The notes beneath the pieces are model-generated. The model was not told the DNA's origin. It did no database searches and saw only the letters and a program-made list of their open reading frames with translations. From positions 1 to 57,196 of the forward strand of contig JANXAL010000091.1 of the NCBI GenBank assembly GCA_025062325.1: DNA of 57,196 nt, read 5' to 3'. Source of the stretch: Roseiflexus sp. (GTDB lineage Bacteria; Chloroflexota; Chloroflexia; Chloroflexales; Roseiflexaceae). Position numbers and translations under genes: made by a program. How positions within the stretch are numbered: the stretch's first letter is position 1; each line of letters starts with the position of its first letter. Shown here in pieces: positions 1-57,196 of the stretch.

Positions 1-1
1 G

Positions 2-127
2 TTCGCCGATCTCGCCGCTTTGCAAGCAGCGGTGACCAGATTGCTCGACGCTTATGATGACCCAACCGTGCAATCGCTCACTGGCGCTGCGTATTTGGTG
101 GACGCGGTTCATGCACTATGCTCATAG
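2..127 (+). CDS. C-terminal end of an unidentified protein (partial)
   Basis: An open frame enters from the left edge and ends at a TAG at 125-127, giving about 41 residues (starting FADLAALQAAV and ending VDAVHALCS). It is alanine and leucine rich and probably helical. No start codon is inside the window. Codon use (GC at third positions) fits the real genes here, and nothing else explains the stretch. I do not recognise the family, and no function can be offered from so short a piece. Confidence 0.45.
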   Translation, partial: FADLAALQAAVTRLLDAYDDPTVQSLTGAAYLVDAVHALCS

Positions 128-199
128 CGAAATGATATAACCTGCAACCTGGAACCTTCCCACAGGCACTGCGTGAACACGTATCCAGACCAGGCGTGC

Positions 200-301
200 G
201 GGGGCGCCACCGGCGCGGGCGCGCCACCGACGTGGGCGTCCCAGCGGCGCGGGCGCGCCACCGGCGCGGGCGCGCCACCGACGTGGGCGTCCCAGCGGCG
301 C
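200..301. repeat. 51-bp GC-rich tandem repeat, two units
   Basis: Two nearly identical units lie head to tail with a 51-bp period, each containing GGCGCGGGCGCGCCACCGAC followed by GTGGGCGTCCCAGCGGCG. The unit is itself rich in GCGCGCC palindromes. It sits in the gene-free stretch 128-685. Open frames across it are repeat artefacts. Confidence 0.75.
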
Positions 302-329
302 AGACGCGCCCGCGGCGCGCTCCTACCTG

Positions 330-540
330 CCGCCTGCCCGCGGGCAACGTGCAAACCTTTGCGCCTTCGCGCCTTGATGTAATCAACACGTGCAATATCG
401 GAACGGGCGCACGGCCGTACGCTCCTACACACCACCTGCACGCGGCAGCGTGCAACGTGCACCCTTCAACGTGCAACGACGCCTTCCCACCTTCAACATT
501 CGCACACGAACCCTCTTCTCACCTCTTGCCTCTCACCTCT
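330..540. repeat. Left arm of a long imperfect inverted repeat around the 801-2072 gene
   Basis: The reverse complement of this stretch matches 2096-2305. Shared landmarks are TTTGCGCC, CTTGATGT(A/G)ATCAACACG, GGAACGGGCGCAC, CACACCACCTGC, CAACGACGCCTTCCCAC, TTCAACATTCGC and CCTCTTCTCACCTCTTGCCTC. A pyrimidine tract (TCTCACCTCTCATCTCTCGC, about 530-555) follows. The rest of 128-685 shows no gene. Confidence 0.75.
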
Positions 541-685
541 CATCTCTCGCCTCTTACCATTTACAACCTTTCCTTTTTTAACCCTCACATTTGATGCAAA
601 GAGCACATCGACGTAAGCAATTACACTTTTTGCAGACATGAATGCTCTCTTTGCCTTGTTAGCGCGTCATGTCTCAAAAAAGGTG

Positions 686-713
686 TTGACTTTATTCATG
701 CGTGTGGTAGAAT
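686..713 (+). promoter_or_regulatory. Sigma-70-type promoter for the 801-2072 gene
   Basis: TTGACT at 686-691 and TAGAAT at 708-713 are separated by 16 bases. Transcription would start near 720, leaving about 80 bases of leader before the ATG at 801. It is one of the clearest promoter matches in the window. Confidence 0.6.
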
Positions 714-800
714 AACGCCGATTGAAAGGTAAAGATGCGAATGTTTGCGCTCAATCACGATACATCCTGACACCCGCTGCTTCAGCAGGAAGGAACGCTC

Positions 801-2072
801 ATGGCGGAGCCAGAAACACTTTTGCAGCTAGGGATCGACGCGGCGCGCGAGGGCAACCGCGAAGAAGCGCGCAATCTGTTCAGCCTGCTCACCCGCCAGG
901 AGCCTGACAACGTTCAGGCATGGCTGTGGCTCGCCGGGGTCGCCGAGGGACCGGAACAGCGGCGTGCGGCGCTCGAGCGTGTACTCGAACTCGATCCAGA
1001 CAACGAAATGGCAATCAAGGGGTTACAGGCAATGGGCGTGCCGTTGCCAAAACGCGAAAGCGCACGCCCGACCGAAGCGCCGTCTCCGCCTCCTGAACCC
1101 CAGGCACAGACGCAACCTGCAGCGGCAATGACCGAAGAGGAACGGTTTGCCGCCGAGCTCGACAGCGCATTCGAGGAGTACGACGCACTGCCGCGTGCCG
1201 CGCCGCCGCCGCGCGCCGAGCCGCAGCCGGAAGAAGCCGGGCAACTGCCGCCTATGCCGCCGCGCTCATCGCCGACTCCATCGCGCGCCTCTTCTGCGCG
1301 TGTGCGTGACGAGGACGAAGAAGAGCCGGCGCGTCGCGGTCCAAGCCCGCTGCTCTGGATTTTGCTCGGCATTATTGCACTGGTGCTGATCGTGTTCCTG
1401 ATCATTCAGCTCTTCTTCCCGCCGGGCAGACCTGCGCCAGCGCCGCCAACGCAGGTCGTTGCGCAGCCGACTGCGCCAGGCGTGGGGGGTGAACCTTCTC
1501 CCGCCGCCGTCGCAACCCCTGGCGAGGCGACGCCGCAACCCTCTGAGGCAACGCCAGCGTCGACGCCAGGCGCAGAACCAACCGCAGTGCCGCCGACCGA
1601 GCAACCTGCTCCCGCGCCCGCTCCGGTCGTACCGCCTGAACAGGCGCAGCCGACGCCAGTGGCGATTGGGACGATTCTTCAGGCAGACGGCTGGAACTAT
1701 ACCTATCCGAATCAGTTGTATGCGCTGCCGCTCGGTCCGCGGGTCGGCAACTTCACTGCTGAGAAGGGCGCATTTCTGCACGTACTTGTGTTTGTCGCAA
1801 ACAATACCGGAACGAACCAGCCCTTGCCGCGTGACTTCTTCGTGCTCAAGGATTCACAGGGACGGGTCTATCAGGCGCGGCCAGAGGTGTCGAGCGTTGC
1901 TGTGCGTCCTGGAGTCAATGCCGATGTCGGTCACGAAACGCCTATCCCGGCAAACGGGTTGACAACCAGCGTCTACCTGGTGTTCGACGTAACGCCAGGG
2001 GCGACTGACCTGATGCTGTTCGCCCGTAACAAGCCGGATCAGGGGTTCATCGTGATCGGAAGGGTGCCATAA
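801..2072 (+). CDS. Membrane-anchored TPR protein with C-terminal DUF4352-like domain
   Basis: The 423-residue protein begins with a short TPR-like helical region (about residues 1-85, with EEARNLFSLLTRQEPDNVQA and RRAALERVLELDPDN). A charged Pro/Ala-rich segment follows, then one membrane helix near residues 183-210 (LLWILLGIIALVLIVFLII). After a low-complexity Pro/Thr/Ala spacer comes a beta-rich outer domain from about residue 290 (HVLVFVANNTG, DFFVLKDSQGRVY, VYLVFDV), which resembles DUF4352 extracellular folds. The arrangement suggests helical repeats inside and an immunoglobulin-like domain outside. The start is supported by AGGAAGGA about six bases upstream. The gene at 2664 is a paralogue with the same architecture. 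The function is unknown; a scaffolding or envelope-sensing role is only inference. Confidence 0.85.
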   Translation: MAEPETLLQLGIDAAREGNREEARNLFSLLTRQEPDNVQAWLWLAGVAEGPEQRRAALERVLELDPDNEMAIKGLQAMGVPLPKRESARPTEAPSPPPEPQAQTQPAAAMTEEERFAAELDSAFEEYDALPRAAPPPRAEPQPEEAGQLPPMPPRSSPTPSRASSARVRDEDEEEPARRGPSPLLWILLGIIALVLIVFLIIQLFFPPGRPAPAPPTQVVAQPTAPGVGGEPSPAAVATPGEATPQPSEATPASTPGAEPTAVPPTEQPAPAPAPVVPPEQAQPTPVAIGTILQADGWNYTYPNQLYALPLGPRVGNFTAEKGAFLHVLVFVANNTGTNQPLPRDFFVLKDSQGRVYQARPEVSSVAVRPGVNADVGHETPIPANGLTTSVYLVFDVTPGATDLMLFARNKPDQGFIVIGRVP

Positions 2073-2095
2073 CGAGGCGCAGGGATCGAAGCCAG

Positions 2096-2305
2096 AGGCG
2101 CGAGGCAAGAGGTGAGAAGAGGTTTCATGGGCGAATGTTGAAAGTGGGAAGGCGTCGTTGCACGTTTAGGGTTGCACGTTGCGCGCCGCCGAGCGCAGGT
2201 GGTGTGCAGGCGCGCACAGCCGGTGCGCCCGTTCCCATGTTGCGCGTGTTGATCACATCAAGGTGAGCAGGCGCAAAGGGTTGCGCGTTGCCCATGGGCA
2301 GGCGA
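2096..2305. repeat. Right arm of the long inverted repeat around the 801-2072 gene
   Basis: This is the inverted partner of 330-540, lying just after the TPR gene. Beyond it (2306-2480) is more GC-rich repeat, including GGTGACCGGTAGGGGCGCGCC-type sequence that recurs near 12640-12665. No gene is visible between 2073 and 2663. Confidence 0.75.
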
Positions 2306-2614
2306 TTAAAGGGGCGCGCTGGCAGCGCGCCCACGCGCTAGTGGTGCGTCCGTGAGCGCAGCGGCTGCCCATCGGCACAACGTTCGCAGGCAGGTGACCG
2401 GTAGGGGCGCGCCGGGGGCGTGCCCGAACCCAGCGTTGAGCGTATCCCTGCGATTCGGAGCGCACCCCCGCGCCGGAGGCGCACCTATGCGCATGGTCGT
2501 GCGCCTGTGAGACGCTGCGGGTCGCGCGTTGCGTTTAGGTGGCGGGCAGAGACGCCTGGAAACCCGGGGGAACGGACCTCGCAGAGGCAGTTCATTCCGT
2601 TATGCCCTCGTGTC

Positions 2615-2633
2615 GTTCTCGGTTCTTGGTTCT
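2615..2633 (+). promoter_or_regulatory. Pyrimidine-rich leader repeat just before the 2664 start
   Basis: The 19-mer GTTCTCGGTTCTTGGTTCT occurs here, 30 bases before an ATG, and again at 12943-12961, 5 bases before another ATG. It is an internal near-repeat of GGTTCT. Neither gene has a purine-rich ribosome-binding site. Its role is unknown. Confidence 0.45.
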
Positions 2634-2663
2634 TCGTTACCGGTTCCCTCTCCTCGCCAGACT

Positions 2664-3905
2664 ATGAGCGACACCCCCCGCAATCCGCTCTCTCCTGCCG
2701 CTGTGCGCTCGCTGCTGAACGTGGCGGCGCGGCTGCGTCAGCAGGGCGATGTGCAGCGCGCACGGGCCGTGTTGCGCGCTCTGGCAGCGCAGTTGCCCAA
2801 TGATCCGCGGGTGTGGCGTGCGCTCGCCGATGTCGCCGAGAGCGAAGAGGAACGACGCGCTGCGCTGCGTCGCGTGGTCGCTCTGGTACGCGCAGCGGCT
2901 GCGGCCAAGCCCGAGACAACGCCTGCCGGACTGTCTGCCGCTTCGGGCGCGTCAGATGCTCATGCGTCCGGGAAAGCTAGAGAGCAACCGCCATCCGCTG
3001 CATCCCTGCCTGCCGGACAGCCGGTTGCGTCGCCGGATGCTCCAGCGTCCTCGCCGACGCCACCTGCCCTGTCGCCTGCGCCGCCATCCACGCCCGCTGT
3101 GCCTGCAGGCGCCTCCTCTGCATCTGCTGACCAGACATCGATGCCTCAACCGGAGCAGACTGCTTTATCTTCCGTAGGCAGGTATAAGTGGATCGGGGTT
3201 GCTGCAATCGGCGCAGCGCTATTAATCTTCGCACTTTTGTTCGCGAACGCGCGTTTCCCAGGCGCGACGACTGGTACGGCGCCAACGCTGGTCCTAACGA
3301 CGCTGGAACCGGTCAGCGGATCGGCATCCCCTGCGCCTGCATTGGACCCTTCAGCGTCTGCGCCTGCGGTTGTTCCTACAGCGCCAACTGAGTCGCTGCG
3401 TGAGTCGCCTGTTGCGACGATAGCGCCTGCCACTGCGCCCTCACCCACAGCGACGGTTGCGCCTTCGCCGACGTTGACGCCGCTGCCGACGCTCCCGGCG
3501 GGCACGGTGATCCTGCGGGATGTCTGGACGCTGACACTGCTACGACCGGATCACGCAATTGTTCTCAACGGGCCGATAGGATCAAAGCAACCGACTGGTC
3601 GCTTCGTCCTGGCGCTTGTGGCAGTGGGGAACAGCGGCGACAAGGCCATTCCTGCGCCACCGGAATTGTTCGTGCTGATTGACGAGCAGGGCAACCGCTA
3701 CCTGCCGGAACCTGGTCTCTCAACGTTCTACCTGGAGACATTTGGTCGTGGCAGATATGGCGATTTCAGCCTCGACGAAGCCATTCCAGCAGGGGTGGGG
3801 CAGGTAAGTGTGCCGGTGATCTTCGATGTGCCGGTCGATGCGCGCGGTCTGACGCTGCATCTGGGTGACACGGTTGCTGGATGGCCCGTCGTGGGATTGC
3901 CGTGA
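2664..3905 (+). CDS. Membrane-anchored TPR protein, paralogue of the upstream gene
   Basis: The protein has 413 residues from the ATG of MSDTPRNPLSPAAVRSLLN. The open frame extends 135 bases further upstream, but that part is repeat sequence. Order of parts: TPR-like helices (about 15-90, AARLRQQGDVQRARAVLRAL and EERRAALRRVVALV), Pro/Ala/Ser-rich linker, one membrane helix near 175-195 (WIGVAAIGAALLIFALLF), Thr/Pro-rich spacer, and a C-terminal beta-rich domain (about 275-413, GRFVLALVAVGNSGDKAIP, ELFVLIDEQGNRY) related to that of the 801-2072 protein. There is no clear Shine-Dalgarno; a CCTCTCCTCGCC pyrimidine stretch precedes the ATG instead. The tandem paralogues suggest local duplication. 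The function is unknown. Confidence 0.8.
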   Translation: MSDTPRNPLSPAAVRSLLNVAARLRQQGDVQRARAVLRALAAQLPNDPRVWRALADVAESEEERRAALRRVVALVRAAAAAKPETTPAGLSAASGASDAHASGKAREQPPSAASLPAGQPVASPDAPASSPTPPALSPAPPSTPAVPAGASSASADQTSMPQPEQTALSSVGRYKWIGVAAIGAALLIFALLFANARFPGATTGTAPTLVLTTLEPVSGSASPAPALDPSASAPAVVPTAPTESLRESPVATIAPATAPSPTATVAPSPTLTPLPTLPAGTVILRDVWTLTLLRPDHAIVLNGPIGSKQPTGRFVLALVAVGNSGDKAIPAPPELFVLIDEQGNRYLPEPGLSTFYLETFGRGRYGDFSLDEAIPAGVGQVSVPVIFDVPVDARGLTLHLGDTVAGWPVVGLP

Positions 3906-4111
3906 TTGCGATAGAGCAACGCCAGACGTTGAACCAACGTGTCGATCCTGTAAGCCCGGCTTGCGATGGCGCGCGGGTCTGCGCAGATTACAGATGAATT
4001 ACGCGGATTGGGCTGCACGCCATAACTGTAAGCGCTGGTCTCAATAAAACTCAGCCCATGCCAAACGCGAGACCGTTGATGGGTGGTGACGCCCGGTTCC
4101 CTCTCATCCCC

Positions 4112-4232
4112 CTCGCTTACGAGTGTAGAGTTTTTGGGGTGCGAGGGATGTTTGCCGCGTCCTGACGCTCGTTCCCCCCTCATCCTCCCTACCCTCTTGC
4201 CCATACGAGGGGCAAGCGGATTGCCCGTGTCC
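4112..4232 (+). repeat. C-rich MITE-like element, copy A (degenerate)
   Basis: It begins with CTCGCTTACGAGTGTAG followed by TTTTTGGGGTGCGAG, then GTTTGCCGCGTCCTGACGCTC and a CCCCCTCATCCTCCC tract. These match, in order, the left half of copies at 17974, 35082 (inverted) and 54893. The right terminal repeat is not recognisable, so the copy is probably truncated. The remainder of 3906-4454 shows no gene. Confidence 0.55.
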
Positions 4233-4317
4233 CTACCCTCCCAAGTTCTCCATGTGATGCGTAACGACCGCTTTCAACCTCCACACCTCTCGCCTCTTGC
4301 CTTGCATTCGCTCCGTA

Positions 4318-4347
4318 TTGGACGTTCATCGAAAGAAAGTCTATAAT
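4318..4347 (+). promoter_or_regulatory. Promoter of the giant membrane protein gene
   Basis: TTGGAC at 4318-4323 and a perfect TATAAT at 4342-4347 are spaced by 18 bases. The ATG is at 4455, giving a leader of about 100 bases. Confidence 0.55.
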
Positions 4348-4454
4348 GACACGGGTCTGTGCAACAGGTCGTGCGGACCGCCCAACGTTACGCTGAACGC
4401 AATCTAGTATGCTGCCTACGTTTATTATCGTTCGCTAACGTGCCCTAACATCGC

Positions 4455-7400
4455 ATGAACACAACCCCTGCTACGTCTGATCGCTCCCCTGCGCCGCTCG
4501 TGCGTCGCCTCTCCTGGTCTCCCTGGGGCTGGCTGTTCCTCATTCTGCTGGTCGGCGCGTTTTTTCGTTCGATGGCGCTGACAAGCTGGGACGGAACGTC
4601 GTATCTCCATCCCGACGAGCGGTTTATTATCTTCACGACCTATAATTTGCAGATTCCACGCAGTTTTAGCGACTATCTGCGCAGCGATTGCGTCGTCAAT
4701 GGACGCATTCCCGCAGCGCGCGCTACGACCGACGGCGCCGGCAATCCAATACCTCTGAACCAACAGGAACCGACCCGCAACAGCGGGTGCAACACCCTCA
4801 ACCCACGCAACTACAACTGGTCGCGCTTCTTCGTCTATGGTACGCTCCCCACAACGGTGACGCGCCTGGCAGTAGAGCTGCAGGCGAACCTGAGCGGTCA
4901 ACCGGACCGCATTTCGCCGGAGATGGTCCGCGATACCGGGCGCACGCTCTCAATGCTGTACGACCTGGGAACGATTGTGGTCGTTTTCCTGCTTGGTCGG
5001 CGGCTGTTTGATCAGCGTACCGGTCTGATGGCAGCACTTTTGTATGCGACGGCGGCCTTTCCGATCCAGATTTCGCACTTCTTCACGGTGGACGCTGCCA
5101 CCACGTTCTTTGCCACGCTCTCGATCTACTGGGCAGTGCGCATCGCGCAGGGTGGCGGCGCTGGGAGCGCCATCGGCGCCGGTCTCAGCATCGGCGCTGC
5201 TATGGCATGTCGCGTGACGCTGGCAACCCTGGGTCTGGTGGTGGTTGTCGCTGCATTCGTGCGGTTGGTGGAAGAAACCAGGCGTCAGCACGCGGAGGGA
5301 GAGGCGCCGGGTATGCTGGCGTGTCTGCTGATGGCGCCAGCCGGGTTGCTATTCACGCTCGCCGGGCGCGTCGTCCTTGCGGGCATCGTTACGGTTGTTA
5401 GCTTCCGGTTGTTGCAACCCGACGCTTTCACCGGTCCATCACTGTTCGATGTGCGCCCTGAACCGCGCTTTCTTGACAACATCTCGTCGGTCGGGCGGCT
5501 GATCAGCGGCGAGGCGGACTTCCCGCCGTCGCAGCAGTGGGCGCAACGTACCCCCTTCCTCTTCTCGCTGCAAAACATGGTGCTGTGGGGGATGGGGCTG
5601 CCGCTGGGCATTGCAGCGTGGGCGTCCTGGGGCGTCGCCGGATGGCGCATCCTGCGGCGCGGCGATGTGCGCCTGCTCGTGCCGTGGGCGTGGATTGCCT
5701 TCTACTTTGCCTGGCAGGGCGGTCAGTTCGTGATGACCATGCGCTACTACGTGTTGCTGTATGGTCTGCTGATTGTACTGGCTGCCTGGGGGTTGCTGGC
5801 GCTGTGGGATCGGGCGCAGCGCGCTGCCGGATCGCGCTGGCGACAGATTGCCTGGCGCGCGCCGTTGATCGTCGCGGTGGCGGGAACCGCGCTGTGGGCA
5901 TTTGCATTCACCCGCATTTACACTGAGCCGCACTCGCGCATTCAGGCGTCGCGCTGGATCTACCAGAATATTCCTCCCGGCTCAGTGATCACCTTCGAGC
6001 GCTGGGACGACCCGCTGCCCCTCCCGATCGATGGGCAGAATCCCGGACAGTACATTGGCATTGCCACTGAACCGTATGGCGAGGACGAGCCGATCAAGTA
6101 CTACGGAAGCGTGTCCAGCGACGGCTTGATCGTCGAGGGGTTGCTCGATCAACTCGACCGCGCCGATTATCTGATCTTCAGCAGCAACCGGGTGTACGAC
6201 TCAGCGACGCGCCTGCCGATGCGCTACCCGGCGCTTACCCGCTACTACCATCATCTGTTCGAGGGGAACCTAGGCTTTGAGCTAGTCGCTGATATCCATT
6301 CGTTCCCGAAACTGTTCGGCATCGAGATCCCGACGCCGATCCTGGCGGAAGAAGCCTTTAGCGTCTACGATCATCCGCGCGTTCTCATCTTCCGCAAAAC
6401 GTCCGACTACTCACGCGCCAAAGCGGAACGGTTGATCCTCGGCGATGTGGCGTGGAGTGAGGTCTACAAAATCACGCCGCTGCGGGTCAACAAAGCGCCG
6501 ACGGCGCTGCGCCTGACGCAGGATCAGTGGCCTCTCTACCGCGCATCCGGCGATTGGGCGACGTTGTTCAACCCGGCAAGTCTGGCGAATGCGGTTCCCT
6601 GGTTGTTCTGGCTGCTAGCGCTCGAAGCCGTTGGGCTGGCGTGCTTTGCGCTCCTGTTCCGCAGCCTGGCAGCGCTGCCGGATCGCGGATATGCGCTGTC
6701 GAAAATCCTGGGTCTCTTGATTGTGTCCTACGTTCCCTGGCTGCTAGCGTCGGTCGGTCCGGCGGGCGCGCATGGCTCACTACAAGCGCCGCTTGTACCG
6801 TTCGGCAAATGGAGCGTCGTTCTGTGCGCAAGCGTGTTCGTTGGCGCGGGCGCGCTGGCGCTGCGCTGGAACCGTGCCGCGCTCGTCGCTTTCTGGAGGC
6901 AACGACGCGCTGCCATTCTGACGGCTGAAGGAGTCTTCCTGGCCTTCTTCTTCGGATTTCTGCTGCTGCGGGCGTTGAACCCGGACCTGTGGCATCCGGC
7001 GCGCGGCGGCGAAAAGCCGATGGACCTGGCATTCCTTACAGCAGTGGTCAAAAGCCCGGCATTTCCGCCGTATGACCCATGGTTCGCTGGCGGCTACCTC
7101 AACTACTACTACTTCGGTTTCGTGCTGGTTGCAACGCTCATCCACCTGACCGGCATCGTCCCGACGACGGCATACAATCTGGCTGTGCCGACGTTCGCGG
7201 CGCTGACAGCTCTCGGTGCGTGGGGTGCGGCGTACAACCTGGTCGCGCTGCGGCGACTGGCGCCCGGAGCCGCTCAAGAACCACAGTCGCGCACGCGCTG
7301 GCAGCGAATGTTCACGATAGTCGCGTCGCGGTCGGCAGTGTGGCGGATGTATGAGCGCCGGGCGATCAGAGCAGGCGTAGCGGCAGCGATCTTTGCAGCG

Positions 7401-10400
7401 CTCCTGGGCAATCTGGCACAGGCGGTCTGGTTCTTCCCCGGAACCGGCAACCCGCAGGATCCCAGTCTGCCTGAGCAGTGCCGCGCACTGGCAAGCTACG
7501 CCGCGCAGCAGGAGTGTCGCGGGCGGGCAGAATGGGCGTTCTGGGACGCGACCCGGCTGGTAGCGATGAGGCTGGGGGACGGGACGATTAACGAGTTCCC
7601 CTTCTTCACCTTCCTGTTTGCTGACCTTCATGCACATATGCTTGCGCTGCCGCTGATCCTGGCAGCGCTGAACCTGATTGTGGCAGTGGCACGCCATCCG
7701 GGGAAACATTTCCCAACGCTCCGATCGCTGGCGTTTTCGTCGCTGGCAGGAGTGACGCTTCTGCTGGCGTTGACTGTCGGCGCACTGTATGCGACTAACA
7801 CCTGGGATTATCCGACAGCCGCAGGGCTAGGCGCGCTGGGAATGGCAGTGTATGCCTGGAATCGCTACCGGCGCGGTTGGTCGCTCGACCAGGCAGTGAT
7901 GTGGTGGATTGCACTAACGGTTGCGCTGGTACTGCTGTCGCGGTTGCTGTTCCTGCCCTTCATCCAGAAGTTCGCTACGGATTACGCCGGGTTCGAGTTG
8001 TGGAACGGCTCGCGCACGCCGACGTCGGAGTTCCTGCAGATCCACGGTCTCTGGCTATTCCTGGCGGTGAGCGGCGCGCTGGTGCTGGCACGCCGCACCA
8101 GCGTGCTCAGCGCTTCTGTCGCCGTAGCGATCAGCGGCGGGGTGATTGTGCTAGCGGCGCTGATGGGAATCCTGGGCATGCCCGCGCCGCCGCTCCAGGC
8201 GCTATTGCTGGCTGGCGGCATCGTGCTGGTCGTCAACATACTGCTGCGCGACAGCGTCGCCGCGTCGACTCGCGCTGAAGAAACTGTTGAGCCGACAGGT
8301 CCGGTGCAACTGACGCTGCCCGGCATCGCGGACGATCCGCCTGCGAGGGACTCCGGCAACGCTTCCCGTCCTGCTGTCGGTTCGATGACGCTGCTGGCGC
8401 TGATCTGGGGCCTCGCCGCACTTGGCATCACGTTCCTGGTCGAGATCGTTGCGGCAAAGGGCGACATTGGCCGGATGAACACGGTATTCAAATTCGGCAT
8501 GCAGGTCTGGCTGCTCTTCGCCGTGATTGGCGGCGTTGCGCTCCCTTGGTTGTGGTCGGCGACCGCGACGTGGCGCGCCGCTGTCGTGCGCTGGGGATGG
8601 CGCGTCGTAGCCATACTGCTGATCGCCGCAGCGTTCGTCTACCCGCTTACTGCAATACCCGCCCGCCTTGCCGATCGCTACGATACGACGATCGGACTAA
8701 CCCTCGACGGCATGGCATTTATGCGCTCGCCGCAGAGCGGCTGGGCGGAAAACAATCGTCCCTTCACGTTTGCTGAAGATGCCGCTGCTCTTGAATGGCT
8801 GCGCGCCAATGTGCGCGGCACACCAATCGTCCTGGAGGCGCACCTGGAAGCGTACCGCTGGGGCGGGCGCGTCTCGGTCTACACCGGTCTGCCGACGCTC
8901 CTTGGCTGGCCCTGGCATATGACGCAGCAACGCAGCGTGGTAGACGCGGGTCCGGTAATCGCTGCGCGTCAGATGCTGATCCGTGATCTCTACAATAGCG
9001 TGAATGCCAGAGAAACCCTCCGGCTGTTGCGGCTCTACGGCGTTGAGTACGTTATCGTCGGGCAACTTGAGCGCGCGCTCTACGACCCGGCAGGGCTGGC
9101 GAAGTTCGATGCGCTGGCTGCCGCCGGTCAGATCGAAACAGTCTACCGCGCGGGTGAAACGCGCATTTATCGTGTGCCGCCCGCCGACCACGCACCTGCG
9201 GTGCTTACAACATCGCTACCGGTGCGCGCGCCCGCTCCGACGCCGCAGAACAACCTGATGTTGCCGGTGCGCGTCGGCGAGCTTCCCGTCGTGGAGATGC
9301 GCGGTTGGAACCGTCTGGCGGATCATCCGGTCGTTGCCGTGCTCCTCTGGTTGCTGACGTGGTACGCGCTGGCAGCGCTGGGATTGCCGCTAGCGGCGCT
9401 GGTGTTCGGCGCACGCGCGCCGGATGGCGGCTGGGTCTGGGCGCGCCCGATGGGGATGCTGTTGTTTGGATACGCGGTGTGGCTGCCGGTTAGCGCGCGC
9501 CTGTGGCAGTACGACGTATTGGGGATGACTCTCGGAGTGCTCCTGACTCTCGTAGTGAGCGGGGCGGCGCTGGCGGCGCTCGGAAGACGGCAGATGCGTG
9601 AGGAAGCCGATGTGCCGTCCCCAACGCTCGTTCTCGCGTTGCGCCAGGGGTTGGGGGCGCTGCACGACATGCTGCGCGAGCGCTGGCGCTGGATCGCTGG
9701 CGGCGAGGCGCTCTTCCTGATCGCGTTCGCGTTCCTGCTGACGCTCCGCTGGCTGAACCCGGATCTGTGGCAGCCGATCTGGGGCGGTGAAAAGCCATTT
9801 GAGTTCGGCTTCCTCAATGCGCTGATCCGAACGCCTGTGCTGCCGCCGTACAACCCGTTCTACAGCGATGGCATCATTAACTATTACTACTATGGCTTCT
9901 TCCTGATGTCGCTGCCGGTGCGTTTGACCGGCATTGCGCCAGAGGTCGCCTATAACCTGATTATCCCAACGCTGTTCGGATTGATGCTGACTGCCGTGTT
10001 TGCGCTCATCGTTCGCATTCGCGGCTCGTGGCGCTGGGGCGTAGCAGGCGCGCTGCTGGTCGGCGTCGCTGGCAATCTGGCGGCAGTCTTCCCGGCCAAC
10101 TGGGCGCGCGGTTTCGCCCCAGTGATCGCAGCGCTGGAGGAAGGGCTGCCTGGTTTTGGCGAACGCCTCGGCGACTGGTTCGTCGGTCCGACGCGGGTGA
10201 TCCCTTCGACTATCAACGAGTTTCCGTACTTCAGTTTTCTCTTCGCCGACCTCCATCCTCACACGATCGCACTGCCGCTGACGGTGCTAATGATTGCGCT
10301 GGCGTTCGAGGCGCTCGTCGCGCAACCCGGCAGATGGCAGGAACGGATTGCGCGCTGGGGAGCAACGGCGCTGACCCTTGGCGCACTGGCAGTCACGAAC

Positions 10401-12488
10401 TCCTGGGATTTTCCAACGTATGGCTTGCTCCTAGGAGGTGCACTGCTGGGCCGCGCTTGGCGAGAATCACGACGCATCGATTGGCGGCTGGCGCCACGCC
10501 TGGGAAGCGCGGCGCTCGGCGGCATAGCGCTGGGCGGTGTTGCGCTTGCGCTCTACCTGCCGTTCTTCCAGAACTTCCGGGCTATGGTCGGCGGCGTCGG
10601 TCTGGTGCGCGACGCGACGCACCTGAGCGATTATTTGCTGCTCTACGGGATTTTTCTGGCGCCGCTCGTCGTCGTGCTGTTTGGCGCAGCGTGGCGGGCG
10701 CTGAACATCGCGTCTCGACAGGCGCAACGGGTACGGCTGTCGACCATGGGCGCATCGCCAGAAGCGACAGGGTTCGTGGCAGGCGCGCCTGGAGCGCCGG
10801 GGATGGGGCGTGTGCCGCTGGCGCTGCTGATGCTGACTGGCGGAGTCGTGGTTGTGACCGGTGCGGTGACGCTGTTGCCGCCGCTCCTGCTGGTATTGCG
10901 GCTCGAAGGGTTTGCAACGGCGGCTGGCATCGCAGCAGAAGCGCTCGCCCCGCTGACGTTGCGCATCTGGCTCGCAGCGCTGCTGGCAGTGACAGTGGGA
11001 ATAGCGTTCGTGCGTGCGTTGCGTCCGGGAACCTGGTTCGCCTTCTGGTCACTTGGCGTTGCGCTGATCGTGTCGCTGCTCTGCGAAATCCTCTACGTGC
11101 GCGACCACCTGGACGGCGGCGAATGGTATCGGATGAACACGGTCTTCAAGTTTGGGTTGCAGGCATGGGTGTTGCTGGCGGTTGCAACGACCCTGCTGCT
11201 GCCATCGTTGCTGCGTGCGCTGCAGCGACGCGGCGCGGCAGCCCAGGCTGTCGGGTACGGCGTGCTGATCGCCCTCATTGTGCTTGCAGCAGTTTATCCA
11301 ATCGTCGGAACAGTAAACCGCACCGCATACCGCTTCCCTGGCAATACGACCGGACCAACCCTCGACGGGCTGGCATTCATGGAGCGCGAGTCGTTTCCGC
11401 TGCCTGCGTACCTGCAACCGTCGGACAAGTCGCCGGTGATTATCCCGCTCCGCTACGATTATGAGGCAATCCGCTGGCTTAATCGGCATGTTCGCGGAAC
11501 GCCGGTAGTGTTGCAATCGAGCCTGGAGTTCTACCGGGCGTATGGGGTGCGCATCGCTGCCAGCACCGGCTTCCCCACGATTGTCAGCCCGCTGCACGAA
11601 AGTGAGCAGCGCGATCCGCAGGCAGTTTACCAGCGCGATCTGGATGTCATCACGATCTATCGCACGACCGATATCCAGGAGGCATTGCGGCTGCTGTCGC
11701 GCTACCAGGTGCGATATGTCTATGTCGGTCCTATCGAGCGCGCCGTCTACGGCGAGGCCGGGCTCCTTAAGTTCCAGCAGATGACCGGGTCGTTCCTGGA
11801 GGTGGCGTTCCGCAATGATCAGGTAACGATCTACCGCGTCAACGATAACGTGTATGCTCTGCCGATGCTCCCGCCGCTGAACCGACCGGCGCTAGCGCCG
11901 GTTGTGCCGTTGCCAGCAGAGGAAGAGGACGCCATCGTGCCAGCGCCAGTTGCACCACCTGACGATGATCTGCGGAATCCGGCGGTTATCGCAGAACTGG
12001 AGCGGCGGGTCCAGGCAAACCCTGGCGATGCCGGTCCCGCATACGCGCTGGCAGAACGGTACCGTGCGCTCGGACGGTTTGAAGATGCCGTGGCGGTGCT
12101 CAGACCCGCAACCCGCGCCAATCCGAATGATGTGGCGCTGCATCATCTGTTTGGAGATATTCTGATCGATGCGAAGCGTTTCGATGAGGCGATCGAGGCG
12201 TACCGCGCCGCGGTGCGCGCCAGCCCGGTCGCTGGCAATTACAATAAACTCGGCGTAGGATTGCTGACGATTGGACGTTTGGGAGACGCCGAACGGGAGT
12301 TCTTGCAGGCAATTGCCGTTGATCCGACGCTGCCTGAACCGTACTTCCGGTTAGGAACGCTCTACGAGCAGCGCGGCGACGAGCGCCTAGCGATCCAGTG
12401 GTACCGCGAGTATCTCAACATCGCGCCCAACGGATACCTGGCGCCGCTGGCGCGCGAGGCGCTCGAACGACTTGGAGCGTCTCCATGA
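4455..12488 (+). CDS. Giant polytopic membrane protein: GT-C-like region, two DUF2298 (YYY) regions and TPR tail
   Basis: The protein has 2677 residues and three membrane units. Residues about 1-700 look like a GT-C glycosyltransferase of the PMT/ArnT kind: a first helix, then HPDERF at about 52-57, then many membrane spans and a soluble part. Two DUF2298 (Chlor_Arch_YYY) units follow. Unit one has NYYYFGF near 883, NEFPFFTFLFADLHAH near 1045 and NTVFKFGMQ near 1341. Unit two has NYYYYGFF near 1809, NEFPYFSFLFADLHPH near 1921 and NTVFKFGLQAW near 2227. Residues about 2510-2670 are TPRs (RFEDAVAVLRPATRANPNDV). DUF2298 proteins usually carry one such unit, so this is a fusion. The likely job is transfer of lipid-linked sugars onto an extracellular product, which is inference from the GT-C resemblance. 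The next gene encodes a third DUF2298 unit. Confidence 0.85.
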   Translation: MNTTPATSDRSPAPLVRRLSWSPWGWLFLILLVGAFFRSMALTSWDGTSYLHPDERFIIFTTYNLQIPRSFSDYLRSDCVVNGRIPAARATTDGAGNPIPLNQQEPTRNSGCNTLNPRNYNWSRFFVYGTLPTTVTRLAVELQANLSGQPDRISPEMVRDTGRTLSMLYDLGTIVVVFLLGRRLFDQRTGLMAALLYATAAFPIQISHFFTVDAATTFFATLSIYWAVRIAQGGGAGSAIGAGLSIGAAMACRVTLATLGLVVVVAAFVRLVEETRRQHAEGEAPGMLACLLMAPAGLLFTLAGRVVLAGIVTVVSFRLLQPDAFTGPSLFDVRPEPRFLDNISSVGRLISGEADFPPSQQWAQRTPFLFSLQNMVLWGMGLPLGIAAWASWGVAGWRILRRGDVRLLVPWAWIAFYFAWQGGQFVMTMRYYVLLYGLLIVLAAWGLLALWDRAQRAAGSRWRQIAWRAPLIVAVAGTALWAFAFTRIYTEPHSRIQASRWIYQNIPPGSVITFERWDDPLPLPIDGQNPGQYIGIATEPYGEDEPIKYYGSVSSDGLIVEGLLDQLDRADYLIFSSNRVYDSATRLPMRYPALTRYYHHLFEGNLGFELVADIHSFPKLFGIEIPTPILAEEAFSVYDHPRVLIFRKTSDYSRAKAERLILGDVAWSEVYKITPLRVNKAPTALRLTQDQWPLYRASGDWATLFNPASLANAVPWLFWLLALEAVGLACFALLFRSLAALPDRGYALSKILGLLIVSYVPWLLASVGPAGAHGSLQAPLVPFGKWSVVLCASVFVGAGALALRWNRAALVAFWRQRRAAILTAEGVFLAFFFGFLLLRALNPDLWHPARGGEKPMDLAFLTAVVKSPAFPPYDPWFAGGYLNYYYFGFVLVATLIHLTGIVPTTAYNLAVPTFAALTALGAWGAAYNLVALRRLAPGAAQEPQSRTRWQRMFTIVASRSAVWRMYERRAIRAGVAAAIFAALLGNLAQAVWFFPGTGNPQDPSLPEQCRALASYAAQQECRGRAEWAFWDATRLVAMRLGDGTINEFPFFTFLFADLHAHMLALPLILAALNLIVAVARHPGKHFPTLRSLAFSSLAGVTLLLALTVGALYATNTWDYPTAAGLGALGMAVYAWNRYRRGWSLDQAVMWWIALTVALVLLSRLLFLPFIQKFATDYAGFELWNGSRTPTSEFLQIHGLWLFLAVSGALVLARRTSVLSASVAVAISGGVIVLAALMGILGMPAPPLQALLLAGGIVLVVNILLRDSVAASTRAEETVEPTGPVQLTLPGIADDPPARDSGNASRPAVGSMTLLALIWGLAALGITFLVEIVAAKGDIGRMNTVFKFGMQVWLLFAVIGGVALPWLWSATATWRAAVVRWGWRVVAILLIAAAFVYPLTAIPARLADRYDTTIGLTLDGMAFMRSPQSGWAENNRPFTFAEDAAALEWLRANVRGTPIVLEAHLEAYRWGGRVSVYTGLPTLLGWPWHMTQQRSVVDAGPVIAARQMLIRDLYNSVNARETLRLLRLYGVEYVIVGQLERALYDPAGLAKFDALAAAGQIETVYRAGETRIYRVPPADHAPAVLTTSLPVRAPAPTPQNNLMLPVRVGELPVVEMRGWNRLADHPVVAVLLWLLTWYALAALGLPLAALVFGARAPDGGWVWARPMGMLLFGYAVWLPVSARLWQYDVLGMTLGVLLTLVVSGAALAALGRRQMREEADVPSPTLVLALRQGLGALHDMLRERWRWIAGGEALFLIAFAFLLTLRWLNPDLWQPIWGGEKPFEFGFLNALIRTPVLPPYNPFYSDGIINYYYYGFFLMSLPVRLTGIAPEVAYNLIIPTLFGLMLTAVFALIVRIRGSWRWGVAGALLVGVAGNLAAVFPANWARGFAPVIAALEEGLPGFGERLGDWFVGPTRVIPSTINEFPYFSFLFADLHPHTIALPLTVLMIALAFEALVAQPGRWQERIARWGATALTLGALAVTNSWDFPTYGLLLGGALLGRAWRESRRIDWRLAPRLGSAALGGIALGGVALALYLPFFQNFRAMVGGVGLVRDATHLSDYLLLYGIFLAPLVVVLFGAAWRALNIASRQAQRVRLSTMGASPEATGFVAGAPGAPGMGRVPLALLMLTGGVVVVTGAVTLLPPLLLVLRLEGFATAAGIAAEALAPLTLRIWLAALLAVTVGIAFVRALRPGTWFAFWSLGVALIVSLLCEILYVRDHLDGGEWYRMNTVFKFGLQAWVLLAVATTLLLPSLLRALQRRGAAAQAVGYGVLIALIVLAAVYPIVGTVNRTAYRFPGNTTGPTLDGLAFMERESFPLPAYLQPSDKSPVIIPLRYDYEAIRWLNRHVRGTPVVLQSSLEFYRAYGVRIAASTGFPTIVSPLHESEQRDPQAVYQRDLDVITIYRTTDIQEALRLLSRYQVRYVYVGPIERAVYGEAGLLKFQQMTGSFLEVAFRNDQVTIYRVNDNVYALPMLPPLNRPALAPVVPLPAEEEDAIVPAPVAPPDDDLRNPAVIAELERRVQANPGDAGPAYALAERYRALGRFEDAVAVLRPATRANPNDVALHHLFGDILIDAKRFDEAIEAYRAAVRASPVAGNYNKLGVGLLTIGRLGDAEREFLQAIAVDPTLPEPYFRLGTLYEQRGDERLAIQWYREYLNIAPNGYLAPLAREALERLGASP

Positions 12489-12529
12489 TCAGCGCAGGAG
12501 CGACTGTGACATCAACCGATTGCGCCGGG

Positions 12530-12700
12530 CGCAAGGCAAGAGGCGAGATGAGGTTTCAGGTGCGAAGGTTCTATGGAGGGGCGCGCCGGTGGTGCGCCAA
12601 TGCGCACGGTCCGGCTGCCCGTTCGCACGTTGCCCGTGGTCAGGTGACGGGTAGAGGCGCGCCAGTGGCGCGGGCAGGTTGAATGTTGGACGTGTGAAGG
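12530..12700. repeat. GC-rich intergenic repeat, third copy of the family at 330 and 2096
   Basis: AGGCAAGAGGCGAGATGAGGTTTCAGG matches the start of the 2096 copy in segments. GGTCAGGTGACGGGTAGAGG and GCGCGCC runs match 2390-2420. The gap 12489-12966 otherwise holds only a pyrimidine-rich run (CCCCTCACCCCTAACGCCTC near 12895) before the next start. Confidence 0.5.
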
Positions 12701-12942
12701 TGAAAGAGGTATCCGACCCTTGAGGTCTTTGCCGCGCACGAAGGCGCAGAGGTTGCGGGTGAAAGGTTGCACATAGAGCCGTTGCAATGCAGTGGCTGTA
12801 GCGCGGAGCATAGGGCAAGAGGCAATGGCTCGAGAAGATTGAAAGGTGCAGGCGATAAGGTGAAAGGTGGAAGGTTAGCCCCTAGCCTCGAACCCCTCAC
12901 CCCTAACGCCTCTAACCACTGCCCCTTGCCCTCCGGTTCTCA

Positions 12943-12961
12943 GTTCTCGGTTCTTGGTTCT
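12943..12961 (+). promoter_or_regulatory. Pyrimidine leader repeat just before the 12967 start
   Basis: This is an exact copy of the 19-mer at 2615-2633 (GTTCTCGGTTCTTGGTTCT), ending 5 bases before the ATG where a ribosome-binding site would be expected. No purine-rich Shine-Dalgarno is present. Confidence 0.45.
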
Positions 12962-12966
12962 CAGTC

Positions 12967-15813
12967 ATGCTCACTGCCATCATCACATACTGGCTCACTG
13001 CCCTGGCGCTTGGCATTGTCGGCATGCCAGCGACACGTCTATTGTTCGGCGCGCTTCCCGATGGAGGCTACGCCTTCGCCCGCATCGTGGGATTGCTGCT
13101 GACCGGATACGTCGCCTGGCTGGTTGCGATGTTTGGGCTGGCGCCGTTCGGCGCGCCGCTCGTTGTCGCTGCCGCGCTGGCAGTGTGCATCGGCGGGATT
13201 CTGGCGCTGCGCCGGATATTGCCAACATCAGCGTCGCCTGCGGTTGCGGTGCACTGGGTGCGCCTCAACTGGGGCATTGTCGTGTTCTACGAAGCGCTGT
13301 TCGCCGTTGCACTCATCTTTCTGGCGCTGCTGCGCGCGCAGGAGTACGGCTTCGTCGGTCCCCACCCTTGGGGCACCGAACGACCAATGGACTATGCCTT
13401 TTTCAACGCGATCCGCGTCAGCACCATCTTCCCGCCGCACGACCCATGGATGTCGGGATACAGTATCAACTACTATTACTTCGGGTATCTCCTCATGGCG
13501 GCGGTGTCGCTCGTTACCGGAGCGCATCCGGCGGTTGGGTACAACATGTCGCTGGCGCTGACTTTCGCGCTGACGGCGCTTGGCATCGCCGGGTTGATCT
13601 ACAACCTGGTTACGCTGGCGACGACAGGAGCGCTGAGTGATGCTTCGCCTTCACACTCCACAGCCGCTTCTGCTATCGAGCGTATCGACTCTGCCGCCCA
13701 ACATGCAGGGCGCACGGTTCCTTTCAGCAGCTTTCAGGTGATGCTTGCCCGCCCGATCATCAAAAGCGGTCGCCTTGCTTTTGAGGGGATGCACCGCATC
13801 CCTGACGTTGCGCGGCAACAGATGACCGTGCAGCGAGAACCGGCAGGCTTCCCGGTTCCGTTGAGCGTCCCGCCGATCCAGGCATCTCCCGACGGCACGA
13901 CGGGCGCGTCTGCGAACGATGGTGCGCCGGGGAGCGAGGCGGCGCCTTTGCCGGATAGCGCGCAGCGTGCGTTGTCCCGTGCGGGTCGTCGAGGGGCGCG
14001 GCAGGGCTGGATTGTCGCGCTGCTGACGGTCGTTGCAGTATTGCTGGCAGGCAATCAGTCAGCGACTTTGCAGGTCGTAGTTGGAAATGAACGTGTCGTA
14101 GCGCTCGACGGCGTGCAACTGGCTGCGGCGCTTGCGCAGGCGTTGAGCGGCGCAGAAACGATCACGCTGCCGTACCCGGCGCGCACTGGCGATTTCAAGG
14201 AGTTCGCAACCCTGAGTCGAGAAGATCGCATCGCAGACTTCAACTGGTGGTGGCCCTCGCGGGTGGTGTGGGACGAGCGCCTGGGATGGAACCCGGAAAC
14301 GCAGCAGCTTGAGGTTGCGCGCCACTACGCGATCACGGAGTTCCCCTTTTTCTCGTTCTGGCTCGGCGATATGCACCCCCACGTGATGGCGCTGCCATTC
14401 GGCGTGCTGGCATTGACGCTGGCGCTGAACCTGCTCGTGCGATCAGCGCCGCCGCGTCTGTGGCGCAATCGCGTCGAGCTCCTGCTCTCCGGTCTGATCC
14501 TCGGCAGCCTGTATATGATCAACAGTTGGGATCTGCCGACCTATCTGCTGCTCTTCCTGGGAGCGCTGGCGCTCAAGACCGCAACGCAGCCCGATCTCGC
14601 CGTGATCTCAGGCAGCGAGTCGTACAGCATCCCGCTTATCGCCCGCCTTGCGCCGCGATGGCGCGAGTATCTGGCGAATGCCCTGGTGATCATTGCAACG
14701 AGCATCATCCTGATTGCGCCATTTCTGCTCACCTTCACATCATTGATCGGCGGACGCGCACCGCTCATCAATCTGCCGCTGATTGGCGAGATCACCCGCA
14801 TCCTTGGCTTCGTCATCAGCAAGACCGGTCTGCACAGTTTTCTGATCATCTTTGGCATCTTTCTGGCGCCGCTCATCGGACTAGCAGCGGCGCTAGCACA
14901 TGGGACGGCGCGTGCGCTTTTGGTCACATCCGGTATCGTGGTTGCCATAGGCGCCTTGATAGGCTTCCCGCTGGCAGCGCTTCTTCCGCTTGGTCTGGCA
15001 GCAGCATTGATCGCTCTGCAACGCACCAACCATCCGGCAGACACATTCGCGCTTGTGGCGCTGGCGCTGGGCAGCGCGATCTGCCTCGGCGTCGAACTGG
15101 TGTACATTCGCGACGTCTTTGAGAACCGAATGAATACTGTGTTCAAGTTCTATTATCAGACCTGGCTGATCTGGGGCGTGGCAGGGGGATATGCTGCCTG
15201 GCGACTGACGCAGATCGCCAGAGCCGGCTGGCATGCGCAACCGCGCAGAGTCACTGCGAGCGCGGCGCTTCTGGCAACGCTGCTGGTGACGGTCGTCCTG
15301 TTGGTGAGCGGCTTGACCTACCTTTGGCTGACGGCAGGCAAAGCGTTTACCGAGGGACGGCATGTTGGGCTGGAAGGGCGCACGCCGCGTGAATGGACGC
15401 CGGAAGGCGCCGAAGCAATCGCCTGGGTGCGCGCCAATACGCCCGGCGATGCTGTCATTCTCGAAGCCGTGGGACCGTCCTATGACACGGCGGGCATCGG
15501 GTATGGCGGCGTCTCGTCGAGCACCGGGCGAGCAACCGTCATGGGATGGGAAGGGCACCAGCAGCAATGGCGTGGCGGCGACCCGCAACTGCTGGCGCAG
15601 ATTGCCCCGCGTGCCGCCGACGTAGCGACAATCTACAGCACAACCGATGTCGCGCAGGCGCGCGCGCTGCTGACGACCTATGGCGTCGACTATATCTACG
15701 TTGGTGCAGCCGAACGTCAGACCTATCCGGCGGAAGGGCTGGCAAAATTCCCAGCCTTGGGAGACGTTGTCTTCCAGAATAGCGAGGTGACGATCTACCG
15801 CGTCCGACCGTGA
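12967..15813 (+). CDS. DUF2298 (YYY-type) polytopic membrane protein
   Basis: The 948-residue protein has many membrane spans and the full set of DUF2298 landmarks: WGTERPMDYAFFNA near 137, NYYYFGY near 168, TEFPFFSFWLGDMHPHVM near 457, and NTVFKFYYQTW near 722. A C-terminal soluble part (EAIAWVRANTPGDAVILEA, then DYIYVGAAERQTYPAEGLAKF) ends EVTIYRVRP; both YYY units of the neighbouring giant protein close in the same way. It therefore corresponds to a single stand-alone copy of the unit repeated in that protein. A charged soluble insertion lies at about residues 220-345. The gene is downstream of and co-oriented with the giant gene but separated by 478 bases of repeat, so it may have its own promoter. 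A surface-glycan role is inference. Confidence 0.85.
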   Translation: MLTAIITYWLTALALGIVGMPATRLLFGALPDGGYAFARIVGLLLTGYVAWLVAMFGLAPFGAPLVVAAALAVCIGGILALRRILPTSASPAVAVHWVRLNWGIVVFYEALFAVALIFLALLRAQEYGFVGPHPWGTERPMDYAFFNAIRVSTIFPPHDPWMSGYSINYYYFGYLLMAAVSLVTGAHPAVGYNMSLALTFALTALGIAGLIYNLVTLATTGALSDASPSHSTAASAIERIDSAAQHAGRTVPFSSFQVMLARPIIKSGRLAFEGMHRIPDVARQQMTVQREPAGFPVPLSVPPIQASPDGTTGASANDGAPGSEAAPLPDSAQRALSRAGRRGARQGWIVALLTVVAVLLAGNQSATLQVVVGNERVVALDGVQLAAALAQALSGAETITLPYPARTGDFKEFATLSREDRIADFNWWWPSRVVWDERLGWNPETQQLEVARHYAITEFPFFSFWLGDMHPHVMALPFGVLALTLALNLLVRSAPPRLWRNRVELLLSGLILGSLYMINSWDLPTYLLLFLGALALKTATQPDLAVISGSESYSIPLIARLAPRWREYLANALVIIATSIILIAPFLLTFTSLIGGRAPLINLPLIGEITRILGFVISKTGLHSFLIIFGIFLAPLIGLAAALAHGTARALLVTSGIVVAIGALIGFPLAALLPLGLAAALIALQRTNHPADTFALVALALGSAICLGVELVYIRDVFENRMNTVFKFYYQTWLIWGVAGGYAAWRLTQIARAGWHAQPRRVTASAALLATLLVTVVLLVSGLTYLWLTAGKAFTEGRHVGLEGRTPREWTPEGAEAIAWVRANTPGDAVILEAVGPSYDTAGIGYGGVSSSTGRATVMGWEGHQQQWRGGDPQLLAQIAPRAADVATIYSTTDVAQARALLTTYGVDYIYVGAAERQTYPAEGLAKFPALGDVVFQNSEVTIYRVRP

Positions 15814-17706
15814 TCAGCGGTACCCTTTTGCCTGCATCTCGAACAGGCGGGCATAGGTTCCACCCCGCTGCAGCAGTTCGGCGTGCGTGCCGATCTCCGT
15901 CATCCGCCCGCCTTCGATCACGGCGATCCGATCCGCCATGCGCACCGTTGAAAATCGATGCGAGATCAACACGGCAATCTTTCCCGCCGTCAGGTCACGG
16001 AACCGCTGAAAGATCTCATACTCGCGCTCAGCATCGAGCGCAGCAGTTGGCTCATCGAGCACCAGCACCTCACTATCGCGCATAAACGCACGACTCAGCG
16101 CAATTTTTTGCCATTGCCCGCCGGAGAGTTCATATCCGTGCTCGAACCAGCGTCCGAGCATCGTCTCGATACCGGCTGGCAGCGTCGCCACAATCTCGTC
16201 GGCGCCGCCACGCCGCGCTGCTTCGCTGATCCGCTGCAGATCATTGAGGCAATCAATCTGACCGAAGCCGATATTTTCGCGCGCCGTCAACTGGTAGCGG
16301 ACAAAATCCTGGAAGATCACGCTGATGCGACGGCGCACCTCATCGAGGTCATAGTCGCGCAGGTCGACCCCGTCGAGCAGAATGCACCCCTCGGTTGGAT
16401 CGTAGAGGCGAGTGAGCAGTTTGATTAGCGTCGTTTTGCCCGCGCCATTCGGGCCGACAAGCGCCAGTTTTTCGCCCGGCGCAATCGTTAGATTGATCTC
16501 ACGCAACGCCCAGTCGTCGCGCCCAGGATACCGAAATGACACATTGCGAAACTCAAGACCGCGCCGCAAGCGTGGCGGAACGGGCGCAGGCCGCAGCGCT
16601 CGCCTCATCTGCGGTTGCAGGCTCAGAAATGTGAACAGGTTGTCCATGAACAGACCGTGTTCATATAAGCGGGTAATACTGCCGAACAGACTCTGAAACG
16701 CGCCCTGACTCTGGCGAAACAGGGTCAGATAGAAGGTCATGCCCCCCAGCGTCATCGCACCGGCGATCGTCAGGAACACAATCCAGGCATATGCCCCATA
16801 ATAGCTGAGGCTGGCGAGCGCGCCCCATCCCACGCTGATGATCGACCGGCGGCGCGCCAGATCAACGTCTTCACGAAAAATCGTGTGGAAGATGTCGCTA
16901 TAGCGCTTTAACAACGGTTCGCCCAGATTGAACAGTTTGACTTCTTTGACCGTGCTATCGACGGTCAGCACGTATTCCAGATAATTCATCCGGCGGAACT
17001 CAGGCGCACGCCAGGTCAACATCCGGAAGAAGAGGTTGCTGTACCGACCCTGAGCGACAAACGCCGGGATTGTCGCGCCAAACAGCACCAGAGCGATCAA
17101 CGGGCTGAACGCCATGAGCAGCACTGCAAACGAGAGCAGAGTGAGCAGATTTTGCACCACGCTATACGAGCCATTGATAATCCCAAGAGCGCGGAAGTCG
17201 GCTTCGCGTCGTGCGTTTTGCAGTTTGTCGTAAAAGCTGGCATCCTCGAAGTAGTGCAGATCGAGCGTCAGAGCCTTGCGAATGATCTCGGTGTTGATCG
17301 TATGCTTCAGACGTGCATTGAGCACGTGTTCATAAAACGCACGCATCTGAGCGGCTGCAGCGCCGATGAGCAGCAGCGTCAGTTCAAACCCCAGGTAGGG
17401 CAGCGCGCGCTTGAGACCGATCAGCGGATCGAGACGCGCCATAAACGAATCGACCACTGAATCGACAATCAGCGCGCCTGCCCATGCCTGCGTTGCAGGC
17501 AGTGCAGCAGCGACGAGCGCGAGCGCCGCCATGATGACCGTCGATGTCCGATCCGCTTTCCACACTAGGCGGAAGGCGCCAGGAATGTTGCCGAATGCTC
17601 TGCGTATTTGCGTCAGACGTTCCGTCCAGGTTGCGGCGGGTTCCGGTTCAAACGAATGGCGGGCGCGCCGTGCTCTGCGACCTTCTAGCATTGTCGTCCT
17701 CATCAA
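15814..17706 (-). CDS. ABC exporter (fused permease and ATPase)
   Basis: The 630-residue half-transporter has an N-terminal six-helix membrane domain (about 50-350) and a C-terminal nucleotide-binding domain. The Walker A sequence GPNGAGKT is near 417, ELSGGQWQKIALSRAF near 525, Walker B VLVLDEPT near 546, and the switch histidine in ISHRFSTV near 580, all intact. This is the MsbA/LmrA-like layout that exports lipids, peptides or drugs as a dimer; the substrate cannot be told. The frame opens ATGATGAGGACGACAATG. The third ATG (17691) is preceded by AGGACG and may be the true start. The stop codon abuts the stop of the convergent DUF2298 gene with no spacer. Confidence 0.9.
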   Translation of the reverse strand: MMRTTMLEGRRARRARHSFEPEPAATWTERLTQIRRAFGNIPGAFRLVWKADRTSTVIMAALALVAAALPATQAWAGALIVDSVVDSFMARLDPLIGLKRALPYLGFELTLLLIGAAAAQMRAFYEHVLNARLKHTINTEIIRKALTLDLHYFEDASFYDKLQNARREADFRALGIINGSYSVVQNLLTLLSFAVLLMAFSPLIALVLFGATIPAFVAQGRYSNLFFRMLTWRAPEFRRMNYLEYVLTVDSTVKEVKLFNLGEPLLKRYSDIFHTIFREDVDLARRRSIISVGWGALASLSYYGAYAWIVFLTIAGAMTLGGMTFYLTLFRQSQGAFQSLFGSITRLYEHGLFMDNLFTFLSLQPQMRRALRPAPVPPRLRRGLEFRNVSFRYPGRDDWALREINLTIAPGEKLALVGPNGAGKTTLIKLLTRLYDPTEGCILLDGVDLRDYDLDEVRRRISVIFQDFVRYQLTARENIGFGQIDCLNDLQRISEAARRGGADEIVATLPAGIETMLGRWFEHGYELSGGQWQKIALSRAFMRDSEVLVLDEPTAALDAEREYEIFQRFRDLTAGKIAVLISHRFSTVRMADRIAVIEGGRMTEIGTHAELLQRGGTYARLFEMQAKGYR

Positions 17707-17973
17707 GATGGCAGCACGCCTGGCATAACGCCCGGCGTGAAAGAATACCTCGCCTTATAATACTCTGCAGGTAGAGAAGACTCGAAAGAGTGGGCTTTTT
17801 CACGCCGAGACGCGGCGAGTCACGCACCCTGTGGGGGCAGGGGCATGACAGCGCTGCGCCCTACAGTCGGCGGTTACCAGCGTCGCAGGCAGCATGCGCT
17901 GCTGCCTGACAACGCATGCAGAGCTGACTGTCTGTTTCAGGCAACAGGACGCCCTGCCGCCCCCTCCTCCCCT

Positions 17974-18147
17974 CGCAGGGGTAGGCTTTTTGGGATGCGA
18001 AGCGGATTTGCCGCGTCCTGTCGCTCTTTTCCCCCTCATCCCCCCTGCCCCCTTCTCCCCTTGTGGGAGAAGGGGGAGTTTGCGTATCCTGACGCTCAAA
18101 ACGGGCGATGCAACGGAAGAGCTTGCCGAAAAATCTACACTTGTGAG
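17974..18147 (+). repeat. C-rich MITE-like element, copy B
   Basis: Left end CGCAGGGGTAGGCTTTTT, right end AAAAATCTACACTTGTGAG, which are imperfect inverted repeats of each other. The interior holds GCGGATTTGCCGCGTCCTG, a hairpin (CCCCCTTCTCC / GGAGAAGGGGG) and AACGGGCGATGCAACGGAAG. The 13-mer CCCCTCCTCCCCT flanks it exactly on both sides (17961-17973 and 18148-18160), consistent with a target duplication. A partial inverted copy (CAGGCAACAGGACGCCC) precedes it at about 17938-17955. Confidence 0.7.
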
Positions 18148-18160
18148 CCCCTCCTCCCCT

Positions 18161-18300
18161 GGGGGGCAAAGGGGACCGGGGGATGAGGGGGAAACGGGGC
18201 AGCCGGATGCGCATACGCCCCCTTCTCCCCCGGTGGGAGAAGGGGGTAGGGAGACGAGGGGAGAACAAGCGTCAGGACGCGGCAAACATCCGCGGCGCGC
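18161..18300 (-). repeat. C-rich MITE-like element, copy C (inverted, incomplete)
   Basis: Read on the minus strand it contains GCGGATGTTTGCCGCGTCC, TGACGCTTGTTCTCCCCTC and the CCTTCTCCC/GGGAGAAGG hairpin of the family. It adjoins copy B, making a composite. No gene is seen between 17707 and 18389. Confidence 0.5.
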
Positions 18301-18389
18301 TGCTCAAGCTCAGACTATCAGCGCCGCTCTACAAAATCCAGCGGTGCGCAAAATGCTACACATCGCTTAGGCAGCGCTTTCGACGCTGT

Positions 18390-18920
18390 TCAACGCCCTA
18401 CCATCAACCGCATGCGATCCTCCGGTGAAATCGGCTCAAACTGACCATTGCGGTTCAGATAGACGATTGCCTCATTCTTGACCTTCACCAACATATCGAG
18501 CGCGCCGTCGTCGTTGAGATCGGCAAAATCGAGCAGAACCGGCGTTTTGTCCTCCCCGGCGCCGAACAGGTACGGACCGGTGATTACTCTAGTTTTTGTG
18601 CTGTCGCCGCCGGGCATATAGATGACCACGACCTGCCGGTTGAGGTTCATCGCAATAAAGTGGCTCGGCGTCGCAGGACTATCGTCGTGCCCGACAACCG
18701 CTTGCGCGTGAAAGGTGCGTGTTGTGCCGTAGCGCAGATCGTCGAGGCGCTCGCGCCCCCAACTGACGACATTGCCCATCACTGCGTAGATCGCCAGCAG
18801 CGCCAGCACTATGGTGATCAGATACACCGCACCGTTGACGCCCACGCGCGGCACGACCGTCAGCGGGCGACCCGACGATAAACGGGAGTTATTTCGCAAA
18901 TCCTTACTTGTGACTGCCAT
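18390..18920 (-). CDS. Small membrane-anchored protein with FG-GAP/EF-hand-like C-terminus
   Basis: The 176-residue protein has a basic N-terminus, one membrane helix near 30-48 (VYLITIVLALLAIYAVMG), and an outer part ending in FADLNDDGALDMLVKVKNE, a calcium-loop pattern (DLNDDGALD) typical of FG-GAP/VCBS repeats. Only one such unit is seen, so the domain is a fragment of the usual propeller. AAGGAGGG lies at the right distance before the ATG. The function is unknown. The neighbouring genes on the same strand are more than 200 bases away. Confidence 0.75.
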   Translation of the reverse strand: MAVTSKDLRNNSRLSSGRPLTVVPRVGVNGAVYLITIVLALLAIYAVMGNVVSWGRERLDDLRYGTTRTFHAQAVVGHDDSPATPSHFIAMNLNRQVVVIYMPGGDSTKTRVITGPYLFGAGEDKTPVLLDFADLNDDGALDMLVKVKNEAIVYLNRNGQFEPISPEDRMRLMVGR

Positions 18921-19143
18921 TGTTTACCCTCCTTCGACGACTTCTTTCGCCGCTGTGGGCGTTCTTTTCCGAACAAAAACGAAACGTTTGTGCTACTTCC
19001 TGCATGGTATCAGAACATGTTTGCTATGTCAAGAGGATTTGCAGGGGAGTTGTCCGTAGTCGGGATCTCTCCTTCATTTGCGAGCGTAAAAAAACCTGCT
19101 TCCGAGTCGATGCAGCGATCTTCTGTATTCTCTGCGAGCCAGC

Positions 19144-20079
19144 TCAGGGCGCTAGATCGGGAGGAAACAGGTCGCGCTCGATTGCGCCGCCGTTCCATGG
19201 CGGCACAACGCGCGTAAAGTGTTCAGCCGAGTTGAGGCGCCGCTGCACGGATTTGGGCAGGCGACGCAGCCAACCAATGCCGCCGCCCTGGCTATGATGA
19301 CACGCCCGCGCTCGAATGGCCTGCTCGAAGTACATCGAGGTGTCAATGGTCGTGGTCACTGGCGTCGCTTCGCGCGCGGCGCGCACGAGGTCCACGTCGC
19401 CGTTCCGCCCGAAGCGACTCGGATCTTTTCCGAGCAATCGCATCACGAAGACAACTGCTGAGAGAAACCGTGCGCCGAACGTCGAATAATAGAGGCGTTG
19501 CGGCTGCCATGGTTCGAGCCCGGCGTCGATCTGCTCCGGGTAAAGGGTCGAATTCCCTGCAGCTTCGAATGCCGCCGTCGTCGCACGATGACAGAAGATA
19601 TGATCGGGATGCCCATAGCCGCCGTAAGGACCGAACGTCACGACAACCTGTGGCTGAATAGCGCGGATCAACGCAACAATTTGCCCGACAACGCGAGCGA
19701 TTGGTTGTTGGATCAACGCTGCAGGATGCTGATTGTCCGGCGAACCAGCCATGCCGGAGTCGCGGTGTCCCAGAAAGTGGACGCCGGTCAGTCCTAGGAC
19801 GCGCGCAGCGCACATCTGTTCGACGGTGCGCAGCGCGCCGACATCGGCATACCCCGCTAGCGCTTCAGGTGGAACGTCACCCGCCTCGCCGCGGGTGGCG
19901 CAGGCGTAGTGCACAGCCACGCCGTCGCTTGTGTAGCGCAGGATCGTTCCAGCATTGCCGAAACTTTCATCGTCTGGATGAGCGTAGACAAACAGAAGCC
20001 GCCGCGTTGCGGCATGGTTGCGTAGCCAGCGCGAGTCGATACCGTAAGCCGTGAGATCGTACGTCGATTGCGTCGTCAT
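19144..20079 (-). CDS. PIG-L/LmbE-family N-acetylglucosaminyl deacetylase-like protein
   Basis: The 311-residue protein has the family signature AHPDDE at about 33-38 (LLFVYAHPDDESFGNAG), a Rossmann-like core, and the downstream GYGHPDHIFCHRATTAAF segment supplying the second histidine set. These residues bind the zinc used to remove acetyl groups from GlcNAc-containing substrates such as GlcNAc-inositol or GlcNAc-malate, or sugar antibiotics. Which substrate applies cannot be read here. It lies 53 bases after the antiporter gene on the same strand and may be co-transcribed with it. No strong Shine-Dalgarno precedes the ATG. Confidence 0.85.
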   Translation of the reverse strand: MTTQSTYDLTAYGIDSRWLRNHAATRRLLFVYAHPDDESFGNAGTILRYTSDGVAVHYACATRGEAGDVPPEALAGYADVGALRTVEQMCAARVLGLTGVHFLGHRDSGMAGSPDNQHPAALIQQPIARVVGQIVALIRAIQPQVVVTFGPYGGYGHPDHIFCHRATTAAFEAAGNSTLYPEQIDAGLEPWQPQRLYYSTFGARFLSAVVFVMRLLGKDPSRFGRNGDVDLVRAAREATPVTTTIDTSMYFEQAIRARACHHSQGGGIGWLRRLPKSVQRRLNSAEHFTRVVPPWNGGAIERDLFPPDLAP

Positions 20080-20132
20080 AGTCGGATTCGCGATCCCCGC
20101 TTATTCGGCAGGTCCCTGTTTCGCTAGTAGGA

Positions 20133-21872
20133 TCAATTCGGCTGGACGGAGTATCGCATCGAGGCGCCAGAGAGCGACCCGGTCGCATTGGGCGCGATCG
20201 GCTTGCCAACTGCGGCGCACAGCCGCTCAATAGCGGCCTCAGCAGCGTCATCAGAGGGCGAGAGAAGGAGCGTCGCCCCCATAGCGAGATACTCGGCGCC
20301 CTTCTCCTCGCCATCGACCGTGACGGCGATAATGCCCGTGAAACCCAGATCCCGCAGCGTCCGTATGGCAGTCATATGTCCATCGGCTTCGGTCAAGGGT
20401 CCCAGACTGCGTGGTATGGTCGAGATCACCGCCCTGACTCCGGTCAGCGGCAGATGCGCCAGAACTTCTGGATCGTCCGCATCGCCGAAGATCGCGTCCA
20501 GCCCCTTTTCACGCCAGCTACGCACCGCTTCGGGGTTGAAGTCTACCCCCAGCAGGCGCAGTCCGGCTGACGCTAGTCCCTGACCGATGCGACTGCCGTA
20601 GCGTCCGAGACCAAGGATAATGACATCGTGACCACGATATTCGGCGCCAGGAGTATCCTCAGACATCTCGCGGAAGGGGTAGCGCCGCTCGAAGACGCCG
20701 AGCCAGGGTTCGCACCATGTATACAGATGGTGCGACCAGGTGATCATGTACACTGACACGGCAATCGTTACCAGACCGACCAGCGTTACCAGACCTATCG
20801 CCTCCGGCGCCACGTGCCCAAGATTCACTCCCATAGATAGAAAGATGAGCGAGAACTCCGAAATCTGTGCTACAGTAAGGCCAGCGAGAAAACTTGTACG
20901 TTTGCGGTAGCCCATGTAGCCCATGATTGCCATGACAATCAGCGGATTGCCCACGAGGACGAAGACTGATAACACGAGCGCCGGTCCTGCCTGAGCGCCC
21001 AGCATGGAAACATCGACAGTAGCGCCAAGACCGAGAAAAAAGAAGAGCAACAGGAAGTCGCGCAACGACGCCAATCGCGCGCCGATGAGATCCCGCACCG
21101 GCGTGGAAGCCAGCGAGACGCCCGCAAGCAGCCCCCCCAATTCCTTCCCAAGACCGACAACATCCGCCAGAGCTGCAAATCCCGCAGCCCAAGCCACAGC
21201 AAAAATCACCAGGAGTTCCGGTGAACGGACAGCGAATGTGGTCAGCGGAGCGGCGATATAGCGGATAAACATCGCCGTCAGGGTGAGCAGCGCCACGGCG
21301 CCGCCTGCTAGCAGAACAAAGTCCTCGACCGGATTGCGCGACGATGACTCGCCAATCCCAAGCCCCATAGCCGACACAACGACCATTGCAAGTACAACAA
21401 ATAGGTCCTGGACAATCAGAAAGCCCAGAGCGATTTTGCCGTGGAGCGAGTCGATCTCTCCCTTGTCGCCCAGCAATTTGACGATAATAATTGTGGATGA
21501 GAATGTCAGGGCTACAGCGACGTACAGCGCGGTCAGCCGCTCCATTCCCATGGCAAGGCACAGTCCGAAGCCTGCCAGCGACGTAAAGAGCACCTGACCT
21601 AGACCGGTCGCCACCGCCACTCGCCCGATGCTGCGCACCAGATTGACGTCGAGTTTCAGCCCAACCAGGAACAGGAGCACTGCGATCGATATCTGACTTA
21701 GCAGCGTGACGACCTCTCTTGAATGGATCAGGTTGAGAACGCCAGGTCCGGCGAGGATGCCCGCAGCGATGAACGCCACAATCAGGGGCTGACGCAGGAT
21801 GAGTCCTGCCAGCCCCAAAACTGTTGCCAACCCCAGCAAAAGCGCGATTTCGTAGAAGGTCCCAATCTCCAA
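20133..21872 (-). CDS. KefB-type cation/proton antiporter with TrkA-N domain
   Basis: The protein has about 579 residues. Residues 1-385 are some 12 membrane helices of the CPA2 Na+/H+ exchanger family (LIVAFIAAGILAGPGVLNL, ALTFSSTIIIVKLLGDKGEI). The cytosolic C-terminus carries a TrkA-N/RCK domain with the nucleotide-binding motif GLGRYGSRIG, acidic LGVDFNPE, and GDADDPEVLAHL. It would exchange K+ or Na+ for protons under control of bound nucleotide. I chose the TTG at 21872 because CAGGAG lies eight bases upstream. An in-frame ATG at 21896 would add eight residues that contain the ribosome-binding site. It is probably in an operon with the LmbE-like gene. Confidence 0.85.
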   Translation of the reverse strand: MEIGTFYEIALLLGLATVLGLAGLILRQPLIVAFIAAGILAGPGVLNLIHSREVVTLLSQISIAVLLFLVGLKLDVNLVRSIGRVAVATGLGQVLFTSLAGFGLCLAMGMERLTALYVAVALTFSSTIIIVKLLGDKGEIDSLHGKIALGFLIVQDLFVVLAMVVVSAMGLGIGESSSRNPVEDFVLLAGGAVALLTLTAMFIRYIAAPLTTFAVRSPELLVIFAVAWAAGFAALADVVGLGKELGGLLAGVSLASTPVRDLIGARLASLRDFLLLFFFLGLGATVDVSMLGAQAGPALVLSVFVLVGNPLIVMAIMGYMGYRKRTSFLAGLTVAQISEFSLIFLSMGVNLGHVAPEAIGLVTLVGLVTIAVSVYMITWSHHLYTWCEPWLGVFERRYPFREMSEDTPGAEYRGHDVIILGLGRYGSRIGQGLASAGLRLLGVDFNPEAVRSWREKGLDAIFGDADDPEVLAHLPLTGVRAVISTIPRSLGPLTEADGHMTAIRTLRDLGFTGIIAVTVDGEEKGAEYLAMGATLLLSPSDDAAEAAIERLCAAVGKPIAPNATGSLSGASMRYSVQPN

Positions 21873-22642
21873 TGTTACTACTCCTGAGACATGCATGATT
21901 CATTTCGGTATAAGACGCTGTCGCAGATCTTCCCGAAGCTTCCAACCAGGCAGATCTCAACTCCTCACTACGTATAGTAACCTTGGGGTTGCGACATTGA
22001 GTCGCAACCGAAGGCGCGGGACCGACCGATCCGGGCGACTGCCACTGCTTCTGAACATCAGAAATACCCTAGAGAGCAACGGAAGATCCATCCCACCCGC
22101 TCCCAAGAGGAGCAACACGCGGCAATGATTGGCAGATCCTTACAGGACATTTCATCACGAAAGCCCGGACACCGGCCTGCTCAGCGGCCTCGAAGCCCGA
22201 CTCGAGCGTCCGGAAACGTCACTTTGGCTCTCGGCGCTTTGGGGCGCATCATCAGGCAAAACGTCGGCGAGCCGTTGCTCCGCGCTATGCCTCCTCGGTC
22301 GAACAAGCCGCCTGTCACGCCATAGTCGTCTCTGCCAGGGTCTTCATCCACAAAGTCTTCGACAGCGGGATCGTCGGACGACGGATTCGTCTACTGTGCG
22401 CAAATACGTCATTCATGCCAAGCTATACGCTTCAGGCAACCGACAACCACGTCCGTTCCGGCTGCGCGCTGCACAGACGCTTGCATTGCTGCAATCCGAG
22501 TCCGTCGCGTCTCCGGACGCGCACGTCGGATGGACAGAACCTCGCATGCTGGAAGAGAGTCGCACTGATCGCGCTAGCGGCGACGATCAAGTCTTCAGCC
22601 AGCGGATCGTAATATGTAATAGGGATGCGCATACAGGGCGCC
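21873..22642. other. Gene-poor stretch with possible decayed coding sequence
   Basis: Open frames exist on both strands, but their composition does not look like a stable protein. A minus-strand frame at 22432-22671 includes ITYYDPLAEDLIVAAS, discussed under findings as a possible remnant. No RNA gene or promoter is clear. Confidence 0.4.
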
Positions 22643-23860
22643 TCACCAGCGTAATAATGCGGCAGTCCCACCCATATCGCGGAGCAAGCGCTCTTCCGCC
22701 GGACCGCGAACGAATTCGAGACGAGCGCCGAATTCGGCTGCTAGGTCCCACACGTGGTCACGCAGCGCCACTTCTTCAGGTTCAGCACAGATCATCCGGG
22801 CGACATCCAGGATAGCTGCTACGAAGCGATCTTCTGGGCAGCGCCAGACGCGCGCCTCCAGCGACCAGGGCAGCACCCATACCTGCACGCGCCCCAATTG
22901 CAGTGCGTCGAGCACTGGGCCCATTCCCCACAACCCTGGCTGCTCGCAAATACGATCCAGCAACTCGACCTCAGCACGACGTTCGGCTTCCTCCAGCGCT
23001 GGCAACACGTGGATCTCCAGATCCTTGGGCGTCAGCGCGCTAGCATTTTTCGGCTGCGCGATACGCGCGACTATCCGGCTGCGCGCACCGCGACTGAGAT
23101 AACTCTCGAAATGGCTCACCTGCCACTGCTCCCCCATCAGCACTAGGCGTTCAATGTCAAGGCGATGGAGGGCTTTGTCGAGCAACTGCGACAGGCGACC
23201 GTAGAATGCGTGCATCCATGCCCCGACTTTCGCCGCAGCGCGTTCCTCAGGATTCAGTCTATCGTAGCGACCGACGGAAATGGTGCTGCGCAGGTGGAAG
23301 ACATCGGTGATTCTTTGTGCCAGATCACGCACTTCACGCCATTCATCCGGTCTAACTTCAGCGAAAATCTGTTCGTCTTCCCGGATTTCGCCCAGAAACA
23401 CTTCATAAAAGCGCCACTTTGCGCCTTCGAGGTGCAGGACGCCAGCGCGCTCGTATTCGTCCACAGCAAAGAAGAGAGGCGTAAGGTAGGGTGTGCCGTA
23501 ACGGATATCAACTCGCCCGCGCGCCAGGTCGACAACCGGCAGCTCTACCCGTAAATCGAGTCGCTCGGTATGCAGATCACCGTCTGCATCGCGTACTGCA
23601 AAGAGCGCCAAGGTACGCGCTTCGGGGCGCTCGGCTTCGAGCAGATCCAGCACGGCGTCGTACAGAGGTGTATCGCGTTTGCCATCGCGGTTGCGAATTT
23701 CTGGCAAATCCTTCAATGTGTTTTTCACGCGCTTGAGCCAGGCTTTACCGGCGTTTTCCGGCTTTGCCGGATTAATGTCGCAGTAGATCGATAGCACTGG
23801 CGTTTGTGTTTGGGCAAAGTGCTCACGTAACGATCGAATTTGCTCTTCAAAACCAAGCAT
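22643..23860 (-). CDS. eRF1-like protein (bacterial archaeo-eukaryotic release factor family)
   Basis: The 405-residue protein starts with a region like the N-terminal eRF1-fold domain of baeRF proteins (TPVLSIYCDINPAKPENAGK). A VLRF1-like middle part follows (LDIERLVLMGEQWQVSHFES) and a C-terminal L7Ae/eRF1 domain-3-like part ending EFVRGPAEERLLRDMGG plus ALLRW. The short VRGPAEERL...GG.AALLRW ending is characteristic of this group as I remember it. I see no GGQ peptide-release motif. Such proteins are proposed to act in ribosome rescue or translation quality control; that is family knowledge and not shown here. AAAGGAGGG precedes the ATG. The gene stands alone, with divergent promoters towards the protease gene. 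Confidence 0.7.
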   Translation of the reverse strand: MLGFEEQIRSLREHFAQTQTPVLSIYCDINPAKPENAGKAWLKRVKNTLKDLPEIRNRDGKRDTPLYDAVLDLLEAERPEARTLALFAVRDADGDLHTERLDLRVELPVVDLARGRVDIRYGTPYLTPLFFAVDEYERAGVLHLEGAKWRFYEVFLGEIREDEQIFAEVRPDEWREVRDLAQRITDVFHLRSTISVGRYDRLNPEERAAAKVGAWMHAFYGRLSQLLDKALHRLDIERLVLMGEQWQVSHFESYLSRGARSRIVARIAQPKNASALTPKDLEIHVLPALEEAERRAEVELLDRICEQPGLWGMGPVLDALQLGRVQVWVLPWSLEARVWRCPEDRFVAAILDVARMICAEPEEVALRDHVWDLAAEFGARLEFVRGPAEERLLRDMGGTAALLRW

Positions 23861-23988
23861 TGATTACCCTCCTTTCTGCAAACTCCAAGACCCCGCCGCA
23901 CTGCGGTTGGGAACAATTGAACGATTATACCACGCGCGCTTACAGATTACTGACGTTGCCTGCCATGCTCGTAACCAGCACCGTAGGG

Positions 23989-23994
23989 TATAAT
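23989..23994 (+). promoter_or_regulatory. -10 element before the subtilase gene
   Basis: A perfect TATAAT lies 30 bases before the ATG at 24024. No convincing -35 match stands 16-18 bases upstream. Confidence 0.35.
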
Positions 23995-24023
23995 GAAGGG
24001 CGAGTCTAGAGAGGCACGAATCC

Positions 24024-26096
24024 ATGGATCGCTCCATACTCTGTCTCATTGCTCTCGCTCTCGTGCTAGTAGCGCCGCTCCCCCTATCTGTTGCAGCAAA
24101 CGTGGTCGCCGACGAACTTGTGGTTCGACTCGCGGAGGGCTGGTCGCTCACCGTCGATGCGCGCGTGCATGGGCCATTCGCTGCGCCCCTCAAGGCGCAA
24201 CTGGAGCAGGCTGGCGCCCGTAAGGCGCAGGCGCTCGGCGGCAACGCCTACCTGCTGCGCTTCACTCGCCTGCTCGACACACAGGCGCTGATCGCGCGCC
24301 TGAACGGCACGCCAGGCGTTGTCTACGCAGAACCAAACCGCGAGCGTCGGTCGTTGCGCGTTCCAAGTGATGAGGGGATCGACCGTCAGTGGTCGCTCGC
24401 CGTCATTCAAGCGTTCGACGCCTGGACTATTACCACTGGAAGCGACATTATCATCGCCATACTCGACACCGGCGTCTCGCCGTCGCATCCCGATCTGCGC
24501 GGACGCGTGCTGCCCGGCTTCGATTTCGTCAACATCGATGATGATCCGCGCGATGATGACGGGCATGGGACGTTTGCCGCCGGCGTTGCCGCTGCGGAAG
24601 GCGACAACGGGATCGGCGTCGCCGGGGTCTGCTGGCGCTGCCGCATTCTGCCAGTGAAGGTGCTCAACCGGCGCGGTCGCGGGAACGATGCTGCCATCGC
24701 CGCTGGGATCCGTTTCGCCGTGGACCGCGGCGCGCGCATTATCAGCATGAGCTTTGGCGGACCGGACGACTCACGCGTGCTGCGCGAAGCCGTCGCATAC
24801 GCGCAGGAACGCGGCGTCCTCCTGGTCGCAGCATCAGGTAACGGACAGGCGGAAGGGAACCTGCCCAACTATCCCGCCGCCTATCCCGGCGTGCTGGCAG
24901 TCTCGGCAACCGGACCAGACGATGGCGTTACCAGTTTTTCGACAACAGGCGATTTCGTTGCGCTTGCTGCACCAGGCGCTGGAGTGTGGAGCACACTGTG
25001 GCGACGCACGACTGGTGACACATACGGTGCTGCCGACGGAACATCTGCTGCCTGCCCGTATGTAGCTGGCGCAGCGGCGCTCGTCTGGACAGTGCGCCCG
25101 GAACTGTCCGCCCGGCAGGTCGCCGACGTCTTGATGCTCGGCGCCGATGATCGCGGACCTCCCGGAAAGGATCCGGCATACGGCTATGGACGCCTGAACC
25201 TGTTTCGTGCCGTGCAGGTCGCGCTGGATCCGAACCTTCTGACTCGTTCGCGGATTGAGGGGGTCGTGCAGAGCGTTGCACCAGATCAGACCACAATTGT
25301 GCTAAACAGTGGCCAAGAAACGCGCCCCGACGCGAGCGGCTTCTATCGTTTCGACAATCTTCCTGCTGGACAATATATGGTCACGGCGCGCAGTCCTTCC
25401 GGCGAGTCGCAACAACGCCAGGTGTCGCTCACCGGCACAGCGCTCAGCGTAGCGCGCGTCGATTTCGTGCTAGATAGCGCCATCGCCGCTCGCGCCGCAT
25501 TTGCGCCAGTTCCGCCGCAGCGTGACGCCGTCTATTTCCCCGAAACCGGTCATACCTTGCGCGGCATTTTCCTGTCGTACTGGCGCGCGCATGGCGGGTT
25601 ACCGGTCTTCGGGTACCCAATCAGCGAAGAATTCGTCGAGCGCGGCGAAGACGGGCGCGAGACGCTGGTGCAATACTTCCAGCGGCACCGGTTTGAGCTC
25701 CGCCCCGAGAATCGCCCGCCGTACAACGTTCAATTGAGTCGCATGGGCGACATCATTCTGCGGGCACGCAGCGTGAACTGGTTCACGCTGCCGAAAGGCG
25801 CACCCGCTCCGGGATGCCGCTATTTCCCTGAAACCGGTCACAGCCTTTGTGAGCCATTCCTCAGCGCCTGGCGATCTCATGGGCTGGAGTTCGACCGCAG
25901 GCGCGGCAAGTCGGAAGCCGAGAGCTTGGCGCTGTTCGGTATGCCGATCTCCGCGCCGCAGATCGAAACGCTGCCGGACGGTCGCCTGATCCTGGTGCAG
26001 TGGTTCGAGCGTGCACGATTCGAGGATCACGGACCTGACGGCGTTCTCTTCGGGCTGCTCGGCGAAGAACTGGCGCGTATTCGAGGATGGCGCTAA
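24024..26096 (+). CDS. Secreted subtilisin-like serine protease with YFPETGH modules
   Basis: The 690-residue protein has a signal peptide (about 1-25, LIALALVLVAPLPLSVAA), a propeptide-like region to about 110 (LARLNGTPGVVYAEPN type), then an S8 peptidase domain with Asp148 (ILDTGVSPSHPDL), His181 (DGHGTFAAGVAA) and Ser341 (GTSAACPYVAGAAAL). A carboxypeptidase-regulatory-like beta domain (about 410-485, GFYRFDNLPAGQY) follows. The C-terminal quarter holds two repeats beginning YFPETGH (about 510 and 600, LRGIFLSYWRAHGGLPVFGYPIS), a module common on secreted proteins of filamentous Chloroflexota and loosely LGFP-like. It probably digests extracellular protein, with the C-terminus holding it to the envelope. 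It is monocistronic. Confidence 0.92.
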   Translation: MDRSILCLIALALVLVAPLPLSVAANVVADELVVRLAEGWSLTVDARVHGPFAAPLKAQLEQAGARKAQALGGNAYLLRFTRLLDTQALIARLNGTPGVVYAEPNRERRSLRVPSDEGIDRQWSLAVIQAFDAWTITTGSDIIIAILDTGVSPSHPDLRGRVLPGFDFVNIDDDPRDDDGHGTFAAGVAAAEGDNGIGVAGVCWRCRILPVKVLNRRGRGNDAAIAAGIRFAVDRGARIISMSFGGPDDSRVLREAVAYAQERGVLLVAASGNGQAEGNLPNYPAAYPGVLAVSATGPDDGVTSFSTTGDFVALAAPGAGVWSTLWRRTTGDTYGAADGTSAACPYVAGAAALVWTVRPELSARQVADVLMLGADDRGPPGKDPAYGYGRLNLFRAVQVALDPNLLTRSRIEGVVQSVAPDQTTIVLNSGQETRPDASGFYRFDNLPAGQYMVTARSPSGESQQRQVSLTGTALSVARVDFVLDSAIAARAAFAPVPPQRDAVYFPETGHTLRGIFLSYWRAHGGLPVFGYPISEEFVERGEDGRETLVQYFQRHRFELRPENRPPYNVQLSRMGDIILRARSVNWFTLPKGAPAPGCRYFPETGHSLCEPFLSAWRSHGLEFDRRRGKSEAESLALFGMPISAPQIETLPDGRLILVQWFERARFEDHGPDGVLFGLLGEELARIRGWR

Positions 26097-26310
26097 GAGC
26101 ATCGCTCCCGCGTACACAGAAGTTTGCAGAACTTGCGACTATGCCAGCAATAAGACCGTGGTATCATACCTCCCGAACGCACAATCGACGACTCAGTTAC
26201 GTTCTTATGGTGAGAGACGGCGTGCCGTGGGATTGTGAACAAACATTACAGGACGTTCGTATCAACACGAACCCAGAATGCCGGGCCACCTGTGAGCGAA
26301 AGAGACGCCC

Positions 26311-29013
26311 ATGCCTGAGCTGAATCTGATCGGTCGAACGATTGGTCGCTTCGAGATCCTCTCCGAACTGGGGCGCGGTGGCATGGCGGTGGTCTACAAG
26401 GCGCGACAGACGTCGCCCAACCGCATTGTAGCGCTCAAAGTTCTGCCGCCGGAGTTGAGCCTCGACCGCACGTACATTGCCCGCTTTCGCCAGGAAGCCG
26501 ACAGCGCCGCAGCGCTCGAGCATCCTAACATCGTTCCCATCTATGTGGTGGACGAAGCGGACGGATTGCATTACATTGCGATGAAGTTCATCGACGGGCG
26601 CACACTGAAGGAAATCATCCGCGAGCGAGGCACGCTGCCGCTCGATGAAACCATCCGGATAGTCGAACAGGTTGCCAGTGCATTAGACTATGCGCACAGT
26701 CGGGGCGTCATCCACCGCGATATCAAGCCATCGAACATGATGCTGGATCGCAGCGGATGGGTCTATCTGACTGATTTTGGTCTGGCGCGCGGCGCCGGTG
26801 GCGGCGGGGGGCTGACGGTCGCTGGCACGGTGATGGGCACACCAGAGTACATGTCGCCTGAGCAGGCGCAAGGGTTGCCAAACGTCGGACCCCCAACCGA
26901 CATCTATGCGCTCGGCGTGGTGATTTACGAAATGCTCACCGGTCACATGCCCTTCAAAGCCGATACGCCGCTGGCGATGCTGGTGGCGCGGCTGCAGCAG
27001 GCGCCCATTCCGCCACGTGACTTTCGCAGCGATCTGCCGCTCCCAGTGGAGGACGTCATCATGCGCGCGCTGGCGCGCAAACCAGAGGCGCGCTACCCAA
27101 GTGCAGGCGCACTGGTGACGGCGCTCAAGCAGGCAGCCGGTCTGGGCACAGCTCCGAGGAGCAGCGCCGCACCGCCGATTTCGCCGCAAGGCGGGACGCC
27201 GCCGCCTTATGTGCGTACTGCACCGCCCTCTCCGCCTGCGGGCACAGCAGCGCCTCGTCTGCAGGCGCCGCCGGTCTCGCCCGCCTACGGCACGCCTGCC
27301 CAGCAGCCCTCCCCGCCTTCTGGCGTTCCGACGATACACGCTGCATCGCCCTCTCCGCCGTCTGGCGTGCCAACCGTTCATGCTGCGCCACCAGCGTCGC
27401 CTATGCACGGCGATCCCCCGCCTTCCGGCGTTCCAACGATGAATGTTCCGCCAGGAACGCTGCCGTCGCAGCAGCCCAGGGCACAGGCGCCCGCTCAGCC
27501 AAAGAAGGGCAGCGGATTCAGGCTCATGGTCGGCGGCGTCGCTGCAGCGCTGCTGCTGCTTATCGGTGCGCTGTTCCTGATCCGTCTTTCAGGCGATGCT
27601 GAACGTTCACGGGTTGATGCAGCGCTGAGACGAGCGCACCAGTTGTTCGAGCAGCGCGGCAGTCTCGATCAGGCAATCGAAGCGTACCAGAACGTCTTGA
27701 GCCTCGATGCGAACAACGCAGAAGCGCATACGCGCATTGCTTTAATCTATCAAATGCGGAACCGCTACACCGATGCCGAGGCATCGGCGCGCGCCGCAAT
27801 TGCCGCCGACGCTCAGGCTGTGCTGGCGTATGCCATGCTTGCCGAGTCGCTCCACAGCCAGGGACGGTATGATGAGGCGCTCGACGCTGCTGATGAGGCG
27901 GTTGCCATTGATCCCGAGCATCCGGCGGGATATATGTCGCGCGCGGTGATCAAAGCGGCCCGCGCATTCGATGACGCTGACGCGACTATGCTGAGCGAAG
28001 CGGCGGACGATGCCGAAACCGCGATCGAGAAGGCAGCAGGGCGGGAGAACTTGCTTCGGGCGCTGGCGCACAATGCGCGCGGCGTCGTTTACTGGTATCA
28101 GTATCTGTTCAGCAACGATCAGGCGATGGTGGCGCGCGGCGGCGATGAGTTCAATCGCGCGATCGGCCTGCAGAATCAGATTGCGGTCTTCCATTCCAAT
28201 CTTGGCTACTTCTATAACGACCAGGGCGCCAATGCCATGCAGCGCGGCAATCGACAGGAAGCCGCCGCGCTGCTCGACCTGGCGCGGCAGCAGTTCGAAC
28301 GCGCCCAGGAGATTGACCCGTCATACGGGCATCCTCACGCTGGCCTGGGGTGGAATCTCTACTACCTGGAAGACTATGCTGGCGCTGTAGCAGAGTTTGA
28401 CAAAGCGCTCGGCCTTAACCCGCAGGACGCCGACGCGCACCTGGGCAAGAGCTATGCATTGCTGGCGCTCTCTCCGCCCGATTATGACGGCGCAATTGCA
28501 ACCCTCGAGCAGGCAATCGCAATTATGCCCTACCGTCCCGATCTGTTCGCGCGCCTTGGATGGACCCATATGAGCAAGGGATTCAGTATGGAGTTCGGCA
28601 GCGATGAACAGCTACGAACCTATCAGCGGGCGGAGGATCGGTTCCGCGAGGCGCTCGACCGCAACGACCGTTTTGTGGATGCCATTACCGGTCTGGGCTG
28701 GGCGCAGTCTGCGCTGGGGTTGCACGACGAGGCGCTCGACACCCTGCAACAGTCGCTGGCAATTAAGGAGGATCAGGCAGACGCGCATTTCGGCATCGGC
28801 TGGACGTACTACAACATTGGACGCTTTGCCGACGCCGAGCGCAGTTTTCGCCGCGCGATTGAGCTTGCGCCGAACGATGGCGGAAATTACTACTGGCTTG
28901 GGTTGACGCTCGAACAACTTGGGCGTGTGGAAGAAGCCAAGCAGGCGTATCGCACCGCTGTCGAAAAGGGGAGCCGCTTCGCGCAGCAGGAACTTGACCG
29001 CTTGGAGCAGTAG
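26311..29013 (+). CDS. Membrane Ser/Thr protein kinase with extracellular TPR array
   Basis: The 900-residue protein has an N-terminal Hanks-type kinase: glycine loop GRGGMAVVYKA near 20, lysine in ALKVLPPE near 42, HRDIKPSN near 136, DFG near 156, and GTPEYMSPEQ in the activation segment. All key residues are present. A Pro-rich linker (about 275-400, with repeated PSPPSGVPT pieces) leads to one membrane helix (about 408-430, VAAALLLLIGALFLIRL). Residues 440-900 are at least ten TPRs, for example AEAHTRIALIYQMRNRYTDA. The pattern is PknB-like, with the usual PASTA sensor replaced by TPRs, so the signal may be a protein or peptide partner outside the cell. The start follows GAAAGAGACGCCC. Confidence 0.93.
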   Translation: MPELNLIGRTIGRFEILSELGRGGMAVVYKARQTSPNRIVALKVLPPELSLDRTYIARFRQEADSAAALEHPNIVPIYVVDEADGLHYIAMKFIDGRTLKEIIRERGTLPLDETIRIVEQVASALDYAHSRGVIHRDIKPSNMMLDRSGWVYLTDFGLARGAGGGGGLTVAGTVMGTPEYMSPEQAQGLPNVGPPTDIYALGVVIYEMLTGHMPFKADTPLAMLVARLQQAPIPPRDFRSDLPLPVEDVIMRALARKPEARYPSAGALVTALKQAAGLGTAPRSSAAPPISPQGGTPPPYVRTAPPSPPAGTAAPRLQAPPVSPAYGTPAQQPSPPSGVPTIHAASPSPPSGVPTVHAAPPASPMHGDPPPSGVPTMNVPPGTLPSQQPRAQAPAQPKKGSGFRLMVGGVAAALLLLIGALFLIRLSGDAERSRVDAALRRAHQLFEQRGSLDQAIEAYQNVLSLDANNAEAHTRIALIYQMRNRYTDAEASARAAIAADAQAVLAYAMLAESLHSQGRYDEALDAADEAVAIDPEHPAGYMSRAVIKAARAFDDADATMLSEAADDAETAIEKAAGRENLLRALAHNARGVVYWYQYLFSNDQAMVARGGDEFNRAIGLQNQIAVFHSNLGYFYNDQGANAMQRGNRQEAAALLDLARQQFERAQEIDPSYGHPHAGLGWNLYYLEDYAGAVAEFDKALGLNPQDADAHLGKSYALLALSPPDYDGAIATLEQAIAIMPYRPDLFARLGWTHMSKGFSMEFGSDEQLRTYQRAEDRFREALDRNDRFVDAITGLGWAQSALGLHDEALDTLQQSLAIKEDQADAHFGIGWTYYNIGRFADAERSFRRAIELAPNDGGNYYWLGLTLEQLGRVEEAKQAYRTAVEKGSRFAQQELDRLEQ

Positions 29014-29584
29014 GCTGAGGTTAGGAGTATCGCGCTACTTGTCGCACTTCCGCATCCGCTGGCTGTCTTTGATGAGCGCGCGCCACGTGACGTTTTTCCA
29101 GTCCGGCGCTTGATCGCGTCGGATACCCAGGTCTCAGCATCTGTAGCTGCCTAATGAACAAATGAATCTGGTAAACCTGCGCCCTTCTGAGCTGCGGGCT
29201 ATTTTCTCATCAAAAGGCGTCAGAATACGGCAAACACCCCTCGTGAAAAACTCTGCCCCTGAGAATGCGGCATACTCCCCGCGACAGGCTTCGCGGGCAT
29301 GCCACCGGCGTACCCGACCGGCGTGCCTGCAAGCGCGAGGCCGTGCCAGTATGCTGGGAGAACCTGCGCTTCCCGGGAGTGACCGCAGCGGGCGCACAGG
29401 AGATCGCTTCAACTGCGCCGACGTTGCCGTTGCGGGATTACATACTACGGCATGAATCACCAAGGGCGCCTGACAATGAATGCCAGACGCCCTTAGTGAG
29501 AGAAGAGAGGAGAAGGAGATAACACAATCTTAGCATAAACTTAACATTCGCGCAAGAGGTTTGTTAGAGGTGCATGAGGTGATC
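29014..29584. other. Intergenic stretch without a convincing gene
   Basis: The longest open frames (29162-29455 plus, 29134-29463 minus) have no recognisable domain or ribosome-binding site. Palindromic GC-rich pieces occur near 29280-29340 (GGCATGCCACCGGCG, CCGGCGTGCC). Confidence 0.4.
29462..29494. terminator. Stem-loop between kinase and tRNA genes
   Basis: AAGGGCGCCTGACA pairs with TGCCAGACGCCCTT over a five-base loop, with two mismatches. No T-run follows on either strand, so it may be an RNA-processing or boundary hairpin and not a classical terminator. Confidence 0.4.
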
Positions 29585-29613
29585 TTGACAGAAATCGTCA
29601 AAACTGTTACAGT
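29585..29613 (+). promoter_or_regulatory. Promoter of the tRNA-Gly gene
   Basis: TTGACA (29585-29590) and TACAGT (29608-29613) are 17 bases apart, with the tRNA beginning 10 bases further on. Confidence 0.65.
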
Positions 29614-29623
29614 ATGTATACGC

Positions 29624-29698
29624 GCGGGAGTGGCGCAATGGTAGCGCATCTGCTTCCCAAGCAGAGGGTTGCGGGTTCGAATCCCGTCTCCCGCTCCA
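29624..29698 (+). tRNA. tRNA-Gly, anticodon CCC, CCA encoded
   Basis: The acceptor stem is GCGGGAG/CTCCCGC. The anticodon stem TCTGC/GCAGA encloses TTCCCAA, giving anticodon CCC. The T arm GCGGG.TTCGAAT.CCCGT is canonical, and CCA is encoded at 29696-29698. Confidence 0.95.
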
Positions 29699-29719
29699 CA
29701 ATCAGGGCGGCTCACCAAC

Positions 29720-29748
29720 AAACCCCACCGCACCGCACGGTGGGGTTT
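29720..29748 (+). terminator. Terminator-like hairpin after tRNA-Gly
   Basis: AAACCCCACCG and CGGTGGGGTTT form a perfect 11-bp stem with a seven-base loop, ending in TTTAT. It sits 22 bases after the tRNA CCA and before the nuclease gene. Confidence 0.75.
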
Positions 29749-29776
29749 ATGTGTTGATCCAGACGCAGAGGGCATC

Positions 29777-30898
29777 GTGAACCGTTCACCGACAAAACGT
29801 CGCCAACGCACTGCCGGTCGTCGGGAAGGATGGCTCCAGCGCGCATGGCGCTTCTGGATGAACGACATCCGCTCCCGCCGTTCATGCCTGGGACGGGCTT
29901 TGTCAATCGCTGCTGGCGTACTCGTGATCGTCGCCGTCGTTCTGCTGATTGTTGGCTTTGTCGTCGCTCGCAGCGACCTGTTCTTCCCTCCTGAAACCAC
30001 CTCATCGCGCCCGCCGCAGCACGCATCGGCGCTCGCCCCGGTCCCGCTTCCGCCTTCGCCAACGTCTCTGGTCCTTCCAGAGGGACTTGAGCGTGCTGTT
30101 GTCACACACGTCGCCGACGGCGACACAATCGAGGTATCGCTTGGCGGAGTGACGGAGCGCGTGCGACTGATCGGCGTTGACACGCCAGAGACATCACATC
30201 CGTCACGTCCGGTCGAGTGTTTTGGGCGCGAGGCAAAGGCTTTCACCCGAGCAATGCTGGAAGGTCAGACGGTGCTCCTCGAAACGGATCCTAGTCAGGA
30301 CAATCGCGACCGGTTCAACCGATTGCTGCGATTTGTCTGGCTCCCTGACGGGCGTCTCGTCAACTACGAAATCATCGCGCAGGGGTACGGCTTCGAATAC
30401 ACCTTCCGAACGCCCCACCGCTATCAGGCGCAGTTCGAGGCGGCGGAACGCGCAGCGCGCGAGGCGCAGGCAGGGCTATGGGCGCCGGAGACGTGCAATG
30501 GTGAGCGCGTGCCAGCCGGTGACACGACGCCAGTTATCCGCCCCTCGCCGATACCATCGCCGATTGCAACGCCGCTGCCGCCGTCCTTCGACGGATGTCG
30601 CACCGAGCCGAACGCCACGCTGGCGCCGAACAGACCGGTTGCCATCGTGAGCATTGATAAACGCGCTGAAATCGTCACACTGCGCAACATCAGCAGTGAA
30701 CCGGTGAATCTGGACGGCTGGACAATGTGCAGCATGCGCGGCGCGCAGATCCACCAGGGCATCGGCGGCGTTCTGGCGCCAGGTGAAACGCGCTCGTTCC
30801 CGCGTATGGGCGACCGAGACGTCTGGAGCGACAACGCTTCTGATCCGGGCGCACTGTACGACGCAGAAGGGCGACTTGTCGCGTACTGGGATGAATAG
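29777..30898 (+). CDS. Membrane-anchored thermonuclease (SNase-like) with lamin-tail-like domain
   Basis: The protein has about 373 residues from the GTG at 29777, which follows GCAGAGGG. An ATG at 29858 is an alternative. Frames starting further upstream overlap the tRNA and are ruled out. A basic N-terminus precedes one membrane helix (about 40-62, AAGVLVIVAVVLLIVGFVV). The staphylococcal-nuclease domain (about 105-240) keeps the usual landmarks: VADGDTIEV, VRLIGVDTPET, DRFNRLLRFVWLPDGRLVN, and AREAQAGLWAPE. The C-terminal 85 residues (VAIVSIDKRAEIVTLRNISS, VNLDGWTMCSMRG) resemble a lamin-tail domain. The likely role is calcium-dependent nucleic-acid cleavage at the cell surface. Confidence 0.9.
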   Translation: MNRSPTKRRQRTAGRREGWLQRAWRFWMNDIRSRRSCLGRALSIAAGVLVIVAVVLLIVGFVVARSDLFFPPETTSSRPPQHASALAPVPLPPSPTSLVLPEGLERAVVTHVADGDTIEVSLGGVTERVRLIGVDTPETSHPSRPVECFGREAKAFTRAMLEGQTVLLETDPSQDNRDRFNRLLRFVWLPDGRLVNYEIIAQGYGFEYTFRTPHRYQAQFEAAERAAREAQAGLWAPETCNGERVPAGDTTPVIRPSPIPSPIATPLPPSFDGCRTEPNATLAPNRPVAIVSIDKRAEIVTLRNISSEPVNLDGWTMCSMRGAQIHQGIGGVLAPGETRSFPRMGDRDVWSDNASDPGALYDAEGRLVAYWDE

Positions 30899-30912
30899 CT
30901 TCTCGATAGACC

Positions 30913-33900
30913 CTACTCCACGGCAACACCCTCCGATCCAAGCACTCCGCGCAACGTATCGATCAACCCATCGTCACAGGCGACTGTCTGACGCATACGC
31001 AGCAGCACCCGGCGATCAGCCGTATCAAGTTGAATCACCACCTGATCGGCGCCGTTGCGCCCCCGCAGCAGGTCATAGACGTGCTGCATCAATCGGATAT
31101 CTGCTTCCTGGTTGGCAGAGCGCCGGAAGCGCAGGCGCATGGTGCGTCTTTGGGTTGTGCCGCCGTTCGTTGCGGGCGCGTGATGGTCGTGACCGTTGCC
31201 GTTCGCCGTCGGCGTTGCGCGCGGACGTGACGTAGTGTGCGGTTTGATAATCGAGACAGGCGTCGTTATTGGCGGCAATGAGGGTTTGCCAGGCGGCGGG
31301 GAAGCCGCAGGCGCGTCAGCCAGCGCCGACGGCGCCAGCGCTGCGCTCACCGATGGGACAGCGGCTGGCGCAGGCGCATCCGGTTCCTGCAGCGCTGCTG
31401 CAGATGCAACCGGCTCGAAGGCGCCAAGGTCTCCTTCTTCCGCCAGGCCTTCGAGATCCATTTCAGACTCTGCTGGCGGCGGTTCCGCCTCTGACAGGTC
31501 AAGTTGAGCAGCGCTCTCAAGCACCAACTGCACAGCACCGTTGCGCTCATCGACCTTTGCCTGGACAATCAGCAAAGCGTCCTGTCGCAACAGATCACGA
31601 TACTTTTCGTAGGCTTTGGGAAAAGCAACGAGTTCAACGGCATCTTCGTTTTCATCTTCGAGCGCCGCAACCAGCATGGCCTCCCCTTTTTTGGTTGAAA
31701 GGGCGCGAACGCGCGTCAGCATGCCGGCAAAGGTATGCACCTTGCCCAGATATTCCTGCAACCCTTCCGCGTCACGGATTGCAGCCAGCGGCACGCGATG
31801 GTCAATGGTGGCGCCCGCCAGCGCTGCTTTGCGTGGATCACTGGAGAAGACGACGCCAAGCAGTTCTTTTTCCCATGCCAGCTTCTCCCTGCGGCGCTCG
31901 GCGGTTTCTTCGATGGCGGGGAGAGGAATGGAAGCCGCCGCACTAGCAGCATCGACGACAATCCCGCCAAACATGTCGATCTGACCAGTTTCACGGTTCT
32001 TCTGTGCACGGGCGCCTGCTTCCATGGCAGCATCGAGGATTTCCAGCTTCTGCCAGCGATTGCCGGGAAGCGAGTCGAGCGCGCCGCACTTGATCAGGCT
32101 TTCGAGTACCCGCTTATTCAGAGCGTGGCGATCCACTCGCTCGCACAGGTCTTCGAGCGAACGGAACGGACCATTGGCATCGCGTTCGCGCAGGATCGCC
32201 TCGATCGGTCCGGCGCCGACATTCTTGATCGCCGCGAGACCGAACAGAATGCCGCGTTTGAGCTGCCCGTCGGCAGGATCGCGGAACTCGCGGATGGTAA
32301 AATCGAGCGCACTATCGTTGATGTTGGGTCCTAGCACCGGAACGCCGCGTTGACGGCATTCATTGACCGCTTTGGCAATATCGTCGGTGACTCCGCCAGC
32401 GCCCTTGAGGACTGCCGCCATATACTCAACCGGATAGTTCACCTTGAGCCATGCGGTCTGATAACTGAGCAGACCGTAGAGCGTCGAGTGCGGACGGTTG
32501 AAGGAGTAGCCAGCGAATGGCAGGATCAGCTCCCATAACTGATCGGCCTGCTCCTGAGTCAACCCTTTCTTGAGACACCCCTGCTTGAACTTGACCTCAT
32601 TCTCTGCCATCAACTTCTTGTCTTTTTTGCTGATGGCTTTGATGACGATGTACGCCTGACCGAGGGTATAATCGGCGACTTCCTGGAGCAGGCGCATGAT
32701 CTGCTCCTGGTAGACGATCACGCCGTAGGTGTCTTCGAGGATCGGCTTCAGGATCGGGTGGAGATATTTGATATCCTGCGGATTGTTTTTGTTGTGAATA
32801 TAGACCGGAATCTGCTCAAGCGGGCCGGGGCGGTAAAGCGCGATCATCGCGTAAAGGTCCTCGACGCGGGTTGGCTTGAGTTGCATCAGGTAACGGGTCA
32901 TACCCGGGCTTTCAAGCTGGAACACATTCGCCGTTTCGCCGCGGCTAAGCGCCTCGAACACCTTCGGATCGTCGAGCGGGATATCGGAGAGTTCCATCTT
33001 CCTGCCAGTCGTCTGCGCAATATATTCCAGCGCTTCAGCCACGACCGAGAGGTTGGTCAGCCCCAGCACGTCCATCTTCAACAGACCCATCTTTTGCAGC
33101 GTGGATCCCTCGAACGCCGCCATCAGCGCGTGCTCGTCTTTCGTCGTGCGCTGGAGGGGAACGATCTCTTCAAGCGGCGTGCGGCTGACGACGACGCCGC
33201 AGGCGTGCGTGCCGACGCTCTTCATGCGCCCTTCGACCTTCTGCGCCCAATCGATCAGCTTTGCCAGCTCAGGGTTGGTCTCATAGATCCGTCTCAACTC
33301 TGGCACACGCTCGAGCGCCTGCGCAATCGTCGTGCCGACCGGCAGCGCTGGAATGAGCTTTGCAACGCGATCAACCTCGCTGGGCGGGATGTCTAGCACG
33401 CGCCCGATGTCGCGGATTGCCGCTTTTGCGCCCAATGTGCCGTACGTGATGATCTGCGCCGTGTTCTCACGACCGTATTTTTCGGCAATGTACTCGAGCA
33501 CCTCGTGGCGGCGGCTATCAGCGAAATCAATGTCAATATCCGGCATCTCCAGGCGTTCCGGGCTGAGGAAGCGCTCGAAGAGCAGCTTGTTCTTGACCGG
33601 ATCGACATCAGTAATGCCTAGGCAGTAGAGGATGAGCGACGCGCCAGCCGAACCGCGCGGCAGACAGGGAATGCCGCGCGACCGCGCGAATTTGACGTAG
33701 TCCCAGACGATCAGCATGTAATCGGGGAATCCGGTCTGATTGATCACGTCGAGTTCGTACTCAAGGCGCTTCACGTATTCTTCGGGCGGGGCGCCGTTGA
33801 AGCGCCGCATCAACCCTTCCTCGCAGACCAAGCGCAGATACGAGGCAGCATCGTGCCCTTCGGGGATATCAATCGTCGGCAACTGTACGCGACCGAACTC

Positions 33901-34749
33901 CAGCTTCAAGTTGCAGCGCTCAGCGATGCGGCAGGTATTTTCGAGCGGCGCCGTACCGTACTTCTTGAACCGTCGCCACATCTCTTCGCCGCTCATGATG
34001 TGGTACGTTTCGTCCATGTGGTAATTCTTTGCGCACAGCTCCTTGAGGGTCATGTTGTAGCCGAGCGCCAGGATCATTTTGTGCGCTTCGAGGTCCTCCG
34101 GGCGCACAAAGTGGGTGTCGTTGGTCACGACTAGCGGAATGCCCAATTCCTTCCCGATGCGCACCAGTTCGTCGTTGATCTCCTCGAGTTCAGGCGTATT
34201 GTCGTGGAGTTGCAGTTCGAGGAAATAATTCTCAGGACCGAGCAGATCGCGGTAGTAGGCGGCAATCTCGCGCGCCTGCTCTTTCTCCTTTTCTTTCAGG
34301 CGTTGCGCAATCTCACCGGCGATGCATGCAGAGGTGACGATCAGCCCGTCGTGATACTGTTCAAGCAACTCGCGGTCGATGCGTGGGCGGGCGAAGACCC
34401 CTTTGCCCATGCCGTCAAGGTGCGCGCGCGTTGTCAGGCGTACCAGATTACGATAGCCGACTTCGTCTTTCGCCAGCAGCAGCAGGTGGTAATAATTTTT
34501 CGCGCCGCGGTTCGCTGCGTCCCGCCGCGATCCCGGCGCCATGTAGGCCTCCAGTCCGAGGATTGGCTTGATGCCTGCCTTTTGTGCATTGGTGTAGAAC
34601 TCAATGACGCCATACATCACGCCGTGGTCGGTCAGGGCGATACTGTTCATACCGAGTTCGACGGCGCGGGCGACGATGGCGCTGGTGGCGGCATATCCGT
34701 CGAGCAGGCTGTATTCGGAGTGAACGTGCAGGTGAACGAAGTCGTTCAT
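30913..34749 (-). CDS. dnaE: DNA polymerase III alpha subunit
   Basis: The protein has about 1278 residues. It starts with MNDFVHLHVHSEYSLLDG, preceded by GAGGAG; an upstream in-frame ATG at 34767 lacks such a site. The PHP domain carries HLHVHSEYS and SIALTDHGVMYG. The polymerase palm carries the catalytic PDIDIDFADSRRHEVLEYI. Next come the fingers and tandem HhH (FAGYSFNRPHSTLYGLLSYQ), then an OB fold (TFAGMLTRVRALSTKKGEAM). A Pro/Ala-rich linker leads to a C-terminal domain (DIRLMQHVYDLLRGRNGADQ). This is the replicative polymerase of the DnaE1 type. The linker before the last domain is longer than in typical DnaE. The gene is monocistronic with its own promoter at 34953-34982. Confidence 0.96.
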   Translation of the reverse strand: MNDFVHLHVHSEYSLLDGYAATSAIVARAVELGMNSIALTDHGVMYGVIEFYTNAQKAGIKPILGLEAYMAPGSRRDAANRGAKNYYHLLLLAKDEVGYRNLVRLTTRAHLDGMGKGVFARPRIDRELLEQYHDGLIVTSACIAGEIAQRLKEKEKEQAREIAAYYRDLLGPENYFLELQLHDNTPELEEINDELVRIGKELGIPLVVTNDTHFVRPEDLEAHKMILALGYNMTLKELCAKNYHMDETYHIMSGEEMWRRFKKYGTAPLENTCRIAERCNLKLEFGRVQLPTIDIPEGHDAASYLRLVCEEGLMRRFNGAPPEEYVKRLEYELDVINQTGFPDYMLIVWDYVKFARSRGIPCLPRGSAGASLILYCLGITDVDPVKNKLLFERFLSPERLEMPDIDIDFADSRRHEVLEYIAEKYGRENTAQIITYGTLGAKAAIRDIGRVLDIPPSEVDRVAKLIPALPVGTTIAQALERVPELRRIYETNPELAKLIDWAQKVEGRMKSVGTHACGVVVSRTPLEEIVPLQRTTKDEHALMAAFEGSTLQKMGLLKMDVLGLTNLSVVAEALEYIAQTTGRKMELSDIPLDDPKVFEALSRGETANVFQLESPGMTRYLMQLKPTRVEDLYAMIALYRPGPLEQIPVYIHNKNNPQDIKYLHPILKPILEDTYGVIVYQEQIMRLLQEVADYTLGQAYIVIKAISKKDKKLMAENEVKFKQGCLKKGLTQEQADQLWELILPFAGYSFNRPHSTLYGLLSYQTAWLKVNYPVEYMAAVLKGAGGVTDDIAKAVNECRQRGVPVLGPNINDSALDFTIREFRDPADGQLKRGILFGLAAIKNVGAGPIEAILRERDANGPFRSLEDLCERVDRHALNKRVLESLIKCGALDSLPGNRWQKLEILDAAMEAGARAQKNRETGQIDMFGGIVVDAASAAASIPLPAIEETAERRREKLAWEKELLGVVFSSDPRKAALAGATIDHRVPLAAIRDAEGLQEYLGKVHTFAGMLTRVRALSTKKGEAMLVAALEDENEDAVELVAFPKAYEKYRDLLRQDALLIVQAKVDERNGAVQLVLESAAQLDLSEAEPPPAESEMDLEGLAEEGDLGAFEPVASAAALQEPDAPAPAAVPSVSAALAPSALADAPAASPPPGKPSLPPITTPVSIIKPHTTSRPRATPTANGNGHDHHAPATNGGTTQRRTMRLRFRRSANQEADIRLMQHVYDLLRGRNGADQVVIQLDTADRRVLLRMRQTVACDDGLIDTLRGVLGSEGVAVE

Positions 34750-34952
34750 AGAAGATCTCCTCAGCACCAGAGGACCGGCGCCATGATGCTAAAAACGCTT
34801 TACACCTAGCGAGAGCGACTCACGAAATCAAGACTCTGCAGCGCGTTGAGCGCTCATCTTTGTCCAGGCAGGTGTCAGATCAAACGCATTCCAATGCGGT
34901 TGCTCTACATAACGCCGGGCGCGCGGCAGGCGCACTCTACGCCAACATCGCA

Positions 34953-34982
34953 AGTATAGCACACTCATGCGACTTTCGTGAA
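34953..34982 (-). promoter_or_regulatory. Promoter of dnaE
   Basis: On the minus strand, TTCACG and TATACT are separated by 18 bases, about 200 bases before the dnaE start codon. Confidence 0.45.
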
Positions 34983-35081
34983 GTGGATAACCTGTGGATT
35001 TGTAAGGGGTTTTGATTACAAATTAGGGGTTAGAAAGGCATTCCACCTGTTGCCTTCCCGTCTCAACCCGCCCCCCTCACC

Positions 35082-35343
35082 TCACAAGTGTAGATTTTTT
35101 CCAGCAAGCTCTTACGTTGTATCGCCCGTTTTGGGCAGCAGGACGCCCCAACCCCCCTTCCTCCAACCCCCCGCATGCGGAGAGCGCAGCGCGACGTGAC
35201 GCTGCCGACGATTCCGTCGCACCCCACCCCCGTATGCGGAGGGCGCAGGGGCGGGAGAAAGGGGCAAGGGGGATGAAGGGAAAAAAGAGTGTCATGATGC
35301 GGCAAATCCGCTTCGCACCCTAAAAGCCTCCACGTGAGAGGCT
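35082..35343 (-). repeat. C-rich MITE-like element, copy D (full length, inverted)
   Basis: One end is TCACAAGTGTAGATTTTTT, the other AAAAGCCTCCACGTGAGAGG, forming imperfect terminal inverted repeats. Inside, read on the minus strand, are GGGTGCGAAGCGGATTTGCC and GTCCTGCTGCCCAAAACGGG. The 9-mer CCCCTCACC flanks both ends (35073-35081 and 35344-35352), as expected for a target duplication. Confidence 0.7.
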
Positions 35344-35651
35344 CCCCTCACCCCTCGTGCCTTTTGCCTCGCGCCTCATCCCTCGTGCCTTGCACCTCGC
35401 GCTGCGCGCCTTACCCCGCGCGCCTTACCCCGCACGCCTTACCCCGCGCGTCCCTCACCGCGCGCCGCTTGCCCCTTGCCTCCCATCTCTCACTTCGCGC
35501 CTTGCGCCTTCCATTCCCCACACAAAGGCGCAAAGGCATAGAGATGATTCAAAACTGCTCCCTCTTCGTCACCCGTCACCCGTCGCTCGCCGCTCGCCGC
35601 TCGCCGCTTGCTTTGATTGCCTTCCCACCTTCAACCTGCAACGTGCCACGT
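35344..35651. repeat. Degenerate pyrimidine-rich simple repeat
   Basis: Short units such as CCTCGCGCCT, CCTTACCCCGCGCG (three times) and CGCTCGCCGCTCGCCG follow each other. The run then ends with CCTTCCCACCTTCAACCTGC, similar to 480-500. It carries open frames only because of its composition. No gene is seen between 34983 and 35651. Confidence 0.65.
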
Positions 35652-37472
35652 TCAACGACCTTCTCGCTTCCACGCCGCCACGTTCCACGTCACCGGCGCC
35701 AGTGCATCGGGAGCAAGACCGCGCACGCTGGGCGCTGCCACGACGATGCTGAGGCGTTGAAAGAGGGGGATCGCCGGCAGCTCCTGCGTCCAGAGTTGCT
35801 GCTGCCGCAGGTATGCCGCAGCGCGTTCGACGGGGTCGAGGGTCGTATCAGCGGTACGCACTGCGCGATCTGCATCGCGGAAACACCAACCAGCAAAGTT
35901 CTCGCCGCGGTAGTTATTGCTTTCGCCGGGAACGGCAGCGCAACTCCAGAGTTGCAGGCCCCCCGGTTCCGGTCCGGCGATCCACCCAAAGAGCGCTAGA
36001 TCGAACTGGCGGAGATAGAGGGGACCGTCCGAAGCGAACATCTCATCGGGCGGCGCTTCGTTGATGTCGATCTGGACGCCGATCGCCCGCATATCGTCTT
36101 GAAATCGGCGAGCGATCTCGCGCCGAACCTCGCTCCCTTGCGTCGTCAGCAATTGCAGGGTCAGGGTGATGCCGTCCGATGACACTCGAACGCCATCGCC
36201 GTCGGAGTCGGTGTAGCCAGCTTCTTCCAGCAGTTGACGCGCCCGGTCGGGATCATATGGGTAGCGAGTCAGTTGATCGGGCGGCGCGGCGAGTTTGTGT
36301 CCCGGTAGCACCCAACTGTCCAGGACGGGCGTTCGCCCGCCGAAGAGCGCATCGGCGATCGCCTGCCGGTTCGTGCCATACGCCAGGGCGCGACGCACGC
36401 GAATATCCTGCAACACCGGAACGTCCAGGTTGAACAGAATGTGCTCCCAGACAGGGCTAGGGATTGTGATGACCTGCAATGTCCCTTCCGCAGCGTCGGC
36501 ATCGAAGCGTTCCAGCACAGTCGGCGAGATTCGATCAGCAATGCCCAGGTCGAGATTGCCGTTGAGCAGATTAGCGCGCAGGAGTTCGAGATCGGCAAAC
36601 TCGCGAAAGACCAGGCGCGATGCCGCTGGCGCCGGACCAAAATAATACGGGTTGCGCTCGAAGCGCAGTTCAGTGGCGGTGCGTTCAACGATCATATACG
36701 GACCATACCCGACCGGCTGGCGGGCAAATGCACTCTCACGCACCCGCGCCGGATCGACGCCCTGGAGCAGATGGCGCGGCAGGGGCGTCCAATAGCTCAT
36801 AAAATAGGCGGCGCCTACATAATCGGGCCGGAGCACGGCACGAGTCGTATGATCGCTTACCTTTTCATACGCTGCGGTCTTCGCCAGCAACTCGGCAGCA
36901 GCATCGCCGGGCGGCGCAGCTTTCGCCAATTCGTAGGCAAACACCGAGTCGTCCGCCGTGACCGGCGTACCGTCGGACCAGCGCAACCGCGGATTCCAGC
37001 GGAACGTGATCACCAACTGATCAACCTGCGTGACAACATCGGTAACTGTGGTCGTCAGAGCGCCGGTTGCGTCGAGGTAGGCGTCTACCTTGCGCAGTTC
37101 TACGTCGCCGTTCTCAAGCGTAGGAATGCGTTCAAGCACGCCGGTAACGGTATAAGCGTAATCATAGGTCAGGATTGGCGAGGGGAAGAGCACCTCAGTT
37201 ATCGAAGCCGTCGCACGACGTGTAGCGGCAGATTGCGGATATGGGTAAAGGTCGGAGGGAAGGTCGAGCGTCCCGATGATCCAGGTATCGCTGCGTTCTG
37301 CGATACGCTCGCCGATAATCGCGCTGGTGGGAATGGGACCGGTCGATGAGGTTGCAGGAATAGGCGTTGGCGTCGCTACGCCGCCTTCGATCGTGCATCC
37401 GACCAGCACGATGCACACCATCATTCGGATCAGAACCAGTTGCACAGAACTTCTACATCGTTGCCGAGCCAT
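35652..37472 (-). CDS. Family 5 extracellular solute-binding lipoprotein (peptide/nickel type)
   Basis: The protein has about 606 residues from the ATG at 37472. The signal peptide has a lipobox (VCIVLVGC, Cys near 26), so it should be lipid-anchored. Residues about 110-600 fit SBP_bac_5: NPRLRWSDGTPVTADDSVFA, LFNLDVPVLQDIRVRRALAY, DPDRARQLLEEAGYTDSDGD. Such proteins bind oligopeptides, nickel or sugars for an ABC importer. No permease or ATPase gene lies next to it, so its partner must be elsewhere. The last residues are encoded inside the pyrimidine-rich repeat region, and the extreme C-terminus may have been remodelled. It is divergent from the M20 homologue gene. Confidence 0.88.
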   Translation of the reverse strand: MARQRCRSSVQLVLIRMMVCIVLVGCTIEGGVATPTPIPATSSTGPIPTSAIIGERIAERSDTWIIGTLDLPSDLYPYPQSAATRRATASITEVLFPSPILTYDYAYTVTGVLERIPTLENGDVELRKVDAYLDATGALTTTVTDVVTQVDQLVITFRWNPRLRWSDGTPVTADDSVFAYELAKAAPPGDAAAELLAKTAAYEKVSDHTTRAVLRPDYVGAAYFMSYWTPLPRHLLQGVDPARVRESAFARQPVGYGPYMIVERTATELRFERNPYYFGPAPAASRLVFREFADLELLRANLLNGNLDLGIADRISPTVLERFDADAAEGTLQVITIPSPVWEHILFNLDVPVLQDIRVRRALAYGTNRQAIADALFGGRTPVLDSWVLPGHKLAAPPDQLTRYPYDPDRARQLLEEAGYTDSDGDGVRVSSDGITLTLQLLTTQGSEVRREIARRFQDDMRAIGVQIDINEAPPDEMFASDGPLYLRQFDLALFGWIAGPEPGGLQLWSCAAVPGESNNYRGENFAGWCFRDADRAVRTADTTLDPVERAAAYLRQQQLWTQELPAIPLFQRLSIVVAAPSVRGLAPDALAPVTWNVAAWKREGR

Positions 37473-37541
37473 ACTGCAGGGAGTGTAGCAGGGTTGCACC
37501 AATTTGTCCAATCGCTGTGTCTCAACTGTTGTGCAACATGC

Positions 37542-37547
37542 TATAAT
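37542..37547 (+). promoter_or_regulatory. -10 element before the M20 homologue
   Basis: ATGCTATAAT gives a perfect -10 hexamer at 37542-37547, 33 bases before the GTG start. The -35 match is weak. Confidence 0.4.
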
Positions 37548-37580
37548 CGATTACAACCTTGTCATCAGCGGAGCACCTCT

Positions 37581-38930
37581 GTGACTGAGCCAGCCGTCAT
37601 CTCGACTGATCAACTCATCTGTGACCTTGATCACCTCATCAGCCTGCCAGGCAGTCCTGGTCAGGCAGATGAACTGCGCTCCATTGCGACACGAATTGCG
37701 ACAATGATGCGCAGCCGTGGCTTGCGGGCCGAGGTGCACCCGACACCTGGCGCCCCGATTGTTGTCGGTTGGCGCAGTGGGCAGCAGCCATACACTGTAT
37801 TGCTCTATCACCACTACGATACGCCTTCCCCCGGTCCCTGGCGCGCCTGGCGCCACGACCCGTTTCAACTGGCTGAACGTGATGGCATGGTGTATGGGCG
37901 TGGCGTGGCTGAGGGGAAGGGTCCGCTGGCAGCGCACCTCAATGCAATCGCCGCGCTGATCGAAGCAGAAGGCGAACTGCCATGCGGCGTCGTAGTGGTT
38001 GCAGAAGGGGATTATCTGTCTGGCAGCCCCTACCTCGGCACCCTGATCGCCGACCGCCGCGCGATCTTTAAGGCCGATGCCTGCCTGGCAAGCGGGGGTG
38101 ATCGCGATGCCAGCGGAAAACCTTTCTGCTACAGCGGCGCGAAAGGATTGGTGCAGGTGATGCTGCGGGTGCGGCAGACGTTGGAAGCCTTACCTGCAGG
38201 CATGGCTGCGACCGTCCCCAATCCGCTCTGGCGCCTGATCTGGGCGCTCAACCAGATCAAGACCGAGCAGGAAGAAGTGCTCATCGGCGGATTTTATGAT
38301 GCAATTGAAGGTCCTACAACCGAAGAGAATCGCATCCTGCGCACCGTGGCCGCCGACGAGACGGGACGGCGCACTGCCTGGAGCATCGACCAGTTTCTCT
38401 TTGGGTTGACCGGTGCGCCGCTGGTGCGCTCGGAAGTAACGTTGCCAACGTGCAACATCAATCTGCTGCAGACCGAGCCGGTTAGCGATCCGCCGGTTAT
38501 TCCGCGCAGCGCCGCCGCGCGACTTGACTTCCAACTCGTGCCCCGACAGCGTCCCCAGATGGTCGTAGAGGCGCTCCAGGCGCACCTTGCCGCCAAGGGA
38601 TTGTCTGATGTCCTGGTCGAACGCCTGCCCGGCGGGTACCCTCCCGCTCAGTCGCCTATTGATGATCCCTTCGTGCGTCTAGTGAGCGATGTCGGCAGGT
38701 ATATCCACGGCGCGCCGCTGACTGTGCTGCCGCGTGGTCCGTTCAACCTGCCGCTGTTCTATTTCGCCGAAGCGTTCGGCATTCCAGTCGCGTCGGTAGG
38801 CGTTGCGCGTCCGTCTAGCGCGATCTTTGGCGCCAACGAGTGCATCCCGCTCCCCGACCTGGTGCGTCACGGGCAGCATCTGATTGAGGTGCTCTACGCC
38901 TGCGCAACCGCCAACGCCAGCGCCCAATGA
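37581..38930 (+). CDS. M20-family peptidase homologue lacking several catalytic and metal-binding residues
   Basis: The protein has 449 residues from the GTG at 37581, after GCGGAGCACCTCT. Upstream in-frame ATGs would place the start inside the divergent gene's leader. The fold is clearly M20 (dipeptidase/ArgE/CPG2): YHHYDTPSPGP with His78 and Asp80, YGRGVAEGKGPLAAHL, AEGDYLSGSPYLGTLI, and a lid domain at about 185-320. By alignment from memory, the usual Asp of GRGxxDxKG is Glu111, the catalytic Glu-Glu of EGEEEIGS is Tyr145-Leu146, and the final His of the IHGPNE-type motif is Phe416 (AIFGANE). It may be inactive or changed in chemistry. Its stop overlaps the next start (ATGA), implying coupled translation. 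Confidence 0.82.
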   Translation: MTEPAVISTDQLICDLDHLISLPGSPGQADELRSIATRIATMMRSRGLRAEVHPTPGAPIVVGWRSGQQPYTVLLYHHYDTPSPGPWRAWRHDPFQLAERDGMVYGRGVAEGKGPLAAHLNAIAALIEAEGELPCGVVVVAEGDYLSGSPYLGTLIADRRAIFKADACLASGGDRDASGKPFCYSGAKGLVQVMLRVRQTLEALPAGMAATVPNPLWRLIWALNQIKTEQEEVLIGGFYDAIEGPTTEENRILRTVAADETGRRTAWSIDQFLFGLTGAPLVRSEVTLPTCNINLLQTEPVSDPPVIPRSAAARLDFQLVPRQRPQMVVEALQAHLAAKGLSDVLVERLPGGYPPAQSPIDDPFVRLVSDVGRYIHGAPLTVLPRGPFNLPLFYFAEAFGIPVASVGVARPSSAIFGANECIPLPDLVRHGQHLIEVLYACATANASAQ

Positions 38931-40468
38931 TGCTGCCTCGCTTGATCCGCCAGACAATCGCGGCTGATGTTGTTGTCGTGTCGCCGTTGCTCCTGCTGTT
39001 CCTCGCGTTTCTTCTCCTGTACGTCTGGACGGCTGCGCCCGATGTGCTTTCCGGCGACTCGGCGGAGTTTCAACTGGCGGCGGCGCTCCTCGGCGTGCCG
39101 CATCCAACGACCTATCCACTGGCGACGATGCTCGGTCACTTGGCGACTCGGACGCTGCCAGTTGGTACGCTGGCGTGGCGCGTGACGGCGGTGTCCTCGG
39201 CGTGCGCGGCGCTGACGGTCGCGCTGTTTGCACTGCTGGCGCGGCGCGTTACTGGAAACCAGTGGACGGCGCTCATCGGCGCGTTGGCGCTGGGTCTGGC
39301 GCCGGGACTGTGGAATGCTGCCACAATTGCGGAAATCTATGCGTTGCTAGCGCTGCTGATCGTCGCTCTGGCGCTAGCGCTACTGCAGGCGTGGGATGGC
39401 GCTCTGGCGCTGCGCCCGACACGGCTGGCGTCAGCGGCGCTGATTGCCGGTCTCGGCCTGACCCACCATGGGTTGTTTGTCGTGACTGCGCTGCCGCTCT
39501 TTGCTGCCGCACTCGCCGCCAACATATGGCGCGTGAGGCAACAGATGCCGTTACGCGAACTGGCAGCATCCGCCGGATGGGTCAGCCTCGCTTTTTTTGC
39601 GGGCATGACGCCGTGGCTCTATCCGCTGGCGCAGTTTGCCCGCTTCGGTCCATTTGATGGCACAGATTACGGGCTGCCGCGCCACTATTTCTGGGGAGCG
39701 CCGCAATCGTGGGGGGAAGTGATCGATCTGCTGACCGGCGGCGAGGTGCGGCGGGGCATCTTTCGCGTTCCCGACGCCAGGTCTGTGCTTTCAACGCTCC
39801 AGATGGTCGGCAGGCGGCTGTGGTTCGAGTTCGGACCGGTCGGCGCGCCGCTAGGGTTGATAGGAAGCGTGGCGCTCTTGCGACGCGATGCATGGGTCTG
39901 GCGCGCTGCGGCGTGGACGTTTTTTGCGACGCTGGCGTATCTCCTGTTGCTGGGTCCAGCGGTTGGCGATGCGCCGGTCTTTACCCTGCCCATGCTGCTG
40001 CCGTGGGCGCTGTGGATCGCGGTCGGTGCGGATGTGGTCGTTCACTGGGCGCCGTTGCTGCGCGCAAATTGGCGCTACCCGGTAACGCTGGCGCTCCTGG
40101 CGGCGCTAACGCTGGGGTGGGGTGCAACGCGCTACCGCGTGTCGGCAAAACAGCGCCTCTGGCTCTACCGCGAGTTCGCTACTGCAACGCTCGCCGTCCT
40201 GCCGCACAACGCAGTCGTCATAACGCACTGGGAACAGGGAACGACGCTTCTCTACCTGCGCTTTGTCGAAGGCATTCGCCCTGATGTCTGGATCGATGTC
40301 GTCGAACCGGGCGACGACCCGTGGCTCGAACGGGCGCGCCGTCGCTACCCTGATCGCCCGGTGTACTTCGTCGGTCAGCCGGAGAGCGTTGCCGGCATGC
40401 CGGTTGATCTACTGATCGACGAACCATATGCCGATGTGTACCGGTTGCGAGGATCGCCAGATCGCTAA
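38927..40468 (+). CDS. DUF2723 (GT-C-like) polytopic membrane protein
   Basis: The 513-residue protein opens with a membrane helix and then the DUF2723 landmark PDVLSGDSAEFQLAAALLG with HPTTYPLATMLG, which holds the acidic residue used by GT-C glycosyltransferases. About ten helices follow, then a short soluble tail (VVITHWEQGTTLLYL and RPDVWIDVVEPGDDPWLE). DUF2723 proteins are related to protein O-mannosyltransferases (TMEM260-like), so transfer of a lipid-linked sugar outside the membrane is likely but unproven. Its ATG overlaps the TGA of the M20 homologue by four bases, so the two are made together and may act in one pathway. Confidence 0.85.
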   Translation: MMLPRLIRQTIAADVVVVSPLLLLFLAFLLLYVWTAAPDVLSGDSAEFQLAAALLGVPHPTTYPLATMLGHLATRTLPVGTLAWRVTAVSSACAALTVALFALLARRVTGNQWTALIGALALGLAPGLWNAATIAEIYALLALLIVALALALLQAWDGALALRPTRLASAALIAGLGLTHHGLFVVTALPLFAAALAANIWRVRQQMPLRELAASAGWVSLAFFAGMTPWLYPLAQFARFGPFDGTDYGLPRHYFWGAPQSWGEVIDLLTGGEVRRGIFRVPDARSVLSTLQMVGRRLWFEFGPVGAPLGLIGSVALLRRDAWVWRAAAWTFFATLAYLLLLGPAVGDAPVFTLPMLLPWALWIAVGADVVVHWAPLLRANWRYPVTLALLAALTLGWGATRYRVSAKQRLWLYREFATATLAVLPHNAVVITHWEQGTTLLYLRFVEGIRPDVWIDVVEPGDDPWLERARRRYPDRPVYFVGQPESVAGMPVDLLIDEPYADVYRLRGSPDR

Positions 40469-40549
40469 ACTGCGGCTGATGAATATTCACAAAATACTCC
40501 GGCATTCGCTCTGCACCCGGCGGTTGATAGCTATCCGCCACCTGCCCGA

Positions 40550-40824
40550 CGCCTAAAATCGCGGGCTATGGTTGCGAAGCCCGCCTGCGCGGGCTCAACC
40601 GGGCGATCCACCCGCCCGGCGCCTGAAGTCGCGGGCTATGGTTGCGAAGCCCGCCTGCGCGGGCTCGACCGGGCGATCCACCCGCCCGGCGCCTGAAGTC
40701 GCGGGCTATGGTTGCGAAGCCCGCCTGCGCGAGCTCAACCGGGCGATCCACCCGCCCGGCGCCTGAAGTCGCGGGCTACGGTTGCGAAGCCCGCCTGCGC
40801 GGGCTCAACCGGGCGATACTGGAT
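40550..40824. repeat. 70-bp hairpin-rich tandem repeat, four units
   Basis: Units start at about 40561, 40631, 40701 and 40771 with GCGGGCTA(T/C)GGTTGCG, a strict 70-bp period. Each has the palindrome AGCCCGCCTGCGCGGGCT followed by GGGCGATCCACCCGCCCGG. Units differ by only a few bases. A solo inverted copy lies at 53275-53372. There are no unique spacers, so this is not a CRISPR array. Confidence 0.85.
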
Positions 40825-41212
40825 TATTTTCTCAAACTCCAATAGCCCGCAGCTCAGAGAACGCGCGGCTTGGCGGCACAGGTTTACCGGATGTATTTCT
40901 TAACCTTCATTAGCCCGGAGCGCCAGGGCGCCGTCTGACAATCCGTGCGCGCCCGAATCCCAAGACGTCACACCATTGACAAATCGCAAGATTTTCCGCA
41001 ATAATGCACCGGATTTGCTGTTCCGATCATCCTTTGCGACCTGTTACATCGTTCCTTCAAGACGGGACTGTCTGTCAATATGCAGGTATTTATCCTGCCA
41101 GCGGCATTCATCCTTCGACAGGAGCGGGGTGCATACCGCTCGCGCTCTGAGCCTGCCGAAGAGTGCAGCGCCGTATGCCGGACTTGAGTTCTTACTTTTG
41201 AAGGACGTCGCC
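40825..41212. other. Leader region before cas6
   Basis: The region holds the tail of the 70-bp repeat (GGATTATTTTCTCAAACTCC) and a palindromic piece near 41108-41160 (CTTCGACAGG ... GCCTGCCGAAG). Open frames running into cas6 lack a ribosome-binding site. No clear promoter hexamers were found. Confidence 0.4.
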
Positions 41213-42205
41213 ATGCCCGAAGGCGCCGCCGGTTTTGCGCTTCCTGATTTGTCAATTCTGCGTCTTCGCCTGACTCTTCGCCTGCTCACCGATGCGCGTT
41301 TACCCGCGTATAAGGGCGCTATGCTGCGCGGCGGCTTCGGCTATGCGTTTCAGCGCGCCTCCTGCCTGCAGACGTGCTGGGGGCGGTCGCATGAATGCAC
41401 CATTACGCCATTCTGCCCGTATCGCTGGGTGTTTGAAACGCCGCACCCTCCCGATGTAGCGCACATGCACGATCTGCGCGACGTACCGCGCCCGTTCGTC
41501 ATCGTCGCGCCAGACGACGCGCGCACGCGCTATGCAGCCGGGGATGCGCTGGAGTTTGGATTGACGCTGATCGGGCGGGGGACGGAGTATCTGCCCTACT
41601 TTTTGTTCAGTTTTGAGCGCCTGGGTGTGATGGGGCTGGGACGCGATCATGCGCCTTTCCGACTGGAACGGGTTGAAGCCCTGCGCCCATGGCAACCGAC
41701 CGGTACGGTCATCTACCAGGATGGTCAGGTGTTGCAGGGAGCGAATCGCCTGCCGTTCATCGATGCAGCGGCGCTCTCCGCGTATGCGCAGTCGCTTCCC
41801 GCCGATCTGCGCCTGATCCTGCATACGCCGCTCCGTATTCGTGAGCGGGGAGAAGTGCTGCGCACCCTTGACTTTCCGGCGCTGATCCGCGCAGCCTGCT
41901 GGCGAATCGATGCGCTGACGACCTTCCACGGCAATGGACGGTGGCAGGTCGATTACCAGCGGCTGGTCGATGCGGCGCGCGCCGTGGCTGTCGACGATGT
42001 GCACACGCGCTGGGTCGATCTCCACCGCACTTCGACGCGCCAGCAACAATCGATGCCGCAGGGCGGGATCGTTGGCAAAGCGACGCTGCGCGGCGTCGGC
42101 ATCGATCTGCGTCAGTTGCTGGCGCTTGGCAGCCTGGTGCATATCGGGAAGTCCTGCACCTTCGGGCACGGCAGCGTGCGGATTGTCGGGGTTGAACGTC
42201 AGTGA
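41213..42205 (+). CDS. cas6: CRISPR precursor-RNA endoribonuclease Cas6
   Basis: The protein has 330 residues from the ATG at 41213, preceded by TGAAGGACG; the frame runs 237 bases further up but without a start signal. The N-terminal ferredoxin-like half has a cysteine cluster (CLQTCWGRSHECTITPFCPY, about 47-66) common in this Cas6 group. The C-terminal half ends in the glycine-rich RNA-binding loop HIGKSCTFGHGSVRI, the RAMP hallmark. Cas6 cuts the CRISPR transcript within each repeat to give guides for the effector. It lies upstream of cas10 with 185 bases between, so it may be transcribed separately. No array is near; its substrate repeat must be elsewhere in the genome. Confidence 0.88.
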   Translation: MPEGAAGFALPDLSILRLRLTLRLLTDARLPAYKGAMLRGGFGYAFQRASCLQTCWGRSHECTITPFCPYRWVFETPHPPDVAHMHDLRDVPRPFVIVAPDDARTRYAAGDALEFGLTLIGRGTEYLPYFLFSFERLGVMGLGRDHAPFRLERVEALRPWQPTGTVIYQDGQVLQGANRLPFIDAAALSAYAQSLPADLRLILHTPLRIRERGEVLRTLDFPALIRAACWRIDALTTFHGNGRWQVDYQRLVDAARAVAVDDVHTRWVDLHRTSTRQQQSMPQGGIVGKATLRGVGIDLRQLLALGSLVHIGKSCTFGHGSVRIVGVERQ

Positions 42206-42390
42206 TTGATGCATTTGTGACGATCCTGCCAGGTATACTGGGGATGTCGATCCTGAAATCTAATCCGGCGCGTTGTCTTTTCTGACTCAGAGAGAAATCA
42301 ACTGAGCGCGGTGGGTGATAGACCACGGATACGGACGGATCAGGACGGATTGAGACGGATGTCCTTCTGTAAAGACGACACAAGGGCGTT
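42206..42390. other. Gap before cas10 with ACGGAT-type repeats
   Basis: CCACGGATACGGACGGATCA and GGACGGATTGAGACGGATG lie at about 42322-42360, a dispersed motif that recurs at 50915-50955 after the operon. No promoter is certain. AAGGGCG precedes the cas10 ATG. Confidence 0.4.
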
Positions 42391-44565
42391 ATGACCGATG
42401 CAGATGGCTTCACTGGTGCGGTGGCAGCGTGCCTGGCGTATGGAACAGACGTTGATCCGCGTTCGCTGGAAGACGCGGTGCGTCTGGTGTTGGGCGATGC
42501 TCCACAAGCGCCATCCCGCGCTATGCTCGAAGAATTGCACTGGCGCGTGACAGAACGCCTGCGCAGCGCGGGTTTGCCGGAGGAGGCGCAGAGGGTGGCG
42601 CTGGTTTATGGCGGCGCTACGAAGATCAAGGGGTATGTCTTCGAGGCGCCGAAGCTGCCCGAGATTCGCGGCGCCAGCGCACTGCTCGAATGGGTGAACG
42701 ATCATCGTCTTCCGGCGATCTGGCGCGATACGCTTGGTGCGAGCCTGGGAGAGTCGTGCATCATCTACACTGGCGGCGGCAGTTTCCTCGCGTTTGCGCC
42801 CGCTGCGAAAGGCGCAGAACTCGCCGGTCGCATTGAACAAGAGTTTACCCGCCAGACCCTCACAGCCAACAGCGTCGCTGTTGCCGAAACGTTTTCGCTG
42901 ATCGAACTGCGCTACGGACGCCAGCCGCTCGACTTCTGGACGGCGGAGTTTCTGGAGTGCTGGCGCGATCCGCAGTTGCGCGCTGAACTCGAGGCGTACT
43001 ACTACGCTCCGATGCCGGGAAGCGCTGTGGCACGCCTGAGCGACGGCGAGATCCGTGAAGCGGTCCCGGGACGCACGCTCAATAACGATGACATTGCCGC
43101 CGTGCGACGCTTCCTGAACCGCAAGCAGTTCGGCGAACTGGTGACGCTCCTGGCGACAATGTTCAACCGGCGCCGTGATGAGCGCGCCTACGCTGGCGCG
43201 CCGCGTACTCTGCCGCTCTATCCGATGCTGCCATGGGCGGAAAAGTGTGACAGCAGCGACGTGCGCCCCGCCGAATGGAGCGGGACGGTCGCCGGTGAGA
43301 CGCGCGCCTACAGCGAACCCTCGGCGCGCAAACGGTACGTCGGGCAACTGATCAAGCGCGACGATGACGATCAGACGCGCTGGTACACATCAACATTCGC
43401 CTGGCGCGCGCCCGCCGACCTGCGTGATCGCTCGTGGGAAACACAATGGGAAACGTTTCTTAATCAGAATGGCACCAATACGCCCTACCGCCGCGCCATG
43501 GATCAGCAGCAGCGCGTCGCGCCGCCGCGCGACCTGAATGAGATCGGCGCTGCTTCCCGACCGGATCGCTATATCGGCATCATCTACGCTGACGGGAATA
43601 ACGTCGGGCGGTTGATCGCCACCCTTTCGACTCCCGACGCTCTGCACCAGACCTCTCAGTATCTCAGCGACGCTGCAACCAATGCGGTCTTCACCGCGCT
43701 GGCGCACTGCCTGCGACCGGCTGCGGTGCGACACGAGCGGCAGCGAGTGGGCGTGCATCCTTTCGAGATTCTGACGATCGGCGGCGACGATCTGCTCCTC
43801 ATCGTTCCCGGTAATCGCGCCTTTGATGTGGCGCTGATGATCGCGTATGAATTTGAACGATCCCTGGCGGAGCATCTCCTTGCTCCATCAGGCGCTCAGG
43901 CGTCGAACGATATGCGTAAGCATATGCGCTATGCCCGTGAAACGCCGATGACGCTGAAGCCGTACACGCCCTCGATCGGACTGTCGGCGGGCGTGGTGAT
44001 TGCCCACGAATCGGCACCGATCTTCTTCCTGCGCGACCTGGTGGAGGAATTGCTCAAACGCGCTAAGAAACTGGCGCACCGCTACGCCAGGCAACACTAC
44101 TACGGCGGCGCCGTTGATTTCATGGTGCTGAAGTCGGTCACGATGGTCGCCGACACGGTCGAGGCGTTCCGCAAAGCGGCGCTGCACGATGAGAGTGATC
44201 GCCGCCTCACCGCGCGCCCCTACACCTGGCACGAGTTTGCCGGTTTGTTGGAAACAGCGCGGGCGCTCAAACGCGCCAACTTTCCGCGCTCGCAGCTCTA
44301 CCGCCTGCGGCGAGTGATGGAAACGACGCCAGGCGTGATCGCCAGCTCGATGGAATATCTCTACACCCGCGTGCGTCAGAAAGCCCTGAGCGATACGCTA
44401 AGCGAGTACATCGAACAACAGGCATGGCAGTCAGCCGATAAAGCGTTGCGTCGTCCCGTGGCTCCGCCCTGGCTGCCAGTAGCGCATCAGGCATACGAAA
44501 CAATCTGGCCCGATCTTGCCGAGATCTACGACATGGTCCCTGCTGCGGTCGAGGAGGAGGGATGA
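42391..44565 (+). CDS. cas10: Cas10, large subunit of a type III-D CRISPR effector (HD domain absent)
   Basis: The 724-residue protein has no HD nuclease domain at its N-terminus. It starts directly in a small helical region and the first palm-like domain (LVYGGATKIKGYVFEAPKLP, IYTGGGSFLAFA). The second palm, with YADGNNVGRL (Asp401) and intact GGDD at 464-467, should make cyclic oligoadenylate when target RNA is bound. The zinc-ribbon position is degenerate: KCDSSDVRPAEW and YSEPSARK stand where other Cas10 proteins have CxxC pairs. The C-terminal helical D4 domain covers about 580-724. HD-less Cas10 together with csx10 and csx19 is the described mark of subtype III-D. Its TGA overlaps the next ATG. 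Confidence 0.92.
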   Translation: MTDADGFTGAVAACLAYGTDVDPRSLEDAVRLVLGDAPQAPSRAMLEELHWRVTERLRSAGLPEEAQRVALVYGGATKIKGYVFEAPKLPEIRGASALLEWVNDHRLPAIWRDTLGASLGESCIIYTGGGSFLAFAPAAKGAELAGRIEQEFTRQTLTANSVAVAETFSLIELRYGRQPLDFWTAEFLECWRDPQLRAELEAYYYAPMPGSAVARLSDGEIREAVPGRTLNNDDIAAVRRFLNRKQFGELVTLLATMFNRRRDERAYAGAPRTLPLYPMLPWAEKCDSSDVRPAEWSGTVAGETRAYSEPSARKRYVGQLIKRDDDDQTRWYTSTFAWRAPADLRDRSWETQWETFLNQNGTNTPYRRAMDQQQRVAPPRDLNEIGAASRPDRYIGIIYADGNNVGRLIATLSTPDALHQTSQYLSDAATNAVFTALAHCLRPAAVRHERQRVGVHPFEILTIGGDDLLLIVPGNRAFDVALMIAYEFERSLAEHLLAPSGAQASNDMRKHMRYARETPMTLKPYTPSIGLSAGVVIAHESAPIFFLRDLVEELLKRAKKLAHRYARQHYYGGAVDFMVLKSVTMVADTVEAFRKAALHDESDRRLTARPYTWHEFAGLLETARALKRANFPRSQLYRLRRVMETTPGVIASSMEYLYTRVRQKALSDTLSEYIEQQAWQSADKALRRPVAPPWLPVAHQAYETIWPDLAEIYDMVPAAVEEEG

Positions 44566-45209
44566 TCGACGTTACAATCGATCTTGAAGTTCTGAGCGAT
44601 TCGCCGGTGAGTGTCGGCGCTGGCGGCAGCGCCGGAACGCTGGCTGACAAGGTGATCGTGCGCGATGGTCGGGGGCGACCGCTCATCCCCGGATCGCAGG
44701 TCAAGGGGCGCGCGCGTCATGCCGCCGAAGCCATCGCTGCAACGCTTGGGCTGGGCGTGCCGCAATATTTCGGTGATGAGACTGATACCGTCATCCGGCG
44801 TATCTTTGGTTCACCGCAGCACCGGGCGCCGCTCCATTTCGCCAATGTGATCGCTGATGTTGGCGATCAGACCAAGATCGAACCACAATGGTTGAGCCAG
44901 CTCCGCCCCAGTGTGGCGATCAACCGGCGGCGCGGCACAGCGGACGATGAGCGTCTCTTGCTCCAGGAAACCGCGCTGCGCGGGATGCGCTTCATCGCTC
45001 GACCGGCAATCGTCGGCACGCTTCCCGATCTCGGGCATGCGGCGCTGCTCTGGGCAGCGCTGCGCGCCGTTGATCGCTGGGGCGGCGCGAAGTCGCGCGG
45101 ACTCGGCTGGGCGACGACGAATGTGCGAGTGATAGTCAATGGTCAGGAGCAGAATGCCGCTGTTCTCACCGAGGCGTTGCGCGATCTGGTGCGCAGGGGA
45201 GGGGCGTGA
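44562..45209 (+). CDS. csm3: Csm3-like Cas7 RAMP subunit
   Basis: The 215-residue single-RRM RAMP starts with SDSPVSVGAGGS-like sequence (here SDSPVSVGAGGSAGTL) and continues DKVIVRDGRGRPLIPGSQVK, the Csm3/Cmr4 block whose Asp (of ADKVIVRD) cuts target RNA between bases. The thumb region VAINRRRGTADDE and the closing GGAKSRGLGWATTNV glycine loop follow. It forms part of the backbone along the guide RNA. It overlaps cas10 by four bases and csx10 by one to four. A roughly 29-base stretch coding for VAINRRRGTA is identical to one in csx10. Confidence 0.85.
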   Translation: MIDVTIDLEVLSDSPVSVGAGGSAGTLADKVIVRDGRGRPLIPGSQVKGRARHAAEAIAATLGLGVPQYFGDETDTVIRRIFGSPQHRAPLHFANVIADVGDQTKIEPQWLSQLRPSVAINRRRGTADDERLLLQETALRGMRFIARPAIVGTLPDLGHAALLWAALRAVDRWGGAKSRGLGWATTNVRVIVNGQEQNAAVLTEALRDLVRRGGA

Positions 45210-46384
45210 TGCACGAGACGCTGCTGATCATTGAGGCGCGCGAGCCGCTCGCCTTCCCGGAGAGCAAGCCGGGCGCACAGTTCCGCCGCAGCCTGCCGTT
45301 TGTGCCGGGTGCGGCGCTGTTTGGCGCGCTCGGCGGTGCACTGTGGCGGAGCGGGCGCTTTGACCCGGCGCTCCTGCGGCGGTTGCGCTGCCGCAACGCC
45401 TACCCAATGCGCGATGGCGACGAGTGGGTGCGCCCACTGCCCGCAACTGCCATTACGCCAAAGGGCGAGAGTAATCCCCGCGACTCGCTGGTGCAGCGAG
45501 TGTGCTGGGAACAGCAGCGCCCGCCAGCCCTGGTATACGCCCCAACCGATTCTGAAGGGCGTCCCTGGGAGGCGGCGGGCCAGAAATTCTACACCATCAG
45601 GGAAGGAAAACTGGAGTTCCGTGACGTCACGCAGCGTATCCACACGCGCGTGGCGATCAACCGGCGGCGCGGCACAGCCGAGGATCGCCTGCTCTATTCC
45701 TTTTTCGCCGTGAACGAAACAACTCCCGGAACTGACACGCCGACGAGCTTCATTGGCAGTCTGGTGATGGTTGATCCCGATGATCCTGCTGTATGGCGAC
45801 AGGTCACGGAGATCGTCGCCCAACAGATTGATCGCCTTGGCGCGCGCCAGACGACCGGCATCGGCGGGGTGCGGATCATGCTGCGCGATCATCCAGGTGA
45901 CCGCAGCATCCGTCAGCGAGTGGAGGCGCTGACCGAACGGTTCAAGCAGCAGATTGCGCGCTATCAGGCGCTTGGCGGCGCCGCGTGGGAACTCTCAGGT
46001 CCGCTGTTCACGGTCAACCTGGTTTCCGACGCCATCCTGCTGCGCGATGGCTGGCTGCCAACTCAGGAACTGAGCGCCGATATGCTGCGCGACGCCACCG
46101 GCATCGAGGCGCGGTTGGTGCGCTCGTTTACGACGACGCGGGTCGTGGGAGGGTGGCACGCCCTCTGGCAGCGCCCCAAGATGTCGTATGTCGCTGTGCG
46201 CTTCGGCAGCCTCTATGTATTTGAGGCGCAGCGCCCGCTGACCGACGCCGACTATGCGGCGCTGGAGCGCCTCGAACGCGACGGCATCGGCGAGCGCCGC
46301 CAGGAAGGGTTCGGGCAGGTTCGCATTTGCGATGATTTCCATCTGATCGATTGGGAGGGCAGGAATGGATCAGCAGAACATTGA
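45206..46384 (+). CDS. csx10: Csx10, Cas5-like RAMP of subtype III-D
   Basis: The 392-residue protein opens with a RAMP strand (LLIIEAREPLAFPESKPG) and FVPGAALFGALGGALW, then has the long middle typical of Csx10, with VAINRRRGTAEDRLLYSFFA near 152. A C-terminal second RAMP fold ends GERRQEGFGQVRICDDFH. Csx10 takes the Cas5 position, gripping the 5' handle of the guide next to Cas10. The frame begins GTG-ATG (45206, 45209); either start overlaps the csm3 stop. It is the diagnostic gene for III-D. Confidence 0.82.
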   Translation: MMHETLLIIEAREPLAFPESKPGAQFRRSLPFVPGAALFGALGGALWRSGRFDPALLRRLRCRNAYPMRDGDEWVRPLPATAITPKGESNPRDSLVQRVCWEQQRPPALVYAPTDSEGRPWEAAGQKFYTIREGKLEFRDVTQRIHTRVAINRRRGTAEDRLLYSFFAVNETTPGTDTPTSFIGSLVMVDPDDPAVWRQVTEIVAQQIDRLGARQTTGIGGVRIMLRDHPGDRSIRQRVEALTERFKQQIARYQALGGAAWELSGPLFTVNLVSDAILLRDGWLPTQELSADMLRDATGIEARLVRSFTTTRVVGGWHALWQRPKMSYVAVRFGSLYVFEAQRPLTDADYAALERLERDGIGERRQEGFGQVRICDDFHLIDWEGRNGSAEH

Positions 46385-46829
46385 CGAACTGCGCCGCGAA
46401 CTGGCGCTCGACCGGGCGATTGGCGCGCAACTCGACAGGCTGGTGCGCCGTGCAAACCAGGCAGTACTGCAGCTACGCAACAAAGAGATGGAAGAGAGCC
46501 AGTTGCGCAACCTGCTCGATGCCGCGATGGAGTCCGGTTCGGTCGAGGTGACCGCCGGTTTCATCCGCTATCAGATCGGGCGTGACAATACAAACTGGAA
46601 AGACTTTGGTCATCGCATTATCCAGGATCTCGGCGAACTGGGACGCGATGAGACCGAGAAGGTCGTCGATCATCTGAAACAGATGGAGATTACCGATGCT
46701 GATACGCTCAAGCCGCGCATTCAGGTGCGCCTGATGCAGCTTTATTTGGGGTATATCAACCGCGCCTTTGTGTATGCCAAAAAGGCGAACGGTTTCGATC
46801 ACCTGAAGGAGGTCGTCAGTGTCGCGTGA
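46365..46829 (+). CDS. cas11: Small helical effector subunit (Cas11/Csm2-like)
   Basis: The 154-residue protein appears entirely helical (LRRELALDRAIGAQLDRLVR, ESQLRNLLDAAMESGSVEV, VRLMQLYLGYINRAFVYAKK). Size, composition and position between csx10 and a Cas7 gene match the Csm2/Cmr5-type small subunit that forms the inner filament of type III complexes. There is no short motif that proves it, so the family call rests on context. It overlaps the end of csx10 by 20 bases and the next gene by 11. Confidence 0.7.
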   Translation: MDQQNIDELRRELALDRAIGAQLDRLVRRANQAVLQLRNKEMEESQLRNLLDAAMESGSVEVTAGFIRYQIGRDNTNWKDFGHRIIQDLGELGRDETEKVVDHLKQMEITDADTLKPRIQVRLMQLYLGYINRAFVYAKKANGFDHLKEVVSVA

Positions 46830-47685
46830 ACCGATCTATTCCTTCGCTGCGCTGCACAACCGCCTGACGGTGCGCGGCGATCTGCTGGCGCTGACGGCGT
46901 TGCGCATTGGCGCGGGGCGGGCAACCGAGATCATTGCCAGCGACCTGCCAGTGCTGCGCGACGCCTTCGACCGCCCTTTCATCCCCGGCGCCTCGCTCAA
47001 GGGCGCTCTGCGCGCGCAGGTCGAAGCCCTGGTGCGCGCCATCCATCCCGATCAGGCGTTCGATCTTGAACAAATCGAAGTGCACATGCGCCGGGAGATC
47101 AGCCGATTGAAAGAGCAGCACGATGATGATATGAAGCTTAGCAAAGCAATCTGGCAGCAGTCAACCCTGATCGATCTGACGTTTGGCGCGCCGTGGGTGG
47201 CGGGGCGGGTATTCTTCAAGGATGCGCACGTTGACTCCAGGCTCTGGTTTGGTCAGTTCGAGTCGCGCAATGGCGTCGGCATCAACCGCGACACCGAAAC
47301 GGTCGAGCAGGGGCTGCTGTACGATTACGAAGTCGTTCCGGCTGGCGTGCGCTTCCATTTTGATCTGGTCGTCGAGAATGCGGCGCCATGGCAACTGGGC
47401 ATGCTGCTGGCGGCGCTCAAGCCATGGCAGCGCGGCGATGTGCAGATCGGCGGGTTCCGCTCGCGCGGTCTGGGGTATGTGCAACTGGTTGGGCGCGAAG
47501 GACGGGAAGCGCCGGAGATTCGCTACATCGCCGTGCGCGAAGGCGTGGCTGGCGTTGATGATGTGATCACATGGCTCAACGGCGGCGGCGAGGCAGTTAG
47601 CGCCGATCAGGAGCGGGAATGGATCGCCGCTTTCCGCGCCGTGCTGGAGCGACCCGCGATGGCGAAGGAGGCGATCAATGCATAA
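46819..47685 (+). CDS. Cas7-type RAMP subunit (Csm3/Csm5-like)
   Basis: The protein has 288 residues from a GTG with AAGGAGG six bases upstream, lying inside the end of the small-subunit gene. It carries TALRIGAGRATEIIASDLPV, then LRDAFDRPFIPGASLKGALR, so the Asp expected to cut RNA is present (ASDLPVLRD). Helical LEQIEVHMRREISRLKEQHD is an insertion. NGVGINRDTETVEQGLLYD is the thumb, and the ending IGGFRSRGLGYVQL is the glycine loop. It is the second of four Cas7-like genes in this operon, which agrees with III-D effectors having several different Cas7 subunits and not one repeated. Confidence 0.82.
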   Translation: MSREPIYSFAALHNRLTVRGDLLALTALRIGAGRATEIIASDLPVLRDAFDRPFIPGASLKGALRAQVEALVRAIHPDQAFDLEQIEVHMRREISRLKEQHDDDMKLSKAIWQQSTLIDLTFGAPWVAGRVFFKDAHVDSRLWFGQFESRNGVGINRDTETVEQGLLYDYEVVPAGVRFHFDLVVENAAPWQLGMLLAALKPWQRGDVQIGGFRSRGLGYVQLVGREGREAPEIRYIAVREGVAGVDDVITWLNGGGEAVSADQEREWIAAFRAVLERPAMAKEAINA

Positions 47686-48745
47686 GGCGACCTTTCTCCA
47701 GGGGACGCTGCGCCTGACGATCCGACCTGACGGTCCAATCCTGATTAAGGCGGGCGAGACCGGCGGCGGCGACCCGACCCTGCCCGACATGCAGTTCGTG
47801 CGCACGAAGTATGCCGTTTCCGACGGCAGCGGCTCACCATACGCTGCAGGCGCGATCTACCTGCCCGGTCCGTCGCTCAAAGGAGTCATCCGCGCCCATT
47901 GCGAGCGCATCTGCCGTACCCTCGACGGCGAAAAGCTGCAGAAGGAACGACGAGAGCGCCGTCAGAAGTTCGATGACGACGATAAGATACCAGAGGAGGC
48001 CCGACACATCCCGCTTGCCGACAATCCGCTTGGCGACGGCACACGCTACAAAGGTCTCGATGACATGCGCTACAACTCCGGGCGGGCAGTCGAGGCGCTA
48101 CGTGACAAACTGAAGAGCACTGCAGCCGTCTACCGCCTCTCATCGTTCGTGGCGCAACTCTTCGGCAGCACGGCGCTGGCGGGGCGTGTGCGTTTCGCCG
48201 ATGCTTACGGCAAACACGTGGTCACCGAAGAGCGTAACGGCGTCGCTATTGATCGGGTGTACGGCTCAGTTGCAGTTGGACCATTCAACTACGAGACCGT
48301 CGTGAGCGGCGAGTTTCCGACGCGGATCGACTTCAAGAACGTCACCCTGGCGCAGTTAGGGTTGCTGGGGCTGGCGCTGCGCGACCTGGCGGAAGGGCGC
48401 GTTGCGCTGGGGTTCGGCAAATCGCGCGGGCTGGGGCGGGTCACGGCATCGTTCGAAAGCCTGGACATCCTGTACCCGACGTGCGTGCTGGAAGGGAATG
48501 CGCTGCGGCTCATTGGCAGCAACGTCCGCCTCCCCGCCGGTCATCTCGGCGGCGTGGGCGCCTTCGGCGGCGACGCCTATCGCGCCTATGATTTCCCGCA
48601 AGAAGACACCGCACCTCTGCCGGACGGTCTGCGCTTCCAGGCAGAAGAGACGATGGGGGTGCGGCTGCGCGCTGAGGGTGCGGATCAGGTGAAGGCGATC
48701 TGGAAGGCGTGCATGCCCGCGTGGAAACGGGAGATTGGATTATGA
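47678..48745 (+). CDS. Cas7-type RAMP subunit with charged insertion
   Basis: The 355-residue RAMP has YLPGPSLKGVIRAHCERI near 67, then a charged stretch (about 90-140, RRERRQKFDDDDKIPEEARH) not seen in its sisters. The RAMP features resume with NGVAIDRVYGSVAVGPFNYE and end GFGKSRGLGRVTASFESL. It may correspond to the Cas7 subunit with an insertion described in other III-D complexes, which is inference. An Asp before the glycine-rich block (LPDMQFVRT) could be the cleavage residue, but the alignment is uncertain. It overlaps both neighbours by four to eight bases. Confidence 0.78.
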   Translation: MHKATFLQGTLRLTIRPDGPILIKAGETGGGDPTLPDMQFVRTKYAVSDGSGSPYAAGAIYLPGPSLKGVIRAHCERICRTLDGEKLQKERRERRQKFDDDDKIPEEARHIPLADNPLGDGTRYKGLDDMRYNSGRAVEALRDKLKSTAAVYRLSSFVAQLFGSTALAGRVRFADAYGKHVVTEERNGVAIDRVYGSVAVGPFNYETVVSGEFPTRIDFKNVTLAQLGLLGLALRDLAEGRVALGFGKSRGLGRVTASFESLDILYPTCVLEGNALRLIGSNVRLPAGHLGGVGAFGGDAYRAYDFPQEDTAPLPDGLRFQAEETMGVRLRAEGADQVKAIWKACMPAWKREIGL

Positions 48746-49218
48746 CCAGCATCGGCTACATGTACCGTTTACGCGAGGCGACCGGCGCCGAGGTGCGCAG
48801 CGTCGTTCGTCAGTGCGTGGGGGTCCCGTGCTGGACGTTCGGCGGTGCGTCGCTCTGGGACGTTGTGCCGGAGAAAGGGCGAGAGAATCTGCGTCCAATC
48901 ACGAGATTGGGCGATATTGACCATCTCGACATCACCGGCGACTTCGGGCATGCCTTTTCGGAGCGCGCCGAAGTGCGCTGGAAACGGTTGGACGACGACG
49001 CCTACGACGTGCTTATCCTGAGCGAAACGGAACTCTTCATTGAGGACGCCTGCCCGCTCACCTGCGAAGGCGCACCATGGGAAATCGAACGACCGACGAA
49101 GGCGATGATCCTGCAAACCGATGACCGACCGGCGATCAAATATGTGCTCTACCGCGCGCCGCTGGGGGCGCTGCAACTCGTGCGGCTGGCGGGGCTGGCA
49201 GAGGAGAAACAACGATGA
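48742..49218 (+). CDS. csx19: Csx19-family protein of the III-D operon
   Basis: The protein has 158 residues from the ATG overlapping the previous stop (ATGA); the frame extends 33 bases further up. The segments YMYRLREATGAEVRSVV and EVRWKRLDDDAYDVLILSE are seen, then the tail KYVLYRAPLGALQLVRLAGL. Its size and place between Cas7 genes match Csx19, a small subunit reported only in III-D effectors. I recognise it mostly by context. The role is structural in the complexes where it has been seen. Confidence 0.65.
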   Translation: MTSIGYMYRLREATGAEVRSVVRQCVGVPCWTFGGASLWDVVPEKGRENLRPITRLGDIDHLDITGDFGHAFSERAEVRWKRLDDDAYDVLILSETELFIEDACPLTCEGAPWEIERPTKAMILQTDDRPAIKYVLYRAPLGALQLVRLAGLAEEKQR

Positions 49219-50174
49219 GCAACGAACCGCGCAACCGCAGCGGCGCGCCGCCGCTGCCCAAGCCGTATGAGTTTGTGCCGTTTGCGCCGCGGGTCGAGCG
49301 CCGCGCACCCGTCGGGCATCATCGCTATGCGCATATGAACGGGGTGCTGCACGCGCGCATCATTGCCCGATCACCGGTGCACGTCGCCTCTGGTCTGCTC
49401 GAACAAACCCGTGATCAGCGTTATCCGCTGATTAAGGCGCATTTCCGGGTCAGTGGCACGCCGGTCATTCCGGGAACATCGCTCAAAGGGTGCATTCGCA
49501 GCATTGTGGAAGCGATTTCGCCTTCTTCGGTGAGCGTGACGCGCACCCGTCAACTGCCGCGCGAACTCAGAGCATCGGATAAACCAGAGAGCCTGGATGT
49601 ATCTCAGCGCGTCTTTGGGGCGCTGGGATACCAGGGCCAGGTGCGTTTTAGCGATGCCGTCCTCACTGGCGGGCAAACGGAAATATTGGGGACGCCGCAA
49701 CTGTTCCGTCCTCGCCCAGAGGCGCCGATCTATCTGGACGAGAGAGGCCGCCTAAAGGGGCGCAAGTTCTATATGCACGGCAAACTGGCGCCTGGCGACC
49801 TGCCGCTTGAAGTGTGTCCGATTGGGAGCGCGTTTACGTTTCGGATGGATTTCGAGAACCTGACGCCGGGTGAACTCGGTCTGCTCTTGATCGCGCTCGG
49901 TCTCGGCGATCCTCGCTTGTATCCCAAGCTGGGGGGCGGGAAACCGGCATGTCTGGGAACCATCGAGGTTGTTGAACCGCGAATCGAGATCGCAGAACCA
50001 ACGAAGCAGTGGTATACCGATTTCGACACGCCTGTCACGCAGGCGGGGGACATCCCGGCATTGCTTCAGGCAGCGCGTGACGAACAGCTGGTGCTGGATG
50101 ATCAGGTGCGTCGCCTGGCAGGTATTCTGCGCTGGCCCCGCGACGACCGCCAGTGTCCGAATCGGAGTTATTAG
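49215..50174 (+). CDS. Cas7-type RAMP subunit, fourth in the operon
   Basis: The 319-residue protein has a Pro-rich N-terminal tail of about 40 residues. The RAMP core then begins: LHARIIARSPVHVASGLLEQ, FRVSGTPVIPGTSLKGCIRS, QRVFGALGYQGQVRFSDAVL, and the ending LGGGKPACLGTIEVVEP. Where its sisters have the RNA-cutting Asp, I see YPLIKAHFRV, so this subunit is probably non-cleaving and may cap the complex as Csm5 does. It overlaps csx19 by four bases. Confidence 0.78.
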   Translation: MSNEPRNRSGAPPLPKPYEFVPFAPRVERRAPVGHHRYAHMNGVLHARIIARSPVHVASGLLEQTRDQRYPLIKAHFRVSGTPVIPGTSLKGCIRSIVEAISPSSVSVTRTRQLPRELRASDKPESLDVSQRVFGALGYQGQVRFSDAVLTGGQTEILGTPQLFRPRPEAPIYLDERGRLKGRKFYMHGKLAPGDLPLEVCPIGSAFTFRMDFENLTPGELGLLLIALGLGDPRLYPKLGGGKPACLGTIEVVEPRIEIAEPTKQWYTDFDTPVTQAGDIPALLQAARDEQLVLDDQVRRLAGILRWPRDDRQCPNRSY

Positions 50175-50176
50175 CA

Positions 50177-50908
50177 ATGAACGACTTGATGGAGCGAGCA
50201 TCAGCCCTGGCTCTCAATCTGCGCGCCGCGCGGGTTGATCCAAACGAAGCGCAGAAGGCGCTGGCATATCTGCGCATCCGCAAGGATGGCAAAGCCTACT
50301 TCGCCTATCTGCAGGCGATTGTCAACGATGGTCGCGCTGTTATTCGCTCGAACCAGACAATCGAGTACTATCGCAATCTGTTGACGGCGAGCCAGCGGCA
50401 TTTGCGCGACCTTTCGCCGCAGGACATGGCGCTCACGCTGGCGTGGGCGATTCGTTTGCTCAGGTACTACAACGCTGTACCGGAAGCGGAGCGTCAACCC
50501 CTTGATGTCGTGCACGCTTCCTCTCCGCAGCCTGCTGCGCATCTGCCCTCCGCATCGCAACCACTGCCTGCTCAACCATCCCCGTCCCAGCCGCAGCCTG
50601 CCGCTCGTCCGGCGTCCGCTCCATCACCCACGCCTTCCGCAGCACAAGCCTCGCCGCCTGTGGACATTCCTCAACCAGGCGAAGTATTCACTGGCGCCGT
50701 ACTCGAGGTTGATGAAGAAGCTGTCGCGGTGCAGGTGAAAAACTTCAACCCAAAGCGAGTGATTGGCGTCATGCGCGCCGAAATGATCCCGGACCGCAAT
50801 ACTACGAAGTACGCAAAAGGCAACAACGCTCGCGTCGAGGTCATTGCCGTACAACAGAGGGGTGACAAGATCATTCTGGAGTTGAAACCGGCGCCGAAAA
50901 GAAAGTAG
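50177..50908 (+). CDS. Uncharacterised III-D operon protein: helical N-terminus plus S1-like OB domain
   Basis: The protein has 243 residues from the ATG at 50177, two bases after the previous stop and with GGAG upstream. A GTG at 50153 is less likely. Residues 1-105 are helical (NEAQKALAYLRIRKDGKAYF, QTIEYYRNLLTASQRHLRDL). Residues about 115-165 are a Pro/Ser/Ala/Gln linker. Residues about 168-243 look like an S1/OB RNA-binding fold (GEVFTGAVLEVDEEAVAVQV, EMIPDRNTTKYAKGNNARVE, IILELKPAPKRK). I know of no named Cas family with this layout. Sitting last in a tightly packed effector operon, it may be an RNA-binding accessory or an extra small subunit. Confidence 0.75.
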   Translation: MNDLMERASALALNLRAARVDPNEAQKALAYLRIRKDGKAYFAYLQAIVNDGRAVIRSNQTIEYYRNLLTASQRHLRDLSPQDMALTLAWAIRLLRYYNAVPEAERQPLDVVHASSPQPAAHLPSASQPLPAQPSPSQPQPAARPASAPSPTPSAAQASPPVDIPQPGEVFTGAVLEVDEEAVAVQVKNFNPKRVIGVMRAEMIPDRNTTKYAKGNNARVEVIAVQQRGDKIILELKPAPKRK

Positions 50909-50912
50909 CGAT

Positions 50913-50995
50913 GAGGCCACGGATTTACGCGGATCGGGACGGATTTCCACGGATTGGTTCCTTTCCGTCACGGGCAAATCCGCGTGAACCCGTCG
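50913..50995. repeat. ACGGAT-type repeat and possible operon-end hairpin
   Basis: CCACGGATTTACGCGGATCG and ACGGATTTCCACGGATTG are followed by AATCCGCGTGAACCCG and CATCCGTG, which can pair with them. The same ACGGAT motif lies before cas10. It could end transcripts from both convergent sides. Confidence 0.4.
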
Positions 50996-51020
50996 CATCC
51001 GTGTGCATCTGTGTTCCCCA

Positions 51021-52154
51021 TCAAGGCGCCCGCAACCCCAGCGCCCTCAATGTTGCATCATCGAGCGACCGGTCGTTCATACCGTCGCGGGTCAGGCTGA
51101 AGCCGCCAGCGTAATCCCACATCGCCCAACCGATCCGGCGCTGTTCGAGCGCCGTGCGCACGTCGGTCAGCCAGGCGATGCGATCCGCTGGCGCGGAGAT
51201 CAGCCGGTAGACTCCAAACTCGTTGCAGGTCAGCGGGACGTTGTGCCGTGCGCCCCATGCCGCTGCCTGGTCGAGGCGCTGCCCGATGCGCGCGGCGCCC
51301 CAGCCGCTCAACCCGTAGAACCGGATCTCCTCCCGCGCACGCGGGTTGTCGATCATCGCTAGCGCCGCCGCGATCCGTTCGGCGTCGACCGGGTAGGGGA
51401 CGCCGCGATAGTGGCGCCACATCTCGTACCCCCACGTCGCACCCTGGTGGGTGAATTCGAGCGGCTCGTAGAAGTGGAAGTTGTAGACGACGTTGCGATC
51501 CGCCACCGGCGTGAGTTGCACCAATCCATCAATGCTGGCCCACCCGTCGCCGCTGGCGATCAGTGTGTGGCGCGGCGCGCCTTCGCGCATTGCTGCCAGG
51601 AAGCGGCGCAACACCGCCTCCCAGCGCGGCGGGTTGTCGAAATGCGCCTCGTTCAGCGCCTCCAGAAAGAGCATCCCCGGATCGCGCCTGCTGAGATGCG
51701 CCGCCAGCGCCTGCCAGAACTGCACGACTGCGTCCACAAATCCATCATTGGTCGCCAGCCGGTCCACGAAGCTGTTCTCTGGATGCAAGTCAACAATCAC
51801 TGCCAGGTCCGCCTGGAGGATCATATCGAGCGCGGCATCGAGGAGCGGCAGCCGGTCAGGGTCGAGGCGCGCCGGATTGCGTTCGCTGAAGAGCACATAC
51901 GGATCGAGCGGTAAGCGCACGTGGGTCAGACCAACCCGGCGCAACGCATGGAACTCATCAGCGGTGTGGCGCGATTGGAGCGTAGCGCGGGAGAACGGCG
52001 TTTGCGCGAACCAGTGGCTCATATTGACGCCGCGCGCTAGGCGCGCCAGGCGGTCGGCGGGGACGCCGCCAGTCGCCATGCATCCGGCGAGGCTCAACGA
52101 CGCGGCGGCGGTTGCCGCAACCCGGAGAAACACGCGACGGTTCATCCGACTCAC
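51021..52154 (-). CDS. Glycoside hydrolase family 5 lipoprotein (cellulase-like)
   Basis: The 377-residue protein's N-terminus has twin arginines and a lipobox (NRRVFLRVAATAAASLSLAGC read in parts: RRVFLRV then LSLAGC), so export by Tat and lipid anchoring are likely. The TIM-barrel carries GVNMSHWF, THVRLPLDPYVLF, the acid/base Glu in FLEALNEAHF (about 168) and the nucleophile Glu in LTCNEFGVY (about 315). This is a complete GH5 set for beta-glucan or mannan cleavage; the exact substrate is unknown. The start overlaps the stop of the epimerase gene by four bases (ATGA), showing the pair is translated together. Confidence 0.88.
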   Translation of the reverse strand: MSRMNRRVFLRVAATAAASLSLAGCMATGGVPADRLARLARGVNMSHWFAQTPFSRATLQSRHTADEFHALRRVGLTHVRLPLDPYVLFSERNPARLDPDRLPLLDAALDMILQADLAVIVDLHPENSFVDRLATNDGFVDAVVQFWQALAAHLSRRDPGMLFLEALNEAHFDNPPRWEAVLRRFLAAMREGAPRHTLIASGDGWASIDGLVQLTPVADRNVVYNFHFYEPLEFTHQGATWGYEMWRHYRGVPYPVDAERIAAALAMIDNPRAREEIRFYGLSGWGAARIGQRLDQAAAWGARHNVPLTCNEFGVYRLISAPADRIAWLTDVRTALEQRRIGWAMWDYAGGFSLTRDGMNDRSLDDATLRALGLRAP

Positions 52155-53128
52155 ACATTGTCCGGCATAACGCCTTCTGCAATCCGCTGGCGGAACAGCG
52201 CAATCGTCTCGGCGACCGCCTGTTCCAGCGGCGTAAATGGCAATTCACCGATCACCCGCTCGAGCGGCGCGGCGTCGAACGCTTCCGGGAAGGGGAGCGG
52301 CTTCTCATCGAAGGTGATCAGCCCGCGCGCCTCCGGCGCCGCCGCCTCGATTGCCGCCACAATCTCGCCCATCGTCGCCACACTGCCGCGCAGGTTGAAG
52401 ATCTCTGCGCCCTGGAACGGCGCGCGTGCGCAGGCGATGAAGGCGCGCGCCACATCGTCGGCGTACTGATAGCTGGCGCGCCCGCCATATGGAATGTGGT
52501 ACGGTTTGCCGAGCGCTGCCGCAACCATCGCCTTCGTCGGGCTTGACGTCAGCCCCTGGTCGCGCCCCGGACCATAGACGATGTACGGACGCAGACCAAT
52601 GCTCGCCACCTGTGCGTCCTGCCAGTAGACACGCGCTGTGCCTTCGTTGGCCTGCTTGAACACGCCGTAGAGCGTTGTTGGATGCCCGATCGCACCGTGC
52701 GCCACCATCCCGGAGGGATCGGCGTCAACCGCGTCGTACACCGCCGCCGACGAGGCGTAAACCACGCTGCCGATCCGTTCGCGGCGCCGCGCCACCGCCT
52801 CGAAGACATTCACCGTGCCGACGACATTGACGCGCGCGCCGAGCGGCGGATTGGCGCGCACAAACGGAATCTGGAGCGCCGCCAGATGAATGACGCGCGT
52901 GATGGCATACTCGTCGAGCGCGCGTTCGAGCGCGTCCAGATCGGTAATGTCGCCATTCACGAACGTCACCCGCGCCAGTTCCTCGTCGGACATGATCAAC
53001 TTCAGGCGGCGCGGATCGCTCGCCAGGTCGAAGACGACGACCGGCGTCCCTTCACGCACCAGGTTGCGGACGGTCCACGCGCCAATACACCCCAGCGCGC
53101 CGGTGATCAGGAAACGTTCGTTGTGCAT
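52151..53128 (-). CDS. NAD-dependent nucleotide-sugar epimerase/dehydratase
   Basis: The 325-residue extended SDR has the NAD motif ITGALGCIGAWTVRNL near 8-23, acidic VVVFDLASDPRRL, GDITDLDAL, the serine block VVYASSAAVYDA and the catalytic YGVFK (Tyr near 155, Lys near 159). The usual order is intact. It would interconvert or dehydrate a nucleotide sugar; GalE-like or dTDP-sugar enzymes are alternatives. It is the first gene of a two-gene operon with the GH5 lipoprotein. Confidence 0.88.
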   Translation of the reverse strand: MHNERFLITGALGCIGAWTVRNLVREGTPVVVFDLASDPRRLKLIMSDEELARVTFVNGDITDLDALERALDEYAITRVIHLAALQIPFVRANPPLGARVNVVGTVNVFEAVARRRERIGSVVYASSAAVYDAVDADPSGMVAHGAIGHPTTLYGVFKQANEGTARVYWQDAQVASIGLRPYIVYGPGRDQGLTSSPTKAMVAAALGKPYHIPYGGRASYQYADDVARAFIACARAPFQGAEIFNLRGSVATMGEIVAAIEAAAPEARGLITFDEKPLPFPEAFDAAPLERVIGELPFTPLEQAVAETIALFRQRIAEGVMPDNV

Positions 53129-53269
53129 GGTTGTGGGGCTTGCATTCAGTACAGAGAAGAGCGCAGATACACGTCAGCAGAGAAGAAACCATGCCCTGCG
53201 ACGCAAACGCAGACCGATGGTCAGTCGGGCTATTCCATCCTCAGAGCGGTTGTTGCGCGCCATTAATGG

Positions 53270-53372
53270 AGTTTGAGAAAATAATCCGGCATCGCCCGGT
53301 CCAGCCCGCGCAGGCGGGCTTCGCAACCGTAGCCCGCGACTTCAGGCGCCGGGCGGGTGGGCTCCATTATAG
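53270..53372 (-). repeat. Solo copy of the 70-bp hairpin repeat
   Basis: Read on the minus strand it gives CCCACCCGCCCGGCGCCTGA, CGCGGGCTACGGTTGCGAAG, CCCGCCTGCGCGGGCTGG and GGATTATTTTCTCAAACTCC, matching the last unit and tail at 40755-40844. It separates the epimerase gene from the DUF2442 gene. Confidence 0.8.
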
Positions 53373-53391
53373 CACGGGACAGAAAAGACGG

Positions 53392-53703
53392 TTGCTGACC
53401 GATGGGGAGAGAGCAGCGATTGGATGCGAAGTCAGTCGGCCCTACACGCTGCGTGTGACGTTCGATGATGGGACGGAGCGCGAGATCGATGTTCGCCCGG
53501 TATTGGCGGGAGAGATATATGGCGCTTTGCAGGACGAGGCATTCTTTAACCAGGTAGCGATTGACCCGGAAACCCACACGCTCGTATGGCCGAATGGAGC
53601 GGATTTCGATCCCGAAACGCTTCATGAGTGGCCAGAGTACGCTGATGCACTGAAGCGCACGGCTTCGCAGTGGGCGATGGCTCACGTCAAGGCGCAAGAA
53701 TAA
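53392..53703 (+). CDS. DUF2442 protein, start altered by a repeat
   Basis: The frame gives about 103 residues from a TTG at 53392. The DUF2442 core is complete: YTLRVTFDDGTEREIDVRPV, LAGEIYGALQDEAFFNQVAI, TLVWPNGADFDPETLHEWP. DUF2442 proteins often pair with DUF4160 partners in toxin-antitoxin-like modules; none is present here. The open frame continues 261 bases upstream, but that part runs through the 70-bp hairpin repeat and is not likely coding. No good ribosome-binding site is visible, so insertion of the repeat may have removed the original start region. It may be silent. Confidence 0.6.
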   Translation: MLTDGERAAIGCEVSRPYTLRVTFDDGTEREIDVRPVLAGEIYGALQDEAFFNQVAIDPETHTLVWPNGADFDPETLHEWPEYADALKRTASQWAMAHVKAQE

Positions 53704-53720
53704 ACGTTGCCGACCGCCTC

Positions 53721-54165
53721 CTACCCCCGCGCCAGCGCCGCATCGACCCACTGAAACCCCCTGACCAGATCCATGCCAATCTCTCGGTACGCCCGGAGCA
53801 GCGCAGTATCCACGGCGAACCACTGGAGCACCTCATCACACGTCTGCGCCCGTCGCCATGCATCAGCCTGTACATTACCCACATGTCACACCGCGTCATA
53901 CGCACTATCTTGCGGGAGAGCGTCCTGATGCGGAATGTGGTAGCGAGACTTCGGCGAACACGCCTTTCTGAAACATCGCTTTTTCCGCATCAGGAAGCCA
54001 TCGTCGGACTTGTGGGTAATGCATAGATGCATCAGCAAGGAGGCGCACGGCGTCGGTGATACGCTCCCGTCCACAAATGTCACTGCCGTGTATTTCGTCG
54101 CAGACCGGTTCGATCCGCTGGTTCCTGGCGTGCAGCCCTGCCTTGAGATTGCGAGCGACCGCGCC
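53721..54165 (-). pseudogene. Decayed C-terminal end of a TPR-repeat gene
   Basis: On the minus strand the frame VRLLADAWRRAQTCDEVLQW, FAVDTALLRAYREIGMDLVR, GFQWVDAALARG ends at a TAG at 53721-53723. It closely matches the end of the TPR protein at 55058-57196 (AESWRQAQTREELLQLFAID and GFQWVDAALARG). A 159-bp element splits it after 53867. Upstream of about 54080 the similarity fades, so most of the gene is gone. Confidence 0.75.
53868..54026. mobile_element. 159-bp inverted-repeat element (MITE) with 10-bp target duplication
   Basis: The ends are CTGTACATTACCCACATGTC and, reversed, CTATGCATTACCCACAAGTC (17 of 20 identical). ATGCATCAGC stands directly outside both ends (53858-53867 and 54027-54036), where the intact paralogue has one such site. 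Inside is a perfect 13-bp inverted repeat, TCCTGATGCGGAA (53923-53935) and its complement (53983-53995). It carries no gene. Confidence 0.85.
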
Positions 54166-54218
54166 AACGACAGAGGTCTTTGCGTCGAGCAGGCGTGCCG
54201 TCTAACGAGCAGGCATGC

Positions 54219-54224
54219 TAGAAT
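54219..54224 (+). promoter_or_regulatory. -10 element directly before the PIN gene
   Basis: TAGAAT ends seven bases before the ATG at 54231. If used, the transcript would begin at or next to the start codon, making it leaderless. No Shine-Dalgarno is seen. The -35 is weak. Confidence 0.4.
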
Positions 54225-54230
54225 ATCACT

Positions 54231-54482
54231 ATGATAAAAGTGTATCTCGATTCATGCGCAATTCAACGTCCGCTCGATACGCCAACCCAGACTCGCGTTG
54301 CACTGGAAGCGGAAGCGGTTCTTGGCATTCTCTTCCTGTGCGATGCCGGGCGTATCGAACTGGTTTCAGCGGATTACTTCTGCACATGTGACGACCAACT
54401 GCTGCGCAAGGCAAAGCGCATCAGCGATGTGGGAGTGAAAGTTGTCTCTCCGCTTGATATGATCCAGGAGATTGAGCAATGA
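54231..54482 (+). CDS. PIN-domain toxin with apparent internal deletion
   Basis: The protein has only 83 residues. The N-terminus MIKVYLDSCAIQRPLDTPTQ with Asp7 and an acidic EAEAVLG helix is a good PIN start. The C-terminus ADYFCTCDDQLLRKAK is a good PIN end with its Asp pair. Full PIN proteins have about 130-150 residues, and the central helices between LVS and ADYF (junction near residue 46) seem to be missing without a frame shift. An active RNase fold is unlikely. It overlaps the next gene by four bases, the normal toxin-antitoxin arrangement. Confidence 0.7.
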   Translation: MIKVYLDSCAIQRPLDTPTQTRVALEAEAVLGILFLCDAGRIELVSADYFCTCDDQLLRKAKRISDVGVKVVSPLDMIQEIEQ

Positions 54483-54691
54483 CCACGGAAGTCAAACCAC
54501 TGGCCGAGATCAACCAGCAGGCCATTCGCCTGCTCTATCGAGAGTTAGGCGTCGTCAACGCCGTTCGTTTTCTGAAACAGTTCACGACTGGCTTTGGAGA
54601 TTACACCAAAGAGCGTGACGTCTTGTTTGGCGACAAGACATTAGACGAGATTGTGAGCGACATCGAGCAACGGCGAACGTCGTCCTCCTGA
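54479..54691 (+). CDS. Probable antitoxin partner of the PIN protein
   Basis: The 70-residue acidic protein reads EINQQAIRLLYRELGVVNAV, RFLKQFTTGFGDYTKERDVL, DKTLDEIVSDIEQRR. It is a short helical protein of a type I recall as a neighbour of PIN genes in Chloroflexota and cyanobacteria. Its ATG overlaps the PIN stop. It would neutralise the toxin by binding; it appears intact even though the toxin is shortened. Confidence 0.65.
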   Translation: MTTEVKPLAEINQQAIRLLYRELGVVNAVRFLKQFTTGFGDYTKERDVLFGDKTLDEIVSDIEQRRTSSS

Positions 54692-54892
54692 AGCCTCCTC
54701 GACAGCTCGCCGCCTGACCGGGAACGGTTAACGCAGAGGCGCTGGAGGTGCGGAAGGCAGTCTGACAGGCGTTCAAATGCGGCGCCAGAACATCTTCTTC
54801 AAAGCCGGAGCGGCAGGGCAAACCCGGCGACAAACACCAGGGCAGGGCTGATGCCGCCGATGGAAAAAGCGACCGCAACCGCCGCCTACCCC

Positions 54893-55073
54893 CCTCTCAA
54901 GTGTAAGCTTTTTAGGGTGCTAAGCGGGTTTGCCGCATCTTGACGCCCTTGTTCCCCTCATCCCCCCGCCCCCTTCTCCCACAAGGGGAGAAGGGGGAGT
55001 TGGGGCGTCCTGTTGCCCGAAATTGGGCGATGCAACGCAAAGGCTTGCTGAAAAAATCTACACCTGTGAGCTA
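54893..55073 (+). repeat. C-rich MITE-like element, copy E
   Basis: Left end CCTCTCAAGTGTAAGCTTTT, right end GAAAAAATCTACACCTGTGA, imperfect inverted repeats. The interior has GGGTTTGCCGCATCTTGACG, the CCTTCTCCC/GGGAGAAGG hairpin and GGGCGATGCAACGCAAAGGC. CTACCCC flanks it at 54886-54892 and 55074-55080. Its right end overlaps the last codons of the TPR gene. The rest of 54692-54892 holds no gene. Confidence 0.7.
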
Positions 55074-57196
55074 CTACCCCGCGCCAGCGCCGCATCGACC
55101 CACTGAAACCCCTCGACGAACCCCATCCCAATCTCCGGGTATGCCCGGAGCAGCGCCGCATCAATGGCAAACAACTGCAGCAATTCCTCGCGCGTCTGCG
55201 CCTGTCGCCACGACTCAGCAAGGAGGTGCACGGCGTCAGCGATGCGCCCGGCCTGCGCCAGCGCCGTCGCCACTGCCCCCAGCGCCCCGGCGCGCTTCCT
55301 TCCCTCGGTGAACTCAGCGGCATCGTGCGCTGCCCTAAAGAAGTCGTTCGCCTCGTCCACCCGCCCAGCCTGCGCCAGCGCCGCTGCCACTTCAGCCAGC
55401 GCCCCGGCGCGCAGCCCAGTGTCTGGAATGGCGTCGGCAAGCGCATGCGCCTCGTCTGCCCGCCCGGCCTGCGCTAGCGCCGACACCACAGCGCCCAGCG
55501 CCCGAGCGTGCTGAAATACATCAGGGATGGCCTCAGCAGCAGCGCGCGCCTCGTCCACCCGCCCAGCCCACGCCAGCGCCGCCGCCATCTCAGCCAGCGC
55601 CGCGGCGCGCTCCTTGTCGTCCGGAATGGCCTCGGCGAGCGTGCGCGTCTCCTCGAACCGTCCCGTCCGCACCAGCGCTGCCGCCACAGCGCCTAGCACA
55701 TTGGAGAAAAATTTGTCAGGAACGGTCGCAGCCTCGGTGCGCGCCTCCTCAACCTGCCCGGCTCGCGCCAGCGCCACCGCCACAGCGCTCAGCGCCTTAG
55801 CATAGCGCCAGTTGGTAGGAATGGACTCGGCTGTGGCGCGCGCCTCCTCAAACCGTCCCGTCTGCGCCAGCGCCGCTGCCAGGTCGCCTAGTGCCCAGGC
55901 GCGGTCCTGATCGTCAGGAATGGCTGCGGCGATGGCACGCGCTTCGGCGAAGACCGTGTCTGCTTCATCTGTCCGCCCGGCCTGTACCTGCGCTGCTGCC
56001 AGGTCGCCCATCGCTACGGCGCGGCACCAGTTGTCAGGAATGGACTCGGCAGCAGCACGTGCCGCTTTAAACCGCCCCGCCTTCGACAGCGCCGCCGCCA
56101 CAGCGCCTAGCACCGCAGCACGCCTGCCTTCGTCGGGAATGGACTCGGCGGTAGCGCGCAGAGCGGCAAAAACCGCATCCGCTTCACCTGTCTGCCCGGC
56201 TTGCGCCAGCGCCGCTGCCAAGTTGCCCAGCGCCCTGGCGTGGCGCCGGACTTCGTCACGAGTGGCAGCGGTACAGGCTTCGGCAAAGATCGTGTCCGCT
56301 GCATCTGTCTGCCCGGCTTGCGCTAGCGCCGCTGCCAGGTCGCCTAGCTCCCTGGCACGGAACCAGTCGTCAGGAATGACCACGGCGACGGCGCGCGCCT
56401 CCTCAAATCGTCCGGCCTGTGCCAGTGCCTTAGCCACGGCGCCCAGCGCCTCGGCGCGATACCTGGCGACAGGAATAGCCCCAGCGACGGCGTGCGCCTC
56501 CTCAAATCGCCCGGCCTGTGCCAGCGCCCTAGCTACAGCGCCCAGCGCTCCAGCATTGTGCCAGGCATCGTCACGAATGGCAGCGGCGGCACGGGCTTCG
56601 GCAAAGACCGCGTCCGCTTCATCTGTCCACCCTGCCTGCGTCAGCGCCGCTGCCAGGTTGCCCAACGCTTCAGCGCGGCGCCTAGCGTCAGGAATAGCCG
56701 TAGCGATGGCACGCGCCTTGGCAAAGACCGCGTCTGCTTCGTCCACCCGTCCCACCCGCGCCAGCGCCGCCGCCAGGTTGCCCAGCGCCTCGACGCGGTC
56801 GTCGGCATAACGAATGGCCGCAGCGACAGCGCGCGCCTCCTCAACCCGCCCGGCCCGCGCCAGCATCGTTGCCAGGTCGCTTAGCGCCCTGGCGCGGCAC
56901 CCTAGGATGTCAGGAATGGCTTCGGTTGCGGCATACGCCTCCTCAACCCGCCCTGCCTGCGCTAGCGCTCGCGCCACAGCACTTAGCGCCTCGGCGCGGT
57001 CCCAAGGTATACCATCGTCAGAAATAGTCTCGGCCGCTGCGTGCGCCTCGGCAAAGCCTGCGTCTGCTTCATTCACCTGCCCAGCCTGTACCAGTGCCGC
57101 CGCCAAAGCGCTCAGCGCTGCAGCGCGGTACCGATCGTCAGAAATGGCTTCGATCACTGCGCGCGCCTCCTCTACCCGCCCCGCCCGCGCCAGCGC
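55058..57196 (-). CDS. TPR-like repeat protein (5' end beyond the window)
   Basis: At least 712 residues are present and the frame is still open at 57196, so the start is outside. It consists of about 19 helical repeats of two lengths: 33 residues (ALGAVAKALAQAGRFEEARA type) and about 40 residues where DEADAVFAEARA lengthens the second helix. A short C-terminal domain (FAIDAALLRAYPEIGMGFVE, GFQWVDAALARG) ends it. The decayed paralogue at 53721 stops right after ALARG. Here the frame reads on through SSSQV to a TAG supplied by the MITE copy E. Such repeats bind proteins; any fused N-terminal domain is unseen. Confidence 0.85.
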   Translation of the reverse strand, partial: ALARAGRVEEARAVIEAISDDRYRAAALSALAAALVQAGQVNEADAGFAEAHAAAETISDDGIPWDRAEALSAVARALAQAGRVEEAYAATEAIPDILGCRARALSDLATMLARAGRVEEARAVAAAIRYADDRVEALGNLAAALARVGRVDEADAVFAKARAIATAIPDARRRAEALGNLAAALTQAGWTDEADAVFAEARAAAAIRDDAWHNAGALGAVARALAQAGRFEEAHAVAGAIPVARYRAEALGAVAKALAQAGRFEEARAVAVVIPDDWFRARELGDLAAALAQAGQTDAADTIFAEACTAATRDEVRRHARALGNLAAALAQAGQTGEADAVFAALRATAESIPDEGRRAAVLGAVAAALSKAGRFKAARAAAESIPDNWCRAVAMGDLAAAQVQAGRTDEADTVFAEARAIAAAIPDDQDRAWALGDLAAALAQTGRFEEARATAESIPTNWRYAKALSAVAVALARAGQVEEARTEAATVPDKFFSNVLGAVAAALVRTGRFEETRTLAEAIPDDKERAAALAEMAAALAWAGRVDEARAAAEAIPDVFQHARALGAVVSALAQAGRADEAHALADAIPDTGLRAGALAEVAAALAQAGRVDEANDFFRAAHDAAEFTEGRKRAGALGAVATALAQAGRIADAVHLLAESWRQAQTREELLQLFAIDAALLRAYPEIGMGFVEGFQWVDAALARGSSSQV

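Follow-up and report, generated by a model that had tools for sequence, protein, structure and literature searches.

The M20-like protein encoded in the window, by which we mean the whole analysed stretch of 57,196 nucleotides from Roseiflexus sp., is very probably a maintained pseudoenzyme, that is, a peptidase homologue which has been stripped of its catalytic residues and has kept its fold. The loss goes further and reaches back longer than the sequence of one genome could show, and it extends through the order Chloroflexales rather than representing decay in a single genome. The family would offer a clear example of an ancient, single loss of catalysis with prolonged conservation afterwards, and as intact paralogues are available for comparison in the same genomes it is a tractable system for studying the function of M20 pseudoenzymes. 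Chloroflexales genomes probably label the gene with names such as 'M20 family peptidase' or 'dipeptidase', and these would be incorrect throughout the order. The features discussed below are collected in Table 1.

Table 1. Positions and basis of the features discussed (window coordinates unless a locus is named)
Feature	Position	Strand	Basis and remarks
Gene of the M20-fold protein, very probably a pseudopeptidase	37581..38930	+	GTG start, 449 aa; Pfam, alignment, predicted fold, orthologues
H78-Y79-D80, remaining HxD motif	37812..37820	+	alignment
G85-P-W-R-A-W90 loop, 3' of the HxD motif	37833..37850	+	alignment and model
E111 replacing the bridging Asp	37911..37913	+	alignment
Y145-L146 replacing the general-base/metal-ligand Glu-Glu	38013..38018	+	alignment
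S171 replacing the second-site acidic ligand	38091..38093	+	alignment
P205 replacing the lid-domain His, which completes the partner subunit's active site	38193..38195	+	alignment
P304-P305 (KT loop lost) to Q318 (substrate-carboxylate Arg lost)	38490..38534	+	alignment
F416 replacing the last metal-binding His	38826..38828	+	alignment
TMEM260-like (DUF2723) multi-membrane-span protein gene	38927..40468	+	ATG start, 513 aa; Pfam
Divergent SBP_bac_5 (family-5, peptide/nickel-type) solute-binding protein gene, the neighbour that recurs more often	35652..37511	-	Pfam, neighbourhood counts
Apparently permuted solute-binding protein genes	L091:3414-5408, L120:3079-5133, L087:3497-5470	-	plus seven more Chloroflexaceae loci; normal form is the SBP_bac_5 gene of the window
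Loci bearing tilS	L083, L085, L088, L092, L111, L120, L129, L130, L131, L132		
Membrane protein of about 700 residues	L037:10143-12254	+	also L039, L038

Family and fold

The protein matches Peptidase_M20 (PF01546, E 4.5e-13) and, just above the cut-off, M20_dimer (PF07687, E 2e-4) in Pfam, and it scores under every listed cut-off of NCBIfam. Its AlphaFold model is of high confidence (pLDDT 91.7, pTM 0.92) and is matched across its whole length by M20 enzymes in Foldseek and VIA-align, so that both the catalytic and the lid domain of the M20 homology family are present and the fold motifs, described as well kept in an earlier note made from the sequence of this DNA, are indeed part of an entire M20 fold. 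The closest solved relative is the Sulfolobus M20 metallo-carboxypeptidase Sso-CP2 (4mmo; VIA-align Z 41.9, 3.0 Å), with which the protein shares 26% identity over 432 residues, the HxD motif and structural glycines, and it is followed by the cytosolic dipeptidase CN2/CNDP2 and carnosinase (4ruh, 2zof; Z about 40), whereas carboxypeptidase G2 (1cg2) and PepV (1lfw) share the fold at a greater distance (Z 27-29). Of full length and with both domains of the M20 fold, the protein comes nearest to the dipeptidases or carboxypeptidases of the Sso-CP2/carnosinase type. Since a hydropathy check revealed neither a signal peptide nor a membrane span, it would sit in the cytosol, as is typical of the CN2 type. 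Among close relatives within the genus it is 84-91% identical.

Loss of the active site

The active site was aligned with those of Sso-CP2, CN2 and intact paralogues from the same genomes, and eight diagnostic residues were scored in 64 degenerate rows, a few of them near-duplicate records from one genome, and in 44 intact relatives. All 64 degenerate rows retain none, one or two of these residues and the intact relatives seven or eight, with no intermediates, and neither metal site 1 nor metal site 2 is complete in any degenerate row. The HxD motif carrying the first metal-binding His is present in the window protein, H78 being the sole metal-site residue left there; D80 is invariant, and of 63 relatives 18 have Arg and one has Tyr where H78 is expected. 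Where the Glu-Glu pair is expected, the protein has Tyr145-Leu146, and neither Glu occurs in any of the 63 relatives whereas both are present in all 44 intact ones. The bridging Asp is Glu111, at a position occupied by E, H, D, G, A, S or V within the clade, and the last His is Phe416, this position being F, Y, H, R, L, C or N across the clade with His in 8 of 64 rows. These three replacements had been proposed from the sequence in the earlier note and the alignment bears them out, with the qualification that the change from Asp to Glu at position 111 is limited to some species, other Roseiflexus retaining Asp.

Four further losses come to light in addition to these. The acidic ligand of the second metal is missing, the protein having S171 and G172 instead, and none of the 64 rows has this second site entire. 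P205 stands in place of the lid His, which is found in a single row out of 64, Q318 replaces the Arg that binds the substrate carboxylate (0 of 64 rows against 44 of 44 intact relatives), and the KT loop has given way to P304-P305. The distance from P305 to Q318 in the alignment agrees with the 13-residue spacing of Thr330 and Arg343 in CN2. The ligand contacts of CN2 are Glu166, His228, Thr330 and Arg343 (PMC12655758), and since all four positions are replaced, the loss as judged from the alignment affects both the metal sites and the substrate pocket. Compared with Sso-CP2 the protein is likewise devoid of the bridging Asp, the Glu-Glu pair, the second acidic ligand, the last His, the lid His and the carboxylate Arg, and the losses are the same relative to carboxypeptidase G2 and PepV, the references suggested in the earlier note. 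By the same sequence comparison the pattern of replacement exceeds chance, because it is common to 64 aligned orthologous rows.

While vacated metal positions such as 111 and 416 vary freely, a set of other residues has become newly fixed in the degenerate clade, namely G85, W87, R88, E99, R254, R263, W267, F274, E285, N292 and Y353. G85, W87 and R88 are conserved only in this clade and lie in the GPWRAW loop, for the region of which (residues 81-90) the model is of low confidence (mean pLDDT 65). A loop that is conserved and yet of low confidence would fit one that, we infer, becomes ordered upon binding.

Distribution, phylogeny and selection

A profile search over 82 genomes of Chloroflexales, with a threshold of E at most 1e-100, recovers strong orthologues in about 62 of them, distributed over four families; in two genera of one family (g3 and g9 of family f1) the order-wide profile search found no degenerate copy. 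Outside the order, the full-length relatives that were read, comprising the best class-level matches and a GTDB scan, included no degenerate copies and were all intact. A phylogeny of 41 intact rows and 58 degenerate ones, computed with the active-site columns masked, separates the degenerate group from the rest by a branch of SH-aLRT 100, and when the tree is rooted on distant paralogues the group is a clade, the nearest single row (L147) sitting on a long branch. Since the degenerate proteins form one clade even with these columns masked, the simplest reading is that catalysis was lost once, no later than the base of the order Chloroflexales.

The reading frame is open in essentially all members of the four families, one sequence record (L098) containing a stop codon, and mean column identity within the family is 77%. 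Within the genus dN/dS is 0.07-0.11, as compared to 0.06-0.09 for an intact paralogue, and purifying selection has maintained the gene ever since the loss. It is this constraint, resembling that on a working enzyme and acting on a well-supported orthologous group from which the catalytic residues are gone, that marks the protein as a maintained pseudoenzyme. The possibility that the gene is instead decaying, or a pseudogene, could be entertained on account of the lost active-site residues, but it is at odds with the open frames, the column identity and the confidently predicted fold, and is refuted by the selection data; we regard it as most improbable.

Gene neighbourhood

No operon conserved across the order was found around the gene, and the neighbours found instead are solute-binding proteins and permeases, tilS with hpt and ftsH, COX15 with another transporter, and others. 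A divergent SBP_bac_5 gene lies beside the M20-like gene in 22 of 55 loci, with 10 of 12 in its own family and 12 of 43 in the others, and in most of the 12 loci from other families peptide-type BPD permeases and an oligopeptide-type ATPase accompany it. Two intact M20 relatives in Trueperaceae also adjoin such permeases. Chance adjacency is unlikely, because the genome of the window holds only eight strong SBP_bac_5 genes, but given shared ancestry the adjacency amounts to few independent events. The transporter neighbour is missing at many loci, for instance in Chloroflexus and in the two most distant families, and as the solute-binding proteins differ in domain order between the two main families, the neighbouring genes at the various loci may not all be orthologues. 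At ten loci in two families tilS, usually together with hpt and ftsH, is found near the pseudo-peptidase gene, which suggests an old gene order that looks as old as the transporter neighbour. Three further genera of the family have, directly 3' of the pseudo-peptidase gene, a gene for another protein, of about 700 residues with multiple membrane spans and no Pfam match.

Possible functions

Inactive metallopeptidase homologues that are maintained for binding or scaffold roles were reviewed in 2024 (PMC11266112), and the window protein shares their maintained inactivity; a text search of that review for M20 returned no example, only identifiers in its reference list. Text searches of open-access literature returned no study of this protein and none pairing Chloroflexus with peptidase M20, although it may be mentioned elsewhere, for example as a 'non-peptidase homologue' in MEROPS. 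We incline, by a small margin over even chances, to the view that the protein has a binding or scaffold role without catalysis. Metal ligands, general base, lid His and substrate-carboxylate pocket would have been lost once, at the base of Chloroflexales or earlier, leaving a cytosolic and probably dimeric protein that binds rather than cuts, and a ligand or partner may be held by the reshaped cleft with its gained GPWRxW loop and by the residues gained in the lid region (R254, R263, W267, F274, E285). Its intact ancestor probably trimmed imported peptides, and for that reason a peptide or an amino-acid derivative would be the most likely ligand and peptide uptake, marked by the divergent solute-binding protein gene, the most likely setting. 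This ligand class and setting are what fits best with the ancestry of the fold and with the gene neighbours, and a specific link to peptide uptake is nevertheless rather doubtful. The fullest version of the proposal, in which a family specific to the order has turned a peptidase fold into a cytosolic sensor of peptides or amino-acid derivatives that regulates peptide uptake throughout Chloroflexales, for instance by way of the divergent solute-binding protein operon, is unlikely to hold in its entirety.

The main rival is that the protein is a regulatory subunit which, in the manner of other pseudoproteases, forms mixed dimers with an intact M20 paralogue by way of the lid domain and so modulates the paralogue's activity. 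The lid domain has been kept, as seen from the whole-fold match and from PF07687 being detected in 7 of 12 members, intact paralogues occur in the same genome, and in dimeric CN2 this domain's His touches the ligand held by the partner subunit. The protein's own lid His is however gone, so that a mixed dimer would cripple the partner's site. No constant paralogue partner is furthermore evident, most genomes of family f3 showing the degenerate copy only in an order-wide search at E 1e-60, although these genomes nonetheless hold other M20 enzymes, and we consider such a role rather improbable. A rewired enzyme, in which the M20 scaffold carries a new catalytic centre that is metal-free or differently placed, is an alternative suggested by the strong constraint on the gene and by polar residues that are invariant (D80, R107, K113, E420) or gained (E99, R263, E285, N292). 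The four invariant residues are however just as invariant in intact M20 enzymes, for which reason a structural role is likelier for them, the positions once held by metal ligands are free to drift, H78 has been replaced in some relatives, and the alignment reveals no cluster of newly invariant His, Asp, Glu or Cys at the old positions that could form a rewired metal site, all of which makes this alternative distinctly unlikely.

The earlier note had also suggested a non-enzymatic binding protein recruited to surface glycosylation, on the basis of a four-base overlap with the gene of a sugar-transferase-like membrane protein. The overlap is real, the two reading frames sharing ATGA at 38927-38930, and the downstream protein has many hydrophobic segments and matches PF11028 (TMEM260-like, formerly DUF2723; E 1.3e-16), so that it would be a TMEM260-like O-mannosyltransferase. 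Transferases of the TMEM260/PMT type work on the outer face with lipid-linked sugars, whereas the M20-like protein would be cytosolic. An adaptor for the TMEM260-like glycosyltransferase, the two being a translationally coupled pair in surface glycosylation, would agree with the finding that in each of the genus's six species the TMEM260-like gene directly follows the M20-like gene, either overlapping or adjoining it. The adjacency is however absent from every other genus examined: in the nearest one (g5) a TMEM260-like homologue of 72% identity is on a separate contig, in another (g8) the gene is about 131 kb from the pseudo-peptidase gene, and most genomes bearing the pseudo-peptidase have no close homologue of it at all. 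Conversely, g3 and g9 possess a TMEM260-like gene without the pseudo-peptidase. As the pseudo-peptidase persists irrespective of this partner and is without an export signal, an adaptor role is very unlikely, and glycosylation coupling finds no support outside the genus, where the adjacency is absent. As a partner the TMEM260-like gene is confined to a single genus, and it stands outside the order-wide feature. What remains of the earlier suggestion is a non-enzymatic and well folded protein under purifying selection, without the recruitment to glycosylation. The note proposed to look for the same pair and the same substitutions in other Chloroflexota, and across Chloroflexales the degeneracy recurs but the gene pair does not.

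Additional observations

In Chloroflexaceae the solute-binding protein that is divergent from the M20-like gene appears to be circularly permuted. A lipoprotein signal is followed by the C-terminal half (from ...PILxDxRVRxAIAYC), and the N-terminal half comes last (ending ...WEHxDxN). The protein aligns as two swapped pieces to the Roseiflexus form, to the solved AppA and to a Thermus-type peptide-binding protein, and its structure prediction is poor (pLDDT 52.8). A naturally permuted relative that binds sugar is known from Treponema (PMC4990184).

Just 3' of the TMEM260-like gene, at 40538-40817 of the window, there is a tandem repeat of four 70-base units with 95% matches. The region 40976-45209 encodes a Cas6 homologue (PF10040) followed by a 724-residue protein with a GGDD motif and by further frames, and it is probably a type III CRISPR locus, the part after Cas6 being judged by eye.
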